A stretch of 64,000 nucleotides of DNA from Varunaivibrio sulfuroxidans. GTDB lineage: Bacteria; Pseudomonadota; Alphaproteobacteria; Rhodospirillales; Magnetovibrionaceae. The stretch is taken from assembly GCF_029318635.1 (NCBI RefSeq), contig NZ_CP119676.1, forward strand, positions 636,614-700,613. Reading direction: 5' to 3'. Under the pieces are notes generated by a model. That model ran no database searches. It was not told the origin of the DNA and saw only the letters and a list, made by a program, of their open reading frames with translations. Shown piece by piece: positions 1 to 64,000 of the stretch (positions within the stretch are counted from its first letter, which is position 1; the number at the start of each line of letters is the position of its first letter). The position numbers were made by a program, and so were the translations under genes.

Positions 1-280
1 GCGGCGCATTGCGCACAGTCCGCACGCGCCCGAAGTCGGCTTCGACCCGATGCAGCGCATCAAGCACGGCGCGCGGGGCGAGATTCGTCGCGATTTCAGC
101 GACGGAATTAACATACCAAGGCTGATCCGAAGCCGGCACCGGCGCGCTACGATACCATGGCGCCACCCTAACCACGTCAATTCCTTGATTTTTCAGCGCG
201 CCTAAGGCCGCTTCGCACGTCGCCCTCGGGTCGCCGTATTGGCGGCTTGAAAGATTTGCCCCTACCGCGATGAATTTCAC
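1..280 (-). CDS. folK: 6-hydroxymethyl-7,8-dihydropterin pyrophosphokinase, N-terminal part (runs off the window)
   Basis: FolK transfers pyrophosphate from ATP to 6-hydroxymethyl-dihydropterin in folate synthesis, in the cytoplasm. The visible 93 codons read without a stop to the window edge. They carry the family N-terminus VGANLSS, then WYRSAPVPASDQPWYVN, which contributes to the pterin and ATP pockets, and RTVRNAP, the start of the conserved Arg/Asn-Ala-Pro motif. I chose the GTG at 278-280 because it stands 4 bases after a GGAGG and begins exactly at the family N-terminus. The catalytic DLDLL motif and the C-terminus lie outside the window. The gene is divergent from the NYN-domain gene. 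Confidence 0.9.
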   Translation of the reverse strand, partial: MKFIAVGANLSSRQYGDPRATCEAALGALKNQGIDVVRVAPWYRSAPVPASDQPWYVNSVAEIATNLAPRAVLDALHRVEADFGRVRTVRNAP

Positions 281-619
281 AATGCCTCCGCCGTCGCAGA
301 CGGTCCTATCGTGGACGTAACGCCACTGGGGTTATGATACAAAATACTTTCGTTCCCCCATGATGTAGCCCAGGGTGCCCCCTCCCGTCACAAAAAAACC
401 TTTTCCCCGCCATAAACAAGGCCTACATGTTCTTTGGAATATTTATAACCTTGCTATATCCGAGCTTAGAACTTAGGTATTAAAGCTCAGATTTCATATC
501 GTTTCATTGCGCCACCCTCGGTATTAACGACCCGCTTTTAGGATCTCTGAAAAACGCTCGGTAACCCGCTCAAAAACGGCAGTCCGACACCTATATTATT
601 GAAGGGATATTTATATATT
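281..619. other. Divergent intergenic region between folK and the NYN-domain gene
   Basis: No gene is supported in these 339 bases. The stretch is clearly more AT-rich than its surroundings from about 400 to 500. It contains a loose inverted repeat, GAGCTT at 462-467 and AAGCTC at 483-488, and AT-rich blocks such as GCTATATCC near 453-461 that could serve as a -10 element for the rightward gene. I cannot assign a promoter with confidence. Confidence 0.45.
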
Positions 620-1273
620 ATGTTCTACCCTCAGCAGAGAATCGGCCTTTTTATTGATGGATCGAATTTGTACGCCGCCGCCAAGGCCCTCGGGTTCGAC
701 ATAGATTATAAACGTCTTCTGGATCACTTCGCCGCCAAGGGTCAACTGGTGCGCGCCTTCTATTATACGGCCCTGCTCGACGATCAAGAATATTCCCCGC
801 TGCGCCCTCTTGTCGATTGGCTGGACTACAACGGCTACACCATGGTCACCAAACCGACCAAGGAATTCACCGACGCCGCCGGACGCCGCAAGATCAAGGG
901 CAACATGGATATCGAATTGGCCATAGACGTCATGGAAATGGCCGTGCATCTGGACCATATCGTCCTTTTTTCCGGCGACGGCGATTTCCGCCGTCTGGTC
1001 GAGGCCGTCCAACGCAAAGGACTGCGCGTGACCGTCGTCAGCACGGTGAAGTCGCACCCTCCGATGGTCGCCGACGAACTGCGCCGTCAGGCCGACGATT
1101 TCATCGAGTTGACCGATTTGCACGCGGCGATATCGCGCAAAGGTGAGCCGCTACGCCAGCAGCACGACAGCTCCCCTCAGCAAATTCAAAAGCCGGATAA
1201 CGACACCAGCGATCACGACGAACGCCCCCTACAAGAGATCAAGGGGCCCGGTGATTTCATGGACATGGCCTGA
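620..1273 (+). CDS. NYN domain protein (LabA/DUF88 family)
   Basis: This 217-residue protein belongs to the NYN (PIN-like) family, whose members are predicted metal-dependent ribonucleases. The acidic residues expected in the active site are visible: Asp13 in LFIDGSNLY, Asp97 in GNMDIELAIDV, and Asp120 and Asp122 in FSGDGDFRRL. The domain fills residues 5-167, and the last 50 residues are polar and low in complexity. An in-frame TTG at 599 would add seven residues, but the ATG at 620 gives the usual alphaproteobacterial start MFYP. The cellular RNA target is unknown. It faces folK and is followed by a tandem repeat and a uracil-DNA glycosylase gene on the same strand. Confidence 0.85.
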   Translation: MFYPQQRIGLFIDGSNLYAAAKALGFDIDYKRLLDHFAAKGQLVRAFYYTALLDDQEYSPLRPLVDWLDYNGYTMVTKPTKEFTDAAGRRKIKGNMDIELAIDVMEMAVHLDHIVLFSGDGDFRRLVEAVQRKGLRVTVVSTVKSHPPMVADELRRQADDFIELTDLHAAISRKGEPLRQQHDSSPQQIQKPDNDTSDHDERPLQEIKGPGDFMDMA

Positions 1274-1316
1274 GACAGGACCTGAGACAGAACTTGAGAC
1301 AGGGCCTGAGACAGGA
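1269..1316. repeat. Four tandem 12-bp repeats (CCTGAGACAGGA type)
   Basis: Four head-to-tail copies of a 12-bp unit occupy 1269-1316, with single-base changes between copies (CCTGAGACAGGA, CCTGAGACAGAA, CTTGAGACAGGG, CCTGAGACAGGA). A decayed half copy follows. The array begins at the stop codon of the NYN gene: the TGA at 1271-1273 lies inside the first unit. Because 12 is a multiple of three, the array would encode a repeating tetrapeptide in any open frame, but I see no gene that uses it. Confidence 0.85.
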
Positions 1317-1434
1317 CTTGAATTGAATGGATTTGTGGACACGCCGCGACGTGTCTTCTATCGTGATGCGCCGCGCTTTCCGCGCACAAGAGAAAGAAGA
1401 CAGCCCCAAACACACACCATGAGGCCCGCCCGAA

Positions 1435-2145
1435 GTGGGAACCCTTCCGCCCCCCCGTGACGACGATACCGCAACGCCGTCTTCGTCGTCATCCTGCCGG
1501 CGGTACGCCGAAGAACCGGACAGCGCTTGCGCGCTGTGCCCGCGCCTAAGCGAATTCCGTAGTCTCAACCGCGTTCAATATCCCGATTTTCACAACGCCC
1601 CCGTTCCCGCCTTCGGCCCTCTGGATAGCGAAATTTTGATTGTCGGCCTGGCCCCCGGCCTGAAGGGAGCGAACCGCACCGCCCGCCCCTTTACCGGGGA
1701 TTGGGCGGGTGATTTACTCTATCCGACGTTATGCGAATTCGCCTTGGCGCAAGGCGTATACGGCGCCAACCCCAACGACGGGCTGACCTTATGCAATTGC
1801 CGCATAACCAATGCCGTGCGTTGCGTGCCGCCGCAAAACAAGGTTACAGCGCACGAGGTCCGAAATTGTGGTGTTTTTTTACGCCACGAAATCGCGGCGA
1901 TGCCCAACCTACGTGCGATATTGGCGCTGGGCGGGGTCGCCCACGGCGGCGTCTTGGCGGCGCTGGGGTACAAAAAAAGCGCCTATCGCTTCGCCCACAA
2001 TGCGCGCCACCGTCTCACCCCCGACCTTTTCCTTCTCGATAGCTATCACTGTTCGCGTTATAATACCAACACCGGTCGCCTGACGGCAAAGATGTTTCGT
2101 GATGTTTTTAAAACACTTACGACTTATATCGCACCCGCGCCGTGA
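1435..2145 (+). CDS. Family 5 uracil-DNA glycosylase (UDGb type, iron-sulfur)
   Basis: The product removes uracil and related damaged bases from DNA as the first step of base excision repair. Motif 1 reads GLAPGLKGANRTARPFTGD (about residues 71-89), and motif 2 reads HCSRYNTNTGRLT (205-217); both are diagnostic of the UDGb family. Four cysteines expected to hold a 4Fe-4S cluster are Cys32 and Cys35 (CALCPRL), Cys130 and Cys145. The start is uncertain. The GTG at 1435 gives 236 residues with a low-complexity Ser/Asp-rich stretch before the first cysteine pair, so translation may begin a little later. It lies downstream of the NYN gene on the same strand. Confidence 0.88.
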   Translation: MGTLPPPRDDDTATPSSSSSCRRYAEEPDSACALCPRLSEFRSLNRVQYPDFHNAPVPAFGPLDSEILIVGLAPGLKGANRTARPFTGDWAGDLLYPTLCEFALAQGVYGANPNDGLTLCNCRITNAVRCVPPQNKVTAHEVRNCGVFLRHEIAAMPNLRAILALGGVAHGGVLAALGYKKSAYRFAHNARHRLTPDLFLLDSYHCSRYNTNTGRLTAKMFRDVFKTLTTYIAPAP

Positions 2146-2185
2146 GCAACGCACACAGCTTGAAACACAATACAGAGCCTTAATC

Positions 2186-2437
2186 ATGGCGGAAATCATC
2201 AATCTTCGACGCTACCGCAAGGCCAAGGCGCGTAAGACCGAAGACACGCAGGCCAGCGTTAATCGCACCTTTTTCGGACGAACGAAAAAAGAAAAAGCGG
2301 CGCAGGACGATGCCACGCGCCGCTTGAAGGACCTCTTGGACGGCCACAAAATCGCCCCACAAGAGCCGCCCGCCACCCCAGGAAGCACCCCAGGCGGTAG
2401 CCCCTCCAACGAGGGACCGCCCGACGATTGCGCCTGA
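2186..2437 (+). CDS. DUF4169 family small protein
   Basis: This 83-residue protein starts MAEIINLRRYRKAKAR and continues with FGRTKKEKAAQDD, the highly basic helical signature of DUF4169, a family of unknown function found mainly in alphaproteobacteria. Its C-terminal third is proline-rich and acidic. An upstream extension of the frame to 2099 exists, but the ATG at 2186 matches the family start. It begins 40 bases after the glycosylase stop, so the two may be cotranscribed. A strong hairpin (GGGATTGGC at 2484-2492 pairing with 2499-2507, loop of six) follows the stop without a T tract. Confidence 0.8.
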   Translation: MAEIINLRRYRKAKARKTEDTQASVNRTFFGRTKKEKAAQDDATRRLKDLLDGHKIAPQEPPATPGSTPGGSPSNEGPPDDCA

Positions 2438-2530
2438 TTTTGTCATCTTGAACGTAACGGTTTGAACACAACCGTTCCGACGTGGGATTGGCGCGCGGGC
2501 CAATCCCGCGGTCGCCTGCGGATGAGGCCT

Positions 2531-2800
2531 TAGGGTCAGAGCCTCTTCATCTGGTGCGCCTGGCGGAGACGAATTTAAGTGTGGATTAGACGGAAAATCC
2601 GCCGCAATGGCCCTCATTGCAAGGGTTTTCCAGCGACATCCGCGCTTAAATTCATCCCGTCCCGCAGGGATTTGTGAAAAATGCCCCAGGTGCGTCGTCG
2701 AAAACTTTTGCAAGTGAACGGCACTTCCGGCAAGTCTTCATCCTAGGTCTGTGATATTTTTCACAAACCAGACGCACCAGACTAACAGGTCCTAACCCTA
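2531..2800. mobile_element. MITE-like element, copy 1 (~270 bp, TA-flanked)
   Basis: The element is about 90% identical over its full length to the one at 23476-23744 (about 26 substitutions and one indel by eye). Its ends are imperfect inverted repeats starting TAGGGTCAG on the left and, read on the other strand, TAGGGTTAGGACC on the right. Both ends coincide with TA dinucleotides, as expected for a TA target duplication. Inner segments are also inverted: GAATTTAAG against CTTAAATTC, and ATTTGTGAAAAAT against ATTTTTCACAAA. No transposase is encoded, so it is non-autonomous. The right-hand TA supplies the TAG stop of the neighbouring DUF4170 gene. TA duplication would fit IS630/Tc1 or IS427-group transposases, which is an inference. 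Confidence 0.8.
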
Positions 2801-3043
2801 GTTATCGTCAGGCGAATCTTCCTGGTGTTCTGGATCGTCGAGCATGCGATGGATGTGAACGAGAACGTATTTCACGTTCGCCTCATCGACATGGGCTTGC
2901 GACGCGCCACGCCAGGCGTCGAGGGCCTCGCGGTTGGACGGGTAGACGCCGACGATATCGAGATTGCGGGGATCGACGAAATCGATACCCTGGGGATCCT
3001 TCACCTCGCCACCGAAGACGAGATGAAGCAAAGATTTAGCCAT
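2798..3043 (-). CDS. DUF4170 family small protein
   Basis: The 81-residue product matches DUF4170: MAKSLLHLVFGGEV, then a central VGVYPSNREALDAWRGASQ and VDEANVKYVLVHIHRML, followed by an acidic tail. The family is of unknown function and typical of alphaproteobacteria. The frame is open 12 codons further upstream, but the ATG at 3041-3043 is preceded by GGAG about ten bases away and fits the family start. Its TAG stop overlaps the terminal TA of the MITE-like element, so the insertion has probably trimmed or replaced the original C-terminus. Confidence 0.8.
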   Translation of the reverse strand: MAKSLLHLVFGGEVKDPQGIDFVDPRNLDIVGVYPSNREALDAWRGASQAHVDEANVKYVLVHIHRMLDDPEHQEDSPDDN

Positions 3044-3324
3044 ATGACCGTGACTCCAAAAGGAAATTAAAGTGGGCACAACATACGGCCCATGACTCTC
3101 GGGAGCAAGAGGGACGGCGCAGGATTATCCTCCTCCCCCAAAAGCACCGCCCCCCTCTTCTTCACCATAAGATTTCTGAAAATTTTACCCCGCGCGCGCC
3201 CGCGCGCCAGCGGGATACATTAAGACGCGCACACCTCTATTTTACACTGTCTAAGAATAACGCACGCCCCCTTAAAATCCCTCTCCCCACAGCCTCGCGC
3301 AAACACCCACTCCACCCATGCGCC

Positions 3325-3341
3325 AATTAGACTGTCTAATT
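3325..3341. promoter_or_regulatory. Perfect 8-1-8 palindrome, candidate MerR-type operator
   Basis: AATTAGAC T GTCTAATT is a perfect inverted repeat around one central base. It ends three bases before the -35 element of the promoter at 3345-3375. A 6-1-6 relative with one mismatch (TTGGAC A GTCTAA) lies at 3388-3400 between the promoter and the start codon. A half site ACTGTCTAA lies at 3246-3254. The repeated, symmetrical occurrence around one promoter suggests a dimeric DNA-binding protein, most simply the product of the gene downstream. Binding itself is inference. Confidence 0.65.
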
Positions 3342-3344
3342 AAC

Positions 3345-3375
3345 TTGACACGACTTCCTTTTACACCTTCATAAT
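3345..3375 (+). promoter_or_regulatory. Candidate promoter with 19-bp spacer for the MerR-cyclase gene
   Basis: A consensus -35 TTGACA (3345-3350) is separated by 19 bases from CATAAT (3370-3375), a one-mismatch -10. A 19-bp spacer is too long for good sigma-70 activity alone but is the usual spacing at promoters activated by MerR-family proteins. However, the palindromes sit outside the spacer rather than in it, so the mode of control may differ from classical MerR. Confidence 0.55.
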
Positions 3376-3443
3376 AAGACATTGAATTTGGACAGTCTAA
3401 ACGCAATCAGCCGAAACAGCCTGATGCAGAGTGGCCGCATTCC

Positions 3444-5021
3444 ATGATTAGCAGTAAAGAAATTATTTTAAAAACAGATATTTCCAGGGCTACTCTTAAC
3501 AATTACATCACCCTTAACCTTATTCCACGCCCCAGGATCGGCCAAGCCACGTCCAAAACAGGAAAAGCCGTGCGTATGGGGTTTTTCCCAGACTCTGTCT
3601 TAGACACTATAAACACCATTAAAAATTTGAAAAAAAAAGGCTTTTCAATGTCCGATATCGTTGATCAATTGCTGCGCGGGGCACATCCCGGTCTCCCCCA
3701 AGGCAAAGCCGCCCCCGCCCCCATCAAAAGCGCACCATCGGATACGGACGACCGAGATTTCGATGGGCCGCGCGCGGCGACGGAACAGGCGATGCCGCCC
3801 TCGCCCACCGTGGGAACGCGCACCCAGCCTCCTCAATTGAGTCTGGATCAGGTCGATTGCCCCGCTTACATGGTCAACAATTTGTTCGAGTTGGAATGGT
3901 ATAATCGACACACCCTCGACTCTCTTTTGAGCGACGTGGAAGATGTCTCGTCTGATATCACAGAGCGTAATTTGTTCGGTCTGTTCCTAAAAACCCCTGC
4001 CCTACGCCGGTGCGAAGGGTTCGAGGCGTTGATGCGCTTTCACTTAGCCATCGCCAAGAACCGGATGCAGCGCTCCACCCTTTTAAACCGCGACAACGCA
4101 TTGGACGAGGATGACATCCGTCTGCTCGCCGAACTTTACGATGACACCGAAGCCCAGCCCAAGGGGCAGATGTTACATTGTCAGGTTAACATGGCGGCGA
4201 GAGGGGCGCCGGAAAACTGGTACAATCTGTATGCCTCATTTTTTCGCGAGGGTCTGTTTTTCGTCTACGCCCCCCTGGACGAGGCCCATAGCGAATTGGC
4301 CGACCTTCTCGCTCGGCGTGATATCGTCATCCGCGACTTGCTAAAAAAACGCCGCCCTTATCTCACGCACCTTTCCGTCCTCGTCGCCGATCTTCAAAAT
4401 TCGGTCAAGATTTGCGCCGAACTGCCGCCCGAGGAATACTTCGAATTGATTAACCAAATTTGGTCAACAATGGCGCCTAAACTGCGTAAATACTACGCCA
4501 CGCATGGCAAGCATGTGGGCGATGGTATGGTCTATTACTTTTTTCCCCAGCCTGATTGCAATTATATCCTCAACGCCATGCGCTGCGCTTTCGAAATGAA
4601 GGCGGCAATCGCCGAAATTGACAAGGAATGGCGCAAACGAAAAAACTGGATGAACGTCCTCAAACTTAATATCGGCCTCGTCGAGGGACGGGAATGGTTC
4701 GGCACCTACCAAACGCCGACTCAAATTGAATTCACGGTCCTCGGCGATTCGATCAACATGGCCGGACGCCTCAGCGATTTCGCCCGCGAGGGCGCGATAT
4801 GGGTCACCAAAAGCATGCTCGGACAACTATCGTCGAACGAGCGCGACAAGATCAGCTATGGCATCCGCCGAAAAAGTCAGGATGGTGCGGAAATTCTAGT
4901 GCCCAACACGTATTCGCGCGTTTCCAATCTGATCGACCTGAATAACCCCAAACATGATAAATTTCACGATATCGCCGTAATTCCGGTGGCCGAAATCCTC
5001 GATATCGAGACACCGGCATGA
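3444..5021 (+). CDS. MerR-type HTH domain fused to a class III nucleotide cyclase
   Basis: The 525-residue protein joins a DNA-binding domain to a cyclic-nucleotide-producing domain. Residues 1-77 resemble a MerR HTH (ISSKEIILKTDISRATLNNYI, then a wing and KKKGFSMSDIVDQLL). Residues 80-135 are a Pro/Ala-rich linker and 140-300 form an unassigned helical region. Residues 305-475 form a class III cyclase domain with both metal-binding aspartates (Asp316 in LVADLQ, Asp360 in KHVGDG), the purine-selecting Lys356 and Thr431, and the transition-state residues Asn438 and Arg442 in GDSINMAGRL. The catalytic set therefore looks complete and suited to ATP. No transmembrane segment is present, so it is cytoplasmic. 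Symmetrical sites surround its own promoter, so autoregulation is likely. Shine-Dalgarno signal is weak. Confidence 0.85.
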   Translation: MISSKEIILKTDISRATLNNYITLNLIPRPRIGQATSKTGKAVRMGFFPDSVLDTINTIKNLKKKGFSMSDIVDQLLRGAHPGLPQGKAAPAPIKSAPSDTDDRDFDGPRAATEQAMPPSPTVGTRTQPPQLSLDQVDCPAYMVNNLFELEWYNRHTLDSLLSDVEDVSSDITERNLFGLFLKTPALRRCEGFEALMRFHLAIAKNRMQRSTLLNRDNALDEDDIRLLAELYDDTEAQPKGQMLHCQVNMAARGAPENWYNLYASFFREGLFFVYAPLDEAHSELADLLARRDIVIRDLLKKRRPYLTHLSVLVADLQNSVKICAELPPEEYFELINQIWSTMAPKLRKYYATHGKHVGDGMVYYFFPQPDCNYILNAMRCAFEMKAAIAEIDKEWRKRKNWMNVLKLNIGLVEGREWFGTYQTPTQIEFTVLGDSINMAGRLSDFAREGAIWVTKSMLGQLSSNERDKISYGIRRKSQDGAEILVPNTYSRVSNLIDLNNPKHDKFHDIAVIPVAEILDIETPA

Positions 5022-5060
5022 GGCATCCCGCGAGGAACCGCCATGGCCGGCGCCCCGGCC

Positions 5061-5765
5061 CTAACCGTAGCGTTCTTCCTTCCACGGGTCGGCGCTATTG
5101 TGATAGCCGCGGGTTTCCCAGAACCCCGGCGCGTCCTTGTCCACGAAGGTGATGTGCCTGACCCACTTCGCACTTTTCCAAAAATACAGTTTGGGAATGA
5201 CAGGACGCATCGGACCGCCGTGCTCACGGGTGATGTCCGCCCCGTTCCACTGGCGCGCCAGGACGACATCATCGTCGTCGAAGGCCTTCAAGGGAACGTT
5301 GGTGGTGTAGCCGTCGTGGCTGTGAAAGATCAAAAAAGCCGCTTCGGACCGGGGCCGCACGATATCCAGGAAATGGCGCGCGCCGACCCCTTTCCAGGTA
5401 TTGTCATAGCGCGACCACGTGGTGACGCAGTGAATGTCCGTAGTTCGTTCGACCTGGGGCTGGGCCAGGAAATCGCGCCAATCCCAGGAAATCGGATTTT
5501 CGATCAATCCGGACACGCCGAACGCCCACCGATCGGGCGTAATGTCGGGACGCACCCCCAGATCGAGAACCGGCCAGTCCCGCGTCAGGCGTTGGCCGGG
5601 CGGAAGGCGGTCGCGCCTCCCCTCGGACGGCGTCGGCGGGTCCTCGCCCGTCAGGGCGCGGCCCTCGCGCGCCCACTTTTGCTTGGTGTCGAGGAGCTTT
5701 CGGTTGATCTCCCCCAAAATCGCGCCGGGGGTTTTTCCGCTCGGCGGATGGTCATCGTCGCCCAT
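5061..5765 (-). CDS. Sulfite oxidase-type molybdopterin oxidoreductase
   Basis: This 234-residue protein is a single oxidoreductase molybdopterin-binding domain of the sulfite oxidase fold. Cys113 in DIHCVTTWSRYDNTWKGV is the expected molybdenum ligand. RQWNGADITREHGGPMRPVIP and KWVRHITF are further family motifs. There is no signal peptide, so unlike MsrP (YedY) it should be cytoplasmic. The substrate cannot be told from sequence. The ATG at 5763-5765 follows GGAGG with an eight-base gap; the frame is open further upstream only through the smpB coding region. It converges with the MerR-cyclase gene, 39 bases apart. Confidence 0.85.
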   Translation of the reverse strand: MGDDDHPPSGKTPGAILGEINRKLLDTKQKWAREGRALTGEDPPTPSEGRRDRLPPGQRLTRDWPVLDLGVRPDITPDRWAFGVSGLIENPISWDWRDFLAQPQVERTTDIHCVTTWSRYDNTWKGVGARHFLDIVRPRSEAAFLIFHSHDGYTTNVPLKAFDDDDVVLARQWNGADITREHGGPMRPVIPKLYFWKSAKWVRHITFVDKDAPGFWETRGYHNSADPWKEERYG

Positions 5766-5802
5766 AACGTGTCCTCCGTAAGAGATAGCGGTCTGTTCGC
5801 GC

Positions 5803-6288
5803 TTAACCGTGCGCGCGCAGCAAGCGGGCCTTGTCGCGCTTCCAGTCGCGTTCCTTGGTCGTTTCGCGCTTATCGCCCCTGGTCTTTCCCTTGGCCAAAC
5901 CGACATCGACCTTGGCGACGCCCCGGTCGTTGAAATAGATCGACAGCGGCACCAACGTCATGCCGTCGCGGCGCACCGCCATCGAGAGCGTTTCAATTTC
6001 GCGCCGGTGGGCGAGCAGCTTGCGCGGGCGGCGCGGATTTTCATGGCCGAAATGGCTGGCCGCGTCGTACTCGGGGATATAGGCGTTGATCAGCCATAGC
6101 TCGCCGTCTTTTTCGGTGGCGTAGGACTCGGCGATCGTCGCGTGGCCCTGGCGCAGGGATTTGACCTCGCTGCCCGCGAGCATGATCCCCAGTTCGAAGT
6201 TTTTCTCGATGAAATAGTCGTGGCGCGCCTTACGGTTCTGCGCCACGACGTTTTCTTGGCTTTTTTTCTTACGATTTTTACCGGCCAT
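5803..6288 (-). CDS. smpB: SsrA-binding protein SmpB
   Basis: SmpB binds tmRNA and brings it to stalled ribosomes for trans-translation. The 161-residue product has the expected core ([50 protein letters not shown]) and a basic C-terminal tail ([20 protein letters not shown]) that enters the mRNA channel. Length is normal. The tmRNA gene itself is not in this window. smpB is 39 bases downstream of dapA on the same strand, so the two are likely cotranscribed, with the molybdopterin oxidoreductase gene following. Confidence 0.97.
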
Positions 6289-6327
6289 CGTTTCTACACT
6301 GCACCCTCACGCCCGAAACGCCGCGCC

Positions 6328-7200
6328 TCATAACAGCCGCGCGTCTTTCAGGGCTTTTTCCACCCGCGCCTTCGACGCCGGAGTGATCTCGCACAACGGC
6401 AGGCGCATTTCATCGGAGCAAATACCCAGTAATTTCGCCGCGTATTTCACCGGACCCGGGCTGGTCTCGCAGAACATCGCCTGATGGAGCGGCATCAGCG
6501 TTTCCTGGATCGCCATCGCGCCTTTAAGGTCGCCCTCACGCCAGGAGCGTTGCATGTCCGCACAAAGCTTCGGAGCGATGTTCGCGGTGACGGAAATGCA
6601 CCCCGAACCACCGGCGGCCAAGTACGGCAGCGCCGTCGCGTCCTCGCCGGACAATTGGCAAAACGCCCCCTTGATCGCCACCCGTTCGGCCAAAGGACGG
6701 GACAGATCGGCAGTCGCGTCCTTGACGCCCACGATACGGTCCAATTCGGCGAGCCGCGCCATGGTTTCGACCGACATGTTCACCACCGACCGACCGGGAA
6801 TATTATAGATGATGATGGGGATATCCACGTTGTCGTGAATTTCCTTGTAGTGGCGGTACAAACCTTCCTGGGTCGGCTTGTTGTAGTAGGGCGTAACCAC
6901 CAGCGCCGCATCCGCGCCGGATTTCTGGGCATGACGGGTCAGAGCGATCGCCTCGGCAGTGGAGTTGGAGCCCGCCCCCGCGATCACGGGGACCCTACCG
7001 GCGGCCACCTCGATGGTCACTTCGCTCACCCGCATGTGTTCTTGGTGACTGAGCGTCGGCGATTCCCCCGTCGTTCCGCAGGGAATCAAGCCGTCCGTGC
7101 CTTGTTCAATGTGCCACTCGACGAATTTTCGAAAAGCGCCCTCGTCGATTTTTCCATCTTTCATGGGGGTAATCAGGGCGACGAGCGATCCCTTGAACAT
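6328..7200 (-). CDS. dapA: 4-hydroxy-tetrahydrodipicolinate synthase
   Basis: DapA condenses pyruvate with aspartate semialdehyde, the first committed step toward lysine and diaminopimelate for peptidoglycan. The 290-residue protein has PCGTTGESPTL near residue 40, YYNKPTQEG with the catalytic-triad Tyr106, YNIPGR with Tyr132, and the Schiff-base Lys160 in GVKDATADL. Length and motifs are standard for the family, with no sign of damage. It is divergent from the lytic transglycosylase gene, with 226 bases between the starts. Confidence 0.97.
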   Translation of the reverse strand: MFKGSLVALITPMKDGKIDEGAFRKFVEWHIEQGTDGLIPCGTTGESPTLSHQEHMRVSEVTIEVAAGRVPVIAGAGSNSTAEAIALTRHAQKSGADAALVVTPYYNKPTQEGLYRHYKEIHDNVDIPIIIYNIPGRSVVNMSVETMARLAELDRIVGVKDATADLSRPLAERVAIKGAFCQLSGEDATALPYLAAGGSGCISVTANIAPKLCADMQRSWREGDLKGAMAIQETLMPLHQAMFCETSPGPVKYAAKLLGICSDEMRLPLCEITPASKARVEKALKDARLL

Positions 7201-7426
7201 GACGAACTCCTACTTCATTTGCGGTACGTATCGTGCCCCGGAGACTATCTCTTCGCGTAAAGTCCGGCAAGCGTCACATCATATCGAGACAATTGTTTTC
7301 ACCCGACGTCTTCATCCGATGTTTTTCTCCCGATTGGCGCTCGTTCCGAATTTAACCGCTTTCTTTATCGGACCCCCCCTTTCTTTCTTGAGCGCGCCGC
7401 TGCGAAGGCCTAGGTTTTTCGGTGTA

Positions 7427-9586
7427 ATGGTGTATTCAAGCTTCGAGAAAACATCACCGCCGGAAAACATGCGCCCGTCAGAAACGACGGCGGGCGGCGC
7501 GCGGCCCGATCCGGCCCGGTTTTTCTCCATCGTATGGTCGCGGCTTCTACCTGTCGCCATCGCGATGATTTTGTTAAGCCTGAGCGCTCTACTGGGTGGG
7601 CAAAGCGGCATGGCGGGACAAAAAGCCCCGCGCGCCAATTCCAATACCGCACAACTAAGCGCCCGGGACATCAAGGCCGCCCGGGCGGCCTTTCGCGCCC
7701 TCGATGAACATCAATGGAAACACGTTCCTCTTCTCGCGGCGCGAATCAAGGACAACCTGACGGCTAAAGTCGTGATGTGGTCCTATTTTTCGTCAAAGGG
7801 AAACAAGGCCTCTTTCAACACCCTAAGCGCCTTTATCCGCAACAATCCCGACTGGCCGTACCAGCGGCTTTTGCGCCGGCGCGCCGAAGAGGCCATGACG
7901 CAGACCTTGCCCCCCGATGTCGTTTTGGCCTGGTTCCGAGACAATCCCATAACGAGCACCGACGGCCGTACGCGCTATATCGAGGCCCTGATGGCGGACG
8001 GACAGACCAAGAAAGCCCATGACGCCATCATCGCGACTTGGCGAGAAGCCAATTTCGGGAGACGTCAGGAAAAGAGCTTTTATAAACGCTACAAGAATTT
8101 TTTCACCACGGCCGACAACGTGACGCGCCTGGATCGCCTGATTTGGGAGGGGCGCGTGGGCCCCGCTCGGCGCATGTTGTGGCGGGTCGATAAGCCCGAT
8201 CAAGCCTTGGCGATTGCGCGCCTTTTCCTGATGCGCCGGGAAGGAAATGTCGATAGGGCGATCGCCAAGGTCCCCCGGAAATTACGGAATGACCCTGGGT
8301 TGGTGTACGAAAGAGTGCGCTGGCGTCGCCGCAAGGGAAAAACCCAAGACGCCATCGACCTACTTTTGCGCGTTCCTCCTCAACACAACCACAGCAAAAA
8401 ATGGTGGACCGAACGGTCTATCTTGGCCCGTCGCGCCTTGGATATGGGCGCCGTGACGGACGCCTACGCACTGGCCTCCCACCATGGGTTGACCCCCCGT
8501 TCACCCGTACAATACGCCGACGCCGAATGGCTGTCGGGATGGATCGCCTTACGTTTCCTAAACGATCCCAAACAAGCTTTGCGTCATTTCCAGGCGCTTT
8601 ACGCGATGGTAAAATACCCCGTCAGCAAGGCGCGCGGGGCTTACTGGATTGGACGCGCCTATCACGCCCTGAAGAAAGAGAAACAGGCCGCCGACTGGTT
8701 TCATACCGCGGCGCGCTATTCCACGACGTATTACGGCCAATTATCCATGGCGTGGTTTTCTCCTCAGGCCCTTGTCGAACTGCCTCCCTTGCCCCACCCC
8801 AGCAGCGCCGAAATTCGCCGTTTCGAATCCCATCAGATGACGCGTGTCGTGAAAATATTGCATCTTCTGAAACAGGAAAGGCGCATGCGCCCTTTCATGC
8901 TCAGTCTCGCCGGCGTATCGAAAAGTCCCGGCTGGCGAGCGCTAAGCGCGGCCTTGGCGCGCGAACAGGGCCGCGCCGACCTGGCCATCACCATCGCAAA
9001 GTCATCCCAACGCGCAGGCGCGCCGCTGGGTAAAGCCGGATACCCCTTGATCACTCCCCCGCCACGGCCCAAGCGCGCGGCGCGCGGCGGCAAGGTCGAA
9101 CCGGCATTTTTGATGGCAGTCATTCGCCAGGAAAGCGCCTTTTACCCAGGCGCGCGTTCTCACGCCGGGGCACGGGGGCTGATGCAGCTCATGCCCTCGA
9201 CCGCGCGGCGTATGGCCAGAGGGTTGCGCATGCCCTATTCACATAGAAAGCTCCTGACCAATCCCCGCTATAACGTCGCCTTGGGGCGGGCTTATCTTGG
9301 GCGACTGATCACCGCTTACAATGGATCGTATGTCCTTGCCTTGGCGGCCTACAATGCCGGGCCGGCGCGTGCGAAACAATGGATAAACCTCTATGGCGAC
9401 CCCCGGGACCCTTCCGTTGACGTTGTCGATTGGGTCGAACAAATTCCCTTTAACGAAACGCGGAATTATGTTCAAAGAGTTATGGAGAATTTACAGGTTT
9501 ACCGCCGCCGTCTGGGGCAAGGCGGCAAGGCGCTGAACTTGGTTTTGGATCTCAACCGACCGAACGGAAAAACGCTCTATGATTGA
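7427..9586 (+). CDS. slt: Soluble lytic murein transglycosylase
   Basis: The product cleaves peptidoglycan glycan strands in the periplasm, leaving 1,6-anhydro ends. A membrane-spanning or signal segment (LLPVAIAMILLSLSALL) lies near the N-terminus. The following ~450 residues are helical superhelix repeats typical of Slt70. The C-terminal domain has the GEWL signature: catalytic Glu in AVIRQESAF, then GARGLMQLMPSTA and LALAAYNAGPARAKQWI. The frame is open upstream to 7097, over the dapA start, so a real start nearer the signal peptide is needed. I chose ATG 7427; ATG 7469 is an alternative. Its last eight bases overlap the next gene. Confidence 0.9.
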   Translation: MVYSSFEKTSPPENMRPSETTAGGARPDPARFFSIVWSRLLPVAIAMILLSLSALLGGQSGMAGQKAPRANSNTAQLSARDIKAARAAFRALDEHQWKHVPLLAARIKDNLTAKVVMWSYFSSKGNKASFNTLSAFIRNNPDWPYQRLLRRRAEEAMTQTLPPDVVLAWFRDNPITSTDGRTRYIEALMADGQTKKAHDAIIATWREANFGRRQEKSFYKRYKNFFTTADNVTRLDRLIWEGRVGPARRMLWRVDKPDQALAIARLFLMRREGNVDRAIAKVPRKLRNDPGLVYERVRWRRRKGKTQDAIDLLLRVPPQHNHSKKWWTERSILARRALDMGAVTDAYALASHHGLTPRSPVQYADAEWLSGWIALRFLNDPKQALRHFQALYAMVKYPVSKARGAYWIGRAYHALKKEKQAADWFHTAARYSTTYYGQLSMAWFSPQALVELPPLPHPSSAEIRRFESHQMTRVVKILHLLKQERRMRPFMLSLAGVSKSPGWRALSAALAREQGRADLAITIAKSSQRAGAPLGKAGYPLITPPPRPKRAARGGKVEPAFLMAVIRQESAFYPGARSHAGARGLMQLMPSTARRMARGLRMPYSHRKLLTNPRYNVALGRAYLGRLITAYNGSYVLALAAYNAGPARAKQWINLYGDPRDPSVDVVDWVEQIPFNETRNYVQRVMENLQVYRRRLGQGGKALNLVLDLNRPNGKTLYD

Positions 9587-10259
9587 ATGCGAGACAATAG
9601 ACGCCTGTGTTTTCGACGCCTACGGCACCCTTTTCGACGTGACTTCCGCCGCCCGTCACTGCCAAGACAAACTGGGAGAGAACTGGGGGCCCTTCGCCGA
9701 AATGTGGCGCACCAAGCAACTTGAATATACTTGGCTGCGCTCGTTAATGGGCGATTACGCCGATTTCTGGCAGGTCACCGGCGACGCTCTGGATTACGCG
9801 ATCGACCAATTCGAAGTGGACGACCTGGATTTACGCGCACATCTGATGGAACTGTACCTTCACATCGACGCTTACCCCGAAGTCGCCGACGTTCTGGGGT
9901 GCCTGAAAAACAACGGCATACGGACGGCGATTCTATCCAACGGATCGCCCGCGATGCTCGCCGCCGCGGTTGACAGTTCGGGCTTGGCCGATCGCTTCCA
10001 GCGTCTTTTGTCCGCCGACGCCTTGGGAATCTACAAACCACACCCCAGTGTTTACCAATCGGCCGTGGACGAATTGCTTATCGACGCCTCGCGTATTTGT
10101 TTTTTATCCTCCAACGCGTGGGACATCGCCGGCGCCTCCCATTTTGGATTCCAAACCATCTGGGTTAACCGTCGCGGCGGTCGCCCCGAGGAACTGCCCG
10201 GAAAACCCCTCGGAGAAATTGACACCCTGGAAGCATTGCCCGATATTCTCGGTCTTTAG
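9579..10259 (+). CDS. Haloacid dehalogenase-like hydrolase (L-2-haloacid dehalogenase type II family)
   Basis: This 226-residue HAD enzyme has the nucleophile Asp13 in VFDAYGTLFD, motif II in ILSNGSPAML, the Lys in KPHPSVYQ, and the acidic motif in FLSSNAWDIAGA. The order and sequence follow type II L-2-haloacid dehalogenases. True haloacid activity is not assured, since many HAD relatives are phosphatases. It overlaps the end of slt by eight bases and is followed after 12 bases by the dehydratase gene, so the three are probably one transcript. Confidence 0.85.
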   Translation: MIECETIDACVFDAYGTLFDVTSAARHCQDKLGENWGPFAEMWRTKQLEYTWLRSLMGDYADFWQVTGDALDYAIDQFEVDDLDLRAHLMELYLHIDAYPEVADVLGCLKNNGIRTAILSNGSPAMLAAAVDSSGLADRFQRLLSADALGIYKPHPSVYQSAVDELLIDASRICFLSSNAWDIAGASHFGFQTIWVNRRGGRPEELPGKPLGEIDTLEALPDILGL

Positions 10260-10271
10260 GTAAATTTCACC

Positions 10272-11258
10272 ATGGACGCTCCTAAAGAACCAACGTTCGA
10301 TGATCTTCGCCAAGCGCAAGCGCGCCTTCACAAACAGGCCGTCCGCACCCCATTATTGGAATCGCCTCTGCTTAACCAGCGTCTTGGCGGGCGTCTTCTG
10401 ATCAAGCCTGAAATGACGCAAAAAAGTGGCGCCTTCAAATTCCGTGGCGCCTATAACGCGATTACGGCCCTTATTGAACGCGACCCCGATCTTTCCGGCG
10501 TGATCACCTATTCCTCCGGCAATCATGCCCAAGGCGTGGCCCTGTCGGCGGCTCTGCATGGCGTCGCGGCGGTGATCATCATGCCCGACGACGCCCCGGC
10601 GGCGAAAATCGCGAAAACCCGCGCCTATGGCGCCGAGGTCGTGCATTACCGCCGCGGTCGAGAAAGCCGCGAGGAGATTGGCGAAAACCTGGCGCGCGAA
10701 CGCGCTTTGACTCTGGTGCGTCCTTATGATGAGCCCTTGGTCATCGCCGGACAGGGTACGATCGGGATTGAAATCGCCGAGGACGTCCAGCGCCTCGGCC
10801 TCACGCTTGACGCCGTTATCGCGCCTTGCGGCGGCGGCGGAATGTCGGCGGGGATCGCCATCGCCCTTGAGACCCTTCTGCCCGACACCGCCCTTTACAC
10901 CGCGGAGCCGGAAGATTTCGACGACATGGCGCGCTCCTTGGTGGCGGGCGCACGGCAAAGCAACGCCAGCGAGGGCGGCTCTATCTGCGACGCCTTGATG
11001 ACGCCCAGCCCGGGAGAATTAACTTTCGCCATCAACCGCCATCGCGTCAAGGCGGGACTGGTCGCCAGCGATGCCGACGCCCTCGACGCGATGGCTCTAT
11101 TGTTCGATCATTTCAAGGTTGTCAGCGAACCGGGCGGGGCAATCTCCGTGGCGACGATCCTAAACGGCGCGATCGATATCACGGGACGAACGATCGTTAC
11201 CGTGTGCAGCGGCGGCAATGTTGATCATGAAATTTTCATCCGCGCCCTATCGCGATAA
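10272..11258 (+). CDS. Threonine/serine dehydratase family PLP enzyme (no ACT domain)
   Basis: The 328-residue protein is a fold-type II PLP enzyme. Lys56 in KSGAFKFRGAYN is the Schiff-base lysine, SSGNHAQGVA is the loop for the substrate carboxylate, and CGGGGMSAG holds the PLP phosphate. The regulatory ACT domain of biosynthetic IlvA is absent, so it resembles catabolic threonine dehydratase or serine racemase. Substrate (threonine, serine, or a hydroxyaspartate) cannot be decided from motifs alone. It follows the HAD gene closely and ends in a convergent region with the bactofilin gene. Confidence 0.85.
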   Translation: MDAPKEPTFDDLRQAQARLHKQAVRTPLLESPLLNQRLGGRLLIKPEMTQKSGAFKFRGAYNAITALIERDPDLSGVITYSSGNHAQGVALSAALHGVAAVIIMPDDAPAAKIAKTRAYGAEVVHYRRGRESREEIGENLARERALTLVRPYDEPLVIAGQGTIGIEIAEDVQRLGLTLDAVIAPCGGGGMSAGIAIALETLLPDTALYTAEPEDFDDMARSLVAGARQSNASEGGSICDALMTPSPGELTFAINRHRVKAGLVASDADALDAMALLFDHFKVVSEPGGAISVATILNGAIDITGRTIVTVCSGGNVDHEIFIRALSR

Positions 11259-11368
11259 ATGCGCTCCGCCGGATGGACAAGACCACGCTCCCACGTTTCC
11301 GAGGCGGAAACATCGGCCTGCGGCCAAACGCATGAGATCTAACCACATGAGACCAGTGAGCCCTGCCC

Positions 11369-12064
11369 CTAACTCAGGACCGTCTTCTTGGGTTCCGGCT
11401 CTCGCCCGCTCGGAGGCGTCGGCGCAGCGTTTTTTCCGAGCGCGGCTCCCGGGGACGGCTGTGCCGCATTCTGGGGCTGAGACAGTCCCTGTTGGGATTT
11501 ATTAATCACCAAATTGACGCGTTCGTCCGGCGAGGGGTGGCGCCCTCCATCCGTCGCACCAACGCTCCCCCCGGAGGGGGCGGACGGTCTGGTATCGCCT
11601 TTTACGACGCCCCGAACGTCCGACATCGCCGTCGCCGCCCGCGGCAAGGTTCGATCCGACGACGCCTGCTCGCGATCTTTTAAAAGATCCACGCCATCCT
11701 CCAATCGCGTTATGTGCCCTTCGAGAAAGGCTCCCTTCTCGATGGAGAGATTTTCGTGCAAAATGTCTCCGACAACGTGGGCGTTTTTTGCCAAATTTAC
11801 GGTCTTCGCCTTGATTTGGCCGTTTACCGTTCCGTGGACGCGCACCGTATCGGCGATAATTTCTCCGGTAATTTGCGCCTGTTCGCCAACCAACAGAACC
11901 CTGGATCGGATATCGCCCAAAATCGTTCCGTCAATTTGGATTTCCCCCGCGCTGACCAAATCTCCGGTAATTTTCAAATCGGTGCTGATAATCGACGGGA
12001 CCGAGGGCCTCGATTGCACCGAGGAGGACTTTTGGTCAGTGGGTTTTTTATTCCTGGAAAACAT
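11369..12064 (-). CDS. Bactofilin (polymer-forming cytoskeletal protein)
   Basis: Bactofilins polymerise without nucleotide into membrane-associated filaments that localise cell-wall or stalk enzymes. Residues 24-125 show the right-handed beta-helix pattern of repeated glycine- and valine-rich turns (GDLVSAGEIQIDGTILGDI, GEIIADTVRVHGTVNGQI, KNAHVVGDIL). The N-terminal tail is short and basic. The C-terminal 100 residues are Pro/Ser/Gly-rich and probably disordered, longer than in minimal bactofilins. Its start overlaps the end of the M23 peptidase gene by 17 bases. Such bactofilin/M23 gene pairs are known in other bacteria, where the filament positions the hydrolase. Confidence 0.92.
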   Translation of the reverse strand: MFSRNKKPTDQKSSSVQSRPSVPSIISTDLKITGDLVSAGEIQIDGTILGDIRSRVLLVGEQAQITGEIIADTVRVHGTVNGQIKAKTVNLAKNAHVVGDILHENLSIEKGAFLEGHITRLEDGVDLLKDREQASSDRTLPRAATAMSDVRGVVKGDTRPSAPSGGSVGATDGGRHPSPDERVNLVINKSQQGLSQPQNAAQPSPGAALGKNAAPTPPSGREPEPKKTVLS

Positions 12065-13373
12065 CTCGACCTGCCATGATAAATTTTAGGGGGTCCATGC
12101 TTTTGTTCTTGTATAGCACCTCGTAATGCAGATGGGGCCCCGTACTTCTGCCTGTGCTACCGACCAGTCCGATCTTCTCCTTATAACTGACCTTAGCACC
12201 TTTTTTAACGAGTATCTTATTCAAATGCCCATAGCGGGTGCGGATGCCGTCGCCATGGTCCACCTCGACCATATTGCCGAAATTCCCCCGCCATCCGGCG
12301 TAAACGACGACCCCAGGAGCCATGACATAAACCGGAGTACGCCTGTACGCCCCCATATCCAGACCATAATGCATACTGAGGCGATGGTTTACAGGATCAC
12401 GCCGGGGGCCAAAACGACTGGTGATCGTGTAGGTTTTCAATGGTGGACTGAGCGGTATTCTCCCCAAAATGGACTGCAATAAATCCGATTGATTAAGCTT
12501 ATCGTCCAACAGCGCCAACTTTGTCTTCAAACGCCCCGCCGGTCGGTTCGACGGCTTTATCTCAACGAAAGGCCCCCCCTGCCCGGCATTTTCTTTCTCA
12601 TTGGCGGCCAAAAGCTGATCCACATCCAATCCGGTTTTTTCGACCACGCGCTCCATGGTCGAGATATATTCCGCCGTTTGCTCGGTAAGGCGGTCAACGG
12701 AATCATTTTCGTTTTGCTCGAAAACGGTTAATTGGTGTTCCAGCAATTGGATGTCGTGGCGCATTTGGGTTGACCGCAGCAAAGCCGAATTCCGCTCGCT
12801 GAGCGCTGTTTGCAAATCGGTTTCCACCGATGACAGATCGTCCTTCAAGGAAAAATTTTTCTTGGCCAAGATTTTCATCTTGGTCTCGATATCCCCCATC
12901 TGGGAGCGCAATTGCTTGCGCTTACGTTCGACATCGGCCTTGGCCTTGCCCCCCAGCGGCGTGTCTATCCCACCGGCGACGCCTTTAAAACTGTTGCTCG
13001 CGGAACCGGGGCGACGCCCGGCGAGGGCCAACATCAAGGTATGGTTCTCTTCGAGATCGCGCACGATTCCCGTAAAGCGTTTCTGGTATTCCGCGACGTC
13101 CCCCAACAAACTGCGATAGGCCATCCGCACGCTGGCGATCTGGGCGTCTTTCGCCGCCAATTCACTGCCGTGATTGAATACCGCATAGGTTGCATAGGAA
13201 ACCCAGCCGCCGATCGCCAGGCATAAAAGCAAGACGCCAATTTGAAACCGACAGGAAAACCGTAGACAGCGCACCGCGCCATTATGGCGCATAACGATCT
13301 GACGCTCGGGAAACACCACGCGCAACCGATCGACAATGCTGTGGACATTCTCCCCCGTGTCTCTTGGAATCAT
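12048..13373 (-). CDS. M23 family murein endopeptidase, membrane-anchored
   Basis: This 441-residue protein has a basic cytoplasmic N-terminus (1-43), one transmembrane segment (about 44-66), a long coiled coil with heptad-like stretches (75-260), and a C-terminal LytM domain (about 310-430). Zinc-binding motifs are visible as HYGLD and HLHYEV, with SRFGPRRDP before them. It should cut peptide cross-links in periplasmic peptidoglycan. The gene overlaps and precedes the bactofilin gene, implying coordinated production and probably physical partnership across the inner membrane. A -10-like TATAGT lies some 75 bases upstream, but the -35 is unclear. Confidence 0.9.
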   Translation of the reverse strand: MIPRDTGENVHSIVDRLRVVFPERQIVMRHNGAVRCLRFSCRFQIGVLLLCLAIGGWVSYATYAVFNHGSELAAKDAQIASVRMAYRSLLGDVAEYQKRFTGIVRDLEENHTLMLALAGRRPGSASNSFKGVAGGIDTPLGGKAKADVERKRKQLRSQMGDIETKMKILAKKNFSLKDDLSSVETDLQTALSERNSALLRSTQMRHDIQLLEHQLTVFEQNENDSVDRLTEQTAEYISTMERVVEKTGLDVDQLLAANEKENAGQGGPFVEIKPSNRPAGRLKTKLALLDDKLNQSDLLQSILGRIPLSPPLKTYTITSRFGPRRDPVNHRLSMHYGLDMGAYRRTPVYVMAPGVVVYAGWRGNFGNMVEVDHGDGIRTRYGHLNKILVKKGAKVSYKEKIGLVGSTGRSTGPHLHYEVLYKNKSMDPLKFIMAGRDVFQE

Positions 13374-13832
13374 CCCCGCGAATTCCCCTGCTTCAAGTCC
13401 TGCTTTTCGGTCTTTACGCCCCGTGCCCCAACGACGCCAGACCCCTAGAGAAAAAACTATAACACGCCCGCCTCCATGTCACATGGCTTGCGTGACACGT
13501 GGACGACGCACAGCTTAGCGCGCCTTTGGCTATGGGGTGCATCTTTTTCATACCGCCCTTACGGTAAATTTTAAAGACACGGCCTCCCAAAGGCATGGCC
13601 TCCCCTCGAAATTATCCACTCGCGAGGATGGAGGCAAGAGTCTATTAATTTTGTGTTAACCGGAAAGTGCGCGCCATCACGCCTCGGATAAAAAACTTCA
13701 TCTCCTTAACCTATGGCGTATTTCGCTCAGTGGTATCGGATATTTCCCCTAGACCCGAGCATGGAGGCTTTCGTACTTTCAGATTTCCGAGATGTATCGC
13801 TAAATCAAGACTTCACGAAAGGGACCACCGCG
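13374..13832. other. Divergent intergenic region between the M23 peptidase and pgpA genes
   Basis: About 460 bases hold no gene I can support. The region contains an inverted run CCATGTCACATGG and GTGACACGTGG near 13475-13502, a CtrA-like site at 13645-13660 (listed separately), and possible promoter elements for both flanking genes. Short open frames here lack family resemblance and ribosome-binding sites. Confidence 0.5.
13645..13660 (+). promoter_or_regulatory. CtrA-box-like site TTAA-N7-TTAAC
   Basis: TTAA at 13645-13648 and TTAAC at 13656-13660 are separated by exactly seven bases, the full consensus for CtrA, the alphaproteobacterial cell-cycle and motility regulator. It lies about 170 bases before pgpA and about 270 bases before the M23/bactofilin pair. 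Control by CtrA is inference; no ctrA gene is in the window. Confidence 0.45.
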
Positions 13833-14291
13833 ATGTCCTTCAAAATAGCGAAAATCGCCGCCACTTGGTTCGGGGCGGGCCTTGCTCCGAAAGCGCCTGG
13901 AACGTGGGGCACACTGGCGGCGCTGCCGTTCGCCTGGGGTATTATTCTCATCGCGGGCCGACCGGGGTTGGCGGCGGCGGCGGTTGGCGTCTACGCCCTT
14001 GGAATCTGGGCCGCCCAGGTCTACATGGCCCATACAAAAACCCACGATCCCGGACAAATCGTCATCGACGAAGTCGTCGGCGTTTGGATCGCCCTTCTGC
14101 CCGCAACCCTCAGCCCCGCGTCGTTTTTCTTTGGATTCGCCCTGTTTCGTTTCTTCGATATCGTTAAACCGTGGCCAATCTCGTGGGTAGACCGGAACGT
14201 CGGAGGCGCTCATGGGGTGATGCTGGACGATGTTCTGGCGGGAATTTTCGCCGCAATTCTTTTGTTTTTCGCCATGCCTTATCTGCCCTAG
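13833..14291 (+). CDS. pgpA: Phosphatidylglycerophosphatase A
   Basis: PgpA dephosphorylates phosphatidylglycerol phosphate to phosphatidylglycerol at the inner membrane. The 152-residue protein starts MSFKIAKIAATWFGAG and has the family motifs GLAPKAPGTWGTL, DEVVGVW and FRFFDIVKPWP, with several hydrophobic segments. The frame extends upstream to 13713, but ATG 13833 has GAAAGGGA in a suitable place and gives the family start. The next gene, pncC, lies 273 bases away; the gap shows no gene. Confidence 0.95.
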   Translation: MSFKIAKIAATWFGAGLAPKAPGTWGTLAALPFAWGIILIAGRPGLAAAAVGVYALGIWAAQVYMAHTKTHDPGQIVIDEVVGVWIALLPATLSPASFFFGFALFRFFDIVKPWPISWVDRNVGGAHGVMLDDVLAGIFAAILLFFAMPYLP

Positions 14292-14564
14292 TGGTTTGAG
14301 TTTAACATTTGAGTCCGATGCAATTGGACACAAATGTGTGAAGAAATCAAACTGCAACAAAAAGATAGATAGTGGTCGGCCCGATGGTTCGCGGGAGCGA
14401 AACGTCGGAGTCGATCCACCAGTGGGTTGATTCCGACTTTTCGATTCCGAGACGTCAGGCCGCCCCACGAAGTTATCTTTTTGATAGGGTTTGATTTCCT
14501 TCACCCCCCCGTCTGTCGGCGAACTCTTTTGTCTCAGACAGACCACGAGACCAGAGGAAACCGC

Positions 14565-15062
14565 ATGTTTGATAAGGATGTTATAGAACTTGGCGCACGA
14601 ACGCTAACGGCGTGCCGCGCAGGCGGATTACACGCAGCGACTGCGGAATCGTGCACCGGCGGCCTGATCTGCGCCCTGCTGAGCGCCGTACCCGGGTCGT
14701 CCGATGTCCTGGAGCGCGGCTTCGTTACCTACGCCAACCGGGCCAAAACCGAAATGCTGGGTGTTCCCATGGAACTGATCGAACGCCACGGCGCGGTCAG
14801 CGAGGACGTCGCGCGCGCCATGGCCGAAGGCGTGTTGGCGCATAGCCCGGCGGATATCTCCGTCGCCGTCACGGGGATCGCCGGCCCCGGCGGCGGGACG
14901 CCCGACAAGCCCGTGGGACTGGTGCATATCGCCGCCGCGCGCACCGGGTTTCAAACCCGCCACCGCCGCTTCGTCTTCGAAGGCGACCGCCATCAAGTGC
15001 GCCTCGCCGCCGTGCGGGCGGCGCTAGAGATGGTCTTAAGTCTGGCCGGGGAAGAAGGCTAG
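14565..15062 (+). CDS. pncC: Nicotinamide-nucleotide amidase (CinA C-terminal domain)
   Basis: The protein converts nicotinamide mononucleotide to nicotinate mononucleotide in the pyridine nucleotide salvage cycle. Its 165 residues match the stand-alone CinA C-terminal domain: TAESCTGGLICALL, GSSDVLERGFVTYANRAKTEMLGV and SVAVTGIAGPGGGTPDKPVGLVHIA. The N-terminal MoCF-like domain of full-length CinA is absent. The ATG at 14565 follows GAGGAAACCGC. The stop is ten bases from the convergent COQ10-type gene. Confidence 0.93.
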   Translation: MFDKDVIELGARTLTACRAGGLHAATAESCTGGLICALLSAVPGSSDVLERGFVTYANRAKTEMLGVPMELIERHGAVSEDVARAMAEGVLAHSPADISVAVTGIAGPGGGTPDKPVGLVHIAAARTGFQTRHRRFVFEGDRHQVRLAAVRAALEMVLSLAGEEG

Positions 15063-15072
15063 TTACTCACGG

Positions 15073-15522
15073 TCAGGGCGATATCGGGACGTACCGATCG
15101 TAGAGGGTGTGTGCGCGGGTCTCGAAGGCGGACACCATGCGCCGTACCGCCTCGCCGAAAACGGCGCCGATGGCCTTGTCGAGAATCTTCGAGCGAAACT
15201 CGAAATCGACGTGAAAATCAATCCGGCAACCGTCTGGATGGGGTTCGAATATCCAATGGTTCTCCAGGTAGTTAAAGGGTCCGTCCAAATACTTAACATC
15301 GATCCTATCGGGGTTTTGCATAACGACCCGCGAGGTGAATTTCTCACGAAAGACCTTAAAGCCGATCACCATGTCGGCGATCATCACATGACCATCGTTG
15401 GAACGAACCCGCGCCCCGATGCACCATGGCAAAAAATCGGGATACTTGGCGACATCGGCGACCATGTCGAAAAGCTGATCGGGCCGATAGGACAGGATTT
15501 TTTTTTCGGCGTATGAAGGCAT
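15073..15522 (-). CDS. COQ10/RatA-type START domain protein
   Basis: This 149-residue protein belongs to the polyketide cyclase/START superfamily branch that includes mitochondrial Coq10, a ubiquinone-binding protein needed for respiration. Family features are the start MPSYAEKKILSYRPDQLFDMVADVAKYPDFLPWC, then RVRSNDG and GPFNYLENHWIF. Alphaproteobacterial members lie beside lipA, as here (29 bases downstream of the lipA stop). E. coli RatA is a homologue named as a toxin; a ubiquinone role is more likely here. Confidence 0.9.
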   Translation of the reverse strand: MPSYAEKKILSYRPDQLFDMVADVAKYPDFLPWCIGARVRSNDGHVMIADMVIGFKVFREKFTSRVVMQNPDRIDVKYLDGPFNYLENHWIFEPHPDGCRIDFHVDFEFRSKILDKAIGAVFGEAVRRMVSAFETRAHTLYDRYVPISP

Positions 15523-15551
15523 TATGAAAAATCGTCGTTTCTTAAAATAGA

Positions 15552-16532
15552 TTATTTTTTGGACGCGGGCGCGTTCAAACGCTCCAACCGGGCTCGGCGT
15601 AGGGCGGCGAAATCTTTATCCGCATGGTAGGACGACCGCGTTAGCGGCGACGAAGAAACCAGTAAAAACCCCTTACTCATGGCGACGCGCTTGTATTCGT
15701 CAAATTCATCGGGGGTTACGAAACGGTCGATCGCGGCGTGTTTCGGGGTCGGTTGTAGGTATTGACCGATGGTCAGAAAATCGACCCCCGCCGAACGCAT
15801 GTCGTCCATCACCTGAAGGACTTCTTCACGCGTTTCCCCCAGGCCGACCATGATTCCCGATTTAGTGAATATCTCGGGATTCACTTCCTTCGCACGATCC
15901 AGGATTTTTAGGGAATGATAATAACGCGCCCCCGGTCGAATAGTGGGATACAACCTGGGCACCGTCTCCAGATTATGGTTGAAGACGTCCGGCCCCGCCG
16001 CGGCGACGGCTTCGAGAGCGCCTTTTTTGTGGCGAAAGTCGGGCGTCAGCACCTCGATTGTGGTTTCCGGAGTGCGGGCGCGCAGTTTTTCGATGCAGGC
16101 GACGAATTGGTGCGCCCCGCCGTCGTCCAGGTCGTCGCGATCGACCGAAGTGATGACCATGTGCTTCATGCCCATCTTGGCCGCGGCATTGGCCATGTTT
16201 TCCGGCTCCAAGGGATCAACGGGCCCGGGCTTGCCCGTACGCACGTTACAAAAAGCGCAGGCCCGGGTGCAGGTATCGCCCAGAATCATCACCGTGGCGT
16301 GGCGATGCATCCAGCATTCGCCGATGTTCGGGCACGCCGCCTCCTCGCAGACCGTGTGCAGACCCTTATCGCGCATCAAACGACGCGTTTCGCCGTATTC
16401 GGGCGATGTCGGCGCCTTGACCCGGATCCATGCAGGTTTGCGCTGGATCGGATTGTCCGGCTTGCGCGCCTTTTCCGGGTGGCGCACGTCCGCTTTGCCG
16501 GAGGCTTCTTTTATGGGGGCATTGGCTGTCAT
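15552..16532 (-). CDS. lipA: Lipoyl synthase
   Basis: LipA inserts two sulfur atoms into protein-bound octanoyl groups to make lipoate, the cofactor carried by the neighbouring pyruvate dehydrogenase subunits. The radical-SAM cluster motif is [13 protein letters not shown] and the auxiliary cluster motif is [12 protein letters not shown], both intact. The 326-residue reading from ATG 16530-16532 gives a typical length. The frame stays open 53 codons further upstream but without family resemblance. GGAG stands about 12 bases before the chosen start. It lies downstream of lpdA, separated by 212 bases. Confidence 0.96.
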
Positions 16533-16744
16533 GGCGCGGGTATCGCTCCTTTTTGATATCTCGTCAATATAACCCGGCGCGGCGGCGCGGCAAGCCCAAG
16601 GCGGCGAGATACGTTTTTTCTTTCGTCGGTTCTCGTGGAACGCCCGATCGCAACCGACCCCGATCGAAGTCCGCCCCCCGAACGGATACACCGGTCGGGG
16701 GGATTAGGTCCACGCCCATATCCGGAGGTGTCCAGGGTCAGGAC

Positions 16745-18145
16745 CTAGAAGTGAATGGCCCGGCCAAACGCGCTGAGCACGCTTTCGTGCATCATCTCCG
16801 ACAAGGTCGGATGCGGGAACACGGTGTGCATGAGGTCTTCCTCGGTGGTTTCCAGCGTCATCGCGACGCCATAGCCCTGGATCAATTCGGTGACCTCGGC
16901 GCCGACCATGTGCGCACCCAGAAGCTCGCCGGTCTTGGCGTCGAAGATGGTTTTCACCATGCCCTCCGGCTCGCCCAGGGCGATCGCCTTGCCGTTGCCT
17001 TGAAACGGGAAACGTCCGACCTTGATATCTAACCCCTTGTCACGCGCCGCCTTTTCGCTAATGCCGACGCTGGCGACCTGGGGGCGGCAGTAGGTGCAGC
17101 CGGGAATTTTCAGGGGGTCGAGAGGATGCACATTCTTCACGCCGGCGATTTTCTCGACGCAGATCACGCCTTCGTGGCTGGCTTTGTGGGCCAGCCAAGG
17201 CGCGCCGGTCAGATCGCCGATGGCATACACTCCAGGCTCGCCGGTTTGGCACCATTTGTCGGTTTCAACGTGGGTCTTGGCGACCTTCGCTTTGGTGCCT
17301 TCCAGGCCGATATTTTCCACATTGCCGACGATGCCGACCGCCAGGATGACGCGATCGAAGGTTTGGCTTTCGCTTTTGCCCGCCGCCTCGATGGTGGCGG
17401 TGACGCTGCCCTTGCCCTTTTTCAGGGCTTTCACCGTGGCGCCGGTGACGATTTTCATACCCTCGGCCTCCATCGCCTTGCGCGCGAAGGCGGAAATTTC
17501 CTCGTCCTCGACCGGCATGATCCGGTCCATCACCTCGACCACGGTGACCTCCGCGCCTAGGGTATGGAAGAAGCTGGCGAATTCGATCCCGATCGCGCCC
17601 GAGCCCACCACCAGCAATTTTTTCGGCATGGTGTTGGGCACGAGGGCGTCCTTATAGGTCCAGATCAGATCGCCGTCCGGCTCCAACCCCGGAAAAGTGC
17701 GCGCCCGCGCCCCGGTCGCCAGGATGATGTGCTTGGCCGCCAAATCGGCGACCCCTTTGCCGTCTTTTTCGACGTGGACCTTACCCTTGCCGGACAGCTT
17801 GCCAAAACCGTCGAACACGGTGACCTTGTTTTTCTTCAACAGATGAGCGACGCCCATGTTGAGACGCTTGGAGACCGCCCGCGAACGCTTGACGACGGCG
17901 TCCAGGTCGAAGGCGATCCCGTCCGCCTTGAGGCCGAACTCGGCGGCGCGCTTCATGGTGTGGTAGACCTCCGCCGAACGCAGCAGCGCCTTGGTCGGGA
18001 TACAGCCCCAGTTGAGGCAAATGCCGCCCAGGTGCCGGGCTTCGACGACGGCGGCCTTCATGCCCAGTTGCGCGGCGCGGATCGCCGCCACGTAACCGCC
18101 CGGCCCGCCGCCGATCACGATCAGGTCAAATTGGGTGTCCGCCAT
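16745..18145 (-). CDS. lpdA: Dihydrolipoyl dehydrogenase (E3)
   Basis: E3 reoxidises the dihydrolipoyl arms of pyruvate dehydrogenase with NAD. The 466-residue protein has the FAD-binding VIGGGPGGYVAAI, the redox disulfide in GGICLNWGCIPTKAL, the NAD-binding VVGSGAIGIEFA, and the active-site FPHPTLSEMMHE. Length is standard. It is the last gene of the pdhABC-cupin-lpdA run, three bases after the cupin stop. Its TAG stop lies inside a 14-bp exact match to the terminus of the MITE-like elements in this window. Confidence 0.96.
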   Translation of the reverse strand: MADTQFDLIVIGGGPGGYVAAIRAAQLGMKAAVVEARHLGGICLNWGCIPTKALLRSAEVYHTMKRAAEFGLKADGIAFDLDAVVKRSRAVSKRLNMGVAHLLKKNKVTVFDGFGKLSGKGKVHVEKDGKGVADLAAKHIILATGARARTFPGLEPDGDLIWTYKDALVPNTMPKKLLVVGSGAIGIEFASFFHTLGAEVTVVEVMDRIMPVEDEEISAFARKAMEAEGMKIVTGATVKALKKGKGSVTATIEAAGKSESQTFDRVILAVGIVGNVENIGLEGTKAKVAKTHVETDKWCQTGEPGVYAIGDLTGAPWLAHKASHEGVICVEKIAGVKNVHPLDPLKIPGCTYCRPQVASVGISEKAARDKGLDIKVGRFPFQGNGKAIALGEPEGMVKTIFDAKTGELLGAHMVGAEVTELIQGYGVAMTLETTEEDLMHTVFPHPTLSEMMHESVLSAFGRAIHF

Positions 18146-18148
18146 GTT

Positions 18149-18511
18149 TCAAATCCTCTCCAAGTCGCGCACGGTAAAGGCGCTTGCGGTGTTGTCGCCG
18201 GTGTTGACGACCGTGTTGCGCTCGAAAACGACGGCTTCGCAGATACCCTCGGCGCAGGGGCAGTGCTCCACGCCCTTGGGCACCACGATGAATTCACCGG
18301 GATGAAGGGTTTCGCGGCGATCGCGAAAATCGATGTGCATGACCCCGCTGACGTCCAGAAACATTTCGTCCTCGTCGTCATGCTTATGCCAGTCGAAGGC
18401 TCCTTGCAGCTTGACCAGTTTGACGGCGTAATCGTCCACCTGGGCCGCGATTTTTGGCGACCAACATTCGGAAAAAAGGGTGAACTTTTCCGCCAGATTT
18501 ATTTTTTCCAT
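18149..18511 (-). CDS. Cupin domain protein within the pyruvate dehydrogenase operon
   Basis: The 120-residue protein is a single-domain cupin. Motif 1 supplies His42, His44 and Glu49 (DWHKHDDEDEMFLDVSG), and motif 2 supplies His83 (PGEFIVVPKGVEHCPC), a complete metal-binding set. Two cysteines (84, 86) next to His83 are unusual and might join or modulate the metal site. It sits seven bases after pdhC and three before lpdA, so it is certainly part of the operon. Its function is not known to me; small cupins can be isomerases, dioxygenases or binding proteins. Confidence 0.88.
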   Translation of the reverse strand: MEKINLAEKFTLFSECWSPKIAAQVDDYAVKLVKLQGAFDWHKHDDEDEMFLDVSGVMHIDFRDRRETLHPGEFIVVPKGVEHCPCAEGICEAVVFERNTVVNTGDNTASAFTVRDLERI

Positions 18512-18518
18512 CGAATCC

Positions 18519-19823
18519 TCACAGGATTAGGGTGTACGGCTCTTCGATGATGCTCTTGAACGCTTGAAGGAACCGCGCGCCCAGAGCGCCATCGACGGCG
18601 CGGTGATCGACCGACAGGGTGACGCCCATCACCGTGGCGATCGCCAGTTCGCCGTTTTTGACGACTGGGCGCTGTTCGCCCGCGCCGACGGCGAGAATGC
18701 ACGACTGCGGCGGGTTGATAATCGCGGAAAATTCCTTGACCCCATACATGCCCAAGTTGGAAATGGTGAAACCGCCGCCCTGGTATTCCTCGGGCATCAG
18801 CTTGCCGTCCCGCCCACGCGCGGCCAGACTTTTGATCTCGTTTGAAATCTGTACCATTCCCTTAAGGTCGGCGTTGCGCACGACAGGGGTGATCAGACCG
18901 CCCGGCGTCGCCACCGCGACGGAAACGTCGATATCGTTAAACAGTTCGATCGCATCGTCCGTCCACATCGCGTTGGCGGTGGGCACGCGCTTCAGGGCGA
19001 GGGCCACCGCCTTGATGATGAAATCGTTGACCGACAGCTTGTAGGCGCCCTCGCCTTCGGGCGAAAGCGCGTTCAGGCGTTTGCGCGCCTCGATCAATCC
19101 GTCCAGTTCGCAATCGACCGTCAGATAAAAATGCGGCACCGTCTGCTTCGATTCCTGAAGCCGTTTGGCGATGATCTTGCGCATGGTCGAGTTGGGCTGG
19201 GCCGTCGTGCCGCCATCGCGGCCGATTGCCATCGCCTGAGGTGCGCCCTGCGCAGCCGCCGTTTTCGCCGGAACGCCCTTTTCAATGGCCTGTTCGACAT
19301 CGCGCTTGACGATCCGCCCATGGGGACCGCTGCCGGTCAACGCCGAAAGATCCAACCCCGCCTGATCGGCCATGCGCCGGGCCAGCGGCGAAGCGAACAG
19401 ACGATCGCCGCCGGATCTGGCCGAGGCCGGTAAAGGCGTAGGTGAAGAAGCCGGCGTTGAGCCCTGCGCCTGGGCTGCTGGGGTTGGGGTTGGGGTTGGG
19501 GCTGGGGCTGGGGCTGGGGCTGGGGGGGGAGCCGGAGAAGGCGCGGTCACCGTAACATTCTCAAGGGCGGAGGCATCCTCGCCCTCTTCGAGCAGCAACG
19601 CGATCACCGAATTGACGGCGACCCCCTCGCTGCCTGCGGGCACCACGATTTTACCGAGGACGCCGTCATCGACGGCCTCGACTTCCATCGTCGCCTTGTC
19701 GGTTTCGATCTCCGCGATGACGTCGCCGCTGGAGACCGCGTCGCCTTCGTTTTTCAGCCATTTGGCCAGATTGCCTTCCGTCATCGTCGGCGAAAGGGCG
19801 GGCATGGTAATTTGGATCGGCAT
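18519..19823 (-). CDS. pdhC: Pyruvate dehydrogenase E2, dihydrolipoamide acetyltransferase
   Basis: E2 forms the core of the pyruvate dehydrogenase complex and transfers acetyl groups to CoA. The 434-residue protein has one lipoyl domain (Lys43 in [11 protein letters not shown]), a long Ala/Pro/Thr linker (about 90-135), an E1/E3-binding domain (RLFASPLARRMADQAGLDLSALTGSGPHGRI), and the acetyltransferase domain with catalytic His in VDHRAVDGALGARFL. The start [10 protein letters not shown] is fixed by family similarity; an open extension reaches 20012 through pdhB. The lipoyl-domain DNA is nearly identical to that of pdhB. The linker is encoded by a G-rich (TTGGGG)-like run on the plus strand. 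Confidence 0.95.
   Translation of the reverse strand: MPIQITMPALSPTMTEGNLAKWLKNEGDAVSSGDVIAEIETDKATMEVEAVDDGVLGKIVVPAGSEGVAVNSVIALLLEEGEDASALENVTVTAPSPAPPPAPAPAPAPTPTPTPAAQAQGSTPASSPTPLPASARSGGDRLFASPLARRMADQAGLDLSALTGSGPHGRIVKRDVEQAIEKGVPAKTAAAQGAPQAMAIGRDGGTTAQPNSTMRKIIAKRLQESKQTVPHFYLTVDCELDGLIEARKRLNALSPEGEGAYKLSVNDFIIKAVALALKRVPTANAMWTDDAIELFNDIDVSVAVATPGGLITPVVRNADLKGMVQISNEIKSLAARGRDGKLMPEEYQGGGFTISNLGMYGVKEFSAIINPPQSCILAVGAGEQRPVVKNGELAIATVMGVTLSVDHRAVDGALGARFLQAFKSIIEEPYTLIL
19480..19529 (+). repeat. G-run repeat in the pdhC linker (TTGGGG/CTGGGG units)
   Basis: On the plus strand GGGGTT repeats three times, passes into GGGGCT four times and ends in a run of eight G. It encodes alternating Ala-Pro/Thr-Pro of the flexible E2 linker on the minus strand. 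Runs of four or more G at two-base intervals can fold as a G-quadruplex in the template strand. Length changes in multiples of six would keep the frame. Confidence 0.8.
19560..19817. repeat. Lipoyl-domain repeat, pdhC copy (partner 20971-21228)
   Basis: These 258 bases match the start of pdhB with only four mismatches by eye. Three of the four are silent and one changes Asp to Ala (EAVDDG against EAADDG). The identity stops at the start codons on one side and at the linker on the other. Such uniformity down to the codon level is far beyond what protein conservation requires. Confidence 0.9.
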
Positions 19824-19839
19824 GTCGGGTCCCTTTTCC

Positions 19840-21234
19840 TCAACGATAACAGGCGGCTTTGGCGGCCGCCGCGATTTTTTCCACAGTCGGCAGGGCCAAC
19901 GCCTCAAGATTGGCGGCGTAGGGCATCGGCACGTCCTCGCCGGCGACGCGCACCACCGGAGCGTCCAGGTAATCGAAAGCGTCTTCCATGATCCGCGCCG
20001 CGATTTCCGCACCGATCCCGCTTTGCGCCCAGCCTTCCTCGACGCTGACGACGCGGTTGGTCTTCATCACCGAACGGGCGATGGTTTCGCTGTCCAAAGG
20101 GCGCAGGGAGCGCAGGTTGATCACCTCGGCGGAGATCCCCTCCTCCTGCAGATGCTCGGCGGCCTCAAGGGCCTTGCCGACCATCAGCGAGAACGCGGTG
20201 ATGGTGACGTCCGTCCCCGGACGCTCAATTTTCGCCTTGCCGATCGGCACGATAAAATCGGGATCGTCCGGCACCTCGAAGGACTGGCCGTATAGAAGCT
20301 CGTTCTCCAAGAAAACGACCGGATTGGGATCGCGGATCGCCGCCTTGAGCAATCCTTTGGCGTCCTCACCCGACCAAGGGGCGAGCACTTTCAGGCCCGG
20401 CACGTGAGAATACCACGAGGCGTAACATTGCGAATGCTGGGCGGCGACGCGCGACGCCGCGCCGTTGGGACCGCGAAAGACGATCGGACAGCCCATTTGG
20501 CCGCCGGACATGTACAGCGTCTTCGCCGCCGAGTTGACGATATGGTCGATCGCCTGCATGGAAAAATTAAACGTCATGAATTCGACGATCGGCTTCAGGC
20601 CAGAAAACGCCGCGCCGACGGCGACGCCCGCGAAACCATATTCGGTAATCGGCGTGTCGATGACGCGTTCATCGCCGAATTCGTCAAGTAGTCCCTGGCT
20701 CACCTTATAGGCGCCCTGATACTGGGCGACTTCTTCGCCCATCAGGTAAATCGTCTCGTCCGCGCGCATTTCCTCGGCCATGGCGTCGCGCAAAGCCTCG
20801 CGGACCGTCAGTGTCTTGGTCGGGCCGCTGTAGGCCGTTTCGGCAGGCGGCGCGGAGACGGGGGCCGGGGCGGGCGCGGGGGCGGACGTCGGGGCGGGCG
20901 TTGGTGTCGTTTCGTCGCCCGGCGCTTCGCGTGTCTCGGCGTCCGGCGTGGACGCGGCGGCGGCGGCGCTCTCAAGGGCGGAGGCATCCTCGCCCTCTTC
21001 GAGCAGCAACGCGATCACCGAATTGACGGCGACCCCCTCGCTGCCCGCGGGCACCACGATCTTGCCGAGGACGCCGTCATCGGCGGCCTCGACTTCCATC
21101 GTCGCCTTGTCGGTTTCGATCTCCGCGATGACGTCGCCGCTGGAGACCGCGTCGCCTTCGTTTTTCAGCCATTTGGCCAGATTGCCTTCCGTCATCGTCG
21201 GCGAAAGGGCGGGCATGGTAATTTGGATGGTCAT
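19840..21234 (-). CDS. pdhB: Pyruvate dehydrogenase E1 component, beta subunit, with N-terminal lipoyl domain
   Basis: With PdhA this subunit decarboxylates pyruvate using thiamine diphosphate. Residues 1-80 are a lipoyl domain (Lys43 in [15 protein letters not shown]), 85-130 an Ala/Pro/Thr-rich linker, and 135-464 the transketolase-like beta domain ([52 protein letters not shown]). A lipoyl domain on E1-beta is a hallmark of alphaproteobacterial complexes. It lies 13 bases after pdhA and 16 before pdhC, so one operon is clear. Confidence 0.96.
20971..21228. repeat. Lipoyl-domain repeat, pdhB copy (partner 19560-19817)
   Basis: Direct repeat partner of the pdhC lipoyl-domain segment, 1411 bases away in the same orientation. 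Recombination between the two copies would delete the rest of pdhB and the first domain of pdhC, leaving a single lipoyl domain joined to E2. Confidence 0.9.
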
Positions 21235-21247
21235 AATGCTTGTTCCC

Positions 21248-22309
21248 TCAGGCCTCGATCAGGATATCGGTGTACAGTTCGCCCGGATCGGGCTCGGGAC
21301 TGCTTTGCGCGAATTGGGCGGCCTCGGAAACGAGGGTCTTGACCTCGCGGTCGATCTCCTTCAACGCCGCCTCGTCCACGATTTTCCGTTTCAAGATCAG
21401 CGTCTTCAGATTGTCGATCGGATCCTGTTCCGAGCGCACTTTGGAGACTTCTTCCTTGGAGCGATATTTCGCCGGATCGGACATCGAATGACCACGATAG
21501 CGATAGGTCATCATTTCCAGGATATAGGGACCTTTTGCGCTGCGTGCGTGCTCAAGCACGTCCTCGGCGGCGGCGCGCACCTCCTGAACGTCCATGCCGT
21601 TGACCTGGCGTCCGGGAATGCCATGCGCGCGCCCACGGTGGTACAGGTCGGTGGTCGAGGACGCCCGCTCGATCGAGGTCCCCATGCCGTATTTGTTGTT
21701 CTCGATTACGTAAACAACGGGCAATTTCCACAACGAAGCCATGTTGAACGATTCGTAAACCTGGCCTTGGTTGATCGCGCCATCGCCGAAATACGCCATG
21801 CACACGCCGCCATCTTTTTTATATTTGTGGCCGAAGGCGAGCCCGGTGCCGATCGGCACCTGGGCCCCGACGATGCCATGCCCGCCGAAGAAATTCTTCT
21901 CGCGCGAGAACATATGCATCGAGCCGCCCTTGCCCTTGGAATAGCCCCCGGCGCGCCCGGTCAGTTCCGCCATTACCCCCTTGGGGTCCATGGCGCAGGC
22001 CAGCATGTGACCGTGATCGCGGTAGCTGGTGATGACCGTATCCTGAGGCTTGGCCGCAGCCTGCATGCCGACGACGACGGCTTCCTGGCCGATATATAGG
22101 TGGCAAAAGCCGCCGATCAGCCCCATGCCGTACAATTGACCGGCCTTTTCCTCGAAACGGCGGATTTTCAACATCTCGCGGTAATAATGCAGCAATTGCT
22201 CGGGGCTCGCCTGCGGCGTGGAGGCCACGGCGCGGGTGCGCGCGGGCTTGCGCACGGCGGCTTTGGCCGCGCTGCGCGGCGCGGGTTTAGGCTTGGCTGG
22301 TTTCGTCAT
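21248..22309 (-). CDS. pdhA: Pyruvate dehydrogenase E1 component, alpha subunit
   Basis: PdhA binds thiamine diphosphate and, with PdhB, catalyses the oxidative decarboxylation of pyruvate. The TPP motif is [17 protein letters not shown] followed by IENN, and the phosphorylation-loop region reads [20 protein letters not shown]. The N-terminus has a Lys/Ala/Pro-rich stretch of about 30 residues. The ATG at 22307-22309 follows GGGAGGA and gives 353 residues; an ATG nine codons earlier is less likely. It is the first gene of the operon. Confidence 0.95.
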
Positions 22310-22704
22310 GGATCGAGGATCCTCCCAAGATTTCAATTAGACATTTCAATTAGACTATGTCGTGAGGGGAAAACATGCAGAAAAAAACAGTCCCCCCTTT
22401 GGCGTCGCCGTCTTATTTTCCTGCGATCGAGATCCCGTTTTGCGCGGAAAACTTCGGTTTTGCGCAAACGACACCGGCGCCGCATGATCATGGCGCTCGC
22501 TCAAGCTCTGGCGTGAATCAAATCATACCCGCTGCGTCCCCATAAAACAAGCACACTTGATTATGTCAACATATTGAAATACAACGTATTTTTAGAATTA
22601 ACCTTAATCAGGTTGACAACAAGAAGCGTGAATTTTTAATTTAAAGTCCGGCCCTTAAATCGGTGAATATTCTCCCAGCGCCCGCACGCCTCCTCGCGCG
22701 GGCG
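22310..22704. other. Upstream region of the pdh operon
   Basis: No gene is supported in 395 bases. A perfect 13-bp tandem repeat (ATTTCAATTAGAC twice, 22331-22356) lies 22 bases before pdhA. A direct repeat GTTTTGCGC occurs at 22437-22445 and 22457-22465, the second inside the palindrome TTTGCGCAAA (22459-22468). Reading leftward, a consensus -35 TTGACA (22569-22564) stands 17 bases from a poor -10 TTTATG (22546-22541). The far half is AT-rich. Confidence 0.5.
22331..22356. repeat. Perfect 13-bp tandem repeat before pdhA
   Basis: ATTTCAATTAGAC is repeated exactly twice without a gap, between the pdhA start codon and its likely promoter. The AATTAGAC part equals one arm of the perfect palindrome at the MerR-cyclase promoter (3325-3341). 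It could be an operator or a chance slippage product. Confidence 0.75.
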
Positions 22705-23412
22705 TTATCTCCGCAACCAGGAAAACGCCTGCCTGAGATAGGCTTCACCATCCTTCTTCTGCCATTGGCCGTGCGCCATAATGACTCTCTTGGGCCGCCA
22801 CGCGACAACTTTATCAAGCGCCGCCCTCGCGGATTTGCGGTCGATCCAAGACAGGCGCCACTCCAGGGGGGCGTAGCCATAACCCTCGACGCAACGCCAC
22901 AACCGGGCGATCACGGTGCGCCACCCGCCCCAGTATTCATGCAAAAACGCCGCCGAGAAGTTTTCGCTTAAATCCCCGATAATCGCGGTTTTCGAAGCCT
23001 TGTGAAAAAAAACCACCTCATCCATGAAGGGTGAGCCGCGGAACCAGGCCTGGTCGATTTCGCCCCGCCATGACGATGGCGGGGTGTCCGTCAGGGGATC
23101 CCCGAAGGCAAGGTCCTTGCGCTTGCGTTGCAAAGACGCCAAACCCCAGAGCGCGGCCCGGGGAAAGACCGCCTTCCATGCGCCAAGATAAAGATGATGC
23201 AGTTTATTGGGACTGACGAGATGGGCGACCTCCCCCAGCGCCGATATTTCCGCCTGCAACGCCTCGGTCAGGCGAACCGGCGACCATACCCAAAGCGTCC
23301 CATCGGACAGGCGCGCGATCACGCTCCGGGTGGGATAGGGGAAACCGTAAAAATCGACAACTTCCCCCTCGGCAATCCACAGGGGGTCGTCAACGCGTTC
23401 GAGAACCGTCAT
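22705..23412 (-). CDS. DUF4336 domain protein
   Basis: The 235-residue protein matches DUF4336, a family related to the metallo-beta-lactamase fold with unknown function. Landmarks are LWIAEGEVVDFYGFPYPTRS, LWVWSPVRLT, HLVSPNKLHHLYLGAW and a C-terminal VIMAHGQW. I chose ATG 23410-23412, giving MTVLERVDDPLWIAEG, over the ATG 18 codons upstream, because the family starts close to this point. The second MITE-like element begins 64 bases upstream of this start and 10 bases before the alternative start, so it may have displaced the original promoter. Confidence 0.82.
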   Translation of the reverse strand: MTVLERVDDPLWIAEGEVVDFYGFPYPTRSVIARLSDGTLWVWSPVRLTEALQAEISALGEVAHLVSPNKLHHLYLGAWKAVFPRAALWGLASLQRKRKDLAFGDPLTDTPPSSWRGEIDQAWFRGSPFMDEVVFFHKASKTAIIGDLSENFSAAFLHEYWGGWRTVIARLWRCVEGYGYAPLEWRLSWIDRKSARAALDKVVAWRPKRVIMAHGQWQKKDGEAYLRQAFSWLRR

Positions 23413-23475
23413 CCTTATCGCACTTTCAGTTTTTCGGAACGCCGCCGCCGCCGACGTCCCCTGCATTTCCCAGCT

Positions 23476-23744
23476 TAGGGTCAGGACCTATTCATCTGAA
23501 GCGCCTGGCGGAGATGAATTTAAGTGTGGGTTAGACGGAAAATCCGCCGCAATGGCCCTCATTACAAGGATTTTCCAACGACATCCGTGCTTAAATTCAT
23601 CACGTCCCGCTGGGATTTGTGAAAAATGCCCCAGGAACGTCGTCGAAGACTTTTGAAAGTGAACGGCACTTCCGGCAAGTCTTCTCCTGGACCTGTGACA
23701 TTTTTCACAAACCAGACGCATCAGATGAAGAGGTCCTGACCCTA
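23476..23744. mobile_element. MITE-like element, copy 2 (~270 bp, TA-flanked)
   Basis: This is the better preserved copy. The left end reads TAGGGTCAGGACCTATTCAT and the right end, on the opposite strand, TAGGGTCAGGACCTCTTCAT, one mismatch in the first twenty bases and extending further. TA stands at both outer edges. Sub-terminal segments fold back on each other (GAATTTAAG/CTTAAATTC, GGAAAATCC/GGATTTTCC, TTTGTGAAAAAT/ATTTTTCACAAA), so the whole unit could form a long hairpin. No transposase is present. It is ~90% identical to the copy at 2531-2800. Confidence 0.83.
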
Positions 23745-23910
23745 GCCACATCGACCTTCCGAAAAAAAACGCTCAACGCGTGAAAAATGTGTAGCGTACT
23801 CTCGTGAAAAAATAAAGGCGCCTGACCTCCTCGGAGGAATGTCCCAAGGATGGCCCCGGCGGACGGGGCGCATGAGCGTGGAAAAATGTGTTCCTAAAAG
23901 AACGGTCCCA

Positions 23911-24285
23911 TCAGGCCGGTCCACGGCATGTTCTTTCGACTCGGGCGATATGAAGGGTAAAATCCTCGTACCATCCCGCCCTGCCACGGCGTTGCGCATC
24001 GAGATGTTCGGCGTTTTCTTTCCAGTTGTCGATCGCCCTCGCATCGCGCCAATAGGAGACTGTGATCCCCAGACCGGCGGCGTCGCGCACGCTGTCCATG
24101 CCCAGGAAACCGGGCATGTTTTGAGCCAATTCGACCATCCGTGCGGCCGTGGTCGCATAACCGTCATCCTCGCCGTCCCGCGCCCGCCGGGGGCGCGTGC
24201 TGACAAAAACAACGGCATAGTAAGGGGGGACAGGGGGTGGAGTCGGACGCGTTCGCGCCGGTTCTAAATTCTCTTTTGCGTTCAT
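23911..24285 (-). CDS. Antibiotic biosynthesis monooxygenase (ABM)-type domain protein
   Basis: The 124-residue protein has one dimeric alpha/beta-barrel domain of the ABM type: YYAVVFVSTRP at the first strand, then MVELAQNMPGFLGMDSVRDAAGLGITVSYWRDARAIDNWKENAEH and a final WYEDFTLHIARVER. Proteins like this include heme-degrading enzymes and quinol monooxygenases, but many are of unknown function. The Pro-rich N-terminus (first 20 residues) is probably disordered. An overlapping frame starting at 24218 is a shadow of this gene. Confidence 0.82.
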   Translation of the reverse strand: MNAKENLEPARTRPTPPPVPPYYAVVFVSTRPRRARDGEDDGYATTAARMVELAQNMPGFLGMDSVRDAAGLGITVSYWRDARAIDNWKENAEHLDAQRRGRAGWYEDFTLHIARVERTCRGPA

Positions 24286-24366
24286 GCGAAGCCCCCATGG
24301 CGGCGAGAGAGGGAAGCGCCCCCCTCAACATCCCCTTCGTGGCAAAATAAAGATTCCAGAACAGCC

Positions 24367-24687
24367 TCAGGGATTGCCCTTGAACATGATCACCTTTTCA
24401 TCGGCCCGACCGTAGTTCAGCATCAGGCGGACGCGCTCATCCAGCATGTCGGGGTCCAGGGTCCCCGGGGACAGCAACTTGACCCTATGGGCGAGCGCCA
24501 AGCGCTCGCCGTGAACTTGGGCGTAAGCCACTTTCGCCGCGGCGACCTCTTTTTGAAGTTTGCGCAACGCGAAATAGCCGCGATCGCCCTGAACGATATG
24601 ATAGCCGAAATACGCCACCATACAGACGCCCAAAACCGGCCCTATGATATGGTGCGCCCGCGCGCGGATTTCGGCAAACAAGCTCAT
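24367..24687 (-). CDS. ftsB: FtsB/DivIC-like septum formation initiator
   Basis: This 106-residue bitopic protein has a short basic N-terminus, a transmembrane segment (about 13-33), and a periplasmic coiled coil (GYFALRKLQKEVAAAKVAYAQVHGERLALAHRVKLL) followed by LDPDMLDERVRLMLNYGR, the DivIC/FtsB pattern. FtsB bridges FtsL and FtsQ in the divisome. In alphaproteobacteria it commonly lies between eno and the pdh genes, as here. A 10-bp stem with a four-base loop sits 34 bases upstream of the start. Confidence 0.88.
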   Translation of the reverse strand: MSLFAEIRARAHHIIGPVLGVCMVAYFGYHIVQGDRGYFALRKLQKEVAAAKVAYAQVHGERLALAHRVKLLSPGTLDPDMLDERVRLMLNYGRADEKVIMFKGNP

Positions 24688-24721
24688 ATTTAGAACGACC
24701 GTTCCATTTTACGAATCAAAC

Positions 24722-24745
24722 GGCTCGATTCCCCAGAATCGAGCC
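24722..24745. promoter_or_regulatory. Ten-bp inverted repeat upstream of ftsB
   Basis: GGCTCGATTC and GAATCGAGCC are separated by CCCA. No T tract follows on either strand, so this is not a standard terminator. It lies between the eno terminator and the ftsB start codon, and could be an operator or a leader hairpin. Confidence 0.5.
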
Positions 24746-24834
24746 TGTATTGAGACCTTGAGTCCAGATTCTTCTGTTTGTCATCCTAGCGGGGAATCGT
24801 TAATAAATTGTTTTCACGCTACAAAAACATGCAT

Positions 24835-24870
24835 CAAAAAAGAGGCCGCGACACGATGGTCGCGGCCTCT
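24835..24870 (-). terminator. Rho-independent terminator downstream of eno
   Basis: Reading leftward, a 12-bp perfect stem (AGAGGCCGCGAC pairing across a six-base loop, 24841-24870) is followed at once by six T. It lies 39 bases past the eno stop codon and closes the kdsA/eno direction of transcription. Confidence 0.9.
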
Positions 24871-24908
24871 AAACACCTAACGTCTAAATTGTCCCTATTC
24901 CCCCGGCA

Positions 24909-27213
<2,305 letters not shown>

Positions 27214-27234
27214 AAAAAGCCCCGTTTCCCGGAA

Positions 27235-28869
<1,635 letters not shown>

Positions 28870-28985
28870 CTATACATCAAGAAATTCGTCATACGCACCA
28901 TCAAACATAGAAACAAAACGTGCGGAGGCGTGACAGCGCGCGATACGCCCCTGTCGATAGCGAACAACCTCCTGGCTATAAAAAC

Positions 28986-29345
28986 TTATTTTGCGAGAGG
29001 AACGGTCGGTCCCGCGGGTTTCGCCGGCGCCTTGTCGGTGGTTCCCGTGGGCGTGGCGGGGGCCGATGTTCCCGCCGGCGTATCGAGAATCGACCGGCTG
29101 ACTTTTCCTTGGTTACCCAAAATCGCCAACGTCAAGCTGCTGATCATAAATGCCGCGGCCAAAATCGCGGTCGTCCGGGTCAGCAGGTTCGCGGTCGCCC
29201 GACTGGTCATAAAGCCGCCCATGCCGCCGCCGCCGCCCCCGCCGCCGCCCATGCCGAGGCCGCCGCCCTCACTTTTCTGCAAAAGAACAATGCCCACCAA
29301 TGCAATAGAGATCAGCAGGTGGATAACCAGGAGAACCGTCAACAT
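28986..29345 (-). CDS. secG: Protein translocase subunit SecG
   Basis: SecG is the small, non-essential SecYEG subunit at the inner membrane. The 119-residue protein has two hydrophobic segments (about 3-22 and 57-79), the conserved VLLQKSEGGGLGMGG loop, and a C-terminal Pro/Thr/Ala-rich tail. The loop contains a run of nine glycines (GGN repeats), longer than usual. The ATG at 29343-29345 gives the family start MLTVLLVIHLLI. It sits between tpiA and pyrG, a common alphaproteobacterial order. Confidence 0.93.
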   Translation of the reverse strand: MLTVLLVIHLLISIALVGIVLLQKSEGGGLGMGGGGGGGGGMGGFMTSRATANLLTRTTAILAAAFMISSLTLAILGNQGKVSRSILDTPAGTSAPATPTGTTDKAPAKPAGPTVPLAK

Positions 29346-29461
29346 ATTTTTGTCACCACAATCAGCACAAGCCCAATCAGCACAAGAGGAGGACGAACAC
29401 ACGTTCGCCCTCGCGCCGAAAAAATCCGTTGCGTGTTTTTAGTCCCTCGGGACCGATAAGG

Positions 29462-30223
29462 CTAGAGACAACTTTCGCCGATCGCCCAAAAATCTTCCGA
29501 TTTCAAGCTGGCCCCCCCGATCAGCCCTCCATCGACATCGGCAAGCCCCAGCAATTCCCGGGCATTGCCCGGCTTCATCGAGCCGCCGTAAAGAATTCGC
29601 ATGCCTCCGGCGATGTCCGCGCCGAGCTTTTTGGCGATCTCGGCACGAATAAAGGCGTGAACTTCCTGCACCTCGTCGGCGCTGGGCGTGCGCCCGGTGC
29701 CGATCGCCCACACCGGCTCGTAGGCGACCACGGTATTGGCCGCCGTCGCGCCGTCGGGCAGCGAGCCCGCGACCTGGCGCGCGTTGACGTCGAGGGTCTG
29801 GCCGCGGTCGCGTTCCTGTTCGGTCTCGCCGATGCAGATCACCGCCATCAGTCCCGCCCCATGGGCGGCCTCGGCCTTGGCCTTGACCTGGGCGTCGCTT
29901 TCGCCGTGATCGGTACGCCGCTCCGAGTGGCCGACGATCACCGCCGCGCAACCGGCGTCCTTCAGCATCGCGGCGCTGATATCCCCGGTGTGCGCGCCAC
30001 TGACCTGGGCGTGACAATCTTGCCCGCCAAGAAGGATTGCCGAGCCCGACAGGGTTTCGCCGACCCGGGACAACAGCGTGAACGGCGGGCAGACCAGCAT
30101 CTCAAACGGTTGTGGCGCGGCTTTCATGCGCGCCGCCAAGGCCCCCGCCAGTTCGCCGCCATCGGCGCCGAGCCCGTTCATCTTCCAGTTTCCCGCTATC
30201 AAAATGCGCCGTTCAGCATTCAT
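29462..30223 (-). CDS. tpiA: Triosephosphate isomerase
   Basis: TpiA interconverts dihydroxyacetone phosphate and glyceraldehyde 3-phosphate. The 253-residue protein has AGNWKMNG with the active-site Lys, [14 protein letters not shown] with the His, and [16 protein letters not shown] with the catalytic Glu, then [12 protein letters not shown]. All catalytic residues are in place. It is the first gene of a leftward run tpiA-secG-pyrG-kdsA-eno. Confidence 0.98.
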
Positions 30224-30606
30224 GTTCTTGGGTCCTCACCTGTTGAAATGCGTCGATCCCTTGTTTGCGAATCTCGGATCGTTCGCCGTCATATTTTCGC
30301 CTTGCGCCCACACCACTAATTCGGCGCCGCGACGCCACGCCCTAGTATTAGGTGGACTTCTAGCATAGGAAAAAGACCCGCTCCATACCCCTAAGGGTGG
30401 GCGAAAAAAGAGAACGGGGTGGAACCTTGCACGAAAAAACCAATTACGCTTTCGCTGTTGCGAGCAAACTCGAGCGCTTCTATGATGCGCCGGTTCCGGC
30501 GATAAGACGTCACGACAAAGGCGACCGCCGCCCTCCGGGCGCGCCGCCGGCGCAGCCCCGTTGACCAAGGCCCCTTGCGGCCGAACGAGATTTGAAAGCG
30601 AACCCC
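30224..30606. other. Divergent intergenic region between tpiA and ppiD
   Basis: Nothing convincing is encoded in these 383 bases. Promoters for both genes should be here. A TTGACC at 30561-30566 could be a -35 element for ppiD, but no good -10 stands at the right distance. A short palindromic stretch ACCCCTAAGGGT lies near 30388. Confidence 0.45.
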
Positions 30607-32499
30607 ATGCTCGAAGCCATCCGTAAACATTCCACCGGAATCGTTGTTAAGATCTTGCTCGTCCTTCTGGTCTTGAGTTTCGCCGCATGGGGCGTCGGTG
30701 ACATGTTCAAGGGGGGCGGCGTCAGCGATACGGTGGCCACGATCGGCGACGCGAAGATTACGGTGCAGCAATTCGGTGCCGAACTGAACCGCGAAGTGGA
30801 TCGCCTGCGTCCCATGTTCGGGGGAAATTTCTCGCTGCAAAAAGCGCGCGATATGGGCATCGCCGACAACGTTCTCAACAACATGATCGTGCGTAAACAG
30901 GTGGCTCTCGCCGCCGCCGATTTGGGCCTGAAGATCGACGATAACGTCATTCGCAGTTCCATTCGTCAAAATCCCGAGTTTTTCAACAAGGTCGGAAAAT
31001 TCGACCGCTTCAAATTTGAACAGGTCCTGCAGCAAAACGGATTGACGGAAAGCGCCTACGTCGAGCGTGTGCGCAGCGGCCTCGCCTTGGCCATCTATCT
31101 CGACGCCCTGCGTTCGGGCGTCGAAGCCCCCTCGCCCCTGATTTCGGTGCTGTTTAAATATCGCAACGAACGCCGGGTGCTCGACGTCGCCCGCTTCGAG
31201 GATGGCGCGCAAAAGAATATTCCCGCTCCCGATGCCGCGACGCTTGCCGCCTATCACAAGAAAAACGCCGCAAAATACATGTCGCCCGAATACCGCGCCG
31301 TGGGTATGATCGTCATTAGCGCCAACGATTTGGCAGGCGATATCGCCGTCAATGAAAAACAGATCAAGGCGGCTTACGATTCGCGCGCCGACGAATTTAT
31401 CTCGCCGGAAAAACGCACCATCCAGCAGATATTGTTCCCCTCGGAAAAAGAAGCCCAAAAGGCCCGGGCTCAAATCGTCTCCGGCAAGGATTTCGCCGCC
31501 GTCGCCAAGGCCATGACCGGGGCCGACGCCAAAACCATCACCTTGGGCACATTCACGCGCTCTCAGATATTGCCAAGCCTCGCCACCGTGACGTTTTCAT
31601 TGAAAAAAAATACCGTCAGCCAGCCGGTGAAAAGCCCCCTGGGGTGGCACCTGTTGCGCGTCACCGCGATCCAGCCCGGTGTTCAACGCCCCTTGTCCGC
31701 CGTCAGGGATAAAGTTATCGCCGACGTCAAGCACGAAAAAGCGCTCGACCTGATGTTCAAGGTTTCCAACAAATTGGACGACGCCTTGGCCGGTGGCGCC
31801 ACCCTGCAGGAAGCGGCCAAGGATAACGCCCTCACCTATCGCGCCATCTCGTCCATCGACCGCCGGGGGATGGACGCCAGCGGCAAGCCTGTGGCGAACC
31901 TGCCCCAGGACCCGAAATTCCTGAAAACGGTTTTCGCCACCAACCAAGGACAGGACAGCTCCTTGGTTGAGACCAAGGACGGCTATTTCGTCGTCCACGT
32001 TCAAACCGTGACCCCGCCCGCGTTAATTCCCCTGGACAAAGTGAAAGATCGGGTCGCCGCCGACTGGAAGGCGGAGCAACAAACCGAAATCGCCCGGAAA
32101 AAAGCCGCGGCATTATTGAAAAAAGTTCAATCCGACGCCACGAACGAAAGCCATTTCCCGTCGATGGCCAAAGCCGCCGGGGCAAGCGTCGTAACCTCGC
32201 CCGCGATCCGCCGCGACGGTGATGGCGATACCCTGAATTTACCCAAAAAGCTTCTCGCCGAGGTCTTCAAGGACAAACAAGGCGGCCTCGCCATGGCGAG
32301 CGCACCCGGCGTTTCCCTGGTGGCGCGCGTACGCACGGTCGAACCCGCCGATCCTGCCCTTGCCGGCGTCATGGACGCCGAAATCAAGAAGAAGTTGGCC
32401 GCGAACATGGCCGGCGATCTGTTGGAGCAAATCGCCGCGGCGATGCATGTGCGTTACCCCTCGACGATCGATCGCGCCGCGTTCGATCGCGTCTTTTAA
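30607..32499 (+). CDS. ppiD: PpiD/SurA-type periplasmic peptidyl-prolyl isomerase
   Basis: The 630-residue protein is anchored by one N-terminal transmembrane segment (about 12-30, GIVVKILLVLLVLSFAAWGVGD). It has a SurA-N-like chaperone region (40-160) and a parvulin domain (about 255-360, with FISPEKRTIQQILF and KSPLGWHLLRV), followed by a second helical/chaperone part. PpiD sits at the SecYEG exit and helps fold outer-membrane and periplasmic proteins. I use ATG 30607 rather than the TTG at 30592. It lies 16 bases before trpE, a gene order common in Rhodospirillales. Confidence 0.92.
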   Translation: MLEAIRKHSTGIVVKILLVLLVLSFAAWGVGDMFKGGGVSDTVATIGDAKITVQQFGAELNREVDRLRPMFGGNFSLQKARDMGIADNVLNNMIVRKQVALAAADLGLKIDDNVIRSSIRQNPEFFNKVGKFDRFKFEQVLQQNGLTESAYVERVRSGLALAIYLDALRSGVEAPSPLISVLFKYRNERRVLDVARFEDGAQKNIPAPDAATLAAYHKKNAAKYMSPEYRAVGMIVISANDLAGDIAVNEKQIKAAYDSRADEFISPEKRTIQQILFPSEKEAQKARAQIVSGKDFAAVAKAMTGADAKTITLGTFTRSQILPSLATVTFSLKKNTVSQPVKSPLGWHLLRVTAIQPGVQRPLSAVRDKVIADVKHEKALDLMFKVSNKLDDALAGGATLQEAAKDNALTYRAISSIDRRGMDASGKPVANLPQDPKFLKTVFATNQGQDSSLVETKDGYFVVHVQTVTPPALIPLDKVKDRVAADWKAEQQTEIARKKAAALLKKVQSDATNESHFPSMAKAAGASVVTSPAIRRDGDGDTLNLPKKLLAEVFKDKQGGLAMASAPGVSLVARVRTVEPADPALAGVMDAEIKKKLAANMAGDLLEQIAAAMHVRYPSTIDRAAFDRVF

Positions 32500-32515
32500 T
32501 TCGGCGCATCGGACC

Positions 32516-34042
32516 ATGGACGTCACCCCCGAATTCCGCCCTTTCGAGCAGACCTACGCCAAGGGGTCGCCACAAGTTGTCTGGACCACCTTAATCGCCG
32601 ACATGGAAACCCCCGTTTCGGCGATGCTGAAACTGTCACGGGGCGAACCGGGAAGTTTTCTGTTCGAATCGGTCGAGGGCGGCGCGATCCGGGGACGGTA
32701 CTCGTTCATCGGCCTGCGCCCCGACACCATTTGGCGGTGCTTCGGCGACCGCGCCGAGATCAATACCGATCCGCTACGCGATCCCGACGCCTTCAACCCT
32801 TGTCCGATCGCCGAGACGCAAGGCGCCATACAATCGCTGCGCGCCCTTTTGGCCGCCTCGCGGATCGATCTGCCCGATGACTTGCCGCCGATGTCCGCCG
32901 GATTGGTCGGCTATATGTCCTACGACACCGTACGACTTAGGGAAAACCTGCCCGACGGCAACCCCGACGTCATCGGCGTTCCCGATGGATTGTTCGTCCG
33001 CCCCACGGTCGTCGCAGTGTTCGATTCGGTATCCGATATCCTGAGTATCGTCACCCCGGTGCGCCCCCGGGACGGTGTTGACGCCCAAACCGCCTATGAC
33101 GAAGCCCAAGACCGTCTCGCCCGCGCGGTCGGCGATTTCGAGCGTAGCCTGCCGCCCCAGCAACCCCCGGGTGAGCCGGACAGCACCTTCGACGCCGAAG
33201 AGCCGCAGTCCAACATGACGCGCTCTTTTTTCCACGACATGGTCGAACGGGCGAAGGAATACATCCTCGCGGGCGATATTTTTCAGGTTGTTCTTTCGCA
33301 ACGTTTCCGGCTGCCCTTCAAATTACCCCCGTTCGCTTTTTACCGGGCGTTACGCAGGATCAACCCCTCGCCATTTTTGTTTTTCCTCGATTTCGGCGAT
33401 TTTTCGGTAATCGGATCCAGCCCGGAAATTTTAGTCCGGGTTCGTGAAGGTAAAGTCACCGTTCGTCCCATCGCGGGCACCCGCCCACGCGGGCAGACCC
33501 ACGAAGAGGACGCCCGTTTGGAGCGCGAACTTCTCGCCGACCCTAAGGAACTTTCCGAACACCTCATGCTGCTGGATCTCGGACGCAACGATGTCGGGCG
33601 CGTCGCCCAAATCGGCTCCGTCACCGTCACCGAGGAAATGATCGTCGAGCGCTATTCCCACGTCATGCATATCGTATCCAACGTCGAAGGGTCCCTGGAC
33701 GAGCGCTTCGACGCCCTGGACGCCCTGTTCGCGGGCTTTCCCGCAGGCACCGTCTCGGGCGCGCCCAAGGTCCGCGCAATGCAGATTATCGACGAATTGG
33801 AGCCGGAAAAACGTGGGATTTACGCCGGGTGTATCGGCTATTTCGGAGCCAACGGCGACATGGACACTTGCATCGCCCTAAGGACTGCGGTCCATAAAAA
33901 CGAAACCCTATACATCCAGGCCGGCGGCGGCGTCGTCGCCGATTCCAGCCCGGAAGGCGAGTATCAGGAAAGCCGTAACAAGGCACGCGCCCTGCTGCGC
34001 GCCGCCGAAGAAGCCATCAGGTTCGCCTCGAAACGCAACTGA
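32516..34042 (+). CDS. trpE: Anthranilate synthase component I
   Basis: TrpE uses chorismate and ammonia from TrpG to make anthranilate, the first step of tryptophan synthesis. The 508-residue protein has the N-terminal LSRGEPGSFLFESVEGG-type tryptophan-binding region and chorismate-binding motifs PIAGTRPRG, ELLADPKELSEHLMLLDLGRNDVGRV, and FPAGTVSGAPKVRAMQIIDELEP. The start MDVTPEF at 32516 follows the ppiD stop by 16 bases. Its usual partner trpG does not follow: a leftward copper cluster of about 4.6 kb intervenes. I see no leader peptide with Trp codons. Confidence 0.96.
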   Translation: MDVTPEFRPFEQTYAKGSPQVVWTTLIADMETPVSAMLKLSRGEPGSFLFESVEGGAIRGRYSFIGLRPDTIWRCFGDRAEINTDPLRDPDAFNPCPIAETQGAIQSLRALLAASRIDLPDDLPPMSAGLVGYMSYDTVRLRENLPDGNPDVIGVPDGLFVRPTVVAVFDSVSDILSIVTPVRPRDGVDAQTAYDEAQDRLARAVGDFERSLPPQQPPGEPDSTFDAEEPQSNMTRSFFHDMVERAKEYILAGDIFQVVLSQRFRLPFKLPPFAFYRALRRINPSPFLFFLDFGDFSVIGSSPEILVRVREGKVTVRPIAGTRPRGQTHEEDARLERELLADPKELSEHLMLLDLGRNDVGRVAQIGSVTVTEEMIVERYSHVMHIVSNVEGSLDERFDALDALFAGFPAGTVSGAPKVRAMQIIDELEPEKRGIYAGCIGYFGANGDMDTCIALRTAVHKNETLYIQAGGGVVADSSPEGEYQESRNKARALLRAAEEAIRFASKRN

Positions 34043-34064
34043 GCACGACGCGCTCAGGAGGGCG

Positions 34065-34268
34065 TTACGCCGCGCCCGCGTATTCGAACCCGGCGTCGGC
34101 GACCGCTTGTTTAATCGCGTTCTCGGGGGCCGCGCCCGTGACGGTGACGGTTTTGGCGTCTAAATCAACCTCCACCGTGACGTCCGGAGCGACATTTTGA
34201 ATTGCGTTGGTCACCGATTTGGCGCATCCGCCGCAGGTCATGCCTAAAACTTTATAGGTCGTGCTCAT
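34065..34268 (-). CDS. copZ: Copper chaperone, heavy-metal-associated domain
   Basis: The 67-residue protein is one HMA domain with the Cu(I)-binding pair Cys12 and Cys15 in GMTCGGCAKSV. CopZ proteins carry cytosolic Cu(I) to CopA and to the sensor. It has its own CueR-type promoter just upstream and ends 22 bases from the convergent trpE stop. Although it is encoded last in the cluster, it can be induced independently of copA. Confidence 0.95.
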   Translation of the reverse strand: MSTTYKVLGMTCGGCAKSVTNAIQNVAPDVTVEVDLDAKTVTVTGAAPENAIKQAVADAGFEYAGAA

Positions 34269-34310
34269 AGGTATTCTCCGTTCGAAGAGGAAATGTCAAA
34301 CTGGACGAGT

Positions 34311-34341
34311 AGGTTAAACCTTCCAGTCCTGGGAAGGTCAA
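34311..34341 (-). promoter_or_regulatory. CueR-type promoter of copZ
   Basis: Reading leftward, TTGACC (34341-34336) and TAACCT (34316-34311) are separated by 19 bases that contain an interrupted inverted repeat: ACCTTCC and GGAAGGT arms at 34318-34324 and 34332-34338. The repeat, the 19-bp spacer and the arm sequence match the CueR operators known from copper-resistance genes. Confidence 0.88.
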
Positions 34342-34378
34342 TGATAATCTCATCGCAGTGCCGATAAGGCCCGGGTTT

Positions 34379-35608
34379 TTAACGACGCGATACCCGCGCC
34401 ACATCGGGCAACGGCTTGAGGGCGTACATTTTTTCGATCACCGCGCTTAGGGGAACGACATCGACCCCCAAATCGACCGCCGTGGGCAACCAAGCCTTCA
34501 GCGCCGCAATCGTCCCGTCCCGGGGGTGGCCGATGGCTATGGCCGCCCCTTTATGACGAGCCACGCGCACCAACGCCGCCAGCTGCTTCAAGATGGCGTC
34601 TTTCGCGTTGACGTTGTCGAGGAAAATGTTGCGTTCGACCACCGTAACGCCCAGCTCGTGGGCGATTTGCGCGCCGACGGTCTTATTTGTGGTGCGGGAA
34701 TCGAGAAAAATCAAGCCGCGTTTTTTCAATTCCTCCATGACGACGCGCATGCCCGTCGCATCGGCGGTAAATTTGCTGCCCATGTGATTGTTAATACCGA
34801 TATAGGTGGAAAAACGGTTCAGCCCCCAATCCAGGCGGCTGCGGATTTCCGTGTCGCTCTCTCCCGTCAGCAGGACATTTGGGCCGGGATCGACGGCATG
34901 ACTGCCGGGTTCCATGGAGACATGCAGCATCAACTCATGCCCGGCCGCCCGGGCCGCCGCCGTTTGTTTCTTGATATTGGGGGCGTATGTCAAATACGAC
35001 AGGGTCAGTGGGGCCGGCATGGCGACCATTTTCAACGACCGTTTATGGTCCACCCCCATGTCGTCGATGACGATGGCGACCAAAGGGCGTCCGCTGGGCG
35101 CGCCGCGCGCCATGGCGTAACGCCGCCATGGGGCTTTGACGGGCGCCGCCGGGGGCATGGCGCCCCCCGGCGCGCCGAGGGGCGAACCGGTGGGCGGCGC
35201 ATTTGCGATTCCCGGCGTGGGAATTGCGGGAATGTCGTGGCTGGGCATATAGGTTTCTTGGGGCAGCGGTTCCTCGTAAGGACGGCTACTCCCCCGCGCG
35301 CCTGTCGGTCCTGCCTCATCGGGGAAAATCGGTGTGTCGGGACGAACCACCATTTTCGGAGGCACGGCGTTTTTCGTAAACCATGCCGACGGCGGCGCGG
35401 GTATCTTGTCCACCTTGGAAGGTCCCGCCATTTGAAGGGGGGCGGCGTGTTCACCCCAATAATAGCCCATCGCCACGGCCCCGACGAGCACGACGGCGGC
35501 GACCACCACCACGGAGGTGCGGTTTTTAAAGGCGTTCATCACCCTTCCCAAGGGGACCCTGGCCCGCCCGGGCGAGCGGTTGACGTCACGCTTTCGAGGT
35601 TTGTTCAT
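34379..35608 (-). CDS. YibQ-type divergent polysaccharide deacetylase family protein
   Basis: This 409-residue protein has a basic N-terminus, a transmembrane segment (about 31-50), a Pro-rich linker (55-170) and a C-terminal domain (175-400) of the divergent polysaccharide deacetylase family, starting RPLVAIVIDDMGVD and including LSYLTYAP, GHELMLHVSMEP and GINNHMGSKFT. The family is thought to act on envelope polysaccharide, but the reaction is not established. It sits 71 bases downstream of cueR and before copZ, inside the copper cluster. Its usual neighbours elsewhere are not copper genes, so its place here may reflect joint acquisition or chance. Confidence 0.85.
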   Translation of the reverse strand: MNKPRKRDVNRSPGRARVPLGRVMNAFKNRTSVVVVAAVVLVGAVAMGYYWGEHAAPLQMAGPSKVDKIPAPPSAWFTKNAVPPKMVVRPDTPIFPDEAGPTGARGSSRPYEEPLPQETYMPSHDIPAIPTPGIANAPPTGSPLGAPGGAMPPAAPVKAPWRRYAMARGAPSGRPLVAIVIDDMGVDHKRSLKMVAMPAPLTLSYLTYAPNIKKQTAAARAAGHELMLHVSMEPGSHAVDPGPNVLLTGESDTEIRSRLDWGLNRFSTYIGINNHMGSKFTADATGMRVVMEELKKRGLIFLDSRTTNKTVGAQIAHELGVTVVERNIFLDNVNAKDAILKQLAALVRVARHKGAAIAIGHPRDGTIAALKAWLPTAVDLGVDVVPLSAVIEKMYALKPLPDVARVSRR

Positions 35609-35679
35609 GACGAAGAGCTAACCCACCGCGCCGCCCGCGTCAATGGCGATCGCGCCGGCGACTTTCTTGTTTCATGAAC

Positions 35680-36081
35680 TCATTTTTCCCGACCTTTCCC
35701 GGCCAACCCGTCCAAGATCGGACAATTGGGACGGTCGTCACCGTGGCAACTTTCGGTCAGGTGACGCAAAGTCTCGCGGATCGACTTTAGTTCCTCGATC
35801 CGGGTTTCGACCTCCTGAATATGCTTGAGAGCCAGCGCCTTGACGTCGGCGCTGGCGCGCCGGCGGTCGTTCCACAATTCAAGCAAATTGCCGACATCCT
35901 TGACCGAAAACCCCAGCCGCCGCGCGCGCTGGATAAAACGCAGCCGCTGCACGTCGGCGCGGTCATAATCACGATAGCCGTTTTCGGCCCGCTCCGCCTC
36001 GGGAATAAGTCCGATGCTTTCGTAATAGCGGATCGTTTTGGCGGGAACGCCCGATTTTTGCGCTACGTTGGAGATGTTCAT
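35680..36081 (-). CDS. cueR: Cu(I)-responsive transcriptional activator CueR
   Basis: CueR senses cytosolic Cu(I) and activates copper-efflux promoters by distorting a 19-bp spacer. The 133-residue protein has the MerR HTH (MNISNVAQKSGVPAKTIRYYESIGLI), the dimerising helix, and the metal loop with Cys112 and Cys120 (SCHGDDRPNCPILDGL), the spacing of known CueR proteins. It starts 16 bases after the copA stop, so copA and cueR form one operon under the copA promoter, giving positive feedback. Two matching operators are visible, at copA and copZ. Confidence 0.95.
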   Translation of the reverse strand: MNISNVAQKSGVPAKTIRYYESIGLIPEAERAENGYRDYDRADVQRLRFIQRARRLGFSVKDVGNLLELWNDRRRASADVKALALKHIQEVETRIEELKSIRETLRHLTESCHGDDRPNCPILDGLAGKGREK

Positions 36082-36097
36082 AACATGCCTCCTCGCC

Positions 36098-38614
36098 TTA
36101 CAATTTCGCCTTCCAGCGTTTCAACATCAACGAACTGCTAACCACAGAGACGCTGCTCATCGCCATCGCCGCACCCGCCACCACGGGGTTAAGCAACCCA
36201 CTGGCCGCCAACGGGAGGGCGATCACATTGTATATGAAGGCCCAAAATAAATTCTGGCGAATCTTCTTGTACGTCGCCCCGGAAATATCCAAGGCGTCGG
36301 CGATCAGAGCGGGGCGCGAACGCATCAGCGTAACGCCCGCCGCATGCATGGCGACATCGGTCCCACCGCCCATGGCGATGCCGACATCGGCCGCCGCCAA
36401 AGCCGGCGCGTCATTGACGCCGTCGCCGACCATGGCGACCGTGGCCCCGCCATCTTTCAGACGGACGATCTCCCGCGCCTTGTCTTCGGGCAAGACTTCG
36501 GCGAGCACCCGGTCGATCTCCAGGGCATCGCCGACAACCTTGGCCGCACGGGCGTTATCGCCGGTCAACATGACGCTTTTCACCCCACGTTTTTTTAACC
36601 GGTCTATGGCGTGGGCCGCGTCGTCCTTGATCGCGTCGCCCGCGGCGATTATCCCCAAAATACGTGGGTTATCGCCTAACTCGGCCACCCACATCACCGT
36701 GTTTCCCTTATTTTCAAGGGCCGCCGCCTGCGCTTCTTGGGCGCCGGGATCGAGCGCATTGTCCTTCATTAGGCGACGATTGCCGATAATCAGCGCCCGC
36801 CCATCGACACGCGCCTGAAGTCCTCGCCCACCCAACGCCTTGAAATCTTCGGGCGCGCTTAACGTAAGGTTGTCATCCTTGGCCCGCGCCAGGATCGCCT
36901 TAGCTAAAGGGTGTTCGCTACCTTGCTGGGCGGAAGCCGCGATGCGCAGAACGTTCTCGGCATCGCCATCGACCGAGACGACGTCGCTTATGGTGGGACG
37001 CCCCATGGTCAAGGTGCCCGTTTTATCGAACACGACCGTATCCACGTGATGAGCAATTTCCAGAGATTCGGCATCCTTGATCAAGATACCGTGACGCGCC
37101 GCGGTTCCGGTGCCCACCATAATCGCCGTCGGCGTGGCGAGGCCCAAGGCGCACGGGCAAGCAATGACCAGAACGGCGACGGCGTTGATAATCGCGCCTT
37201 CAATCCCGATGCCGCCATAGGTCCAACCCGCGAAGGTCCCCATCGCGATCACGATTACCGCCGGAACAAAAATCGCGGAGATGCGATCGACCAGATGCTG
37301 CACCGGCGCTTTGCTGGCTTGGGCGTTTTGGATCAGCTTGATGATCTTAGACAAGCTGGAATCGGCGCCCACCGTCGTGGCGCGGACCTTGACCAAACCA
37401 TCGCCATTAATCGCCCCTCCAGTGACGGTTTCGCCGACATTACGAGAAACGGGAACGCTTTCGCCGGTGAGCAGGGATTCGTCGAAACTCGACATGCCTT
37501 GGATAATGACACCATCGACGGCGACCCGTTCGCCCGGACGGATCACGACGATATCGCCCGACGTCACCTGCGAAGCGGGAACTTCAACCTCAACGCCGTC
37601 GGCGCCAATGAGGCGCGCGGTGTCGGGACGCAGGCGCATTAAAGCCCGAATCGCTCCCGTGGTTCCGCGTTTAGCGCGGGCTTCAAGATACTTACCGAAC
37701 AAAATCAGGGTAATGACCGCCGCCGAGGCTTCAAAATATAGATGCCCCGCACCCCCGTCCGGCTTGGTGAAAACGTACCAAACGCTGAGACCCCACGCCG
37801 CCATGGTGCCCATCACCACCAGGACATCCATATTTCCCGTAAAGGCGCGAACCGCCGCCCAGGCGGGGCGATAGAAACGTGCGCCCGCACCGAATTGAAC
37901 GATTGTGGCCAACAAGAATTGCGCCAGCGGCGGCAAGGCGAAATCAACGCCGGCCAAATGGCCGAACATGGGAACGACCAAGGGAAGCGAGAGCAGCGCA
38001 GAAGCGCTCAAGACATAAAGATCGCGCCGAGCCCGCGCCGCCGCCTCGGCGTCTTCCTCGGCGAAGCGGGCCTCGTTGTCCTCGACAACCTTGGCGCCAT
38101 ACCCGGCTTTAACCACCGCGCCGATCAAATCGACGACCCTCGGCCCTCCTGGCGCAACCTCCATGGTGGCGCGTTCCGTCGATAGATTGACGACGGCGCT
38201 ATCAACACCTTCGAGGGCGTTCAAGACCTTTTCTATTCGGTTCGAGCACGACGCGCACGTCATCCCCGAGATCGACAATTCAACCTTGCGCGCGGGAACG
38301 CTGTAGCCCGCCTTCACGATAGCCGCCGCCAGATCGGCGCGGCTGACTTTTTCACTGTCGAAGGAAATGTCCGCCTGCTCGCTCGCCAAATTAACGTTGG
38401 CGACGCCGACCCCATCCATTTTTCCTAGGACGGTTTCGATCCGGGCCGAACATGAGGCGCAAGTCATCCCCCGTATCGGCATGACGATGCGGTCCTCGGC
38501 CACCGGATTGACGTATAGCGCCCCTTCCCGCCGATCGTTCTCCGTTTGGTTTTGTTTTTTCATTTTTTCCGTCGTCGCTTGCGTTTTTTCCGTCGTCGCT
38601 TGCGAATGTGACAT
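36098..38614 (-). CDS. copA: Cu(I)-exporting P-type ATPase
   Basis: CopA pumps Cu(I) out of the cytoplasm across the inner membrane. The 838-residue protein has two N-terminal HMA domains (GMTCASC at Cys52/55 and Cys120/123), the transmembrane metal motif CPC in VIACPCALGLATPTAI, the phosphorylation motif DKTGTLT, the ATP-binding GSEHPLAKA and GDGVNDAPALA, i.e. a complete P1B-1 pump. The ATG at 38612-38614 follows GGAG and lies just after the CueR-type promoter; the longer frame to 38716 would include the promoter. The first 20 residues contain a duplicated QATTEK, from a perfect 21-bp tandem repeat. Confidence 0.96.
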   Translation of the reverse strand: MSHSQATTEKTQATTEKMKKQNQTENDRREGALYVNPVAEDRIVMPIRGMTCASCSARIETVLGKMDGVGVANVNLASEQADISFDSEKVSRADLAAAIVKAGYSVPARKVELSISGMTCASCSNRIEKVLNALEGVDSAVVNLSTERATMEVAPGGPRVVDLIGAVVKAGYGAKVVEDNEARFAEEDAEAAARARRDLYVLSASALLSLPLVVPMFGHLAGVDFALPPLAQFLLATIVQFGAGARFYRPAWAAVRAFTGNMDVLVVMGTMAAWGLSVWYVFTKPDGGAGHLYFEASAAVITLILFGKYLEARAKRGTTGAIRALMRLRPDTARLIGADGVEVEVPASQVTSGDIVVIRPGERVAVDGVIIQGMSSFDESLLTGESVPVSRNVGETVTGGAINGDGLVKVRATTVGADSSLSKIIKLIQNAQASKAPVQHLVDRISAIFVPAVIVIAMGTFAGWTYGGIGIEGAIINAVAVLVIACPCALGLATPTAIMVGTGTAARHGILIKDAESLEIAHHVDTVVFDKTGTLTMGRPTISDVVSVDGDAENVLRIAASAQQGSEHPLAKAILARAKDDNLTLSAPEDFKALGGRGLQARVDGRALIIGNRRLMKDNALDPGAQEAQAAALENKGNTVMWVAELGDNPRILGIIAAGDAIKDDAAHAIDRLKKRGVKSVMLTGDNARAAKVVGDALEIDRVLAEVLPEDKAREIVRLKDGGATVAMVGDGVNDAPALAAADVGIAMGGGTDVAMHAAGVTLMRSRPALIADALDISGATYKKIRQNLFWAFIYNVIALPLAASGLLNPVVAGAAMAMSSVSVVSSSLMLKRWKAKL
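38563..38604. repeat. Perfect 21-bp tandem duplication at the copA N-terminus
   Basis: Two adjacent identical 21-base units (38563-38583, 38584-38604) encode a repeated seven-residue segment containing QATTEK. The units start with six T on the plus strand. Length divisible by three keeps the frame, so it is probably a recent slippage event that was tolerated in a disordered leader. Confidence 0.9.
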
Positions 38615-38630
38615 GGCGCGGACTCCAACA

Positions 38631-38646
38631 TTCCAGTTAACTGGAA
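38631..38646. promoter_or_regulatory. Perfect palindrome in the copA leader
   Basis: TTCCAGTTAACTGGAA is a perfect 16-bp palindrome between the copA -10 element and its start codon. Its TTCCAG/CTGGAA arms equal those of the CueR operator in the copA spacer, but the centre differs. It could be a second CueR-family contact or the site of another repressor. Confidence 0.65.
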
Positions 38647-38649
38647 ACA

Positions 38650-38680
38650 TATATGTTCTTTCCAGCCGCTGGAAGGTCAA
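38650..38680 (-). promoter_or_regulatory. CueR-type promoter of copA
   Basis: Reading leftward, TTGACC (38680-38675) and CATATA (38655-38650) are separated by 19 bases that contain the inverted repeat TTCCAGC/GCTGGAA (38660-38674). Spacer length and repeat match CueR-activated promoters and the second one at copZ. Confidence 0.88.
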
Positions 38681-38690
38681 GCTTTCATTC

Positions 38691-38728
38691 AAAACAAATG
38701 CGCATGGGCAAAACAAATGCGCGTGGGC
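38691..38728. repeat. 19-bp tandem duplication upstream of copA and trpG
   Basis: Two adjacent 19-base units beginning AAAACAAATGCGC (38691-38709, 38710-38728) differ at one base. They lie between the divergent copA promoter and trpG, at the edge of the copper cluster. Confidence 0.85.
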
Positions 38729-38869
38729 CGTTAATATTTTTTACCCGACGAAGCGCACCGACGCCTTGACGCTTGCTCGACCGCCCTGCATTCTGTGGAC
38801 CTTCGACGGTCGGTTTCGCCCCGTCGTTCCCTCGTTTTGCATTTCAATGCACAGATGTACTTGATTGAT

Positions 38870-39457
38870 ATGTTTCTTCTTATCGATAACTACGACAGCT
38901 TTACCTACAACCTGCTTCACTATCTAGGGGAGCTGGGAGCCAATGTCGTCGTCAAACGCAACGACGCCTTGAGCGCCGAAGAAGCCCTCGCCCTGCGCCC
39001 TCAAGGCGTCGTCATATCGCCGGGTCCGTGCGATCCCGACCGGGCGGGCATCTGTCTGGATTTGATCGCCAAGGCCCCCGCGGACCTAGCGATTCTTGGC
39101 GTTTGCCTGGGCCATCAGTGCATCGGCCAGCATTCCGGCGCCATCGTGGTCCGCGCGCCGCAACCGATGCACGGTAAAATCAGCGCCATCACACACACCG
39201 GTCAAGGGATCTTCGCCGGCATCGAAAGCCCGTTTAACGCCACGCGTTACCATTCGCTGACCCTGGCGCGGGAAAATTTTCCCGACACCCTGTCCATCAC
39301 CGCCCAAAGTGACGACGGCGTCATCCAAGGCATCCAACACAAGACCCGCCCCCTATTCGGGGTTCAGTTTCATCCCGAAAGCATACGCTCACAACATGGC
39401 CATACCCTCTTGAAAAATTTTATGGATTTGACCCGACACACAAAGGCTGCGGCATGA
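38870..39457 (+). CDS. trpG: Anthranilate synthase component II (glutamine amidotransferase)
   Basis: TrpG supplies ammonia from glutamine to TrpE. The 195-residue class I amidotransferase has LLIDNYDSFTYNLLHYLGELGA, the nucleophile Cys in GVCLGHQCIGQ, RYHSLTL, and the His-Glu pair in FGVQFHPESI. I start at ATG 38870, which gives the family N-terminus MFLLIDNYDSF; ATG 38855 is an alternative. No good Shine-Dalgarno sequence is visible. It is separated from trpE by the copper cluster and must have its own promoter. It overlaps trpD by four bases. Confidence 0.94.
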   Translation: MFLLIDNYDSFTYNLLHYLGELGANVVVKRNDALSAEEALALRPQGVVISPGPCDPDRAGICLDLIAKAPADLAILGVCLGHQCIGQHSGAIVVRAPQPMHGKISAITHTGQGIFAGIESPFNATRYHSLTLARENFPDTLSITAQSDDGVIQGIQHKTRPLFGVQFHPESIRSQHGHTLLKNFMDLTRHTKAAA

Positions 39458-40515
39458 CAGACCCGAAAACCGAACTGAAGCCAATCCTTTCCATCGTGGC
39501 CACCGGCGCGGCCCTAAGCGAGGACGAGGCCGAAAAGGCGTTCGAGATTATCATGTCCGGCGGCGCGACCCCGGCGCAACTGGGGGCTTTTTTGATGGCT
39601 CTTCGGGTGCGCGGAGAAACCGTTGACGAAATTACCGGCGCGGTGAAAATCATGCGCGCCAAGATGCTGCCGATCAAGGCGCCGCCCGGCGCCATCGACA
39701 TCGTCGGCACCGGGGGCGACGCCTCGGGGACCTATAATATTTCCACCGGAGCGGCCATCGTCACCGCCGCGTGCGGCGTGCCGGTGGCCAAGCACGGAAA
39801 TCGGGCGTTATCTTCCAAATGCGGCACCGCCGATGTGCTCACCACGTTGGGGGTCAAAATCGACGCCGATCTGGAATTGGTCACACGCTCGATCTGGGAA
39901 ACAAACCTGGGTTTCCTGATGGCGACCAGTCATCATCGGGCGATGCGCCATGTCGGTCCGACTCGGGTCGAACTGGGCATTCGGTCCATTTTCAACATTC
40001 TAGGCCCCCTATCCAATCCCGCCGGGGTCAAGCGTCAATTATCGGGGGCTTTTTCTCGCCAGTGGATCGAACCGATGGCGCGCACCCTGGGCAATCTAGG
40101 CTCGGAAATGGTCTGGATCGTGCACGGTTCCGACGGCTTGGACGAACTGACCACGACGGGCGCCAGCTTCGTCGCCCAACTCAAGGATGGCGCGGTCACC
40201 ACTTTCGACGTCACGCCCGACGACGCCGGCTTACCCCACGCCGCCTCCGAGGACCTTAAAGGCGGCAACCCGGAGCATAACGCCGAGGCCATGCGCACCA
40301 TGCTGGGCGGCGCACATGGCCCGCTACGCGACGTCGTCCTGCTCAACGCCGCCGCCGCGCTTTTGGTCGCGGGCAAAGTCGAGACCCTCAAGGCAGGGGC
40401 GGAACGCGCCGCGCGCGCCATCGACGACGGTCACGCCATGGATACCCTAGACGACCTGATTGCAGTCACCAACGCCCCCACGGAAGCCGCCCTGGAAGAA
40501 GAAGTCGGCGGATGA
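39454..40515 (+). CDS. trpD: Anthranilate phosphoribosyltransferase
   Basis: TrpD adds phosphoribose to anthranilate. The 353-residue protein has the phosphoribosyl-diphosphate motif [39 protein letters not shown], and [27 protein letters not shown], all typical. It overlaps trpG and trpC by four bases each, ATGA junctions that imply translational coupling. Confidence 0.97.
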
Positions 40516-41357
40516 GCACCGTTCTCGATGCCATTTGCGCCGAAAAACGCGGCCATATCGCCGCCCGTAAACGGGCGATATCGCTTTGGGACATTGAAGA
40601 TCGCGCCCGCGCCCAAACACCACCCCGAGGGTTTATCGCCGCGCTCAATTCCAAGGTGACCCAGGGCGAGTACGGTCTGATCGCGGAAATCAAAAAAGCC
40701 TCACCGTCGAAGGGCCTGATACGTGCCGATTTCGACCCGCCCGCCCTCGCCCGCGCCTATCAAAACGGTGGGGCGGCATGCCTGTCGGTGCTTACCGACA
40801 CGCCCTATTTCCAAGGCCGGGATGAATACCTGACAAGCGTCCATAGCGCCGTCTCGCTGCCCCTGTTGCGCAAAGATTTCATGCTCGACACCTATCAGGT
40901 GGCCGAGGCCCGCGCCCTCGGGGCCGATTGCATTTTATTGATCATGGCGGCATTGTCGGACGATCAGGCCGCAGAGTTGGAGGCGTGCGCCCACGACTGG
41001 GATATGGACGTGCTGGTCGAAGTTCACGACGCGGCGGAATTCGAACGCGCCCTGCGCCTAAAAACCCCGCTTTTAGGCATAAACAATCGAAATCTTAAAA
41101 CGTTGGATGTCGATATCGCGACGACCGAGGCCCTGGCCGCGCGCACGCCTTCCGACAAGTTGCTGGTCAGCGAAAGCGGTTTGCACACGCCGGACGACCT
41201 CGCTCGCGCCGCGCGCGTTGGGGCTAGGTGCTTTCTCGTCGGCGAATCGTTGATGCGCCAAGCCAATGTCGAAAGCGCCACCCGCGCACTTTTGGACAAT
41301 CCCCTCGCCCCGGCGCGGGTCGCCCCGAAACACGCCTCCCAAGACGGCGGCGCTTAA
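40512..41357 (+). CDS. trpC: Indole-3-glycerol-phosphate synthase
   Basis: TrpC closes the indole ring. The 281-residue TIM barrel has [60 protein letters not shown] and [11 protein letters not shown], with the catalytic lysines in KKASPSKG and LRKDF. It is a single-domain enzyme with no TrpF fusion. Ten bases separate it from moaC, so molybdenum cofactor genes are cotranscribed with trp genes here. Confidence 0.97.
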
Positions 41358-41367
41358 GGACATCACA

Positions 41368-41844
41368 ATGGCCGAATTCACGCATTTCGATTCCGAAGGC
41401 AACGCCGTCATGGTTGACGTCTCGCAAAAAGACGTCACCGAACGCACGGCGACCGCCAAGGGAACGGTTTTCATGCAGCCCGAAACCCTGGCCAAGATCG
41501 TGGCGGGCGGCATTAAAAAAGGCGACGTGCTTGGCGTCGCCCAATTGGCCGGAGTTATGGGGGCGAAAAAAACCCCCGACCTGATCCCGCTGTGCCACCC
41601 CCTGGCGTTGACGTCGGTCAAGGTCGAACTCGTCTGCGATGCGGATAATACCGCCATCGAGATCACCGCCACCTGCAAATTGAAGGGGCGCACCGGAGTC
41701 GAAATGGAGGCCCTCACCGCCGTTTCCATCGCCGCGCTGACCGTTTACGACATGTGCAAGGCGGTAGACCGCGCGATGCGTATCGGCGACGTCCGCCTTA
41801 TCCACAAAGCCGGAGGCAAGTCCGGCGAATTCAACGCCAATTAA
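41368..41844 (+). CDS. moaC: Cyclic pyranopterin monophosphate synthase
   Basis: MoaC forms cyclic pyranopterin monophosphate from the MoaA product in molybdenum cofactor synthesis. The 158-residue protein has [39 protein letters not shown], and [25 protein letters not shown]. The ATG at 41368 is followed by the family start [19 protein letters not shown]. The molybdopterin oxidoreductase at 5061-5765 is one local user of the cofactor. Confidence 0.96.
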
Positions 41845-41863
41845 CGGATAAACGGAACCGCTT

Positions 41864-43087
41864 ATGAAAACCATGATCAGCGTCGCCGAGGCCATGGAAA
41901 TGATTCTGTCGGGCATGCCCCGCCTGGCGGGCGAACACGTCACGCTACCTCAGGCCCTGGGCCGCGTCCTCGCCCGAGATGTTACCGCCCGCCTGACCCA
42001 ACCGTTCGCCGACGTCTCGTCGATGGATGGCTACGCCGTGCGCGCCCAGGACGTCGCGCATGTTCCCGTAACGCTGACACGAATCGGCGAGGCCGCGGCG
42101 GGAGGACATTTCGCCGGCAAGATCGGCGCAGGCGAGACCGTGCGTATTTTCACCGGCGCCCCCCTGCCCGAAGGCGCCGACGCCATTGTCATCCAGGAAG
42201 TGACAGAAACCGAGGGCGACAGTGTCGTGATCAAGGAAGTCTCGACCCCAGGGCGATTCGTGCGCAAACGCGGCCTCGATTTCAACGAGGGCGATATTCT
42301 CCTTAAGGCGGGAACCCGCATGGGACCACGCGAGTTGGGCCTTGCCGCAGCGATGAACGCGCCGTGGCTGTCCGTCGTGCGCAAACCCCGAATCGCCATC
42401 GTCGCCACCGGGAACGAGGTCGTCATGCCGGGCGACCCGCTGGGCGCCAATCAGATCATCAGTTCCAATTCCCTTCTGCTCCAGGGGTTCATCGAACAAT
42501 GGGGCGGCGTCGCGCTTAATCTGGGAATCGCCCGCGACGACGAAACCTCGCTGCATGCCCTGCTCGACGCCGCACGCGGGGCCGATCTCCTGATCACCAT
42601 CGGCGGCGCATCGGTCGGCGACTACGATCTGGTGCGCAAGGTTTTGGGTGACGAAGGCATCGATATGGGTTTTTACAAAGTCGCCATGCGCCCCGGAAAG
42701 CCTCTGATTTTTGGCCATCTTGGACATACGGCGGTGCTCGGACTTCCCGGCAATCCCGTCTCCGTCGGGGTAAGCTCCGCCGTGTTCCTGAAACCGGCCA
42801 TGCAGACCATGATGGGGATGGATACGCCCCTCACGCGAAACGCCGCCACCCCCAACGACGCCGTCCTCGGCGCGCCCCTGGGCGAAAACGATCAACGCCA
42901 GGATTACCTGCGGGCGTCGTTGTCCCGCGATGCGCAGGGCGCTCTTGTCGCCCATCCCTTCACCAAGCAGGACAGCGCCATGCTGGCGCGTTTCGCCCAA
43001 GCCGACGCCTTGATCGTGCGTTCCCCCTTCGCCCCGTCCGCACAAAAAGGCGATCGTGTCAAAATCATCGTTATACGCGAGGCCTGA
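41864..43087 (+). CDS. moeA: Molybdopterin molybdotransferase
   Basis: MoeA inserts molybdate into adenylated molybdopterin. The 407-residue protein has FADVSSMDGYAVRAQD, GEAAAGGHFAGKIGAGE, RIFTGAPLPEGADAIVIQE, IVATGNEVVMPGDPLGANQI, GGASVGDYDLV, and GLPGNPVSVGVS, in the usual domain order. It follows moaC by 19 bases. Confidence 0.96.
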   Translation: MKTMISVAEAMEMILSGMPRLAGEHVTLPQALGRVLARDVTARLTQPFADVSSMDGYAVRAQDVAHVPVTLTRIGEAAAGGHFAGKIGAGETVRIFTGAPLPEGADAIVIQEVTETEGDSVVIKEVSTPGRFVRKRGLDFNEGDILLKAGTRMGPRELGLAAAMNAPWLSVVRKPRIAIVATGNEVVMPGDPLGANQIISSNSLLLQGFIEQWGGVALNLGIARDDETSLHALLDAARGADLLITIGGASVGDYDLVRKVLGDEGIDMGFYKVAMRPGKPLIFGHLGHTAVLGLPGNPVSVGVSSAVFLKPAMQTMMGMDTPLTRNAATPNDAVLGAPLGENDQRQDYLRASLSRDAQGALVAHPFTKQDSAMLARFAQADALIVRSPFAPSAQKGDRVKIIVIREA

Positions 43088-43151
43088 GGCGCATCGTATT
43101 CCGCCCACGACCCAAGACCTTCCATGGGGAAAGAAGGCGGCGCGCATCCCC

Positions 43152-43180
43152 TTGACATTCGGCGAGAACCAACATAGAAC
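43152..43180 (+). promoter_or_regulatory. LexA box overlapping the lexA promoter
   Basis: GAAC (43166-43169) and GAAC (43177-43180) with seven bases between them form, on the other strand, the direct repeat GTTC-N7-GTTC that alphaproteobacterial LexA proteins bind. A -35 TTGACA (43152-43157) stands 17 bases before TAGAAC (43175-43180), a weak -10 that overlaps the box. Self-repression of lexA is the natural reading. The leader to the start codon is about 150 bases. Confidence 0.82.
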
Positions 43181-43338
43181 ATATAAAGATGTTTTTGTTT
43201 TGTTCTTGTCCGTTTTAGATTGTGCCTGTTTTAGATTGTGCCCGCTTTGCTCAGCGCCGACAAAAACCCAACCTTCACGGAAATGGAATTTGAGCACTCG
43301 GGTAGGACGCTTCCGCGAAGGGCAATGGGAATTTTGAG

Positions 43339-44079
43339 ATGCTGACGCGCAAACAATACGATCTTTTGCTTCTGATAGACAAAGGCCTTAAGACCTCCGG
43401 GGTTTCGCCTTCCTATGACGAGATGAAGGACGCCCTGGGACTGGCGTCGAAGTCGGGTATCCACCGACTGATCAGCGCCCTGGAGGAACGCGGTTTCGTA
43501 CGCCGTCTCCCTCATCGCGCGCGCGCGCTCGAGGTCCTCAAACTCCCCGAAAATCTTGAAGACACGGCCACGCGCATACCTCGCGCGCCCCTTCCCACTC
43601 AGGGAACCGCCAAGGGCGGCACGTCGTTCTCGCCCAACGTGATCCGCGGAGATTTTCAAATTCCCGGCGCCCGCTCTCCTCAGGCGCGCACCGGCGACGC
43701 CATCGAATTGCCCCTGTATGGGCGGATCGCGGCGGGCATTCCCATCGAAGCCATCCGCGATCCGGAAAATACGGTGCACATTCCCCAATCCATGGTCGGT
43801 TCCGGGGAACATTACGCCCTCGAAGTGGATGGCGACTCGATGATCGACGCCGGCATTCAGGACGGTGATACGATAATCATTCAGCGCGCCGATCAGGCCG
43901 AAAACGGCGCCATCGTAGTCGCCCTGGTTGACGATCAGGAAGTGACGTTAAAGCGCTTTCGCCGCAAAGGGGCCTCGATCGCCTTGGAACCCGCGAACAA
44001 ACGCTACGAAACTCGAATATTCGGTCCGAACCGGGTCAAGGTTCAAGGCAAACTGGTGGGCCTGATCCGCCAATATTAG
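43339..44079 (+). CDS. lexA: SOS repressor LexA
   Basis: LexA represses DNA-damage genes and cleaves itself when RecA filaments form. The 246-residue protein has the winged HTH ([50 protein letters not shown]), a linker of about 55 residues, the Ala-Gly cleavage site in [10 protein letters not shown], the catalytic Ser in [12 protein letters not shown], and the Lys in [11 protein letters not shown] matching operator lies in its promoter. Confidence 0.97.
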
Positions 44080-44291
44080 GGCATTAGGGTCTGAATTCCC
44101 GACTGGAATATGGAGGGCTTTGGAAGATGGCTTCAATCTCTTTCTCGGCTCTCTTTTCTCGCCCCTCCTTTTTTAGTCCCGGGCGCGCCTTGCGTTTGAT
44201 GCGCTTGACGGCGCGCACGCCCCGATGACCGCCGAGCGAACAGCCCTCTTCGCTTCACCTCGACGTTGGCCGCGCCCGATGCCCCCGGACG

Positions 44292-46454
44292 TTAACGGCC
44301 CACGTCGCCGCGGCGCAAAACCCAAGGACGATCGCCCCGAGCGCCGTTGACGGTCTCGACCCGCACACCCTGGGGCGTGATCCATAGAGCGTGGGTTCCC
44401 GCGCGCCGCAGGTCGCTGCGGTCAATTACCAGCGCTGCGGCGCAGTCTTTCGGGGTGCCCTCAAGGCTGACCACGACATCAGCGTTCCGGCAATCCTCGT
44501 CCAGCGCCATCGGGTCGGTGGCCACGGAAAGCCGCCAACCGCTATGGGTGTACAAACACCCCAAGGCGTCGCAGGAAATCGGCGGTGGCTTGACGGCGCG
44601 ATCCTCCGCACGACTTTTGGCGTCATCCCAGCGGCGCACATCCATCTTTGTCATGGCCGCTCGACGCAACCAAGATTGGCGCACGAATCGGCGCGCCCTG
44701 AGATTCGAAAAATAAAACCTGCCATTGGTGTCGCGAATACCCAACAAATGCGCCGAGCCGTCGATTAATACGTCCGGCGGGCGCGCCGTCATGGCCAGCA
44801 CGAGCGCGGCGCCGATCGGCCCGGCGGCCAACCAGCGCCAACGCGTGCGCCATAACGCCAACCACAATCCCCCCAGCGTCAAGGCCGCCAACGACACCAT
44901 TGGCAGCGCCGCCATCAGATGCACGGCCCCCGGCCACGACGCCACTTCGCGGGCGACGGCGATAATAGCGTCGATCCCCCACCCCATCGGCGCCAACGCC
45001 ACCTGCTCGGCGCCGAAGGGCATTAAAACAAACGCGGCGATCGCCCACGGCATCACCCAAAAAGCCGTCAGCGGAACGGCGAGCACGTTCGCCGCCACCC
45101 CATAATCCGCAATTCGGTTAAAGTGAAAAACAGCCAGCGGCGCCGTGAGCAGTCCCGCAACGACGGTCGTCATCGCCACCACGAGAAAAAAACCTCCGAC
45201 ACGCCCCAAAAATCCCCATGCCGGCGACGGATGATGGCGCAAACGTTCATTCGCGGCCTCATAAAAAGAAATCAGCCCGACCACCGCCGCAAAGGACATT
45301 TGAAAACTGGCCCCCAAGAGACTTTCCGGTTCGATCAACAAAATGATAAAACCGGCCCAAGCAATGGTGCGTAGGGAAAGCGCCCGACGGTCGAAGACGA
45401 TCGCACAAAACACCAGAGTGACCATCACCAACGCCCGTTGGGTCGGCACCGCCCCGCCCGACAGGAGCGCATAGAAAAAAGCCCCGCCAAGCGCCGGAAA
45501 AGCGGCCCATTTTTTGACGTCATGATGCAACGACAGCGCAGGAATCATCACCAAGATCAAGCGAATTGCGGAAAACAGAAGTCCTGCGACCAAACCCACA
45601 TGCAGCCCAGATATGGCGAGAAGATGCGCCAGCCCCGAGTCGCGCATCGCCGTCAACACCTCGGGCGCGATGCTCCCCCGCTCTCCGGTCATCAGGGCAG
45701 CCCCCATGGCGCCACTGTCGGTGCCCATATGGGCGATAACCGTTTGTGAAATCCTCTGACGCAAGCGCTCAACTGCGGCAAAAAAAGCAAACGAAAAGGT
45801 CTCGTCACGGGGCGGATAAAGGCGCGCCGGACCCAAGCCGTACCCCACCGCGCCCAGGCGTTGAAAATACGCCCGACGCTGAAAATCGAACGCGCCGGGG
45901 GCCACCGGCGGGGAAGGCGGGCGCAACACCGCCAAGACATCGATCCATACACCGGGCGCGATAACGAGGTTATTCTTTCCTCCCGCATCGGATTGCGCCG
46001 AACGCCCTCGTGCATTGAGGCGAATGCGCACGCGCTCGGGCGTATCGCGGGGCGCGAGAGCGGGGATTTGCACCCGATCGAGGACAACCCTATGAACCTT
46101 GCCCAAAAGTTCGACGGACAGCACCCGCCCCGAGACGATAACCGGCCCATACGCGCGATCTAGAACCGGCGAGGAAACCGCCTTCGTACGCACCTGGGCG
46201 GCACTGAAACCAAGCGCCGCGCCGAGTAAAAACACAACGGCGACAAAGGGAAGCACGCGGTCGCGCAGACGAAAAGCGAGCACCGCACAGACAATCAGCG
46301 CAACCGGTCCGACCCAAAACGGAGGCTCGCCGGGCAAGGAAAAATAACCGGCGATCCCCACCCCCATGGCGACGGGAAACCACAGTATCCAACGATCGCT
46401 TTCGGCGGATAGGTTGTTTTCAAAATATCCGCCTAACATCCTAAAAAATCTCAT
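44292..46454 (-). CDS. comEC: ComEC/Rec2 family DNA-uptake channel protein
   Basis: ComEC forms the inner-membrane channel for single-stranded DNA in natural transformation. The 720-residue protein has an N-terminal membrane and DUF4131/OB-like region, the Competence domain ([42 protein letters not shown]) with many transmembrane segments, and a C-terminal domain after the channel. No metallo-beta-lactamase HxHxDH motif is visible in the C-terminal part, so nuclease activity is uncertain. I take ATG 46452-46454; 46520 and 46439 are alternatives. It is convergent with lexA and divergent from gltX. Other competence genes are not in the window. Confidence 0.9.
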
Positions 46455-46625
46455 AAAAACAAAAACATCCCCCCCTCGACGCAAGAAAATATGGCGCAAT
46501 CGCCCACGCAAATGCTGCACAAGCGAAAAGAATATGGTAAACCCCTACTGCACTTGAGTTTAGCGCACTTGCGCCCACCCTCCAACGGCGCTGCGCCCCT
46601 TCATAAAAACAGAAGAAGCATATCC

Positions 46626-48032
46626 ATGACCGTCGTCACACGATTCGCCCCCTCGCCGACCGGATTCCTCCACATTGGGGGCGCGCGCACGGCCTTGTTC
46701 AACTGGCTGTACGCGCGCCATTGCGGTGGTAAATTCTTGCTACGAATCGAAGACACCGATCGCAAACGCTCTACTCAGGAGGCCGTTGACGCCATCATCG
46801 ACGGCATGAAATGGCTCGGTTTGGATTGGGACGGCGACGCCATTTCCCAGTATGCCCGCGCCGCGCGCCACCGCGAGGTCGCCGAGCAATTGCTCGGCGC
46901 GGGGATGGCCTATAAATGCTACGCCACCCCCGATGAATTGACCTCGATGCGCGAACAGGCAAAGGCCGAGGGCCGCCCGATGCGCTATGACGGGCGCTGG
47001 CGCGACCGGGACCCGAAGGATGCGCCGGGCGGCGTCGATCCCGTGGTCCGCCTGAAAGCCGCCCAGGACGGACAAACCGTTATCAGAGACCTGATTCAGG
47101 GCGACGTTACGGTCGATAACGCCCAGCTTGACGACATGGTTTTGCTGCGCGCCGACGGCACGCCGACCTACATGTTGGCGGTCGTCGTTGACGATCACGA
47201 CATGGAGGTGACCCATGTCGTGCGCGGCGACGATCACCTGACCAACACCTTCCGCCAGTTGCAAATTTACACGGCGATGGGCTGGGATCGCCCGATTTTC
47301 GCCCATATGCCGCTGCTCCACGGCGCCGACGGGGCGAAACTGTCCAAGCGTCACGGCGCCCTTGGCGTCGAAGCGTACCGCGACATGGGATTCCTTCCCG
47401 AGGCGCTGTGCAACTATCTCCTCCGCCTGGGTTGGGGCCATGGCGATGATGAAATCATCTCACGCCGGCAGGCCATCGAATGGTTTGACCTGAAAGACGT
47501 CGGTCGCGCCGCCACCCGTTTCGACATGGCCAAGTTGACCAGTCTCAACGCCCACTACATCCGCACCGCCGACGATCAAAGATTGTCCGACCTTGCCTTG
47601 CGCACGATCGCGGCGCAAAGCGCCAAACCGGCCGGACCCAAAGCCCAGGAGCGTATCTTAAGCGGTATGCCCGGCCTTAAGGAACGCGCCAAAACCATCG
47701 TCGAACTTGCCGAAAGCGCGCTATTTTACGCCTTCGACAGGCCTATCGAGAAAAACGAGAAGGCGCTTAAACTCCTAGAGCCTCAATCGCGCGCCGCCCT
47801 TGGGAAGCTCCTCGAAATCTTGAAGGTCTTGCCCCAGTGGCGCGAAGAGGACCTGGAACAAGCCGTCAAAGGTTTCGCCGAGGCCGAAGAACTCAAACTG
47901 GGAAAGATCGCCCAACCCCTACGCGCCGCATTAAGCGGGTCCAACGTTTCACCGGGAATTTTCGAGGTCATGCGGGTCCTCGGACGCGAAGAAACCCTGG
48001 GTCGAATAGACGATGCGGTTAACGGCTTATAG
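46626..48032 (+). CDS. gltX: Glutamate-tRNA ligase
   Basis: GltX charges tRNA(Glu). The 468-residue class I synthetase has the HIGH-type motif in [33 protein letters not shown], and the KMSKS-type motif in [18 protein letters not shown]. The ATG at 46626 gives the family start [11 protein letters not shown]; the frame is open to 46491 without similarity. Many alphaproteobacteria hold a second gltX; this copy sits in the usual place before gltA. Confidence 0.96.
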
Positions 48033-48135
48033 CCACCGCGTCACGCCGCCGCATTTTTTATGCGTTCCATTGTCCCAAACTTAACAGGACAACGAGAAAA
48101 AACAACCTTAACAAGAAATACACATACCATACATA

Positions 48136-48166
48136 TATGTCCGCTTCCTCGCATGATTCGGACATA
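48136..48166. promoter_or_regulatory. Inverted repeat upstream of gltA
   Basis: TATGTCCG (48136-48143) and CGGACATA (48159-48166) form an 8-bp inverted repeat with a 15-base gap, ending 22 bases before the gltA start. A further palindrome ACATATATGT (48131-48140) overlaps it. It may be an operator or a leader stem-loop next to the ribosome-binding site AAGGAAGGA. Confidence 0.5.
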
Positions 48167-48188
48167 AGATAAAAAGGAAGGACGTTAC

Positions 48189-49499
48189 ATGAGCGAGAAT
48201 ACTTCCAACAAAACCTTCACCCTGACCGATAACGCCACGGGAAAATCCTATACGCTGCCGGTCCTGGAAGGATCGGTCGGACCGAGCGTTATCGATATCC
48301 GCAAGCTGTATGGGGAAACGGGCCATTTCACTTATGATCCGGGCTTCACCTCGACGGGAAGCTGCGAGAGCAAAATCACCTTTATCGACGGCGATAAGGG
48401 CGTTCTGCTGTATCGCGGCTATCCTATCGAACAACTGGCGGAAAAATCCGACTTCATGGAAGTGTGTTACCTGCTGGTCTACGGCGAGTTGCCCGACCGC
48501 GGCGAACTCGACAAGTTCAAGTACCGCATCACATACCACACCATGATCCACGAACAGATCAACTATTTTTTCCGAGGCTTCCGCCGCGATTCCCATCCGA
48601 TGGCGATCATGTGCGGCGTCGTCGGCGCGCTGTCGGCGTTCTATCACGACAGCACGGACATTTCCGATCCGGTCCACCGCTTCGTCGCCTCGACCCGCTT
48701 GATCGCGAAAATGCCGACCATCGCCGCCACGGCGTATCGTTATTCGATGGGTATGCCGTTCGCCTATCCGCGCAATGACCTTAGCTTCTCGGAAAACTTC
48801 CTTTATATGATGTTCTCCAATCCGTGCGAGGAATACGTCGTCAACCCGGTGTTGGCCCGCGCCATGGATCGGATATTGATCCTCCACGCCGATCATGAAC
48901 AAAACGCCTCGACGTCAACCGTGCGCATCGCCGGGTCGTCCGGAGCCAACCCGTTCGCGTGCATCGCCGCGGGCATCGCCTCGTTGTGGGGACCGGCGCA
49001 CGGCGGAGCCAACGAAGCCGTGCTCAGCATGCTCGAACACATCGGCACGAAAGATCACATTCCCGAGTACATCGCCCGCGCCAAGGACAAGAACGACCCC
49101 TTCCGCCTGATGGGGTTCGGTCATCGGGTCTATAAGAACTTCGACCCTCGCGCCAGGGTTATGCGCCAAGCCGCGCACGATGTCCTCGATGAATTGGGGG
49201 TTCGTGACGACCCCCTGCTCGATCTGGCGATGGAGCTGGAACGCATCGCCCTCGAAGACGACTACTTCGTCTCCAAAAAGCTCTACCCCAACGTCGATTT
49301 TTATTCCGGAATCATTTTCAAGGCGATGGGCATTCCGACCTCGATGTTTACCGTTCTGTTCGCGGTGGCGCGCACCGTCGGTTGGGTCGCCCAGTGGAAC
49401 GAAATGATCGAGGATCCAATGCAGAAAATCGGCCGCCCGCGGCAATTGTTCACCGGGTCGGGGCCGCGCGATTACGTCGATATCGCCGCCCGCGGCTAA
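48189..49499 (+). CDS. gltA: Citrate synthase
   Basis: GltA condenses oxaloacetate with acetyl-CoA at the entry of the TCA cycle, consuming the product of the PDH complex encoded in this window. The 436-residue type II (hexameric, Gram-negative type) enzyme has [51 protein letters not shown] with an active-site His, [11 protein letters not shown] with the second His, [15 protein letters not shown] and the catalytic Asp in [17 protein letters not shown] precedes ATG 48189. A strong terminator follows. Confidence 0.97.
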
Positions 49500-49533
49500 G
49501 CTCTTTATCCCTGCCGGGGCATCCCGGACATTC

Positions 49534-49566
49534 GGGCCGGACGGTTGAAACCGTCCGGCCCTTTTT
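49534..49566 (+). terminator. Rho-independent terminator of gltA
   Basis: An 11-bp perfect stem (GGGCCGGACGG at 49534-49544 with CCGTCCGGCCC at 49551-49561, loop TTGAAA) is followed by five T. It lies 35 bases after the gltA stop. Confidence 0.93.
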
Positions 49567-49715
49567 CATGGGCCGCACGCCTTGAAAAAACGCTCAAAAC
49601 GCCTCTCAAAGCGGGGCGGTTGAACGCCGCTCCCGCGCGAACGACGCAATCCCAGATTGACGCGTGGAAACGGTCACCCGCATTGGTGATGGTCTCTAAA
49701 AACACGTTCGCAGAA

Positions 49716-49743
49716 CGTCTTCAAAGCGTCATCAATCCGTCAT
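49716..49743 (+). promoter_or_regulatory. Pho-box-like array upstream of ugpB
   Basis: CGTCTT (49716-49721), CGTCAT (49727-49732) and CGTCAT (49738-49743) repeat at exact 11-base intervals, the arrangement of PhoB binding repeats (consensus CTGTCAT with four-base gaps). A TAACAT (49755-49760) at a suitable distance could be the -10. Control by PhoB would fit a glycerol 3-phosphate transporter. Confidence 0.65.
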
Positions 49744-49845
49744 CCAGATATGCCTAACATCGCGCCCATCCGCCGGATTCTCCGGCCAACATTAAGGCGC
49801 ACCGCCCCCCATTTTCACGTTCAATCAAAGAGGAAGACATCATTC

Positions 49846-51168
49846 ATGACTGTGTCGTTTAAACGCAAAATCGTGCTCGCCGCCGCAACGGCGACGCTCA
49901 GCGGATGGGTGGCGACCGCCCAGGCCGCGACCGAAATTCAGTGGTGGCACGCCATGGGCGGCGATTTGGGCAAGCGGGTCGAGGAAATCGCCGCGGGCTT
50001 CAACCACAGCCAAAGCAAATATGTCATCAAGCCGGTGTACAAGGGAAACTACACCGAAACCATGACCGCGGGCGTCGCCGCCTTTCGCGCCGGTAAGCCG
50101 CCGCACATTTTGCAGGTCTTCGAAGTCGGCACGGCGTCGATGATGGCCGCCAAGGGCGCCGTCTATCCCGTCTACAAGCTGATGAAGGACGAACACGTCC
50201 CGTTCAACGAAAACCGCTATATTTCGGCGGTGACCGGCTACTACACCACGACCGACGGCAAGATGCTGTCGATGCCCTTCAACAGTTCGACCCCGGTTCT
50301 GTTCTGGAACAAGGACGCCTTCGCCAAGGCGGGTCTGACTCGCGCCCCCAAGACCTGGGAAGAAATGGGTGAATATTCCAAGAAGCTGATTTCCTCTGGC
50401 GCCGCCCAATGCGGTTTCACGGTCGGCTGGCAGTCCTGGGTGATGCTGGAAAACTTCAGCGCCTGGCATAACCTTCCCTTCGCCACCAAGTCGGACGGTT
50501 TTGGCGGCCTGGACACCAAGCTGACCTTCAACGGCCCGCTCCAGGTCAAAACCATCCAGCAACTCGCCGATTGGCAAAAAGACGGCGTCTTTCGCTACGG
50601 CGGGCGTCGCAGCGACGCCAACCCTCTGTTCGCTCAGGGCAAATGCGCGATGCTGCTTAATTCCTCGGCGTCTTATGGCGGCCTAAAGAAAAGCGCTAAA
50701 TTCGACTTCGGCACCGATCAGCTTCCCTACTGGTCCGACGTCAAGGGCGCGCCGCAAAATTCGATCATCGGCGGGGCCTCGTTGTGGGTGCTTAAGGGCA
50801 ACGCCAAAAAGGATTACAAGGGCGTCGCCGAATTCCTGAACTATCTGTCCGACCCGTTCGTGCAAATGTTCTGGCATGAAAACACCGGCTATGTGCCGAT
50901 CACCAAGGCGGCCTATCAACTGACCAAGGACACCGGCTACTACAACACCTTCAAGGGTCGGGACGTCGCCATCGAACAGATGAACGGCAAGAAGCCGACG
51001 GCCAACTCGAAGGGGCTGCGCCTGGGCAATTTCGTACAAACCCGCGACATCATCAACGAAGAACTCGAAGCCGTCTGGTCGGGCAAGAAAACCGCCAAAC
51101 AGGCCCTGGATGAAGCGGTCAAGCGCGGCGACGTCTTGTTGCGCAAGTTCGAAAAAGCCAACAAATGA
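49846..51168 (+). CDS. ugpB: sn-Glycerol-3-phosphate ABC transporter, substrate-binding protein
   Basis: UgpB is the periplasmic receptor for sn-glycerol 3-phosphate and glycerophosphodiesters. The 440-residue precursor has a signal peptide ending about residue 27 (ATAQA) and the mature start TEIQWWHAMGGDLGKRVEEIA, a UgpB hallmark, then FNSSTPVLFWNKDAFAKAGL and GGASLWVL. AGAGGAAG precedes ATG 49846. It is the first gene of ugpBAEC and is followed by a hairpin that may favour its higher expression. Confidence 0.95.
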   Translation: MTVSFKRKIVLAAATATLSGWVATAQAATEIQWWHAMGGDLGKRVEEIAAGFNHSQSKYVIKPVYKGNYTETMTAGVAAFRAGKPPHILQVFEVGTASMMAAKGAVYPVYKLMKDEHVPFNENRYISAVTGYYTTTDGKMLSMPFNSSTPVLFWNKDAFAKAGLTRAPKTWEEMGEYSKKLISSGAAQCGFTVGWQSWVMLENFSAWHNLPFATKSDGFGGLDTKLTFNGPLQVKTIQQLADWQKDGVFRYGGRRSDANPLFAQGKCAMLLNSSASYGGLKKSAKFDFGTDQLPYWSDVKGAPQNSIIGGASLWVLKGNAKKDYKGVAEFLNYLSDPFVQMFWHENTGYVPITKAAYQLTKDTGYYNTFKGRDVAIEQMNGKKPTANSKGLRLGNFVQTRDIINEELEAVWSGKKTAKQALDEAVKRGDVLLRKFEKANK

Positions 51169-51184
51169 CGTAACGTCAAACCCG

Positions 51185-51217
51185 CGGGGCCGCCTTTGCG
51201 CGGCCCCGTTTCCGTTT
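51185..51217 (+). terminator. Intercistronic hairpin after ugpB (partial terminator)
   Basis: A 9-bp GC stem (CGGGGCCGC at 51185-51193, GCGGCCCCG at 51200-51208, loop CTTTGC) is followed by TTTCCGTTT. In binding-protein operons such structures stop part of the transcription or protect the upstream mRNA, so that the receptor is made in excess over the permease. Confidence 0.7.
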
Positions 51218-51294
51218 CAAATGCGTTCACGCGCCGCCCGGCGCACTGCTTTTTAGATCATTCGTTCTAAAACATACCCCCGACGGATAGCCTT

Positions 51295-52176
51295 ATGGAA
51301 AAGAAGACGACATTCTCTAACCGCTGGCTGCCTTACGTCCTTGTCGCGCCACAGATCACGATAACCCTCATCTTCTTTATCTGGCCGGCGGGACAGGCGC
51401 TGTACCAGTCGTTTTTCGTCGAGGACCCCTTCGGCTTGAGCACCCAATTCGTCTGGTTCGACAATTTCAAGGACGTTCTGGGCGATCCGCTTTATTTCGA
51501 TTCCATCGTCATCACCGCCGTTTTCAGTCTGGCGACGACATTTCTGGCGCTCGGCGTGTCCTTATTGTTGGCGGTGATGGCCAATCGGGTGGTTCGCGGC
51601 GCCGGCGTCTATAAGGTCATGCTTCTGTGGCCCTACGCCGTGGCGCCCGCCATCGCCGGGGTATTGTGGATGTTCATGTTCAGTCCGGCCAATGGCATCG
51701 TCGCCGAGGCCTTGACCGCGATGGGCTATGACTGGAACTATCTGCTCAACGGCAATCAGGCGATGGCCCTGGTGGTGATCGCCGCCGCCTGGAAGCAGGT
51801 CTCCTATAATTTTTTGTTCTTCCTGGCCGGATTGCAGATGATCCCCAAGGCCCTGATCGAAGCGTCCGCCATCGACGGGGCCGGACCGGCGCGCCGGTTC
51901 TGGACCATCGTTTTTCCGCTGCTGTCGCCGACCGCTTTCTTCCTGATGGTGGTGAACATCGTGTACGCCTTTTTCGATACCTTCGGTATCATTCACATCA
52001 TCACCCTAGGTGGGCCGGCGGGGGCGACCAACACCCTGGTGTACAAGGTTTATAACGACGGATTCATCGGCCTCGATCTGGGCGGGTCGGCCGCCCAATC
52101 GGTGATCTTGATGTTGATCGTGGCCGCCCTCACCGTGGTGCAATTTCGTTTCCTGGAAAGAAAGGTGCAATACTGA
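51295..52176 (+). CDS. ugpA: Glycerol-3-phosphate ABC transporter permease UgpA
   Basis: UgpA is one of two inner-membrane permease subunits. The 293-residue protein has six predicted transmembrane segments and the EAA-loop motif that contacts the ATPase ([24 protein letters not shown]). The start [20 protein letters not shown] is typical. It overlaps ugpE by one base (TGATG). Confidence 0.95.
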
Positions 52177-53021
52177 TGGTCGAAAATCGCCCATTCCTAA
52201 CTTTCCTCAGCCACGCCATTTTAATTATCGGCGTGGCGGTGATCGCCTTTCCGATATATGTCGCTCTGGTGACCTCCAGCCATCACGCCGCCGATGTCCT
52301 CAACACCGTGCAGCCGTGGTTCGGCGATCAGATGATCGCCAACTTCACGTCCGTTTTGCAATCGGGGCGTCGGTCGGTGGGGGCGGTTCCGGTGGAACGG
52401 ATGATGATCAACAGCACCATCATGGCGCTGGGCATCATGGCGGGGAAAATCGTCATTTCGATCCTTTCCGCCTTTGCCGTCGTGTATTTCCGTTTTCCCT
52501 TCCGCATGGTGTTTTTCTGGGTCATTTTCATGACCCTGATGCTGCCGGTGGAGGTGCGCATCCTGCCCACCTACAAGGTGGTGTCCGACCTCGGCTTGCT
52601 CGATAGTTTCGGCGGCCTGACCCTGCCGCTGATCGCCTCGGCGACGGCGACCTTCTTGTTCCGCCAATTTTTCCTGACCGTTCCCGACGAATTGACCGAG
52701 GCCGCCCGAATGGACGGCGCCGGCCCGATCCGCTTTTTCTTCACCATTTTGCTGCCGTTGTCGCGCACCAACATCGCCGCGCTGGCGGTGATCTTGTTCA
52801 TCTACGGTTGGAATCAATATCTATGGCCGCTTTTGATCACGACGCAAAACGACATGACAACCGTGGTCATGGGGATGCAAAAGATGATCCACGTCGATGA
52901 CGCCGTACCCCAATGGAACCTCACCATGGCGACCGCCTTGCTCGCCATGGCGCCGCCGATCGCGGTGGTCATCATCATGCAGCGCCAGTTCGTCAAGGGC
53001 TTGGTCGAGAGCGAAAAATAA
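52176..53021 (+). CDS. ugpE: Glycerol-3-phosphate ABC transporter permease UgpE
   Basis: UgpE is the second permease subunit. The 281-residue protein has six hydrophobic segments and the EAA loop [42 protein letters not shown] at the N-terminus and [28 protein letters not shown] near the C-terminus are characteristic UgpE sequences. It is translationally coupled to ugpA. Confidence 0.95.
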
Positions 53022-53034
53022 ACAGGAGCATCCC

Positions 53035-54135
53035 GTGGCGAACGTCACCATCAAAAATGTAAAAAAAACCTATCCCAACGGCTTCAAGGCGATCCACGGC
53101 GTCAATATCGACATCGCCGATGGTGAATTCGTCGTCCTGGTCGGCCCTTCGGGATGTGGCAAGTCTACCCTTCTGCGCATGATTGCCGGACTGGAGACAA
53201 TCAACGACGGCGATGTCCACATCGCCGGGCGCAGGGTCAACGACCTGGAGCCGGCCCAACGCGATATCGCCATGGTGTTTCAAAATTACGCCCTGTACCC
53301 GCACATGAGCGTTTACGCCAACATGGCCTATGGCCTGAAAATTCGCGGATTGAAAAAGCGGGAAATCGACGAAAAAGTACGCAAGGCCGCCGCCATCCTG
53401 GAACTCGACGACGCGCAGTTGCTTCGCAAACCAAAGCTGCTCAGCGGCGGGCAACGCCAACGGGTCGCCATGGGGCGGGCCATTGTGCGCGAGCCCGCGG
53501 TCTTCCTGTTCGACGAGCCGTTGTCCAACCTCGACGCCAAGCTGCGCGTACAGATGCGCCTGGAGATCAAGCGCCTGCAGGAAACCCTCGGCGTGACCAG
53601 TCTGTATGTCACCCACGATCAGGTCGAGGCGATGACCCTGGGCCATCGTCTGATGGTGATGAACGCGGGCATTGTCGAGCAGATCGGCACCCCCATCGAA
53701 CTGTACGCCAAGCCCGCGACCCCCTTCGTCGCCAGCTTTATCGGCTCGCCCGCGATGAATCTGATTGACGTCAAGCTGGATGCAGAGAGCGCCCACATTC
53801 TCCTCCCCGATGGACAGACGCTTTCTACGGCGGGACTTACCTTCGCCAATGGCGCACGGTACGCCGGCGGCGACGCGGTGATCTTGGGCATTCGTCCCGA
53901 ACACCTGCGCCTGACCGACGCCGAACGCGCCCAATTTCATCTTCATGTGGCAACGAGCGAACTCCTGGGGGCCGACACCCTCCTCCATGGTCATTTCGGA
54001 CGCGAAAAAACCGCATTGACGATCCGGGTATCGGGCATCGTCCGGGCCAAGGCGGGCGAGATCGTTGGACTGGACGTCGGGACCGAAAATTTGCACCTGT
54101 TCGATAACGAAAGCGGGCGCAGGATGGTCCAATAA
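53035..54135 (+). CDS. ugpC: Glycerol-3-phosphate ABC transporter ATP-binding protein UgpC
   Basis: UgpC energises the transporter. The 366-residue protein has Walker [10 protein letters not shown], signature [15 protein letters not shown], Walker [13 protein letters not shown], the switch His in [12 protein letters not shown], and a C-terminal TOBE regulatory domain. It starts with GTG at 53035, eight bases after AGGAG; the longer frame from 52897 runs through ugpE. A long-range stem (11 bp, 54110-54120 with 54145-54155) spans its stop codon. Confidence 0.94.
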
Positions 54136-54167
54136 GACCCTCCCGCGCCCGCTTTGCATGCGCCGGA

Positions 54168-54644
54168 TTACTTCATCAGCGAGTCGTGCGCCTCGAACGC
54201 CAGCGGCTTGAATACATCAACGCCGCTCATGATTTGATCGGGTTTCGTGCTCCCGGCGACGCTCAGATTCCACTTCGTCGTCATGTGACCGCCCGAGATA
54301 TAGCCCGCCCATGCGGTGATCGATTTACAATCCTCAGTCCCGTTTTTCCAATTGACCACGAAGGCGAGCGCGCTTTGATTGGTCCGCCCCGTCATCGGAT
54401 AAGGCGTATTCTGGCAGTAGGTGCCCGCCGCCTTGTTGACGAAGACACCTCTGAAGCTTCCATCGGGGCCGACGGATTCAATGTACATCACCGATCCCCT
54501 CTGATTTTGCCATGCCGAACCCACCGTCACCATGTCTTGGGCAAACGCCAAGCCGGCCCCGACCGACAATACCGGAAAGAGAACCAACGCAAAGGCGATG
54601 GCGCGAATATAAGGTAGCAGCGTCGTCCGTAAGCGCGTTTTCAT
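54168..54644 (-). CDS. Secreted avidin-family biotin-binding protein (rhizavidin type)
   Basis: The 158-residue precursor has a long signal peptide ending about residue 35 (GLAFA). The mature part follows the avidin fold: SAWQNQRGSVMYI, GVFVNKAAGTYCQNTPYPMTG, VNWKNGTEDCKSITAWAGY, TTKWNLSV and VDVF. Biotin-contacting tryptophans correspond to Trp45, Trp99, Trp112 and Trp125. The tryptophan that streptavidin borrows from the neighbouring subunit (Trp120) is not present, and two cysteines (Cys77, Cys106) sit where dimeric rhizavidin has its disulfide. A secreted or periplasmic dimeric avidin is therefore likely. It lies alone between ugpC (convergent) and the ABC genes, behind an AT-rich leader. 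Confidence 0.9.
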   Translation of the reverse strand: MKTRLRTTLLPYIRAIAFALVLFPVLSVGAGLAFAQDMVTVGSAWQNQRGSVMYIESVGPDGSFRGVFVNKAAGTYCQNTPYPMTGRTNQSALAFVVNWKNGTEDCKSITAWAGYISGGHMTTKWNLSVAGSTKPDQIMSGVDVFKPLAFEAHDSLMK

Positions 54645-54764
54645 AGTCAGAAATTCCCTAATAGTTGTTAAAACTTATTTTTTATATCTTAAAAAGTGTA
54701 TTTTAGGAAGGCCAATTCGCGCCACGGTTACATGACAAATTTCTTCCGCGCGAACGATGGAGCG

Positions 54765-55754
54765 TTACAAGGGGACGATCCGGCTTTCGTCGAAGGTGAA
54801 AGTCATCGTCTGCCCCGTGTCGAAGGGACGTGCGCTATAGAACTGAACGTCCAGGCCCTGGAAAGCCGCCGTGATCTCGTAGCGGTCCTCCAGGAAAACA
54901 CAATTGAGCACCCGGGCTTCATGGCCGGTTTTATCGTCCTGGACAATAAATGCGCCGCGCGGCGCCAGAACCTCGACATCGGCGCGGAGATCGCCACCGA
55001 GGACCATGGCGGCGGGTAAAATGTTTCCCGCATCCAAAAAGCGCGCCGTCCAGGCATCCTTCGGCTTCCTGAACAGAACTTCCGGGATCGCGCATTGATG
55101 CACGACGCCATCCTTCATCAGGGCTATTCGGTCGGACAGGACCTGGGCCTCGCGCCGGTCATGGGTGACGTTGACGCAGGTCAGTCCCAATTGTTTCGAA
55201 ATTAAGCGAATTTCCCGGCCCAACTCGACACGCAGGTTGGCGTCCAAATTGGACAACGGTTCGTCGAATAGGATGACTTTCGGCTCGCCGGCCAGGGCGC
55301 GAGCGATCGAGACCCTCTGTTTTTGACCACCCGATAACTGTTCGGGCACTTTCTTGGCGTGTTCGCCCAGGCGCACGATATCCAACACCTCACCGACCCG
55401 GCGTGCGATGCGCGCCCTCGGGACCTTCGCCATCTTCAGCGGGAAGGCGACATTCTCCGCGATACTAAGATGCGGCCAAAGACCATAGTCCTGAAAAACG
55501 AAACCCAAACGGCGGCGTTGCGGGGCGACGAATACCCCCCGCCGGCTATCGACGAAACAGTTTTCTCCGATGACCAGTTTCCCCTCATCCGGGTGTTCCA
55601 ATCCGGCGATGATGCGTAAAAGCGTCGTTTTTCCACATCCCGACGGCCCCAGCAGGGTCATGAAATCCCCTGCGGCGACATCCAGATCGATGGCGCGCAA
55701 AACCTGTTCCGAAGAGAAGGCCTTCGAAATACCGCGAAGTTCAAGCGCGCTCAT
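54765..55754 (-). CDS. ABC transporter ATP-binding protein (FbpC/AfuC/PhnT type)
   Basis: This 329-residue ATPase has Walker A GPSGCGKTT, the signature LSGGQKQRVSIARALA, Walker [13 protein letters not shown] and switch region VNVTHDRREAQVLSDRI, followed by a TOBE domain of about 90 residues. The class serves Fe(III), sugar-phosphate, or aminoethylphosphonate importers. It overlaps the permease gene by four bases. Confidence 0.9.
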   Translation of the reverse strand: MSALELRGISKAFSSEQVLRAIDLDVAAGDFMTLLGPSGCGKTTLLRIIAGLEHPDEGKLVIGENCFVDSRRGVFVAPQRRRLGFVFQDYGLWPHLSIAENVAFPLKMAKVPRARIARRVGEVLDIVRLGEHAKKVPEQLSGGQKQRVSIARALAGEPKVILFDEPLSNLDANLRVELGREIRLISKQLGLTCVNVTHDRREAQVLSDRIALMKDGVVHQCAIPEVLFRKPKDAWTARFLDAGNILPAAMVLGGDLRADVEVLAPRGAFIVQDDKTGHEARVLNCVFLEDRYEITAAFQGLDVQFYSARPFDTGQTMTFTFDESRIVPL

Positions 55755-57448
55755 CCGGGGCCTCCCTGCCGCCCGCCATACAGGCCTTGGCCGAGGGCGA
55801 TAATCGCCCCCGAAAAAACAATCGCCACCAGACTCATCGCCATGCCCGATCCGATCGATCCTTGATTGAACTGGTTGAAGACGTACGTCGCCACCGTTTC
55901 GACGCCGGGCGGAGCCAGCATGATCGACGAAACCAGTTCGCGGGTGCTGATCGCGAACACGATCAATCCGGCGGCCAGGGCGACCGGCCCCAGCAGGGGC
56001 GACAAGACCCGCACGACCAGCGTAAATTCGCTGGCCCCGGAGACGTAAGCGGCGTCGTCCAACGATCGGGGGAGCTGCCTAAGCGCACCGGTGAGCAGAC
56101 GAATGGGATAAGGCAGCATCAAGCACAGGTAAGCCAACAGCAAAACCACGGGGGTGTTGTAAGGCGTGACCGGCCAAAACGGCAAATTCCAGGTCAGTAT
56201 CAAACCCACCGCCACCGCCATGCCGGGGATCGAACTGGGCAGGATTGACAGGAAATCCAGAGCGGCGCTGCCGCGAAAACGCATACGCACCGTGCTGAAG
56301 GCGACCAACAATCCGATCAATACGGTCAGAACCGCCGCCGAAATCGCCAGGGTCACGCTGGTGAGGATCGCCCGCCAGGCGGCCGAGCCGCCCTCGAACA
56401 ACCCCACCAGATGGGCCAACGACAAGTTCGACCAGGTTACCCCGCCGCTGACGGTATTCATCAGGGCCATGATCGTCACAGTCGCCACCGGCAACGCCAC
56501 GGCGAGAAAAAACACCCCGGCGAACAGCATGTTGACGAGAACCTGAAAGCGCCGGGAACGATCGTCGCCCGGAGCGGTCAGGATTTGATTTTCAACCCGC
56601 GATTCAAATTTTTTCGAAAGCGCCCGATTGCCCTGATAGGCGACGAAGGCGATCGCGATCAAGATCATCGACAATACCGACGCCCCCGACAGGTCGATCG
56701 GCCAGTCGGTGAATTTTTCATGGATCAAGGTCACGATGACTTCATAGCCAAAGCGATTTCCCAGAATGGCGGGGGTGCCGAATTCCTCGATCGTCAGAAC
56801 GAAGACGATCAGCGCGCTGGACAGCACCGCCGGAACCGTCATCGGCAAATGAATGCGCCAGAACAGGGACAGGGCGCGGGCGCCGAAGACCTTGGCGGCG
56901 TCGCCGTAGCGCCGACCGATGAGGGCGAACGATTTGGCCGCGGCGAAGTAGATCAAGGCGAACAGGTGCAACGCCATGACCAAAACCATGCCCCAGAAGG
57001 AATAGAGCATCCCATCCAGATTGAGGCCCGATACCTGCTGCATGAACCCGTTGCGTTGCAGCAACTGCATCCAAGCCAGCGATCCGATGTACGGCGGTAT
57101 TAAAAAGGGAACCAGAAAACACCCGTCCCAAACGCGCCCCCAGCGCGGCGTTATGCGCACGCGCAGATACGCCAGGGGAAGTGCGATGACGACACAGACC
57201 GCCGTCACCGCGCTCGACAGTTCCAGAGAACGCGCGATCGCGCCGGTCAAACGTGCATCGCGTAGACTTGGCGCCAGGGCGCTAAAGGGCGCGGCGAAAG
57301 ACAACGCGTTGAGATCGGGGAACACCGCGAACGCCACGATCGCCAAGACCGGCAGCCCCACGATCACCGCCAACACCGTCGTCGAAAGAAAAAAGAAGGC
57401 CGGTCTCAGGTTCCGGCCTTCTTCGCGAACCTGCGGGGAGAAGATCAT
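55751..57448 (-). CDS. ABC transporter permease, two fused membrane domains (FbpB/AfuB/PhnUV type)
   Basis: The 565-residue protein has about twelve transmembrane segments in two homologous halves, each with an EAA loop (first half near VFGARALSLFWRIHLPMTVPAV, second near YVSGASEFTLVVRVLSPLLG), split by a hydrophilic stretch around residues 275-300. One polypeptide therefore forms the whole channel, as in FbpB. It overlaps the binding-protein gene by four bases. Confidence 0.9.
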   Translation of the reverse strand: MIFSPQVREEGRNLRPAFFFLSTTVLAVIVGLPVLAIVAFAVFPDLNALSFAAPFSALAPSLRDARLTGAIARSLELSSAVTAVCVVIALPLAYLRVRITPRWGRVWDGCFLVPFLIPPYIGSLAWMQLLQRNGFMQQVSGLNLDGMLYSFWGMVLVMALHLFALIYFAAAKSFALIGRRYGDAAKVFGARALSLFWRIHLPMTVPAVLSSALIVFVLTIEEFGTPAILGNRFGYEVIVTLIHEKFTDWPIDLSGASVLSMILIAIAFVAYQGNRALSKKFESRVENQILTAPGDDRSRRFQVLVNMLFAGVFFLAVALPVATVTIMALMNTVSGGVTWSNLSLAHLVGLFEGGSAAWRAILTSVTLAISAAVLTVLIGLLVAFSTVRMRFRGSAALDFLSILPSSIPGMAVAVGLILTWNLPFWPVTPYNTPVVLLLAYLCLMLPYPIRLLTGALRQLPRSLDDAAYVSGASEFTLVVRVLSPLLGPVALAAGLIVFAISTRELVSSIMLAPPGVETVATYVFNQFNQGSIGSGMAMSLVAIVFSGAIIALGQGLYGGRQGGPG

Positions 57449-58425
57449 TCGCCGCGCATGACCTTGGCGAAATGATCCTTGGTGGCGGCGGCGTGATCGG
57501 CGGCGGCGACGTAATCCATCTTAATCAAATGCAAGGCGTCCCAACCGGCCCGCTTGGCCACAACGTCCGTGCGCGCGGGAAGGATATAGCGCGCGGCGAC
57601 GAGACGCTGTCCTTCCTTGGAGAGCACGAAATCGACAAACGCCTTGGCGGCGGCGGGATGGCGGGTCGATTTCAAGATCATGATCGGGCGGGGCGCCAGA
57701 ACGGTGCCCTCGCTGGGATAGACGATATCGATCGCTTCCCCCTTCATCTTGGAACCGATGGCGATGTAATCGACGGCGCCGAAGACGACGCCCTTGGCCC
57801 CCTGCAAGACCGGGGTCAACGCCGCCTTGTTGGCGCCGGGAACGATCATGCCGTTATCGTGCAACCCTTTGAACATCGACCACGCCTGCGCGCCGTCCTT
57901 GTTGACCAGTCCTTCGACCAGGGTCAACGCCGAGCCCGACTTCGCCGGATCGGGCATCGTCACCTGCCCTTTGTACGCGGGGCGGGTCAAATCGGACCAA
58001 TGCGCGGGGGCCGGCAATCCCGATTTGGTATTGTAGGCGATCGCCAGCGCCGCCGCGCCCTCGGCGACATAAGTCGGCGTCTTCAGGTCGGCGGGCACAT
58101 GGGCCGCGCCCGGCGAGGTATAGGGCAGCAACTCGCCCGCCTTGTCCAGGGTGATGGCGTGCCCCCATGACGCCGAAATCAGGACATCGGCGTGGGGATT
58201 GGCCTTTTCCGCTTGATAGCGGGCCATGACCTTGCCCGACGAGGACTGAAACAGGCTGACCTGAAGGCCGGTCTTTTTCTCGAAGGCCTTGACCAGCGCG
58301 CCGGACAACGGCTTCGGCCCGGCGCTGTAGACAACCAGGGGGTCCGCCGCGAACGCAGGCACGGGCGCGGAAACAAGAGACGACGCAAGCATGGCCAAGG
58401 CCATGGCGGTAAACGTTTTATGCAC
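57445..58425 (-). CDS. ABC transporter substrate-binding protein (FbpA/AfuA/PhnS type)
   Basis: The 326-residue precursor has a signal peptide ending about residue 26 (PAFA) and then DPLVVYSAGPKPLSGALVKAFEKKTGLQV, the usual start of type 1 iron-type receptors. The paired tyrosines that bind ferric ion in FbpA are not visible at the expected place: the segment reads VFGAVDYIAIGSKMKG. An anionic substrate such as a phosphonate or sugar phosphate is therefore as plausible as iron. A Pho-box-like site precedes the gene, and the neighbouring ugp operon transports a phosphate ester. Confidence 0.85.
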   Translation of the reverse strand: MHKTFTAMALAMLASSLVSAPVPAFAADPLVVYSAGPKPLSGALVKAFEKKTGLQVSLFQSSSGKVMARYQAEKANPHADVLISASWGHAITLDKAGELLPYTSPGAAHVPADLKTPTYVAEGAAALAIAYNTKSGLPAPAHWSDLTRPAYKGQVTMPDPAKSGSALTLVEGLVNKDGAQAWSMFKGLHDNGMIVPGANKAALTPVLQGAKGVVFGAVDYIAIGSKMKGEAIDIVYPSEGTVLAPRPIMILKSTRHPAAAKAFVDFVLSKEGQRLVAARYILPARTDVVAKRAGWDALHLIKMDYVAAADHAAATKDHFAKVMRGE

Positions 58426-58481
58426 TGGGGAACTCCGATACGCTGACAGTGTGGACGACGATGGAAGCCTATCGTATTCAT

Positions 58482-58499
58482 ATGTCGCTTTGATGACAG
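58482..58499 (-). promoter_or_regulatory. Pho-box-like site upstream of the FbpA-type gene
   Basis: Reading leftward, CTGTCATCAAAGCGACAT has one exact Pho repeat (CTGTCAT) and, 11 bases on, a 4/7 match (GCGACAT) with the standard four-base gap. It ends 57 bases before the start codon. The first repeat is identical to the E. coli consensus, but a single site of this quality can arise by chance. Confidence 0.5.
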
Positions 58500-58535
58500 T
58501 GCCCGCCGGGTCCGCCCGTCAGCGCTTTTTCACCG

Positions 58536-58937
58536 TCATTTTTTTTCGACCAGCTCGATCTTATAGCCGTCGGGATCTTCGATGAAGGCGATCACGGTGG
58601 CGCCGTGCTTCATCGGGCCGGGCGGACGCGGGATCGGCACGCCTTCGCTTTTCATCGCCTCGCAAGCGCCATGGATATCGGGCACGCCGATCGCCAGATG
58701 GCCGAAGGCGGTGCCTAAATTGTAAGACTCCGCCTGATCCCAGTTGTGGGTCAATTCGATCACCGTGTGGCTGTTCTCATCCCCATAACCTAAAAAACAC
58801 AAGGTAAATTTTCCCTCGGGATAATCGCTGCGGCGCAGTACCTTCATGCCCAGGTGACGGGTGTAGAAATCGATCGACTTTTCCAGATCGAAAACCCGGA
58901 TCATGGTGTGCAGGAAGCGAAAGTTTTGAGTGTCCAT
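58536..58937 (-). CDS. gloA: Lactoylglutathione lyase (glyoxalase I)
   Basis: GloA converts the methylglyoxal-glutathione hemithioacetal to lactoylglutathione. The 133-residue protein has the four metal ligands His10 (FLHTMIRV), Glu61 (VIELTHNW), His80 (FGHLAIGV) and Glu128 (GYKIELVEKK), and the length of the short, Ni-type bacterial enzymes. It starts three bases after the lpxB stop, with GGGAGA inside the lpxB end as ribosome-binding site, so it is the tail of the lipid A operon. Confidence 0.95.
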   Translation of the reverse strand: MDTQNFRFLHTMIRVFDLEKSIDFYTRHLGMKVLRRSDYPEGKFTLCFLGYGDENSHTVIELTHNWDQAESYNLGTAFGHLAIGVPDIHGACEAMKSEGVPIPRPPGPMKHGATVIAFIEDPDGYKIELVEKK

Positions 58938-58940
58938 GGT

Positions 58941-60935
58941 CTATTCTCCCATTCTGCTTTCGACGATATCGACAAGACATTTGGCCGCGCGCATTCCCGG
59001 AGACGGTCCGCCCAAACCTAGTTTTTCCAGGGCCGCTCCCGCATCTTCGATCTGGCGGCGACGCGCGGCGGCGTCATCCATCAGGCGCGCAACGGCGGCG
59101 CATAGAAGCTCGGGGCGGCAACGCTCGTTGAGAAATTCGGGGACCGCCTCGCGGTCCAGGATAATATTGATCAGGTTGGCGAAGCGCACACGCACCAAAC
59201 GCCGCGCCAGCCAGACCGTCAACGGGTTCAGTTTATAGGCGATGACCGTGGGCGTCTTGGACAGCGCCAGTTCCAGCGCCACCGTGCCCGAGGCGGCAAG
59301 CGCCACGTCGGTCGCGGCAAGGGCGTCGTACTTATCCTTTACCCCGATAACGATGCTGACCGAAAACGGCCAATCCCGCGTGGCGGCGCGCACATCGTCC
59401 AAGCGGGCGGCGACACAGGGGATCACGACGTGGAATTCGCCCTTGTCGCGCGCTAAAAGAGTCAAGGCGCGCGCAAAAACCGGCAACATCTTAGAGGTTT
59501 CACTGTGCCGCGATCCGGGCAACACCGCGACCAAGGTCGTCGCCGGCGCGATCGCGTGATCCGCGCGAAAACGCGCCCCGTCCCCCGCATCGGCGCCGCT
59601 TTCGACGATCGGATGACCGACAAAGGTCGCCGCCAACCCCGCCTTTTCGAAATAGGGCGGCTCGAACGGCAACAGGCAGAGCATGTGATCGAGGAAGCGG
59701 GCGACTTTTCGCGCCCTGCCCGCCCGCCACGCCCACACCGTCGGCGCGACGTAATGGACCAACGCAATCCCCACCCCCTTCAACTTGCGCGCCACACGAA
59801 AATTGAAGTCCGGGGCGTCGATGCAAACCAGACAATCGGGGCGCTCCCGGCGCACGGCGCGGGCGGTCTCACGAATGCGCCCGATCAGGGTCGGTAATTT
59901 CGGCAACACCTCGGCCAGCCCCATGACGCTCAGTTCGGACATGGGAAACAAACTGTCGAGCCCTTGCTCGGCCATCCGCACCCCGCCGATCCCGGAAAAA
60001 TGCACCCGATCGGCATAGATCTCCCGCAATGACGCCATCAGGCGCCCTCCCAGTTCGTCGCCGGAAGGCTCGCCGGCGATAATAAAAAAGTGTCGGCGGC
60101 GGAGGTCCGCGATCTCCCCGGAGGACATCCCATAAACGAACAAACCCGCCTTGTCGGCGGCGGCGATCACCGCATCCCGATCGACGATCAGCGCACCTCC
60201 CGCCTCGACGGCGATACCGGTCAACCCCGCCTTGCGGGCATTTTCGATCGTATCGACACCGATGGTCGGCAGATCGACGCGGCGTTCCTGGCCGGGCTTG
60301 GAAATTTTCACCAAAACCCCGCGGGTTCGCGCGCCCGCCTGCGACGCGCCCAACTTCGCCATCATGGCGTCCGTGCCCAAACGGTCCTCGCGGGCGATGA
60401 CGTCCCCGCCGCGGGCGATCGCCGCCTGCCCGATATCGCGCCGCCCCAGGTTCCACGCCGCCCCGGCGGCGATACGCATGTCGGCCAAGGCATCCTCCGT
60501 AGGGCGAGGCGTACCGAGCACGCCGGCACGGGCCAAAAGATCGTGCAGCACGTCGTGGACACCGATAATGCGAAAACCTTCATCCCGTTCAAGCGTGCGC
60601 ACGACGGAGCACAGCAGCCCGTCGTCCCCCCGGGAGAAAGCGCCGCCGAGGGCAAAGCGCAAGGTGCGCAGATCGGGCCATAAATGGGCGAGCGAGGGGC
60701 GGCGGATCGCCCCGGCCATCACCAGTTCACGGACGCCCTCGCGCTTAAGAACGGCGATCGCCCGCCCCGCCGCGCCCAAACGTATCCAGGCATGAGGCGT
60801 GTCCACGACGGTCTCACGATCCGTTTGTCCGTTAAAGGCGATAACGAAAAAATCGCGTCCGCTGTCTCGGCACGCCCGGATCAGGCGCGCCGGAAGCGCG
60901 CCGCCACCGGCCAGAATGCCCAGTTTAGGCTGCAT
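58941..60935 (-). CDS. lpxI-lpxB: LpxI-LpxB fusion: UDP-2,3-diacylglucosamine pyrophosphatase / lipid-A-disaccharide synthase
   Basis: One frame of 664 codons encodes two successive enzymes of lipid A synthesis. Residues 1-268 are LpxI (KLGILAGGGALPARLIRACRD at the start, LGTPRPTEDAL, VKISKPGQERRVDLPTIG, ENARKAGLTGIAVEAGGALI), which hydrolyses UDP-diacylglucosamine to lipid X. Residues 283-664 are LpxB (FFIIAGEPSGDELGGRLMASL, VDIDAPDFNFR-type CIDAPDFNFRVA, YVAPTVWAWR, FVGHPIVES, VLPGSRHSE, ASGTVALELAL), which joins lipid X with UDP-diacylglucosamine. A 14-residue linker (SSGEIADLRRR) joins them. An in-frame ATG (Met270) lies in the linker, but its Shine-Dalgarno signal is weak. Elsewhere in alphaproteobacteria the two are normally separate neighbours. 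It overlaps lpxA by 11 bases. Confidence 0.93.
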   Translation of the reverse strand: MQPKLGILAGGGALPARLIRACRDSGRDFFVIAFNGQTDRETVVDTPHAWIRLGAAGRAIAVLKREGVRELVMAGAIRRPSLAHLWPDLRTLRFALGGAFSRGDDGLLCSVVRTLERDEGFRIIGVHDVLHDLLARAGVLGTPRPTEDALADMRIAAGAAWNLGRRDIGQAAIARGGDVIAREDRLGTDAMMAKLGASQAGARTRGVLVKISKPGQERRVDLPTIGVDTIENARKAGLTGIAVEAGGALIVDRDAVIAAADKAGLFVYGMSSGEIADLRRRHFFIIAGEPSGDELGGRLMASLREIYADRVHFSGIGGVRMAEQGLDSLFPMSELSVMGLAEVLPKLPTLIGRIRETARAVRRERPDCLVCIDAPDFNFRVARKLKGVGIALVHYVAPTVWAWRAGRARKVARFLDHMLCLLPFEPPYFEKAGLAATFVGHPIVESGADAGDGARFRADHAIAPATTLVAVLPGSRHSETSKMLPVFARALTLLARDKGEFHVVIPCVAARLDDVRAATRDWPFSVSIVIGVKDKYDALAATDVALAASGTVALELALSKTPTVIAYKLNPLTVWLARRLVRVRFANLINIILDREAVPEFLNERCRPELLCAAVARLMDDAAARRRQIEDAGAALEKLGLGGPSPGMRAAKCLVDIVESRMGE

Positions 60936-61725
60936 CGTCCAACTTGGGCCGGCAGATCGCCCGCGATGAATCGGCGCGAATGAAATCGACGATTTCCATC
61001 ACCGGCTCGACATCCTTGAACATTTCCGCCACGTCGGCGATGCGTTCGCTCATGGTGCCTTCCTGGGCGAATAAAACGCGATAGGCATTGCGCATGGCAT
61101 GGATAGTTTCCCGGTCGAAATTTCGCCGTTTCAACCCGACGAGGTTCAGCCCCGAAAGATGGGCCCGATTACCGACCACCGAACCGTAGGGAATGATATC
61201 GTGTTCGACGCCGGACATCCCGCCGATCATGGCATGGCGACCGATGCGCACGAATTGATGCACCGCGCACAACCCACCCAAGATCACCCAATCCTCAACG
61301 ACGACATGACCGGCCAACGTCGCATTGTTAACTAAAATAACATTATCTCCAATCACGCAATCGTGCGCGACGTGGGCGCCGACCATAAACAGACAATTAT
61401 TGCCGACGCGGGTCACCATGCCGCCGCCCTGGGTGCCGGGGTTCATGGTGACGTGCTCGCGAATAACGGTGTTGCAGCCGATCTCAAGGCGTGACGGCTC
61501 GCCGGCATATTTCAGATCCTGCGGCTGTAAGCCGATCGAGGCGAAGGGGTAAATCTTACTATTGGCGCCAAGCGTCGTGCGCCCGTCAATGGCGACGTGA
61601 GAAACCAACGTCGCACCATCGCCCAGGTGAACCTCGGGGCCGACAGAGCAAAATGGGCCGACCGTGACATTCTCGCCAATGGTGGCGGTTTGGGCGACGA
61701 TAGCGTTAGGATGGATGGTTGTCAT
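60925..61725 (-). CDS. lpxA: UDP-N-acetylglucosamine acyltransferase
   Basis: LpxA adds the first 3-hydroxyacyl chain to UDP-GlcNAc in lipid A synthesis. The 266-residue protein shows hexapeptide repeats of a left-handed beta-helix (IGENVTVGPFCSVGPEVHLGDGATLVSHVAI), the catalytic His in VGAHVAHDCVIGDN, and GLNLVGLKRRNFDRETI at the C-terminal helical domain. The start MTTIHPNAIV at 61725 is two bases after fabZ. Confidence 0.96.
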   Translation of the reverse strand: MTTIHPNAIVAQTATIGENVTVGPFCSVGPEVHLGDGATLVSHVAIDGRTTLGANSKIYPFASIGLQPQDLKYAGEPSRLEIGCNTVIREHVTMNPGTQGGGMVTRVGNNCLFMVGAHVAHDCVIGDNVILVNNATLAGHVVVEDWVILGGLCAVHQFVRIGRHAMIGGMSGVEHDIIPYGSVVGNRAHLSGLNLVGLKRRNFDRETIHAMRNAYRVLFAQEGTMSERIADVAEMFKDVEPVMEIVDFIRADSSRAICRPKLDDAA

Positions 61726-61727
61726 TA

Positions 61728-62192
61728 TCAATTGTCCACGATCATGGCGGCGAAAACAGCCTCGGCGACGAGCACGTCGCCGACAAAGGCGTTGCCCTGG
61801 AACTTCCACACGTTGGCCCGCTGGCGCTTCTTTTCAACGACAAAGCGCACGGTGTCGCCGGGCGTGACAGGTTTACGAAAGCGCGCCTGATCGACCGACA
61901 TGAAATAGACCAGTTTGCCCTCGGCCCCTTTACCCATGGTGCGCACGACAACCACCGCCGCCGTTTGCGCCATCGCCTCGATCATCAGCACCCCCGGCAT
62001 TACCGGGTGCCCCGGGAAATGACCCTGAAAGAAGGGCTCGTTAATGGTCACGTTTTTGACTCCCGTGGCGCCGACATCGGGCGTGATATCAACGACGCGA
62101 TCAATCATCAAAAACGGGTAACGGTGGGGTATCATTTCCATGATCCGAACGATATCAATGCTTTCGGCAACAGTATTTGTCTCAGGACTCAT
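61728..62192 (-). CDS. fabZ: 3-hydroxyacyl-ACP dehydratase FabZ
   Basis: FabZ dehydrates 3-hydroxyacyl-ACP in fatty acid elongation and competes with LpxA for the same substrate. The 154-residue protein has the hot-dog fold with [16 protein letters not shown] (catalytic His) and [24 protein letters not shown] (catalytic Glu). ATG 62190-62192 gives the family start; the longer frame to 62252 runs into lpxD. It overlaps lpxD by four bases. Confidence 0.96.
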
Positions 62193-63235
62193 CGGATGGA
62201 CCCCTTGTCTTTCTTCTTTGTCAATGTACCCAGGCGGGCGACCTGCCGCCAAAAATCCTTCGCTGCGATGGCGGGGGAGCCGGCGACCGTGGCGCCGGGG
62301 GCGATATCGCGCATCACACCGCTTTGCGCCGCCATCCGTGCGCCATCGCCGATCGTCAAATGCCCGGCGATTCCGACTTGCCCCCCAGCCACGACATAAT
62401 TGCCCAGCTTCGTGCTTCCCGATATTCCGACCTGAGAGACCACGAAGCAGCCTCTTCCCATCTGTACGTTGTGCCCGATTTGGACCAGATTGTCGATCTT
62501 ACAACCATCGCCGATCATGGTGTCCGGCCCCGTTCCCCGGTCTATCGTGGTATTCGCGCCAATTTCGACGTCGTCACCAATCAGCACACGTCCCAACTGC
62601 GGAATTTTCAAATGATCGAGACTGCCGGGCGGGCGGGCGGGGGCGAAACCGAAACCGTCCTGCCCTATCCGCGCGCCGGGATGAACGATCGCCCGCGCGC
62701 CGACCCGACTAAACTGAACCGTCACATTGGCGCCGATCCGGGCGTCATCGCCGATGACCACGCCTTCGCCGATCACTGTATTGGCGCCAATGTGGCAACG
62801 CGCGCCGAGTTCCACGCCCTGCGCGATGACGACCCCGGCGTCCACCCGACACCCCGCCCCCAAACGTACGGTGGGATCGACATACGCCGAGGGATGGACC
62901 GTTTCGGCGGGCGTCGTCATCGGGTAAAACGCCTGGGCGAGACGCGCATAGGCGCGATACGGCTCGTCGGTCACCAACAAGACCATACCCTCCGGCGCAC
63001 GCGGAGCTAAATCGGGATGCACGATACATGCGCCCGCCTTGCTTGCCGCGAAGGCGGCGGCGTAATTCTTATTGTCCAGAAAACTAATCTCGTCAGCCTC
63101 GGCCCGGTCCAGTGGCGCGACATCCCTGATCCGCCTGCTCTCGTCGGCGCAACGCGAAAGTTCGGCCTTGGCGATATCGGCGATTTGGCGAAGCGTCAAC
63201 GGACCCGCACAACTGAAAAAACGGGGATCCGCCAT
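62189..63235 (-). CDS. lpxD: UDP-3-O-(3-hydroxyacyl)glucosamine N-acyltransferase
   Basis: LpxD adds the second 3-hydroxyacyl chain to lipid A precursors. The 348-residue trimeric hexapeptide-repeat enzyme has an N-terminal substrate-binding domain (about 1-110), the helix repeats, and the catalytic His in [23 protein letters not shown]. It follows skp by three bases and overlaps fabZ. Confidence 0.96.
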
Positions 63236-63238
63236 GAC

Positions 63239-63817
63239 TTATTTATCCGGTTTGGCGACTTTGAAGGCCGGCAGTTTTTTGTCTAAACGTTCCAGGACAA
63301 TATCGGAAATGTCCAATGCCGTCGCATAAAAAATGGTTTGCTGCGCGTTCAACACCAGCGTTAGATGATTTTCCTCGGACACCTTTTTAATAACCTCGAT
63401 CAAGGCCTTGTTGATCGCCTCGTTGGCGGCGAGGCGAACCTTGTTGAGGGCTTGCAAGCGCTGCTGAACCTCGGCTTGAACCTTGCTCAGACGTTGTTCG
63501 AATTTTCGCCGCTCGGCGGCATAAGCCTCCGGAGCAAGGAGCGTGCGCTTGCGGTTCAATTCCTGTTCAACGCCACGCAGAGTATCTTCTTCCTTCTTGA
63601 TATCCTGTTGGATGGCGTCGTGATATTTTTTGATCTGTTCGCCGACATTTTTCGTGACCTTCGCCTTGGCCCGAATCATATCGAGATTAAGCAACGCAAC
63701 CTTGACCGCAACCTCTCCGCGGGCAGGCGCCGTTCCGGTCTTTTGTTGCGCGAAGGCCGGAGGGGTCATCGCCAATGTGACCAACGTAAATAAGGCGGCG
63801 AGGAATGTACGCATCAC
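63239..63817 (-). CDS. skp: Periplasmic chaperone Skp (OmpH family)
   Basis: Skp holds unfolded outer-membrane proteins in the periplasm before BamA inserts them. The 192-residue precursor has a signal peptide ending about residue 23 (PAFA), then a short N-terminal strand (VALLNLDMIRAKAK) and a long helical coiled coil (about 55-140), followed by VIKKVSEENHLTLVLNAQQTIFYA and LDISDIVLERLDKKLP. It lies between bamA and lpxD as in many Gram-negative bacteria. Confidence 0.93.
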   Translation of the reverse strand: MMRTFLAALFTLVTLAMTPPAFAQQKTGTAPARGEVAVKVALLNLDMIRAKAKVTKNVGEQIKKYHDAIQQDIKKEEDTLRGVEQELNRKRTLLAPEAYAAERRKFEQRLSKVQAEVQQRLQALNKVRLAANEAINKALIEVIKKVSEENHLTLVLNAQQTIFYATALDISDIVLERLDKKLPAFKVAKPDK

Positions 63818-63906
63818 GTCATAACCTTTTTTAAAAAACGGGTTAAGTATGGGTCTTTTGAACAGGAAAATTAGATTTGACCCGAAGAAACAACCATGAT
63901 TCAGGC

Positions 63907-64000
63907 CTAGAATCTGGTCCCGATATTAACGCGCATGACTTCGCTCTTGTCATATTTTTCATGTAACACGGGCCAAGCGAAATCGACGCCGATCGGTCCG
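63907..64000 (-). CDS. bamA: Outer-membrane protein assembly factor BamA, C-terminal end (runs off the window)
   Basis: The last 30 codons read GPIGVDFAWPVLHEKYDKSE and end in a C-terminal Phe (RVNIGTRF), the strand and terminal aromatic residue expected of a beta-barrel. The position before skp and lpxD identifies it as bamA. BamA folds and inserts outer-membrane proteins. The rest of the gene lies past the right edge of the window. Confidence 0.85.
   Translation of the reverse strand, partial: GPIGVDFAWPVLHEKYDKSEVMRVNIGTRF

Follow-up and report, generated by a model that had tools for sequence, protein, structure and literature searches.

An lpxI-lpxB gene fusion in Varunaivibrio sulfuroxidans that recurs among the Alphaproteobacteria

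A single gene combining a complete LpxI with a complete LpxB was found in the window, that is, in the whole stretch of 64,000 nucleotides of Varunaivibrio sulfuroxidans DNA analysed here, and this fused gene very probably gives rise to a single bifunctional polypeptide. The best explanation for this arrangement, in which we place reasonable confidence, is that one bifunctional chain holds LpxI and LpxB at a 1:1 ratio at the membrane, where both draw on a shared pool of UDP-diacylglucosamine.

The Fused Gene and Its Domains

The fused gene occupies positions 58941-60935 of the window (minus strand) as a single ATG-started open reading frame of 664 amino acids, without any internal stop in frame 0. 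The LpxI half covers residues 1-271 (60123..60935, minus strand) and the LpxB half covers residues 282-664 plus the stop codon (58941..60092, minus strand); both are complete. They are joined by a linker of ten residues, 272-281 (SGEIADLRRR; 60093..60122, minus strand). This gene is the sole copy of lpxI and of lpxB in the single-contig genome of the organism.

The in-frame fusion of LpxI and LpxB, as claimed in a preliminary description of this DNA, was borne out by matches in Pfam, NCBIfam, and the PDB and by intact catalytic residues in both halves. The Pfam domains LpxI_N (residues 4-133, E 2e-34) and LpxI_C (137-268, E 3e-38), both above their cut-offs, were followed by LpxB (284-624, E 1e-97). 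The lpxB equivalog of NCBIfam, TIGR00215, scored 264.8 bits (cut-off 190.25), and the LpxI model NF047836 was matched over its full length (E 1e-66) with 225 bits, below its cut-off of 400 bits. Relatives of known structure were LpxI 4ggm and 4j6e, over residues 2-271, and the E. coli LpxB 5w8n and 5w8s, over residues 283-621.

The LpxI half contains the residues corresponding to Q169, T187, K214, and D225 (C. crescentus numbering), the last of these being the catalytic Asp221 of the window protein, and none of the four varies among the 54 fused loci. In the same way, the equivalents of D98, W126, R201, and N316 (E. coli numbering) were all present in the LpxB half. The first three are invariant in the 54 fused loci, and N316 was found in 53 of them, with an alignment gap in the remaining one. 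Judging from these residues, the fused proteins look like functional bifunctional enzymes. At N74 (C. crescentus numbering), where the solved LpxI has an asparagine in contact with glucosamine, the window protein has Ala; the relatives vary here as well, with A, S, or G in fused loci and P, R, G, or K in separate ones.

An AlphaFold2 model, built with 64 sequences, reached a mean pLDDT of 93.1 and a pTM of 0.82. In this model the linker forms a short helix (residues 272-279, pLDDT about 85) between the last strand of LpxI and the first strand of LpxB. The LpxI half superimposed on the UDP-diacylglucosamine-bound form 4j6e with a TMt of 0.90. For the LpxB half, the comparison of this monomer model with 5w8n gave a TMt of 0.72 with a high rmsd, such as the C-terminally swapped LpxB homodimer could produce. 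No conclusion on domain orientation was drawn from this monomer model, which lacks an interdomain error map.

Gene Neighborhood and Source of Lipid X

The fused gene lies within a normal cluster, in the order lpxD, fabZ, lpxA, lpxI-lpxB, and gloA, all on the minus strand. The open reading frame of lpxA (60925..61809) probably has its true start inside these bounds, at MTTIHPNAIV, and its last 11 nucleotides are shared with the beginning of the fused gene, as in the median case among the relatives. The reading frame of fabZ (61728..62252) likewise has a probable internal start; lpxD lies at 62189..63235, and gloA, coding for a lactoylglutathione lyase, is found immediately 3' of the fusion (58536..58937). 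The open reading frame upstream of lpxD (63239-63817) resembles skp/ompH by sequence and position and had no NCBIfam match. A set of ABC transporter genes (binding protein, double permease, and ATPase) is located at 54765-58425 (minus strand) and is similar, below the family cut-offs, to uptake systems for iron or 2-aminoethylphosphonate.

LpxK is present in the genome, and a search directed at LpxH found none above the family cut-off there; LpxI is therefore the expected source of lipid X. An LpxH-like calcineurin phosphoesterase (35.7 bits, far under the LpxH cut-off) was observed elsewhere in the genome, at L253:1351-2238 (about 2776154-2776837 of contig C1), and its gene adjoins a glycosyltransferase-like gene.

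Distribution and Origin of the Fusion

The preliminary description had proposed an alignment with related genomes to see whether the fusion was shared by a clade. When this comparison was carried out, the fusion proved to be absent from the closest relatives and recurrent across the Rhodospirillales and other Alphaproteobacteria. None of the 15 other genomes with a match in the family of the window (f1) carried it, their lpxI and lpxB mostly sharing an ATGA or sitting a few bases apart, and the fusion was consequently rejected as a marker of the clade of the window.

In the order Rhodospirillales, the fusion was found in at least 51 of the 286 genomes with a match, a count made up of 48 uninterrupted cases, one found by hand (G215), and two, G060 and G186, that run into contig ends. 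In some groups the fusion was universal, both in family f6 (6/6) and, among the genomes with a match, in the genera g35, g89, and g92; in the genera g47 and g114 the fused and separate states were mixed. Outside the order, the class sample contained four more fusions (G514, and the small genomes G370, G491, and G586), and a thin sampling of the Pseudomonadota (398 genomes, E 1e-100) yielded none outside the Alphaproteobacteria.

Two peculiarities were noted in family f19. In the genomes G194 and G195, of 1.3-1.4 Mb, lpxI and lpxB adjoin on opposite strands, the genes being in tandem in nearly all other genomes examined. Furthermore, the Gly of the conserved first LpxB motif (IAGEPSGD) is changed to Cys (VVAC, LIAC, or VIAC) in L173, L174, L220, and L251, a group that includes both fused and separate forms.

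The history of the fusion was analyzed on an unrooted tree of 214 distinct loci, calculated with the linker left out. The fused state (54 rows) required 18 changes on this tree, compared with 48 when the labels were shuffled; 14 of the 18 were forced by well-supported branches, and the fused loci formed 18 separate all-fused clades. A single origin of all fusions was rejected (AU p = 2e-6, better model, 55 loci), and a common origin of the window fusion and that of family f6 was not rejected (AU p 0.525, 55 loci), so these two could share one origin. An unrooted tree does not distinguish gains from losses; this one nevertheless indicates that the fusion arose or was lost many times and was then kept across whole genera.

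Comparison with Other Gene Pairs of the Operon

A fusion of this kind should arise readily, given that the usual arrangement of lpxI and lpxB is an overlap of four nucleotides (ATGA) or an in-frame abutment. Among the separate pairs, 84 overlap by exactly 4 nucleotides and 37 are already in the same frame; at the junctions of L003 and L005 the stop codon is followed directly by an in-frame ATG, leaving these loci one substitution short of fusion. In L016 and L018, lpxI and lpxB share the same frame and are unusually far apart, at 168 and 126 nucleotides, respectively.

Frequent fusion by single mutations, the product working just as well as the separate enzymes and drifting in and out without consequence, is accordingly a possible, if somewhat unlikely, explanation. 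The arrangement of the separate pairs fits with it, as do the unconserved linkers and the mixture of both states within g47 and g114. Nevertheless, it does not readily explain why fusions have been retained across whole families and genera, nor why other pairs lying just as close in this operon were never found fused. At the same loci, fusion was observed in 0 of 212 lpxA-lpxI pairs, 0 of 117 fabZ-lpxA pairs, and 0 of 90 lpxD-fabZ pairs, even though 190 of the 212 lpxA-lpxI pairs and 103 of the 117 fabZ-lpxA pairs overlap or lie no more than 15 nucleotides apart. The difference between lpxI-lpxB (48/286 fused) and lpxA-lpxI (0/212) was significant (Fisher p 5e-13), the two samples compared not being the same. 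Hence, closeness alone does not account for the fusion of lpxI and lpxB, and a general tendency of the operon to fuse was rejected by these three controls. LpxA, FabZ, and LpxD may tolerate a tethered partner less well; in the case of a C-terminal partner of LpxA, this would weaken the lpxA-lpxI control.

Linker, Junction, and Internal Start Signals

The linkers of the fused loci vary widely in both length and sequence. Given these great differences, nothing suggests a conserved channel between the two active sites, and the variation argues against a precise one.

The preliminary description had also pointed to an internal ATG at Met270 (60126..60128, minus strand) that might allow some free LpxB to be made. 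The ATG exists as claimed, but the alignment, the Shine-Dalgarno energy, and the loss of starts in the fused loci make it a weak candidate for such a role. Production of two proteins, a full-length one and free LpxB, through initiation at this ATG or at the TTG of codon 265, or through cleavage of the linker, is accordingly very unlikely. Met270 aligns with the conserved hydrophobic residue (V, I, or M) of the last LpxI strand (VVGMKP* in L097, VTGM in L086), and not with the lpxB start of the relatives, and its interpretation as a former lpxB start was thus rejected. The energies of the Shine-Dalgarno duplex were weak, with -2.2 kcal/mol at ATG270 and -3.0 kcal/mol at TTG265, and the helix modelled for the linker also speaks against two products.

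The junctions were compared in a set of loci in which the fused ones had been chosen on purpose, so that its 55 fused loci out of 217 are not a frequency. A start codon was missing from the junction in 18 of the 55 fused loci and in only one of the 162 separate loci. An ATG was present in 10/55 and 124/162, and a good Shine-Dalgarno sequence in 9/55 and 87/162, respectively. The internal signals for lpxB initiation are therefore eroded in the fused loci.

A sequencing or assembly error that merged two genes, to which the unfused state of the rest of the family might point, was rejected as extremely unlikely, since each half is as long as expected, the same fused architecture occurs in dozens of other, independent assemblies, and neither of the two remaining frames contains a stop close to the junction. 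In the surrounding region, frame +1 is interrupted at codons 256 and 299 alone, and frame +2 stays open between codons 118 and 355, so that one indel error would not conceal a normal LpxI end. The frames were checked with regard to the case raised in the preliminary description, an error hiding a stop codon or frameshift between residues 268 and 283, and no normal end of LpxI was found in either of them.

Discussion

LpxI converts UDP-diacylglucosamine to lipid X, which LpxB links to another molecule of UDP-diacylglucosamine (PMC5785501, PMC6286764). In the fused protein, the N-terminal half would hydrolyse UDP-2,3-diacylglucosamine to lipid X, and the C-terminal half would then condense this product with a further UDP-2,3-diacylglucosamine, giving the lipid A disaccharide. 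Both halves would use the same membrane-borne substrate, for which the best use would be half and half. Since this substrate is shared, joining the two enzymes would set the division of the pool at one LpxI per LpxB and would retain lipid X at its place of use. The chain with both enzymes at a fixed ratio at the membrane, which we prefer as an explanation, would profit from exactly this, and on balance we lean towards a real benefit of the fusion through either co-localisation or ratio. The recurrence in many lineages suggests that joining these two lipid A steps can be useful.

Purified LpxI retains bound lipid X (PMC5785501), and in A. baumannii the build-up of the shared detergent-like substrate is toxic (PMC4985137); together, these two reports make a hand-over of lipid X attractive. 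The ideas of a 1:1 ratio and of lipid X transfer are both plausible. A more far-reaching version remains doubtful: that the tethered LpxB receives lipid X straight from LpxI, and that the two enzymes make up a minimal lipid A disaccharide synthase, which evolved repeatedly in Alphaproteobacteria by keeping the detergent-like intermediate from escaping and by balancing the use of the shared donor.

Caulobacter and most Alphaproteobacteria encode LpxI and LpxB separately, in an lpxA-lpxI-lpxB operon. The fusion has the same gene order, domains, and catalytic residues; what differs is that a single polypeptide would take the place of two closely coupled ones, and that the stop of lpxI and the start of lpxB have disappeared. 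The LpxC-FabZ fusion of Bacteroidetes, Chlorobi, and Verrucomicrobia (PMC3087551; NCBIfam PRK13188) likewise unites two neighbouring lipid A-related genes in a bifunctional protein. However, LpxC and FabZ have no common intermediate, whereas LpxB uses the product of LpxI as its acceptor and the two draw on one donor; a further difference is the scattered and recurrent occurrence of the LpxI-LpxB fusion. Adjacent operon genes of one pathway were joined as well in metabolic fusions such as hisNB and hisIE (PMC8305728); the intermediates of these operon-derived fusions are soluble, while that of LpxI-LpxB is a membrane-bound detergent-like lipid. The long LpxB model NF002173/PRK01021 (610 amino acids) also describes an LpxB with an N-terminal extension, but its match to the window protein was confined to the LpxB part, with 220.7 of the required 1033 bits, and the extension found here is LpxI.

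No report of an LpxI-LpxB fusion was found by phrase searches of the searchable literature, whose coverage did not extend to the founding LpxI papers, and the architecture may already be on record in domain databases. As operon-derived fusions are known, LpxC-FabZ among them, the interest of LpxI-LpxB lies in its recurrence and its specificity for this pair. Two molecules of UDP-diacylglucosamine yield one disaccharide, and LpxI and LpxB thus compete for, and jointly consume, the same lipid; it is precisely this pair that has been linked repeatedly, and not its equally close neighbours. The fused proteins offer structural biology a covalently tethered LpxI-LpxB assembly, and the many fused and separate relatives constitute a natural experiment on whether lipid X is passed directly or whether a fixed ratio of the two enzymes is sufficient.
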